Part shown: one piece after another, positions 1-12,701 of the stretch
Position numbering within the stretch: the first letter of the stretch is position 1
Layout of the letters: each line of letters starts with the position of its first letter
DNA from: Granulicella sp.
GTDB lineage: Bacteria > Acidobacteriota > Terriglobia > Terriglobales > Acidobacteriaceae
Assembly (NCBI GenBank): GCA_003133205.1
Contig: PKWK01000333.1
Span: 1-12,701 of the forward strand
DNA: 12,701 bases
Direction of reading: 5' to 3'
Made by a program: the position numbers and the translations under genes
The notes under the pieces: generated by a model
Seen by the model: the letters and a program-made list of their open reading frames with translations, nothing else
What the model was told of the DNA's origin: nothing
Database searches by the model: none

Positions 1-289
1 CCGCCGCCTCGGCCTCGGCAAACACCGCGCGATTCACCGCCGGATTGTCCGTCGCCGCAACCACCAGAAACTGCCCGGCCAAATCGCCCGCAGCATACTC
101 GCGCTTGTGCCAGACGACTTCGCCCGATTCCGCCATCGCGACGATTCGCTCGCTCGCGGCCGGAGCGATCACGGTCACGCTGGCATTCGCCGCCCGTAGC
201 GATTCGATCTTCGACTCAGCAAGATTGCCCGCGCCGATCACGATGCAGGGCCGGCCAGTCAGCTTGAGGAAGATTGGGAATAGGGGCAT
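1..289 (-). CDS. Precorrin-2 dehydrogenase / sirohydrochlorin ferrochelatase, N-terminal part (CysG-N / Met8-type), truncated by window edge
   Basis: Ninety-six codons are visible before the left edge. The protein begins MPLFPIFLKLTGRPC and continues with a Rossmann dinucleotide-binding turn VIGAGNLAESK (Gly19, Gly21, Ala24). A second strand, SVTVIAP, follows, then FLVVAATDNPAVNRAVF (about 74-90), typical of the CysG N-terminal / Met8 family. That family oxidises precorrin-2 with NAD+ and inserts iron to make siroheme. The part expected to hold the catalytic aspartate lies outside the window, so I cannot say whether a SUMT methylase domain is fused. The ATG at 289 is preceded by a GGGAG Shine-Dalgarno about 10 bases upstream and lies 6 bp after the stop of the siroheme-dependent reductase. 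The two are almost certainly co-transcribed, with this enzyme supplying the cofactor of its neighbour. The family call is firm; the full domain make-up is unknown. Confidence 0.88.
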   Translation of the reverse strand, partial: MPLFPIFLKLTGRPCIVIGAGNLAESKIESLRAANASVTVIAPAASERIVAMAESGEVVWHKREYAAGDLAGQFLVVAATDNPAVNRAVFAEAEAA

Positions 290-295
290 GGCCCG

Positions 296-2041
296 CTACT
301 CTCCCGGCGCGTGTCGCCCAGCGCCCACTGGCGGAGCGTCGCGCTCGACTGGAGTGACGACAGTTCCGGCGAGTTGTGCGCGAAGGCTCTCATCATCCGT
401 ACGCGCGAAGTAGGCGCGCAGGTCCTCGCCCGGCTCGCGTGCGGCTAGATACGCCCGCAGCAGGCGCTCGAGCGCCTCGGGGCAGTCCTCTGCCGCCGCG
501 CGGAATCCGATCTGGCGAGCGATGCGCGCGTACTTGCCTACCGCGCCGCCGACGCAGAAGTAGAACGCGTCGACCATCACGCCGTCCTTCTTGATCTTCT
601 TGCCCTCGAGGCCGATGTCCGCGATCCAGCTTTGTCCGCACGAGTTGGTGCAGCCGGTGACGTGCAGCTTGATCTGTTGGTCGAATCCCGGCAGACGCTC
701 TTCCATCTCGCTGGTCAGCCACTTCGAAAAGGCCTTCGTCTCCGCGATCGCCAGCTTGCAGAATTCGGTCCCCGTGCAAGCGATCGCGCCGCGCCAGAAC
801 GGCGTCACTTCAACTTTCAGACCAATCTTATCTAGAGCATGCACCAGGTCGCGCGTGCGAGCGTTTGCGATATTGGCGAGCACAATGTTCTGCATGATGG
901 TCGCGCGCAATTGCCCGTCGCCGAACTCCTCCGCGAGATCGGCCAACTGGATCAGCTGGTCGCCGGAGAGCCGTCCGCCCATCACGCTCGCGCCCACCGC
1001 CGACAGTCCCGGCTGAAGCTGCGGGGTCACGCCCACGTGGTCGCGATACACATCATCGGGAACCACATCCGCCTCAATCGGCGACGGATCGAGTTTGTAA
1101 CCTAATTTGGCCTCGATCGCCTCGAGCATGGTCTCGGCCGTCCAGCCATGCCGCATGAACAGGTACTTAATGCGCGCACGTGTGCGGTTCTCGCGCAGCT
1201 CAACCTGCTCCTTGAAAATGCGCAGCACGGCTTCCACGACGGCGAACGCCTTGTCCTGCGAGATGAATGCCGGAATGCGTTCTCCTATGTGCGGCTCGGT
1301 AGAAAGCCCGCCACCGACGCGCAGCGTGTAGCCGATCTCTTCCAGGCCGTTGACCTCGCGCTTGATCGCAGTCAGCGCAACGTCGTTGATCTCCGGATAC
1401 GAGCACCACAGCGGGCAGCCCGTGACGGTAACCTTGAACTTTCGCGGCAGGTTGTAGAACTCCGGATTCGCCGTCAGCTTGTGCGCGACTTCAATTGCCA
1501 GCGGACTCGCATCGATCAGTTCATGTCCGTCGAGCCCCGCAATCGGGCAGCCCGTGACATTGCGCAGCACGTCGCCGCATGCGCCCTTGGGACTCAGCCC
1601 GATCTCGGTCAGCGCTTCCACGATCTCAGGCATCGCCTCGATGGTCAGCCAGTGCAACTGGATATTCTGCCGCGTGGAGATATCGGCCAGGTTGCGCGCA
1701 TGCTTCTTCGTCAATTCGCCGATGACGCGCAACTGGTGGGATGTCAGCAGCCCGTTCGGCAGCCCGATCCGCATCATGAAGTACTCGGTGGCCTTGCCCA
1801 CTCCATCCTTGCCGCCGGTCACGCCCAAACCGTCGCCCTGCGTGTACACGCCCCACCACTTGAAGTAGAACTCCGCCCATTCGGGCAGCACCGATGCACG
1901 GCCTTCGCGCGCAAACTGGCGCACCTCGTCCCACGCCTCCCACGGGTTCTTCGCGAGCTTCAGGCGCTCGGCCTTCTGAGCCTTGGTTTCCTTTGCGGCG
2001 GGGATTGCGGCCGGCGGCGGCTGGGTGGCGGTATCGCTCAT
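296..2041 (-). CDS. Ferredoxin-dependent siroheme/4Fe-4S sulfite (or nitrite) reductase
   Basis: The 581-residue protein is a duplicated NIR_SIR-type reductase (ferredoxin half-domains about 60-130 and 350-410, catalytic repeats between and after). It performs a six-electron reduction of sulfite to sulfide or nitrite to ammonia in the cytoplasm. The iron-sulfur cluster/siroheme cysteines are C422-x5-C428 (CTGTEFC) and C464-x3-C468 (GCTNSC). Siroheme-pocket residues include Arg124 (STRQN), Arg160 (VLRNV) and Lys201-Phe-Lys203 (LPRKFK). Lys-x-Lys is the sulfite-reductase pattern; plant nitrite reductase has Lys-x-Asn there, so I favour sulfite reductase. Tyr66 (GVYTQ) and Cys155 (GACGD) are candidates for the Tyr-Cys crosslink known in the mycobacterial SirA/NirA enzyme. 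I chose the ATG at 2041, preceded by AGGA in CCAGGAATTT, over an in-frame GTG at 2125 that lies inside a leader hairpin and would add 28 unrelated residues. The siroheme synthesis gene follows directly. Family certain; sulfite over nitrite is an inference. Confidence 0.93.
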   Translation of the reverse strand: MSDTATQPPPAAIPAAKETKAQKAERLKLAKNPWEAWDEVRQFAREGRASVLPEWAEFYFKWWGVYTQGDGLGVTGGKDGVGKATEYFMMRIGLPNGLLTSHQLRVIGELTKKHARNLADISTRQNIQLHWLTIEAMPEIVEALTEIGLSPKGACGDVLRNVTGCPIAGLDGHELIDASPLAIEVAHKLTANPEFYNLPRKFKVTVTGCPLWCSYPEINDVALTAIKREVNGLEEIGYTLRVGGGLSTEPHIGERIPAFISQDKAFAVVEAVLRIFKEQVELRENRTRARIKYLFMRHGWTAETMLEAIEAKLGYKLDPSPIEADVVPDDVYRDHVGVTPQLQPGLSAVGASVMGGRLSGDQLIQLADLAEEFGDGQLRATIMQNIVLANIANARTRDLVHALDKIGLKVEVTPFWRGAIACTGTEFCKLAIAETKAFSKWLTSEMEERLPGFDQQIKLHVTGCTNSCGQSWIADIGLEGKKIKKDGVMVDAFYFCVGGAVGKYARIARQIGFRAAAEDCPEALERLLRAYLAAREPGEDLRAYFARTDDESLRAQLAGTVVTPVERDAPPVGAGRHAPGE

Positions 2042-2118
2042 AAATTCCTGGAGGTCCTTATCGATTGCGGCTGAAGTTCGCTGACGGATAGCAACGAAAT
2101 GGATGTCTAAATGAAAAT

Positions 2119-2139
2119 CGCCCACCAGATTCGTGGGCG
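2119..2139 (-). promoter_or_regulatory. Hairpin in the leader of the sulfite reductase gene (candidate attenuator)
   Basis: A perfect 7-bp inverted repeat, CGCCCAC and GTGGGCG, is separated by a 7-base loop. Read on the minus strand it is followed directly by ATTTTCATTT, a short interrupted T-rich tract, so it resembles a weak intrinsic terminator. It lies 77 bases upstream of the reductase ATG and about 40 bases after the stop of the cysteine-rich leader ORF. The sequence CGCCC in leader codons 23-24 could compete for the GGGCG of the right arm, giving an alternative fold; this is inference from eye inspection only. Confidence 0.5.
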
Positions 2140-2177
2140 CTCGGAGCAGCTTGTCCGCTTTCGTATTGGATTGAACT

Positions 2178-2264
2178 CTACGATGCGGGACAGGGGCGAC
2201 GGCGCGCGGCGTCGCAACAACAGGTCGAACAGCACGCGGGCGGATTTTGGTCGCGCATCCTCAT
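2178..2264 (-). CDS. Cysteine-rich 28-aa leader peptide upstream of sulfite reductase (candidate cysteine-sensing attenuator ORF)
   Basis: This short ORF starts with ATG at 2264 and ends with TAG at 2178-2180. The peptide begins MRMRDQNPPA and continues CCSTCCCDAA, then an RRRP-C-PAS tail. Six of 28 residues are cysteine (11, 12, 15, 16, 17, 25), and five fall within seven consecutive codons. No protein domain is expected; the role would be ribosome stalling when charged Cys-tRNA is scarce. It stands 136 bases before the ATG of a sulfite reductase, whose pathway product is cysteine, with a hairpin in between. A promoter-like pair (TTGACT, 18 bp, TAAGCT) puts the expected transcription start at or next to the ATG, so it may be leaderless; the only Shine-Dalgarno-like sequence is GGAAG two bases from the ATG. 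Polycysteine leaderless leader ORFs acting as cysteine-responsive attenuators are known in mycobacteria; I know of no acidobacterial example. Sequence facts are certain; the function is inferred. Confidence 0.62.
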   Translation of the reverse strand: MRMRDQNPPACCSTCCCDAARRRPCPAS

Positions 2265-2271
2265 TGCTTCC

Positions 2272-2301
2272 AGCTTAATCGCGCCGCGCCCTTTGAGTCA
2301 A
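2272..2301 (-). promoter_or_regulatory. Candidate promoter of the leader ORF-sulfite reductase-siroheme synthase operon
   Basis: Read on the minus strand, TTGACT (2296-2301, one mismatch to the -35 consensus) is followed after 18 bp by TAAGCT (2272-2277), which keeps the T1, A2 and T6 positions of a -10 box. A start 7-8 bases downstream falls at 2264-2265, exactly at the ATG of the cysteine-rich leader ORF. The leader before the reductase would then be about 220 bases long. The -10 match is only moderate. Confidence 0.4.
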
Positions 2302-2326
2302 CATTGCCCGCCGCGCGCATTCGTTT

Positions 2327-3001
2327 TCAGTCGGCTTCGGCCAGCGACATCTTATGCCGCACATCCGAGCCGCGCAGCCAGAAGATCACATCCTCGGCGA
2401 TATTTGTCGCATGGTCGCCCGCCCGCTCCAGGTTGCGCGAGATCAGGATCGCGTTCAAAGCCTGCACGCTCACATGCGGGTGTTGCTGCATCACGTCCAC
2501 CAGTTCCAACTGCACCGCCCGGTTCATCTCGTCCACTTCGTCGTCCATCATCAGCACGCTCTCGGCCATCTTTGGGTCAGCCTCGAGCAGCGCCTGGATC
2601 GCCGTGCGGATCATGACTCCGGTCTTCTCACCCATCTCCTGAATGTCGATCGGAAGCGAGATCTCCGGGGTATCTTTCAGTAACTGCGCGCGTTCGGCGA
2701 TGTTGGCGGCCTGGTCGCCGATCCGCTCCAAATCGCCATTGATCTTGATCACCGACAAGATGAATCGCAGGTCGATGGCCATCGGCTGTTCCTTGGCCAG
2801 AAGCTCGTACGCCATCTCGTCGACTTGCGTCTCCGCGGCATTGATTGCCTCTTCGATCTCGAGTACGTGGTTGCACAGAGCCATATCTCGCGCGAGGTAC
2901 GCCTCGACCGAGAACTCCAGCGCCTGCTGGGACAGCGCGGCCATCGCCAACAGCTTGTCTTTCAGTGCAGCCAGTTGTTGATGAAAATTAATCCGCGGCA
3001 T
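2327..3001 (-). CDS. phoU: PhoU, phosphate signalling regulator
   Basis: The protein has 224 residues, the usual PhoU length, and consists of two repeated three-helix PhoU domains. Each carries the family's metal-binding type motif: DLERIGDQAANIAERA in the first half and NLERAGDHATNIAEDV in the second. The LRFILSVIKIN segment before the first motif is also typical. PhoU acts at the inner face of the membrane, linking Pst phosphate uptake to the PhoR-PhoB two-component system, and keeps the Pho regulon off when phosphate is plentiful. The ATG at 3001 is chosen because the family match begins at MPRINFHQQL and AGGAG lies 7 bases upstream. No pst or phoB/phoR gene is in the window, which is unusual since phoU often ends the pst operon. 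A 137-bp gap separates it from rhaT upstream, and a PHO-box-like repeat in that gap suggests its own promoter. Confidence 0.95.
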   Translation of the reverse strand: MPRINFHQQLAALKDKLLAMAALSQQALEFSVEAYLARDMALCNHVLEIEEAINAAETQVDEMAYELLAKEQPMAIDLRFILSVIKINGDLERIGDQAANIAERAQLLKDTPEISLPIDIQEMGEKTGVMIRTAIQALLEADPKMAESVLMMDDEVDEMNRAVQLELVDVMQQHPHVSVQALNAILISRNLERAGDHATNIAEDVIFWLRGSDVRHKMSLAEAD

Positions 3002-3036
3002 GGCGAGGCTCCTCTGCAAAAAGCTATCGGCCTCTA

Positions 3037-3058
3037 TTGTGACGCAGATGTGAAACAG
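3037..3058 (-). promoter_or_regulatory. PHO-box-like 11-bp direct repeat upstream of phoU
   Basis: On the minus strand two adjacent 11-mers, CTGTTTCACAT and CTGCGTCACAA, agree at 8 of 11 positions. This is the arrangement of a PhoB box (CTGTCAT-like heptamers repeated every 11 bp). The proximal unit ends 35 bases before the phoU ATG, and a possible -10 (GATAGCT) lies about 8 bases downstream of it. A third TTCACA lies 13 bp further upstream. The gene context (phoU) supports PhoB binding, but the second heptamer departs from consensus. Confidence 0.35.
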
Positions 3059-3075
3059 CCGTGTGAATATGCTAC

Positions 3076-3091
3076 CCCCGAGTAACCGGGG
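3076..3091 (-). terminator. Weak hairpin between rhaT and phoU
   Basis: CCCCG and CGGGG form a 5-bp stem around a 6-base loop, about 48 bases after the rhaT stop codon on the minus strand. There is no T-run after it, so it is at best a weak or factor-assisted terminator separating rhaT from phoU. Confidence 0.2.
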
Positions 3092-3138
3092 AGATACCTT
3101 GGAGACATGCGGAGCGGCTAACGGGACGCGGTGGAGGT

Positions 3139-4311
3139 TTAGGTTCCGAAGACCGCGTGGACATAGTTGCCGTAGCCGACGATGATGGTGGATCCGACCA
3201 GCAGGAAGAGGCCGCAGGTGACCAGCAGCTTGGTTCGCAAGCTGGTGCCGTGCCACTCCTTCAACACCAGGCCCCACAGCGTGGCGAAGATGATGATCGA
3301 CGCCATATGCAGGGTCCACGACGAGAAGTCGTACTTGCCCATCTTGGTCTGGCCCATCGAATAAAAGAAGAACTGGAAGTACCAGATGACGCCGGCCATC
3401 GCGGCAAAGACGTAGTTGAAGAAGAGCGTGGCCGGTGCGAGGCGGTCGAAGGTGGACGGATCAAGTGGATCTAAGTCGACGAGCGTGTCGCCAGAGGTAG
3501 CGGCAGCGCGCATGGGGTTGATTCCGGGCTCGCCGGCGAACTGGCGCCGGGAACCGTTCTGGAAGATGAGGATGGAGGACCAGATGAAGTTGGTGAAGAA
3601 ACCGCCCAGCAGAACGACGATCAGGACAGGCAGGTTAGCCCAGAGATCGAGCCTGCCGTTGGCGATGAGTTCGGCCTTGGCGAGGGCGGCAATAGGCTTG
3701 CCGGCATCGAGGCCAAAGGCGAAGAAGGAACTCATGAATCCCGCGAGAACAGCGATCGCGATGCCCTTGCCGAAGTTGTAGTCCCGTTCGCCGGCTTCCA
3801 GCTTCTCTTCGGGGGTGATTTCCTTTTCCTTGGAATACCCGGCGGCACCGTTGACCGCGACTCCGACGAGGCAGACGAAGACGCCGAAGAGGATGATTCT
3901 GCCAGAGGTCTGGTGAAACAGCGTAGTGATCTGGCGGTGGTAGACGGGCGGAACGAGGGTTCCGAAGAAGGCGCAAAGGCCCAGGGCGATGGCGTATCCG
4001 AGCGCGATGCCAAGGTAGCGGATGGCGAGGCCGAAGGTGATTCCACCGACGCCCCACATTATGCCCCAGAGGACGGCGTAGCCGATGCTGCTGGGGTCGG
4101 TGCGATACGCCTGGTGCAGGATGGGCCAGACGTGCGGGACGAAGAGGCTGGCAAGCAGCGACGGCGCAATGATCCATGCGGCGAAGCCCTGGATAATCCA
4201 GTAGACCTCCCATGACCAGCGCTTGATGCCGCGGAAGGGGATGAAGTTGGTGGCGGAACAGAAGCCCCCAATCCAGTGAAAGATGACGCCTAAAAGCGGA
4301 TTCGGTCCCAA
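3139..4311 (-). CDS. rhaT: L-rhamnose/H+ symporter RhaT
   Basis: The 390-residue integral membrane protein has about ten hydrophobic segments and matches the RhaT family throughout. Visible signatures are the first segment LLGVIFHWIGG followed by a WSWEVYW motif (32-38), WGVGGITFGLAIRYLG (86-101), and near the end WYFQFFFYSMG (310-320) and GLVLKEWHG (347-355). RhaT imports L-rhamnose with a proton across the inner membrane. E. coli RhaT has about 344 residues; part of the extra length here is a hydrophilic loop at 251-294 (RRQFAGEPG...LDPLDP) before the eighth or so segment. The start is TTG at 4311: the upstream in-frame codons hold no other start before a stop, the first transmembrane segment begins at residue 5, and GAGG lies about 4 bases before the TTG. 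It is divergent from lutABC-rhaI, which fits joint control of rhamnose use. Confidence 0.93.
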   Translation of the reverse strand: MGPNPLLGVIFHWIGGFCSATNFIPFRGIKRWSWEVYWIIQGFAAWIIAPSLLASLFVPHVWPILHQAYRTDPSSIGYAVLWGIMWGVGGITFGLAIRYLGIALGYAIALGLCAFFGTLVPPVYHRQITTLFHQTSGRIILFGVFVCLVGVAVNGAAGYSKEKEITPEEKLEAGERDYNFGKGIAIAVLAGFMSSFFAFGLDAGKPIAALAKAELIANGRLDLWANLPVLIVVLLGGFFTNFIWSSILIFQNGSRRQFAGEPGINPMRAAATSGDTLVDLDPLDPSTFDRLAPATLFFNYVFAAMAGVIWYFQFFFYSMGQTKMGKYDFSSWTLHMASIIIFATLWGLVLKEWHGTSLRTKLLVTCGLFLLVGSTIIVGYGNYVHAVFGT

Positions 4312-4513
4312 GGTGCCTCGCTGCGATCAAAGATTACGACTTAGACGGGTACCATCCTACCTGAGTGGATTCTATTGTGGAAATACATTGTCTATTGGAC
4401 TAAGGTGAATATCGAAGGCAATGGCGTGGCCGTTTGGACGCTGTTCAGAGGCAAATAAGACCGCGGATGAGCGCGGCGGGATTTGAGGCTGGATCGAGAA
4501 ACGGGGAGCAAGT
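4312..4513. promoter_or_regulatory. Divergent rhaT / lutABC control region
   Basis: This 202-bp gap separates the divergent starts of rhaT and lutA and must carry promoters for both. The middle (about 4365-4412) is much more AT-rich than the flanks. It contains an exact heptamer direct repeat TCTATTG at 4371-4377 and 4391-4397, 20 bp apart start to start, about two helical turns, as expected for a dimeric or AraC-type regulator. I could not find a confident -35/-10 pair for either direction. No RNA gene is visible. Confidence 0.45.
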
Positions 4514-5254
4514 TTGCGAGTTTCGCTATTTATTACCTGTTATAACGACACATTGTTTCCGGATACGGGCAAGGCGGTAGTGCGGGTTCTGGAGCGACTT
4601 GGGCATACGGTCGAGTTTCCGGCAGGGCAGACCTGCTGTGGGCAGATGCATTGGAATACGGGCTACCAGGAAGAGGCGATGCCCCTGCTGAGCCGGTTCG
4701 TCGAGCAGTTCAAACATGCAGAGGCGGTGGTGAGTCCTTCAACGAGCTGCATTGCGATGATGCGGGACCACTATCCGATCATGGCAGAGCGTTCGAAGGA
4801 CAAGAAGCTGCAAGCCGCTGTTGCAGAACTGCTTCCGAAGGTCTGGGAGTTCTCGGAGTTCCTGACGCAGAAGCTTGGGTTGGAGGATGTGGGCGCGTAT
4901 TATCCGCACCGCGTGACCTACCATGCGAGCTGTCACGGGTTGCGCAGTCTGCATATTGGCGATGGGCCGATGCGGCTGCTGCGCGCGGTGAAGGGGATCG
5001 ACCTGGTGGAGATCGAGAACCTGGAACAGTGCTGTGGGTTTGGCGGAACATTCGCCATCAAGAACGCCGAAGTCTCGAGCGCGATGCTGTCGGAGAAGGT
5101 GCGAGGCGTTCTGAATACGCGGGCGGAAGCGGTGACGGGATGCGATAACTCCTGCCTGATGCACATCGGCGGGGCACTGCACCGGCAGAGGACGGGCGTG
5201 AAGCCGGTGCATCTTGCGGAGATTCTGGCGAGCGAAGAGGGCGGTCAGCAATGA
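4514..5254 (+). CDS. lutA: LutA-type lactate utilisation protein (CCG-domain iron-sulfur subunit)
   Basis: The 246-residue protein (B. subtilis LutA has about 238) contains two cysteine-rich CCG domains. The first has Cys9, Cys41-Cys42-Gly43 and Cys79; the second has Cys140 (HASCHG), Cys173-Cys174-Gly175 (EQCCGFGG), Cys210 and Cys214 (GCDNSC). Such domains bind an iron-sulfur centre like that of heterodisulfide reductase and glycolate oxidase GlcF. With LutB and LutC it forms a cytoplasmic complex that oxidises L-lactate to pyruvate. The start is TTG at 4514, giving the family's usual MRVSLFITC beginning, with GGGGAG five bases upstream and no ATG or GTG nearby. The stop overlaps the lutB start by 4 bp (ATGA), indicating translational coupling. 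The gene is also called ykgE or lldE. Confidence 0.93.
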   Translation: MRVSLFITCYNDTLFPDTGKAVVRVLERLGHTVEFPAGQTCCGQMHWNTGYQEEAMPLLSRFVEQFKHAEAVVSPSTSCIAMMRDHYPIMAERSKDKKLQAAVAELLPKVWEFSEFLTQKLGLEDVGAYYPHRVTYHASCHGLRSLHIGDGPMRLLRAVKGIDLVEIENLEQCCGFGGTFAIKNAEVSSAMLSEKVRGVLNTRAEAVTGCDNSCLMHIGGALHRQRTGVKPVHLAEILASEEGGQQ

Positions 5255-6783
5255 GCGGAGCGGCTTTGGATCCGAGGACGGCGCCGAAGTTTCAGGTGGC
5301 GGCAAAGGCGCTGATGGGCGATTCGCAGTTGCGCAAGAACGTGCGCCACGCGACCAAGGTGATCCAGACCAAGCGCGCCAAAGTGGTCGCCGAGATGCCG
5401 GACTGGCAGGAGTTGCGCGAGTCGGGCAAGCAGATTCGCAAGCACACGATGCGGCATCTGGACTTCTACCTGGAGCAGTTTGAGCGCAACTGCACGGCCG
5501 CGGGTGGCGTGGTCCACTGGGCGCGGGACGCCGAGGACGCACGACGGATCGTCGTCGGGCTGGTGAAGGCGAGCGGTGCGAACAGCGCCTCGCCGACCGA
5601 GGTCATCAAAATCAAGTCCATGACGACCGAGGAGATTCAGCTCAACAAGGCGCTCGAAGCGGCAGGAATCCACGCGTACGAGACTGACCTGGCGGAGCTG
5701 ATCATTCAGCTCGGACACGACCAGCCCTCGCACATCGTCGTGCCTGCGCTGCATAAGAACCGCTCGCAGATCCGCGAAATATTTCAGCGCGAGATGAATC
5801 TGCCCGATCTTGGCGGCACGCCGCAGGACCTTGCGGATGCCGCGCGAAAGTTTTTGCGCGAGAAGTTTCTGCGGGTGAAGACCGCCGTAAGCGGGGCGAA
5901 TTTCCTGGTCGCGGAGACGGGCAGCGTGTGCATCGTCGAAAGCGAGGGCAACGGGCGTATGTGCCTGACACTGCCCGAGACGCTGATCTCGGTGGCGGGC
6001 ATCGACAAGGTAGTGCCGACGTTCCAGGACCTCGAAGTGATGCTGCAGTTGCTGCCGCGGAGTGCGACGGGCGAGCGGATGAATCCGTACAACTCGATCT
6101 GGACGGGGGTAGACAAAACTTCGAACGGCGGCGATGGGCCGCGCGCCTTCCACGTTGTGCTGATGGACAACGCGCGGACCGAGATCCTGGCAGACGAGGA
6201 GTCGCGCCAGACGCTCCACTGCATCCGCTGCGGCGCCTGCCAGAACGCCTGCCCGGTGTATCAGCAGACCGGTGGCCACGCGTATGGGAGCGTGTATGCG
6301 GGGCCGATCGGGGCGATCCTGACGCCGCAGTTGATGGAGATGCATCATGCGCAGAGTTTGCCGTATGCGTCGAGCCTGTGCGGCGCGTGCTACGAAGTTT
6401 GCCCGGTGAAGATCAATATTCCCGAGGTGCTGATCCACCTGCGCAACAAGGTGGTGAAACAGCAATCATCGGGATTCAACATTCTCGCCAACCCCGAGGT
6501 GATGGCGCTGAAGGCTGTGGCGATGGTCTTCCGCAGCGAACCGGTCTTTCGCGCGGCACAAAAGCTTGGGCGATTGGGCGAACTGCCGCTGTCGCGCAAG
6601 GATGGGCAGGGCGAGGGCTGGATCGAGTGGCTACCCGGAATGCTCGGCGGATGGACGCAGGTGCGTGACCTGCACGTGATGCCGAAGCAGACGTTCCGGG
6701 AATGGTTTGAAAAGCGCAGCAAAGACGCGGCAGGCAGGCGAGCCGGCGACAAGGCTGGGAAGGGGTCGGACGATGGGCGTTGA
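5251..6783 (+). CDS. lutB: LutB-type lactate utilisation iron-sulfur protein
   Basis: The 510-residue protein has an N-terminal LUD domain (roughly 60-300), including FLVAETGSVCIVESEGN and the ERMNPYNSIWTG segment. A ferredoxin-like 2x[4Fe-4S] part follows: C324-x2-C327-x2-C330-x3-C334-P (CIRCGACQNACP) and C377-x2-C380-x3-C384-P (CGACYEVCP). The C-terminal part (about 400-480) is the LutB tail. It is the electron-transfer subunit of the lactate-oxidising LutABC complex (YkgF/LldF). The ATG overlaps the lutA stop by 4 bp and the last 11 bp overlap the start of lutC, so the three are translated from one message. It is slightly longer than B. subtilis LutB (about 479), the extra being a charged C-terminal tail rich in Lys, Arg and Gly. 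Confidence 0.93.
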   Translation: MSGAALDPRTAPKFQVAAKALMGDSQLRKNVRHATKVIQTKRAKVVAEMPDWQELRESGKQIRKHTMRHLDFYLEQFERNCTAAGGVVHWARDAEDARRIVVGLVKASGANSASPTEVIKIKSMTTEEIQLNKALEAAGIHAYETDLAELIIQLGHDQPSHIVVPALHKNRSQIREIFQREMNLPDLGGTPQDLADAARKFLREKFLRVKTAVSGANFLVAETGSVCIVESEGNGRMCLTLPETLISVAGIDKVVPTFQDLEVMLQLLPRSATGERMNPYNSIWTGVDKTSNGGDGPRAFHVVLMDNARTEILADEESRQTLHCIRCGACQNACPVYQQTGGHAYGSVYAGPIGAILTPQLMEMHHAQSLPYASSLCGACYEVCPVKINIPEVLIHLRNKVVKQQSSGFNILANPEVMALKAVAMVFRSEPVFRAAQKLGRLGELPLSRKDGQGEGWIEWLPGMLGGWTQVRDLHVMPKQTFREWFEKRSKDAAGRRAGDKAGKGSDDGR

Positions 6784-7450
6784 AGTGGCTGCAAGTTCTT
6801 CGCGGGATGAGGTGTTGCGGCGGATTCGTGCGGCGATTGCAGATGCTCCGGCGGTCGACGCCACGTTGATTCGCGGCGAGTGGGACGCATTGCCACGGAA
6901 CTATAAGCGGACCGCGTCGCTCGACCGCGAGGCGATTCTGGAGATGCTGGAGGATCGTTTGCGCGACTACGACGCCAACGTGGTGCGGGCGAAGGCCGGC
7001 GAAGTTAGCGCGGAGATTGCTCGGATTCTGGCCGAACGGGGCAAGCGGCGCCTGGTTGTGCCGATGGGACTGGCGGAGGCGCTCGGCGAATCGCTGCCCG
7101 CTGGCGTTGAGTTTGTCGTCGATAAGGGGCTGACTATAGAGGAGTTGGATAGCTTCGAGGGCGTCGTCACGGCGTCAACGGTGGCGATTGCGGAGACCGG
7201 CACGATTGTGCTGCAGAACGTCCCGGGGCAAGGCCGACGGGCGCCGACGCTGATTCCCGATTACCACCTATGCGTGGTGCGGGCTGCAGACGTGGTGGAA
7301 ACCGTTCCGGAGGCGATGGCACGGTTGCAGGCAGGTGCTTCGCTGGCAACGACCTTCGTGTCGGGGCCATCGGCGACCGCGGACATCGAGATGACGCGGA
7401 TCAAGGGAGTGCATGGGCCGCGATTTCTGGATGTGATCCTGTCGACATAG
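6773..7450 (+). CDS. lutC: LutC-type lactate utilisation protein (LUD domain)
   Basis: The 225-residue protein is a single LUD domain with the hallmark TASTVAIAETGTIVLQN (about 140-156) followed by PTLIPDYHLCVV and a C-terminal GPSATADIEMTRIKGVHGP segment, which ends the family domain. It is the third subunit of the LutABC L-lactate oxidation complex (YkgG/LldG). The chosen ATG at 6773 overlaps the end of lutB by 11 bp and has AAGGGG about 8 bases upstream. A longer in-frame start at 6707 would add only lutB-overlapping, low-complexity residues. The gene is followed by a 108-bp gap with promoter-like sequence before rhaI. Confidence 0.92.
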   Translation: MGVEVAASSSRDEVLRRIRAAIADAPAVDATLIRGEWDALPRNYKRTASLDREAILEMLEDRLRDYDANVVRAKAGEVSAEIARILAERGKRRLVVPMGLAEALGESLPAGVEFVVDKGLTIEELDSFEGVVTASTVAIAETGTIVLQNVPGQGRRAPTLIPDYHLCVVRAADVVETVPEAMARLQAGASLATTFVSGPSATADIEMTRIKGVHGPRFLDVILST

Positions 7451-7504
7451 GCCGGTTCCGTCCGCCGGAATATTTTGCGAAAAGGGCGATGAACTTTCAT
7501 TCCA

Positions 7505-7529
7505 AAACGGTTTCAATAGAGAGTATATT
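7505..7529 (+). promoter_or_regulatory. Candidate operator and -10 element upstream of rhaI
   Basis: AAAC-G-GTTT (7505-7513) is a short palindrome in an AT-rich stretch, resembling half of a LacI-family operator. TATATT (7524-7529) is a good -10 box, 29 bases before the rhaI ATG; no strong -35 is visible at the expected distance. The palindrome would lie between -35 and -10, where a repressor could block initiation. Together they suggest rhaI has its own regulated promoter besides read-through from lutABC. Confidence 0.3.
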
Positions 7530-7558
7530 TCCGTAATTGAAGTATTGAGGGGTTTTAC

Positions 7559-8767
7559 ATGGGCGTGAATGGGGCAGGGGCCGGCGCGAGCGCGACGGAG
7601 CGGATATTTACGGCGCTGGATGGTTTCCGGATCGAGGTCCCATCGTGGGGCTTTGCGAATACGGGGACGCGGTTCGGCAAGTTCTCTCAGGCGGGCGCGG
7701 CGACGACGATTGAGGAGAAGTTTGCCGATGCGGCGCAGGTCAACAAGCTGACTGGCGCCAGTCCGACGGTCGCGCTGCACGTGCTCTGGGACCTGCCGAA
7801 CGGCAAGGGCGATGTGCCGGAGATCAAGCGGCTGGAGAGCAAGTTTGGGGTGAAGGCGGGTTCGATCAACCCGAATCTCTTCCAGGCGCAGGAGTACAAG
7901 TTCGGCTCGATTGCGAACCCAAGCGCGGAGATTCGCGGCAATGCGCTGGCGCACCTGCTGGATTCCGTCGAAATCGGGCTCGAACTGGGCTCGAAGGATG
8001 TTTCGCTGTGGATCGCCGACGGGTCGAACTATCCGGGCACGCAGTCGATCCGCAAGCGCATCGAGTGGATGGAAGAGGTGTTGGCAGCGACCCATGCGGC
8101 GCTTGGCCCCGATCAGCGGATGCTGGTGGAGTACAAGCCGTTTGAGCCGGCTTTTTATCACACCGACATCGCGGACTGGGGCATGGCGCTTGAACTGTCG
8201 CGGCGCGCGGGCCCGAAGGCCAAGGTGCTGGTCGACACGGGCCATCATCTGCAGGGCACGAATATCGAGCAGATCGTGACCTGGCTGCTGCATTGCGATG
8301 CGCTGGGCGGGTTCCACTTCAACGATCGCAAGTACGCGGACGACGATCTGACGCTGGGGTCGATCGATCCTTACCAGGTGTTCCGCATCTTCCACGAGAT
8401 TCTGAGCTGCCCGGATGCGAAGGCTACGGGCGGAATCGCTTACATGATCGACCAAAGCCACAACCTGAAGGGCAAGGTGGAGGCGATGGTGCAGACCGTG
8501 GTGATGGCGCAGGAGCTGTTTGCCAAGGCAGCGCTGGTCGACCACGAGAAGCTCGCAGCCTTGCAGCAGTCGTGCGACCTGGTTGCGGCGGAAGAGATCC
8601 TGCGAACCGCGTTCTGGACCGACGTGCGGCCTGTGGTGAAGGAGTGGCGGCAGGCGCGCAAGCTGCCGGTCGAACCGCTTGCGGCGCTGAAGGAGAGCGG
8701 CTACGTGGAGACGATCAGCAAAGAACGCGGTGCGCGCAACGCGAACAGCGTTTCGAGCTACGTGTAG
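7559..8767 (+). CDS. rhaI: L-rhamnose isomerase, RhaI (Pseudomonas stutzeri) type
   Basis: The 402-residue enzyme converts L-rhamnose to L-rhamnulose, the first cytoplasmic step of rhamnose breakdown. It is a xylose-isomerase-like TIM barrel with two metal ions. The metal ligands and catalytic residues known in P. stutzeri RhaI can be matched with a constant offset: Glu191 and Lys193 (VEYKP), Asp226 and His229 (LVDTGHH), His253 (GGFHFND), Asp261 and Asp263 (YADDDL) and Asp298 (MIDQSHN). Trp151 (LWIADG) and His74 also fit. This type differs from the E. coli RhaA family. The ATG at 7559 has GAGGGG six bases upstream. It follows lutABC with a 108-bp gap and lies near rhaT, supporting a rhamnose role. 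Rhamnulokinase, aldolase and lactaldehyde dehydrogenase are absent from the window. Confidence 0.95.
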   Translation: MGVNGAGAGASATERIFTALDGFRIEVPSWGFANTGTRFGKFSQAGAATTIEEKFADAAQVNKLTGASPTVALHVLWDLPNGKGDVPEIKRLESKFGVKAGSINPNLFQAQEYKFGSIANPSAEIRGNALAHLLDSVEIGLELGSKDVSLWIADGSNYPGTQSIRKRIEWMEEVLAATHAALGPDQRMLVEYKPFEPAFYHTDIADWGMALELSRRAGPKAKVLVDTGHHLQGTNIEQIVTWLLHCDALGGFHFNDRKYADDDLTLGSIDPYQVFRIFHEILSCPDAKATGGIAYMIDQSHNLKGKVEAMVQTVVMAQELFAKAALVDHEKLAALQQSCDLVAAEEILRTAFWTDVRPVVKEWRQARKLPVEPLAALKESGYVETISKERGARNANSVSSYV

Positions 8768-8788
8768 CTGACCGGGATTGGCGGGGCA

Positions 8789-8810
8789 GGCTGTGAGGGT
8801 GTATACAGCC
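8789..8810 (+). terminator. Hairpin after rhaI (possible weak terminator)
   Basis: GGCTGT and ACAGCC form a 6-bp stem with a 10-base loop, 22 bases after the rhaI stop. An outer GGCG/CGCC pair (8780-8783 and 8811-8814) could extend it across a bulge. No T-run follows. It also lies in the -35 zone of the next gene's promoter. Confidence 0.25.
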
Positions 8811-8816
8811 CGCCTC

Positions 8817-8825
8817 TGCTATGCT
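8817..8825 (+). promoter_or_regulatory. Extended -10 promoter of the TPR protein gene (leaderless type)
   Basis: TGCTATGCT is an extended -10 element (TGn plus TATGCT). Six bases separate it from the ATG at 8832, so transcription should begin at or next to the start codon. No Shine-Dalgarno sequence precedes that ATG. Confidence 0.45.
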
Positions 8826-8831
8826 TCCCGC

Positions 8832-9653
8832 ATGAAATCGTCGTTGGGTCTCGCGCTTGCAGGAATGATTCTTGCAGTTGTCTCTCTGGTGGTTGGGCCG
8901 GGTGCGCACGCGCAGCAAACGGACGAAGACGAAAAAACTCTCGAAGTGCGCGCGGCGATGGACGGCGGGGTGGCAGCGTTCAAAAATGGGCAATATGCGA
9001 ACGCGGCTGCAAGTTTCATCATCGCTACGCGGCTCGCCCCGGGGAATGCATTGGCGCATCTCTACCTTGGCACTGCATATGCCGTCCAGGTTGTTCCTAA
9101 TCTGCTGACTCCGGAGAACACGCAGATCGCATCGTCGGCGTTGGCGGAGTTGGATATTGTGCTCAAGACCCATCCCGATTACCTGACCGCGATCAAGCAG
9201 GAGGCTTCCATCTATCGCAATATCCAGAAGTACGATGAAGCCCTGAGCATGGAGAAGAGGGCGGTCGCGATCAATCCCAGCGATGCGGACGCCATCTATG
9301 CGATTGGCTACATCGACTGGACGGAGGCTTATAGGAATGCAATCAAGAGGTTGACTGAAGATGGAGATAGTGACGATGGTATTGGCAATACCAAGATGCT
9401 GCGCGGCGCCTGCGAGAAGTTGCGGGCGGAAAATACCGCGTTGGTGAACGATGGGATTGCGAACCTCAAGCGTGCAATCGAACTCAAGCCGGATAATGCG
9501 GACGCCATGCAGTATCTGCAACTGATGTATCGGCGCCACGCGGACCTGGCGTGCGGAGATAAGACAGCGCTCAGTGCGGACCTCAAACTCGCGGAGGAAT
9601 GGACACGGAAGGCGGTTGAGACCCACAAACGGGTGGCAGCGCCTGCTCAATAG
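8832..9653 (+). CDS. Secreted TPR-repeat protein of unknown function
   Basis: The 273-residue protein starts MKSSLGLALAGMILAVVSL, a typical Sec signal peptide with likely cleavage after AHA (about residue 28, before QQTDEDE). The mature part contains TPR-like helix pairs. Examples are AAFKNGQYANAAASFIIATRLAPGNALAHLYLG, IYRNIQKYDEALSMEKRAVAINPSDADAIYAIGY, and ANLKRAIELKPDNADAMQYL near the end. TPRs mediate protein-protein contacts; the substrate cannot be read from the sequence. It is probably periplasmic, with no lipobox or anchor seen. The start at 8832 is chosen for the signal peptide and for the extended -10 just upstream; a TTG further upstream would put non-hydrophobic residues before the signal. 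Such small exported TPR proteins are common in Acidobacteriota. It sits between rhaI and gpmI with no evident functional link. Confidence 0.85.
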   Translation: MKSSLGLALAGMILAVVSLVVGPGAHAQQTDEDEKTLEVRAAMDGGVAAFKNGQYANAAASFIIATRLAPGNALAHLYLGTAYAVQVVPNLLTPENTQIASSALAELDIVLKTHPDYLTAIKQEASIYRNIQKYDEALSMEKRAVAINPSDADAIYAIGYIDWTEAYRNAIKRLTEDGDSDDGIGNTKMLRGACEKLRAENTALVNDGIANLKRAIELKPDNADAMQYLQLMYRRHADLACGDKTALSADLKLAEEWTRKAVETHKRVAAPAQ

Positions 9654-9685
9654 TGACCGCCCTCACACGGACCGTGCCCATGTCT

Positions 9686-9694
9686 TGCTATTCT
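9686..9694 (+). promoter_or_regulatory. Extended -10 promoter of gpmI (near-leaderless)
   Basis: TGCTATTCT is an extended -10 element ending 10 bases before the gpmI ATG. A start 7-8 bases downstream would give a leader of about 2-4 bases at most. The gap contains no Shine-Dalgarno motif. The same TGCTATnCT form precedes the gene upstream. Confidence 0.42.
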
Positions 9695-9704
9695 GAAACC
9701 TGAC

Positions 9705-11312
9705 ATGGCGAAACCTATTGTTCTGACTATCCTTGACGGCTGGGGCTATCGGCCCGAAACGAACGGCAACGCGATTGCTCTGGCACGCAAGCCGGTGTAC
9801 GACGCGCTGCTGCGCGATTTTCCCAACACGCTGCTGCGGGCGAGCGACCACTACGTGGGGCTTCCGGATGGGCAGATGGGCAACTCCGAGGTCGGGCATC
9901 TGAACCTCGGTGCGGGGCGAATCGTGCGCATGGACATGACGCGCATCGATCTAGCGATCGCGGACGGCAGCTTCTTCACCGACCCGACCTTGCTGGCGGC
10001 GGCCGCGGCGGCGCAGGAGAAAGGCAGCGCGCTGCACTTCATTGGATTGCTGTCTGACGGCGGCGTTCATTCGCATCAACGCCATCTTTACGCGCTGCTT
10101 CGCTTCGCCGCGCAGCAGAAGTTGACGCGCGTCTTCGTGCACGCCTTCATGGATGGGCGCGACACGATGCCCAACAGCGGGCTGAGCTATCTGGCGGGGT
10201 TGCAGCAGCAGTTTCGCGGGATTGGCGTTGGCGAACTCGCCAGCGTGAGCGGACGTTACTACGCGATGGACCGCGACCTGCGCTGGGAGAAGGAGCATCA
10301 GGCGTTCGACGCGCTGGTGACCGGATCGCCGGTCGGCGGGACCTATGCGGACGCTGCCGAGCGCGTGAAGGACCTGTACAACAGCGGGACTACGGATGAA
10401 TTCATTCCTCCTTTCACGGTGGTCGACGCGGCCGGGCTTGCTGTGGGTCCGATTCGCGAAAACGATGTGGTGATCAACTTCAACTACCGGGCGGATCGCG
10501 TGCGACAGATTACGCGGGTGCTGGCGCGCAACTCCGGCCTGACCCTGAACGGCGGGCTGGACCTGCCGAAGGCTGCCGAACTCGATCTCGAGATTCCGCG
10601 CAGCCTGGTGCCGAAGAACATTCACTACGTTTGCATGACGCAGTACGACAAGAATTTCAAGCTGCCGATCGTGATTCCGGCGGAGTCGATGGACAACCTG
10701 CTGGCGCACCTGATGGCGCGGGCGAACCTGCGCAATCTGCGCGTTGCGGAGACGGAGAAGTACGCGCATGTCACGTACTTCTTCAACGGCGGCATCGAGA
10801 AACCGTTTGGCGGCGAAGACCGCGCGCTGGTCGCCTCGCAGAAGGTGGCGACGTACGACCTGGCGCCGGAGATGTCTGCGGCGGGGATCGCGGATGCGGT
10901 GGTGAAGGCGGTTGCGGACACGGCGTTCGACGTGATCATCGTGAACTTTGCCAACGCGGACATGGTCGGGCACTCGGGCAAGATTGAGCCGACGATTCGC
11001 GCGGTCGAGACGGTGGACCGCGAGCTTGGCCGAGTTTACCGGGCAGTGAAGCAGCGCGGCGGTTCGCTGCTTGTGACCGCGGACCATGGCAACGCCGAGA
11101 TGATGATCGACCCCCTGACGGGCGGGCCGCATACGGCGCATACGACCAATCCGGTGCCATTCATCCTGGTGACGGATGCTCCGAAGGGGACGCTAAGCTT
11201 GCAGCCGGGCGGAAGCCTGCGGGATATTTCGCCTACGATTCTTGGGCTGCTGAAGATGGAACGGCCGAAGGAGATGACGGGCGGGAATCTGATGGTGCCG
11301 ATCGTTTCCTAG
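9705..11312 (+). CDS. gpmI: 2,3-bisphosphoglycerate-independent phosphoglycerate mutase
   Basis: The 535-residue protein interconverts 3- and 2-phosphoglycerate in glycolysis and gluconeogenesis, using two manganese ions and a phosphoserine intermediate. It belongs to the alkaline phosphatase superfamily. Visible motifs are [11 protein letters not shown] at the start (Asp11 metal ligand), [17 protein letters not shown] with the catalytic Ser61, [37 protein letters not shown] and [10 protein letters not shown], followed by [15 protein letters not shown]. Length is close to the usual 510-550. The ATG at 9705 begins exactly at the conserved N-terminus ([14 protein letters not shown]). It appears to be transcribed from its own near-leaderless promoter. 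A hairpin with a T-rich tail about 300 bases downstream may end the transcript. Confidence 0.97.
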
Positions 11313-11511
11313 GTTGAGAACTCCAATTCGGATGTACCCCCCGGGGGTGGTGGTATTAAGTTGCTTGTTTACAATGATATGCCAAAATTTATCCTTGTAA
11401 ATATCTGATTCCATGCAGGTTATAGTCAAATATTTCATTACATGTGGTTTAGCGGCTACGATAGGGGTAGCGGCGTTTCGGGTCGGCGGTGTCGGTTGCG
11501 GCTGGCGTTGT

Positions 11512-11576
11512 CCCCCAACCCCCGTACTTAAGTCCTAAAGTATTCACTTCTAAAGGTGTTAGGTCGGGACCGGTCC
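11512..11576. repeat. Candidate dispersed acidobacterial intergenic repeat
   Basis: The block opens with CCCCCAACCCCC, then GTACTTAAGTCCTAAAG, a palindromic ACTTAAGT, a CCTAA (11534-11538) / TTAGG (11559-11563) inverted repeat with CACTT/AAGGTG pairing inside, and a perfect 10-bp palindrome GGACCGGTCC (11567-11576). C-run plus 'acttaagtc...tctaaagg...ttagg' strings recur, from memory, between genes in Acidobacteriaceae genomes. Only one copy is in this window, so the repeat call rests on recollection and internal symmetry. Confidence 0.35.
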
Positions 11577-11610
11577 TGTGTTTGTTCTAGACCATGGTTA
11601 AAATGCGAAA

Positions 11611-11643
11611 GGCTCAGCCGCGGGGCTGAACCTCTTTATTTAT
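11611..11643 (+). terminator. Intrinsic-terminator-like hairpin downstream of gpmI
   Basis: GGCTCAGCC and GGCTGAACC pair over 9 positions with one mismatch around a GCGG loop, followed by TCTTTATTTAT. An A-rich stretch (AAAATGCGAAA) precedes it. It is oriented to end rightward transcripts from gpmI, although 298 bases after its stop. Similar hairpins are, from memory, common as dispersed elements in Acidobacteriota. Confidence 0.5.
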
Positions 11644-11722
11644 GGGGCTGTGAGCGAAGGGGGTTGACAGTCTGGGGTGACCCCCCTGGAGTGAGGTTAA
11701 GCGTTTTGTCGTCGAGCTGTGG

Positions 11723-11743
11723 GGTATGAGGTGTGAGGTATGA
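11723..11743. repeat. Tandem heptamer, three copies of GGTRTGA
   Basis: GGTATGA, GGTGTGA and GGTATGA follow each other without a gap. The middle copy differs at one base. This is a small slippage-prone tandem repeat in non-coding sequence. Confidence 0.7.
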
Positions 11744-11806
11744 GCGGTCAGCTTTCGGCTGTGGGTTGACGGTGGTACAGGCCGCACTTTCGGCACTTCA
11801 AATTGG

Positions 11807-11971
11807 TCATTCGCGTTTGCAGACGGTGCGGATCGCTGCGGCGACGAGGACGAGACCGATGGCGAGAATTGACAGGGTTGCGAGGAGGTCGGTGCGGGGT
11901 GAGAGGGTTCGCGGCACTTCGGAGGCGGCGCGCACGGCCAGTCCGGGAGCGATAGCGGCAAGAGCGAACAT
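11807..11971 (-). CDS. Small membrane protein of unknown function (54 aa)
   Basis: The ORF starts with ATG at 11971, preceded by GAGGGA at 5 bases. The protein begins MFALAAIAPGLAVRAASEVP, a hydrophobic start, then a short polar linker with RTLSPRTD, and a clear transmembrane segment LLATLSILAIGLVLVAAAI (about 29-47), ending in a basic RTVCKRE tail. Two membrane passes, or a signal peptide plus one pass, are possible. I do not recognise the family. It lies on the same strand as recR, 163 bases after its stop, but a dispersed repeat lies between, so an operon is uncertain. Earlier in-frame starts (GTG 12007, ATG 11986) lack well-spaced ribosome-binding sites. The hydrophobic pattern and the binding site argue for a real gene, but it is short. 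Confidence 0.5.
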   Translation of the reverse strand: MFALAAIAPGLAVRAASEVPRTLSPRTDLLATLSILAIGLVLVAAAIRTVCKRE

Positions 11972-12052
11972 GGCGGTCCCTCGCATTCCTGACTTTACTC
12001 TGGCCACTTCAATTTATTCGCGAGGTGCGGTTTGCGGTGCTACAGACAAAAT

Positions 12053-12083
12053 GCGGGGGTTCTTCGCTGCGCTCAGAATGACA
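12053..12083. repeat. Dispersed 'cttcgctgcgctcagaatgaca'-type repeat
   Basis: The core TTCTTCGCTGCGCTCAGAAT followed by GACA is a string that recurs between genes in many Acidobacteriota and other environmental bacteria, and gives the familiar spurious peptide FFAALRMT in one frame. TTCT/AGAA and inner GC/GC pairs allow a small imperfect hairpin. It lies between recR and the small membrane-protein gene. Only one copy is in the window; repeat status is from general knowledge. Confidence 0.5.
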
Positions 12084-12134
12084 ACTTTCTTTGGGGATGA
12101 CAATCCAGATGGATGTACCGCATTCGATGCTGGC

Positions 12135-12701
12135 CTAGAAGTCGCGGCGGCCTTCCATGGCTCGGGTCATGGTGACTTCGTCAGCGTATTCGATGTCGGA
12201 GCCGGCGGGGACTCCGGTGGCGATGCGGGTGACGTGGAGGGTAGGTGCGATGCGGTGGATCTCCTGGGCGAGGTAGGCCGCGGTGGCTTCGCCTTCGGTG
12301 GTGGGTGAGGTGGCGAGGATGACTTCGCGGATAGTGCGGCCCTCTTCCTCCTGCGATGACGAAAGGCCGTCGGCCTCCTCCGGTGACGCCAAATCGCTGT
12401 CGGCTTCCGAGGGCGTGCCTGCGGGGCTGCCGTTCTCGTCGCGAGATGAGTCAGGCAACGAGGCGGGAGTGAGGCGGGTGAGGAGGTTGGCGATGCGGAG
12501 CTGCTCCGGGCCGATGCCGCCGATGGGGGAGAGCGTGCCGTGGAGGACGTGGTAGACGCCGTTGTAGCTACGCGTCTTTTCGATGGTGGCGATGTTGGTG
12601 GGCTCCTCGACGACGCAGACAATGTGCTGGTCGCGGACGGCGCTGGTGCAGTAGCCGCAGGGGTCAACGTCGGTGATGTTGTTGCAGATGGAGCAGAGGT
12701 G
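12135..12701 (-). CDS. recR: Recombination mediator RecR, N-terminus outside window, with acidic insertion in the Toprim domain
   Basis: The visible 188 residues begin with the zinc finger C-x2-C...C-x2-C (LCSICNNITDVDPCGYC). The Toprim domain follows: QHIVCVVEEPTNIATIEKT, VLHGTLSPIGGIGPEQLRI, then REVILATSPTTEGEATAAYL and a C-terminal RIATGVPAGSDIEYADEVTM. RecR works with RecO and RecF to load RecA on SSB-coated single-stranded DNA. Normal RecR has only a few residues between LLTRL and REVIL. Here about 46 residues rich in Ser, Asp, Glu, Pro and Gly intervene, so the zinc-finger-to-end length is 188 rather than about 145. The reading frame is intact and flanking motifs are conserved, so this is an in-frame insertion, not a frameshift. 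About 55 N-terminal residues (helix-hairpin-helix) lie beyond the right edge. Upstream neighbours are not visible. Confidence 0.95.
   Translation of the reverse strand, partial: HLCSICNNITDVDPCGYCTSAVRDQHIVCVVEEPTNIATIEKTRSYNGVYHVLHGTLSPIGGIGPEQLRIANLLTRLTPASLPDSSRDENGSPAGTPSEADSDLASPEEADGLSSSQEEEGRTIREVILATSPTTEGEATAAYLAQEIHRIAPTLHVTRIATGVPAGSDIEYADEVTMTRAMEGRRDF
12348..12407 (-). repeat. Two imperfect 30-bp tandem units within the recR insertion
   Basis: On the coding strand, 12378-12407 encodes EADSDLASPE and 12348-12377 encodes EADGLSSSQE. By eye the two units agree at about 21 of 30 bases, sharing GCCGAC near the start and GGAG at the end. They suggest growth of the insertion by tandem duplication followed by drift. 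Confidence 0.5.

Follow-up and report, generated by a model that had tools for sequence, protein, structure and literature searches.

Attenuators of the trp and his type are ribosome-mediated, with a leader ORF in which codons for the pathway's end product are enriched and a terminator before the first gene. For cysteine, leaderless poly-Cys short ORFs have been described in mycobacteria, and the available part of the literature presents their cysteine-responsive effect as translational (Canestrari et al. 2020, as cited). A 2005 analysis of the mycobacterial leaders reported, in its accessible text, no conserved terminator hairpin, a possible role of Rho and Cys runs near the stop codon (PMC1262725). 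In 2015, leaderless Cys ORFs were put forward as possible first cases of cysteine-directed attenuation, as far as the available sections state (PMC4633059). In Rhodobacterales, the element uORFC-8-2 is, in the portion at hand, a predicted Cys-codon uORF followed by an intrinsic terminator before cysS, for which ribosome-mediated attenuation was proposed (PMC8632094). According to a 2010 study, a function is associated with almost none of the attenuators predicted in Acidobacteria and other such phyla (PMC2965389). The earlier note on the present locus knew of no acidobacterial case of a Cys leader attenuator, and none was found in our literature search, for which subscription papers were largely out of reach.

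The window, which is the whole stretch of 12,701 nucleotides of Granulicella sp. DNA analysed here, carries a Cys-rich leader ORF on the minus strand ahead of a putative sulfite reductase gene, sir. The features of this region are as follows.

2296–2301, minus strand: -35 element TTGACT, assigned from the sequence and its match to the consensus.
2272–2277, minus strand: -10 element TAAGCT, 18 nt past the -35 element and 7 nt before the ATG, with a predicted leaderless start.
2178–2264, minus strand: Cys leader ORF, 28 codons from ATG to TAG, translation MRMRDQNPPACCSTCCCDAARRRPCPAS followed by the stop, kept in relatives.
2214–2234, minus strand: Cys codon cluster (codons 11, 12, 15, 16 and 17), the proposed stalling site.
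2226–2262, minus strand: segment 1, the ORF start and first Cys codons, predicted to pair with 2213–2179 at -26.9 kcal/mol.
2178–2206, minus strand: segment 2, the codons that follow the Cys cluster as far as the stop; it is proposed as the 5′ strand of the antiterminator and pairs with segment 3 at a predicted -25.0 kcal/mol.
2136–2166, minus strand: segment 3, the linker with 4 nt from the beginning of the terminator 5′ arm, proposed as the 3′ strand of the antiterminator.
2119–2139, minus strand: intrinsic terminator hairpin CGCCCAC-GAATCTG-GTGGGCG, 7 bp and -13.1 kcal/mol, between the leader ORF and sir.
2109–2118, minus strand: U-rich terminator tail ATTTTCATTT, directly after the hairpin.
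296–2041, minus strand: sir (protein P0002), a siroheme reductase of the NirA/SirA type with PF01077 and PF03460, assigned as assimilatory sulfite reductase.
2–289, minus strand: siroheme synthase N-terminal domain protein, TIGR01470 above its cut-off and PF13241, the next gene after sir, cut by the window edge.

From 5′ to 3′, the minus strand carries the stop of phoU (TIGR02135), the gene ending upstream of the leader promoter, then the -35 and -10 elements, the ATG at 2264, the Cys ORF, the TAG at 2178, the linker, the hairpin and an SD-like AAGGACCTCCAGGA ahead of the sir ATG at 2041. Retranslation of 2178–2264 returned exactly what the earlier note had given, namely a 28-codon ORF with Cys at codons 11, 12, 15, 16, 17 and 25 (6/28) and 136 bases between its stop and the sir ATG. 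The promoter pair, the intrinsic terminator and the competing pairing are new relative to that note. The pair TTGACT/TAAGCT has 8/12 consensus matches and falls under the threshold of a stricter promoter scan, which listed none. From the promoter geometry, the transcription start is predicted at the ORF start codon and not downstream of 2178, where a start would have spoken against the reading of the earlier note.

The sir leader resembles the trp and his type in an ORF rich in end-product codons, in an intrinsic terminator before the first gene, and in its pairings, with 1:2 and 2:3 supported by a pooled comparison and 3:4 being the terminator. It differs in its signal, which would be cysteine for sulfate/sulfite reduction, in its predicted leaderless start codon and in an antiterminator pairing that equilibrium folding does not favour. 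With the mycobacterial ORFs, so far as the available descriptions go, it shares a short Cys-rich frame ahead of cysteine genes and, probably, a leaderless start; but a terminator is present in the window and in most sir leaders, contrary to the terminator-free mycobacterial trait, and the window's Cys cluster lies mid-ORF rather than near the stop codon. Compared with uORFC-8-2 as its accessible description gives it, the predicted Cys uORF with an intrinsic terminator is common to both; however, that element has two tandem Cys codons before cysS and the window ORF six before sir, and among 15 related genomes a Cys ORF preceded cysS in 0/15 by the strict (promoter-linked) rule and 1/15 by the loose one. 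On this evidence, the sir leader would act like a trp-type attenuator, while its 5′ end resembles that of the leaderless poly-Cys ORFs of mycobacteria. The kind of regulator is already known; to the extent of our searches, the combination and the host group are new.

We propose, with good confidence, that the element is a ribosome-mediated, cysteine-responsive transcription attenuator. The promoter would begin the mRNA at or beside the AUG of the leaderless Cys-rich ORF. When Cys-tRNA is ample, the ribosome would pass the Cys codons, reach the stop codon and cover segment 2; the downstream terminator would then fold and transcription would end ahead of sir. When Cys-tRNA is scarce, the ribosome would pause at the Cys cluster and leave segment 2 free to pair with the linker and the terminator 5′ arm, so that RNA polymerase would continue into sir and the siroheme gene. 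Translation of the ORF, its response to Cys-tRNA and termination in vivo are what we infer from these features. Such a switch looks like one that would let the cell make more cysteine only at cysteine shortage.

Any sequence has many short ORFs, and the frame ahead of sir might be one that arose by chance in the 5′ region of the gene. In the upstream region of the window the best ORF has 5 Cys in 9 residues, and 0/1000 dinucleotide-preserving shuffles got to 5, which bears out the earlier note's claim of an enrichment above chance. That note had also proposed looking in relatives for a short Cys-rich ORF whose frame is kept as the sequence diverges, and both were found. A genome contig scan gave 206 loci encoding a relative, and the best 80 with the window made up a first set of 81 upstream regions; three of the 81 end at contig ends, leaving 78 testable, mostly from Acidobacteriaceae by title. 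Three loci (L016, L018 and L029) bear titles of other phyla, on metagenome bins. Under a promoter-linked rule (start codon 5–10 nt past the -10 box, at least 2 Cys in 9 residues for a Cys-rich ORF), 61 of these 78 loci, drawn from the best 80 of 206 plus the window, had a Cys ORF with a terminator, 3 a Cys ORF with no terminator call, 2 a single-Cys ORF with a terminator, 1 (L071) a Cys-free ORF and 11 no such ORF. Among the 11, L025, L027, L047, L054 and L080 have a Cys ORF and a terminator with a poorer or absent promoter match; because they were added to the promoter-linked loci, the count of loci with a Cys-rich ORF ahead of sir is 69/78. A recognisable leader before sir is missing in 7/78 (L061, L071, L016, L051, L055, L058 and L066). 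L061 counts among these because its leader precedes yeiH, the gene in front of sir, and L055 has a Cys-rich frame that lacks promoter and terminator and was hence left uncounted. The mean best Cys score of the 78 upstream regions was 3.37, versus 1.04 on the reverse strand and 1.47–1.69 in ten shuffle rounds.

A phylum-wide sample covered 297 genomes, and matches at E up to 1e-80 came from 36 of them, many of the genomes being common to the first set. The Cys ORF was found in 25/28 orthologous loci of this sample (at least 55% identity), being absent in L100, L101 and L118, and in 1/9 of its distant sir genes (36–41% identity), the one being L115. Thirteen further orthologous sir loci had the ORF in 12/13 by a looser rule, and further distant sir paralogues in 0/3. 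A -35 sequence of TTGAC or TTGNN at 17–18 nt spacing recurs in most orthologous leaders. By eye, the DNA just upstream of sir resembles the phoU end in L055, L058, L100 and L101, which have no Cys leader; L058 and L071, both without a Cys leader before sir, are titled Terriglobus. Two of the distant sir genes (L113 and L116) have a ACTATATTGACA / GCTATATTGACA stretch in common in their upstream regions, which may mark a site for a different regulator in other lineages of the phylum.

In the frame test, starts were chosen by promoter geometry alone, blind to Cys, in all 117 regions (81 + 36), with a gap of 5–8 nt allowed between the -10 box and the start codon, and Cys codons were counted over the 22 codons after the start. 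Seventy-seven unique loci qualified, with 334 Cys codons in frame 0 versus 90 in frame +1 and 78 in frame +2. At least 3 Cys codons were present in frame 0 in 68/77 loci, versus 4 and 5 in the other frames, and the frame-0 ORF closed within 45 codons in 77/77. Frame-0 Cys was below 2 in three of the 77 (L030, L072 and L115, the last of which has another start), and the test on 108 regions gave identical numbers. A chance ORF is refuted by this test, together with the shuffles of the window, and we give it practically no credence. Within the 5–8 nt allowed, the gap between the -10 box and the start codon was 6 nt in 39, 7 nt in 33 and 8 nt in 5 of the 77 promoter-anchored loci. The start codon lies 6–8 nt past the -10 box, and the mRNA is therefore probably leaderless.

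A strict detector (promoter score at least 8, gap 5–10 nt, at least 3 Cys in 9 residues) matched 52/77 sir regions versus 1/482 other ORFs of the same loci, and that one heads a yeiH-sir operon. Over 1.2 Mb of one genome, both strands, it gave 13 matches, of which two are the leaders of cysD and of a divergent receptor gene; the other 11 look like background. The Cys codons of the leaders are the rare TGT in 271/404 cases (83 leaders), versus 87/827 in the sir genes of the first set (best 80 of 206).

Clusters of the form CC-x-CCC might bind metal, and the product of the ORF could instead be a Cys-rich peptide with a metal-binding or redox-sensing role, acting either as an arrest peptide or in trans. 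However, residues besides Cys are little conserved between lineages by eye, and the Cys pattern itself varies from CC to CCACCCACCC. The downstream genes, moreover, serve sulfate/sulfite assimilation and not metal or redox control, and we regard a functional peptide as very improbable.

The best solved relative of P0002 is 1zj8, named a probable ferredoxin-dependent nitrite reductase NirA. Among NCBIfam models the NirA-type ones scored highest, every one below its cut-off, and because of this 'sulfite reductase' is to be read as an assignment. A nitrite reductase was considered on the strength of these models and set aside; the closest solved relative and the operon partners led us to prefer sulfite reductase, the assignment being helped by the siroheme gene and, in relatives, by the partners cysH and yeiH. 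Counting along the alignment, we place Tyr66 and Cys155 of P0002 opposite a Tyr and a Cys that probably correspond to the bonded pair.

Attention was then given to the RNA. A structured leader with a terminator would also fit a metabolite-binding riboswitch or a T-box, with the Cys codons a by-product of its sequence. Against this, an Rfam search of 1900–2600 on both strands found no family up to E = 1, T-box and SAM riboswitch included, and the whole leader of the window did not fold better than its shuffles (z -0.25). The leader sequence also diverges strongly between lineages, while the Cys codons hold the frame of the start codon. We consider a ligand-binding RNA of this kind extremely improbable. 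The terminator recurs: a U-tailed GC hairpin begins 41–165 nt ahead of the sir start codon across lineages despite its differing sequence.

The pairings that the attenuator would use were assessed over many leaders. Among the 117 upstream regions there are 83 unique leaders with ORF and terminator, which were reduced to 29 dissimilar ones. In each, region C runs from the ORF start to the last clustered Cys codon, region A is the remainder of the ORF with 10 nt beyond it, and region B is the stretch up to the end of the terminator 5′ arm. For A with B, corresponding to segments 2 and 3, the summed energy over the 29 leaders was -590.3 versus -482.3 (sd 16.8) for permuted partners, with 0/20000 permutations as good; A with the linker alone gave 92/20000 and A with the terminator 5′ arm alone 72/20000. 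With four leaders of doubtful terminator removed, the corresponding numbers were 0 for A with B, 225 for the linker and 264 for the arm, each of 20000, and A against shuffled B gave 0/400 as good (29 leaders). In the same 29 leaders pooled, the Cys segment with segment 2 (C with A) exceeded all shuffles (0/200), but the control pairing of C with B showed no excess, 164/200 shuffles being as good. Thus, in the pooled data, the pairings expected of a classical attenuator are present and the one it does not need is absent. The best duplex enters the terminator arm by at least 3 nt in 73/83 leaders, against a null mean of 59 (range 51–67, 20 rounds).

The claim of pairing rests on the pooled test because single leaders are seldom significant: the pairing falls in the best 5% of mismatched partners in just 10/83, and the window's own A:B duplex lies at the 14th percentile and occupies only 4 nt of the terminator arm. 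Consensus folds in 4 of 6 lineage groups have an A:B helix extending into the terminator arm, although the sequences of the groups are unlike. The largest group, 17 Granulicella leaders, gave no such helix with automatic alignment and a group of 16 Edaphobacter leaders a weak one, and compensatory changes within lineage groups are few (4/20, 1/17, 0/13, 1/21 and 1/9 predicted pairs). The conserved ORF, its kept frame, the terminator and the pairing potential pooled over many leaders, each established by sequence comparison, support the candidate cysteine-responsive attenuator of the earlier note.

Equilibrium folding of the 83 leaders with a model ribosome footprint gave a mean terminator probability of 0.82–0.89 with the ribosome stalled at Cys, 0.93 at the stop codon and 0.89 on naked RNA; the window gave 0.87 stalled versus 0.98 at the stop. 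The mean shift is in the right direction but small, a drop of at least 0.5 was obtained in 6/83 leaders, and no clean switch was seen in the 83. A simple thermodynamic switch was thus weak across these leaders. Given these folding results, the antiterminator must either prevail by folding before the terminator or be weaker than our model has it. The pairing excess and the folding results would be reconciled if A:B had a co-transcriptional head start.

That the terminator hardly switches at equilibrium would also suit a Cys ORF acting on translation, in which a stalled or terminating ribosome alters access to the ribosome-binding site of sir and the hairpin is incidental or marks the 3′ end of a small leader RNA. 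The closest tested precedent, in mycobacteria, is described as translational in the material available, the cysD leaders of several genomes have a Cys ORF with no terminator call, and some receptor Cys ORFs sit within an operon, far from a recognised promoter. For the sir leaders, however, the U-tailed hairpin is retained even though lineages differ in its sequence, and the pairing excess falls on the terminator arm and the linker preceding it. Control of translation is therefore held unlikely for sir, and transcription attenuation remains our preferred reading.

Besides sir, Cys ORFs precede cysD, yeiH-sir and the receptor gene. Upstream of cysD in seven genomes, a Cys ORF was found in six (five by the detector with promoter, and G245 by eye) and none in G261; over 23 cysD loci of a family sample the loose rule found it in 15 and the strict rule in 7. 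Four cysD leaders (L129 7256+, L130 7369-, L131 7186+ and L134 7962-) have a Cys ORF and promoter, but no intrinsic terminator was called in them; these leaders may therefore act through Rho or on translation. For cysK, a Cys ORF was found in 0/27 loci by the strict rule and 4/27 by the loose rule. One locus, L248, begins at a contig end; the stretch scanned there was not upstream DNA, and the locus is therefore not counted.

In G143, G313 and G315 an outer-membrane protein gene lies beside cysD on the opposite strand, with its own promoter-linked Cys ORF. The G143 protein, P0003, matches PF25183 and PF13620, with no TonB plug domain reported, an architecture which we take to be that of a TonB-type receptor. 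All 8/8 near full-length receptor orthologues (at least 60% identity, L237–L244) have Cys ORFs upstream, at up to 620 bases; at the other testable receptor loci, which are truncated copies or paralogues, a Cys ORF was found in 1/7. Two Cys ORFs are listed in 4/8 of the orthologues (L237, L238, L239 and L243), although at L243 the more distant of the two lies on the other strand of the cysD region and may be due to chance.

Taken together, we lean slightly towards the view that sulfur assimilation in Acidobacteriaceae is one regulon governed by Cys-tRNA sensing on separate leader ORFs. It would comprise sir (with the siroheme gene), cysDN-cysH, yeiH-sir and a dedicated outer-membrane receptor, whose gene has tandem Cys ORFs in several genomes. 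Such leaders would take the place of a cysteine-responsive transcription factor. Their origin would be separate from that of the mycobacterial system, and some operons would use transcription attenuation, others a form without a terminator. The conserved link to the outer-membrane receptor-like protein suggests a role for it in the uptake of a sulfur source. If the attenuator holds true, a major soil phylum gains a sulfur switch that is specific, can be tested and comes in dozens of natural variants, parallel to the mycobacterial poly-Cys ORFs with a different output stage, and both systems would show that one sensor, the ribosome on Cys codons, can be joined to termination or to translation.

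Some further arrangements were seen at the receptor genes. Where the Cys ORFs are in tandem, the nearer one often ends in a Cys run at the stop codon, as in the mycobacterial form. By eye, L241 and L243 have a short two-Cys ORF closer to the receptor gene, whereas L240, L242 and L244 have, in this order, a yeiH-like transporter gene, the Cys ORF and the receptor, with the Cys ORF inside the operon. In L240 and L242 the Cys ORF begins within the last part of the transporter frame, an arrangement suggestive of translational coupling.

Elsewhere in the window, positions 3139–8767 hold a minus-strand RhaT-like transporter gene, followed on the plus strand by a lactate-utilisation-like trio of LutA-like, LutB/LldF and LUD-domain genes and by a gene for an L-rhamnose isomerase-like protein; judged by this gene content, the region is likely a rhamnose-to-lactate catabolic locus.
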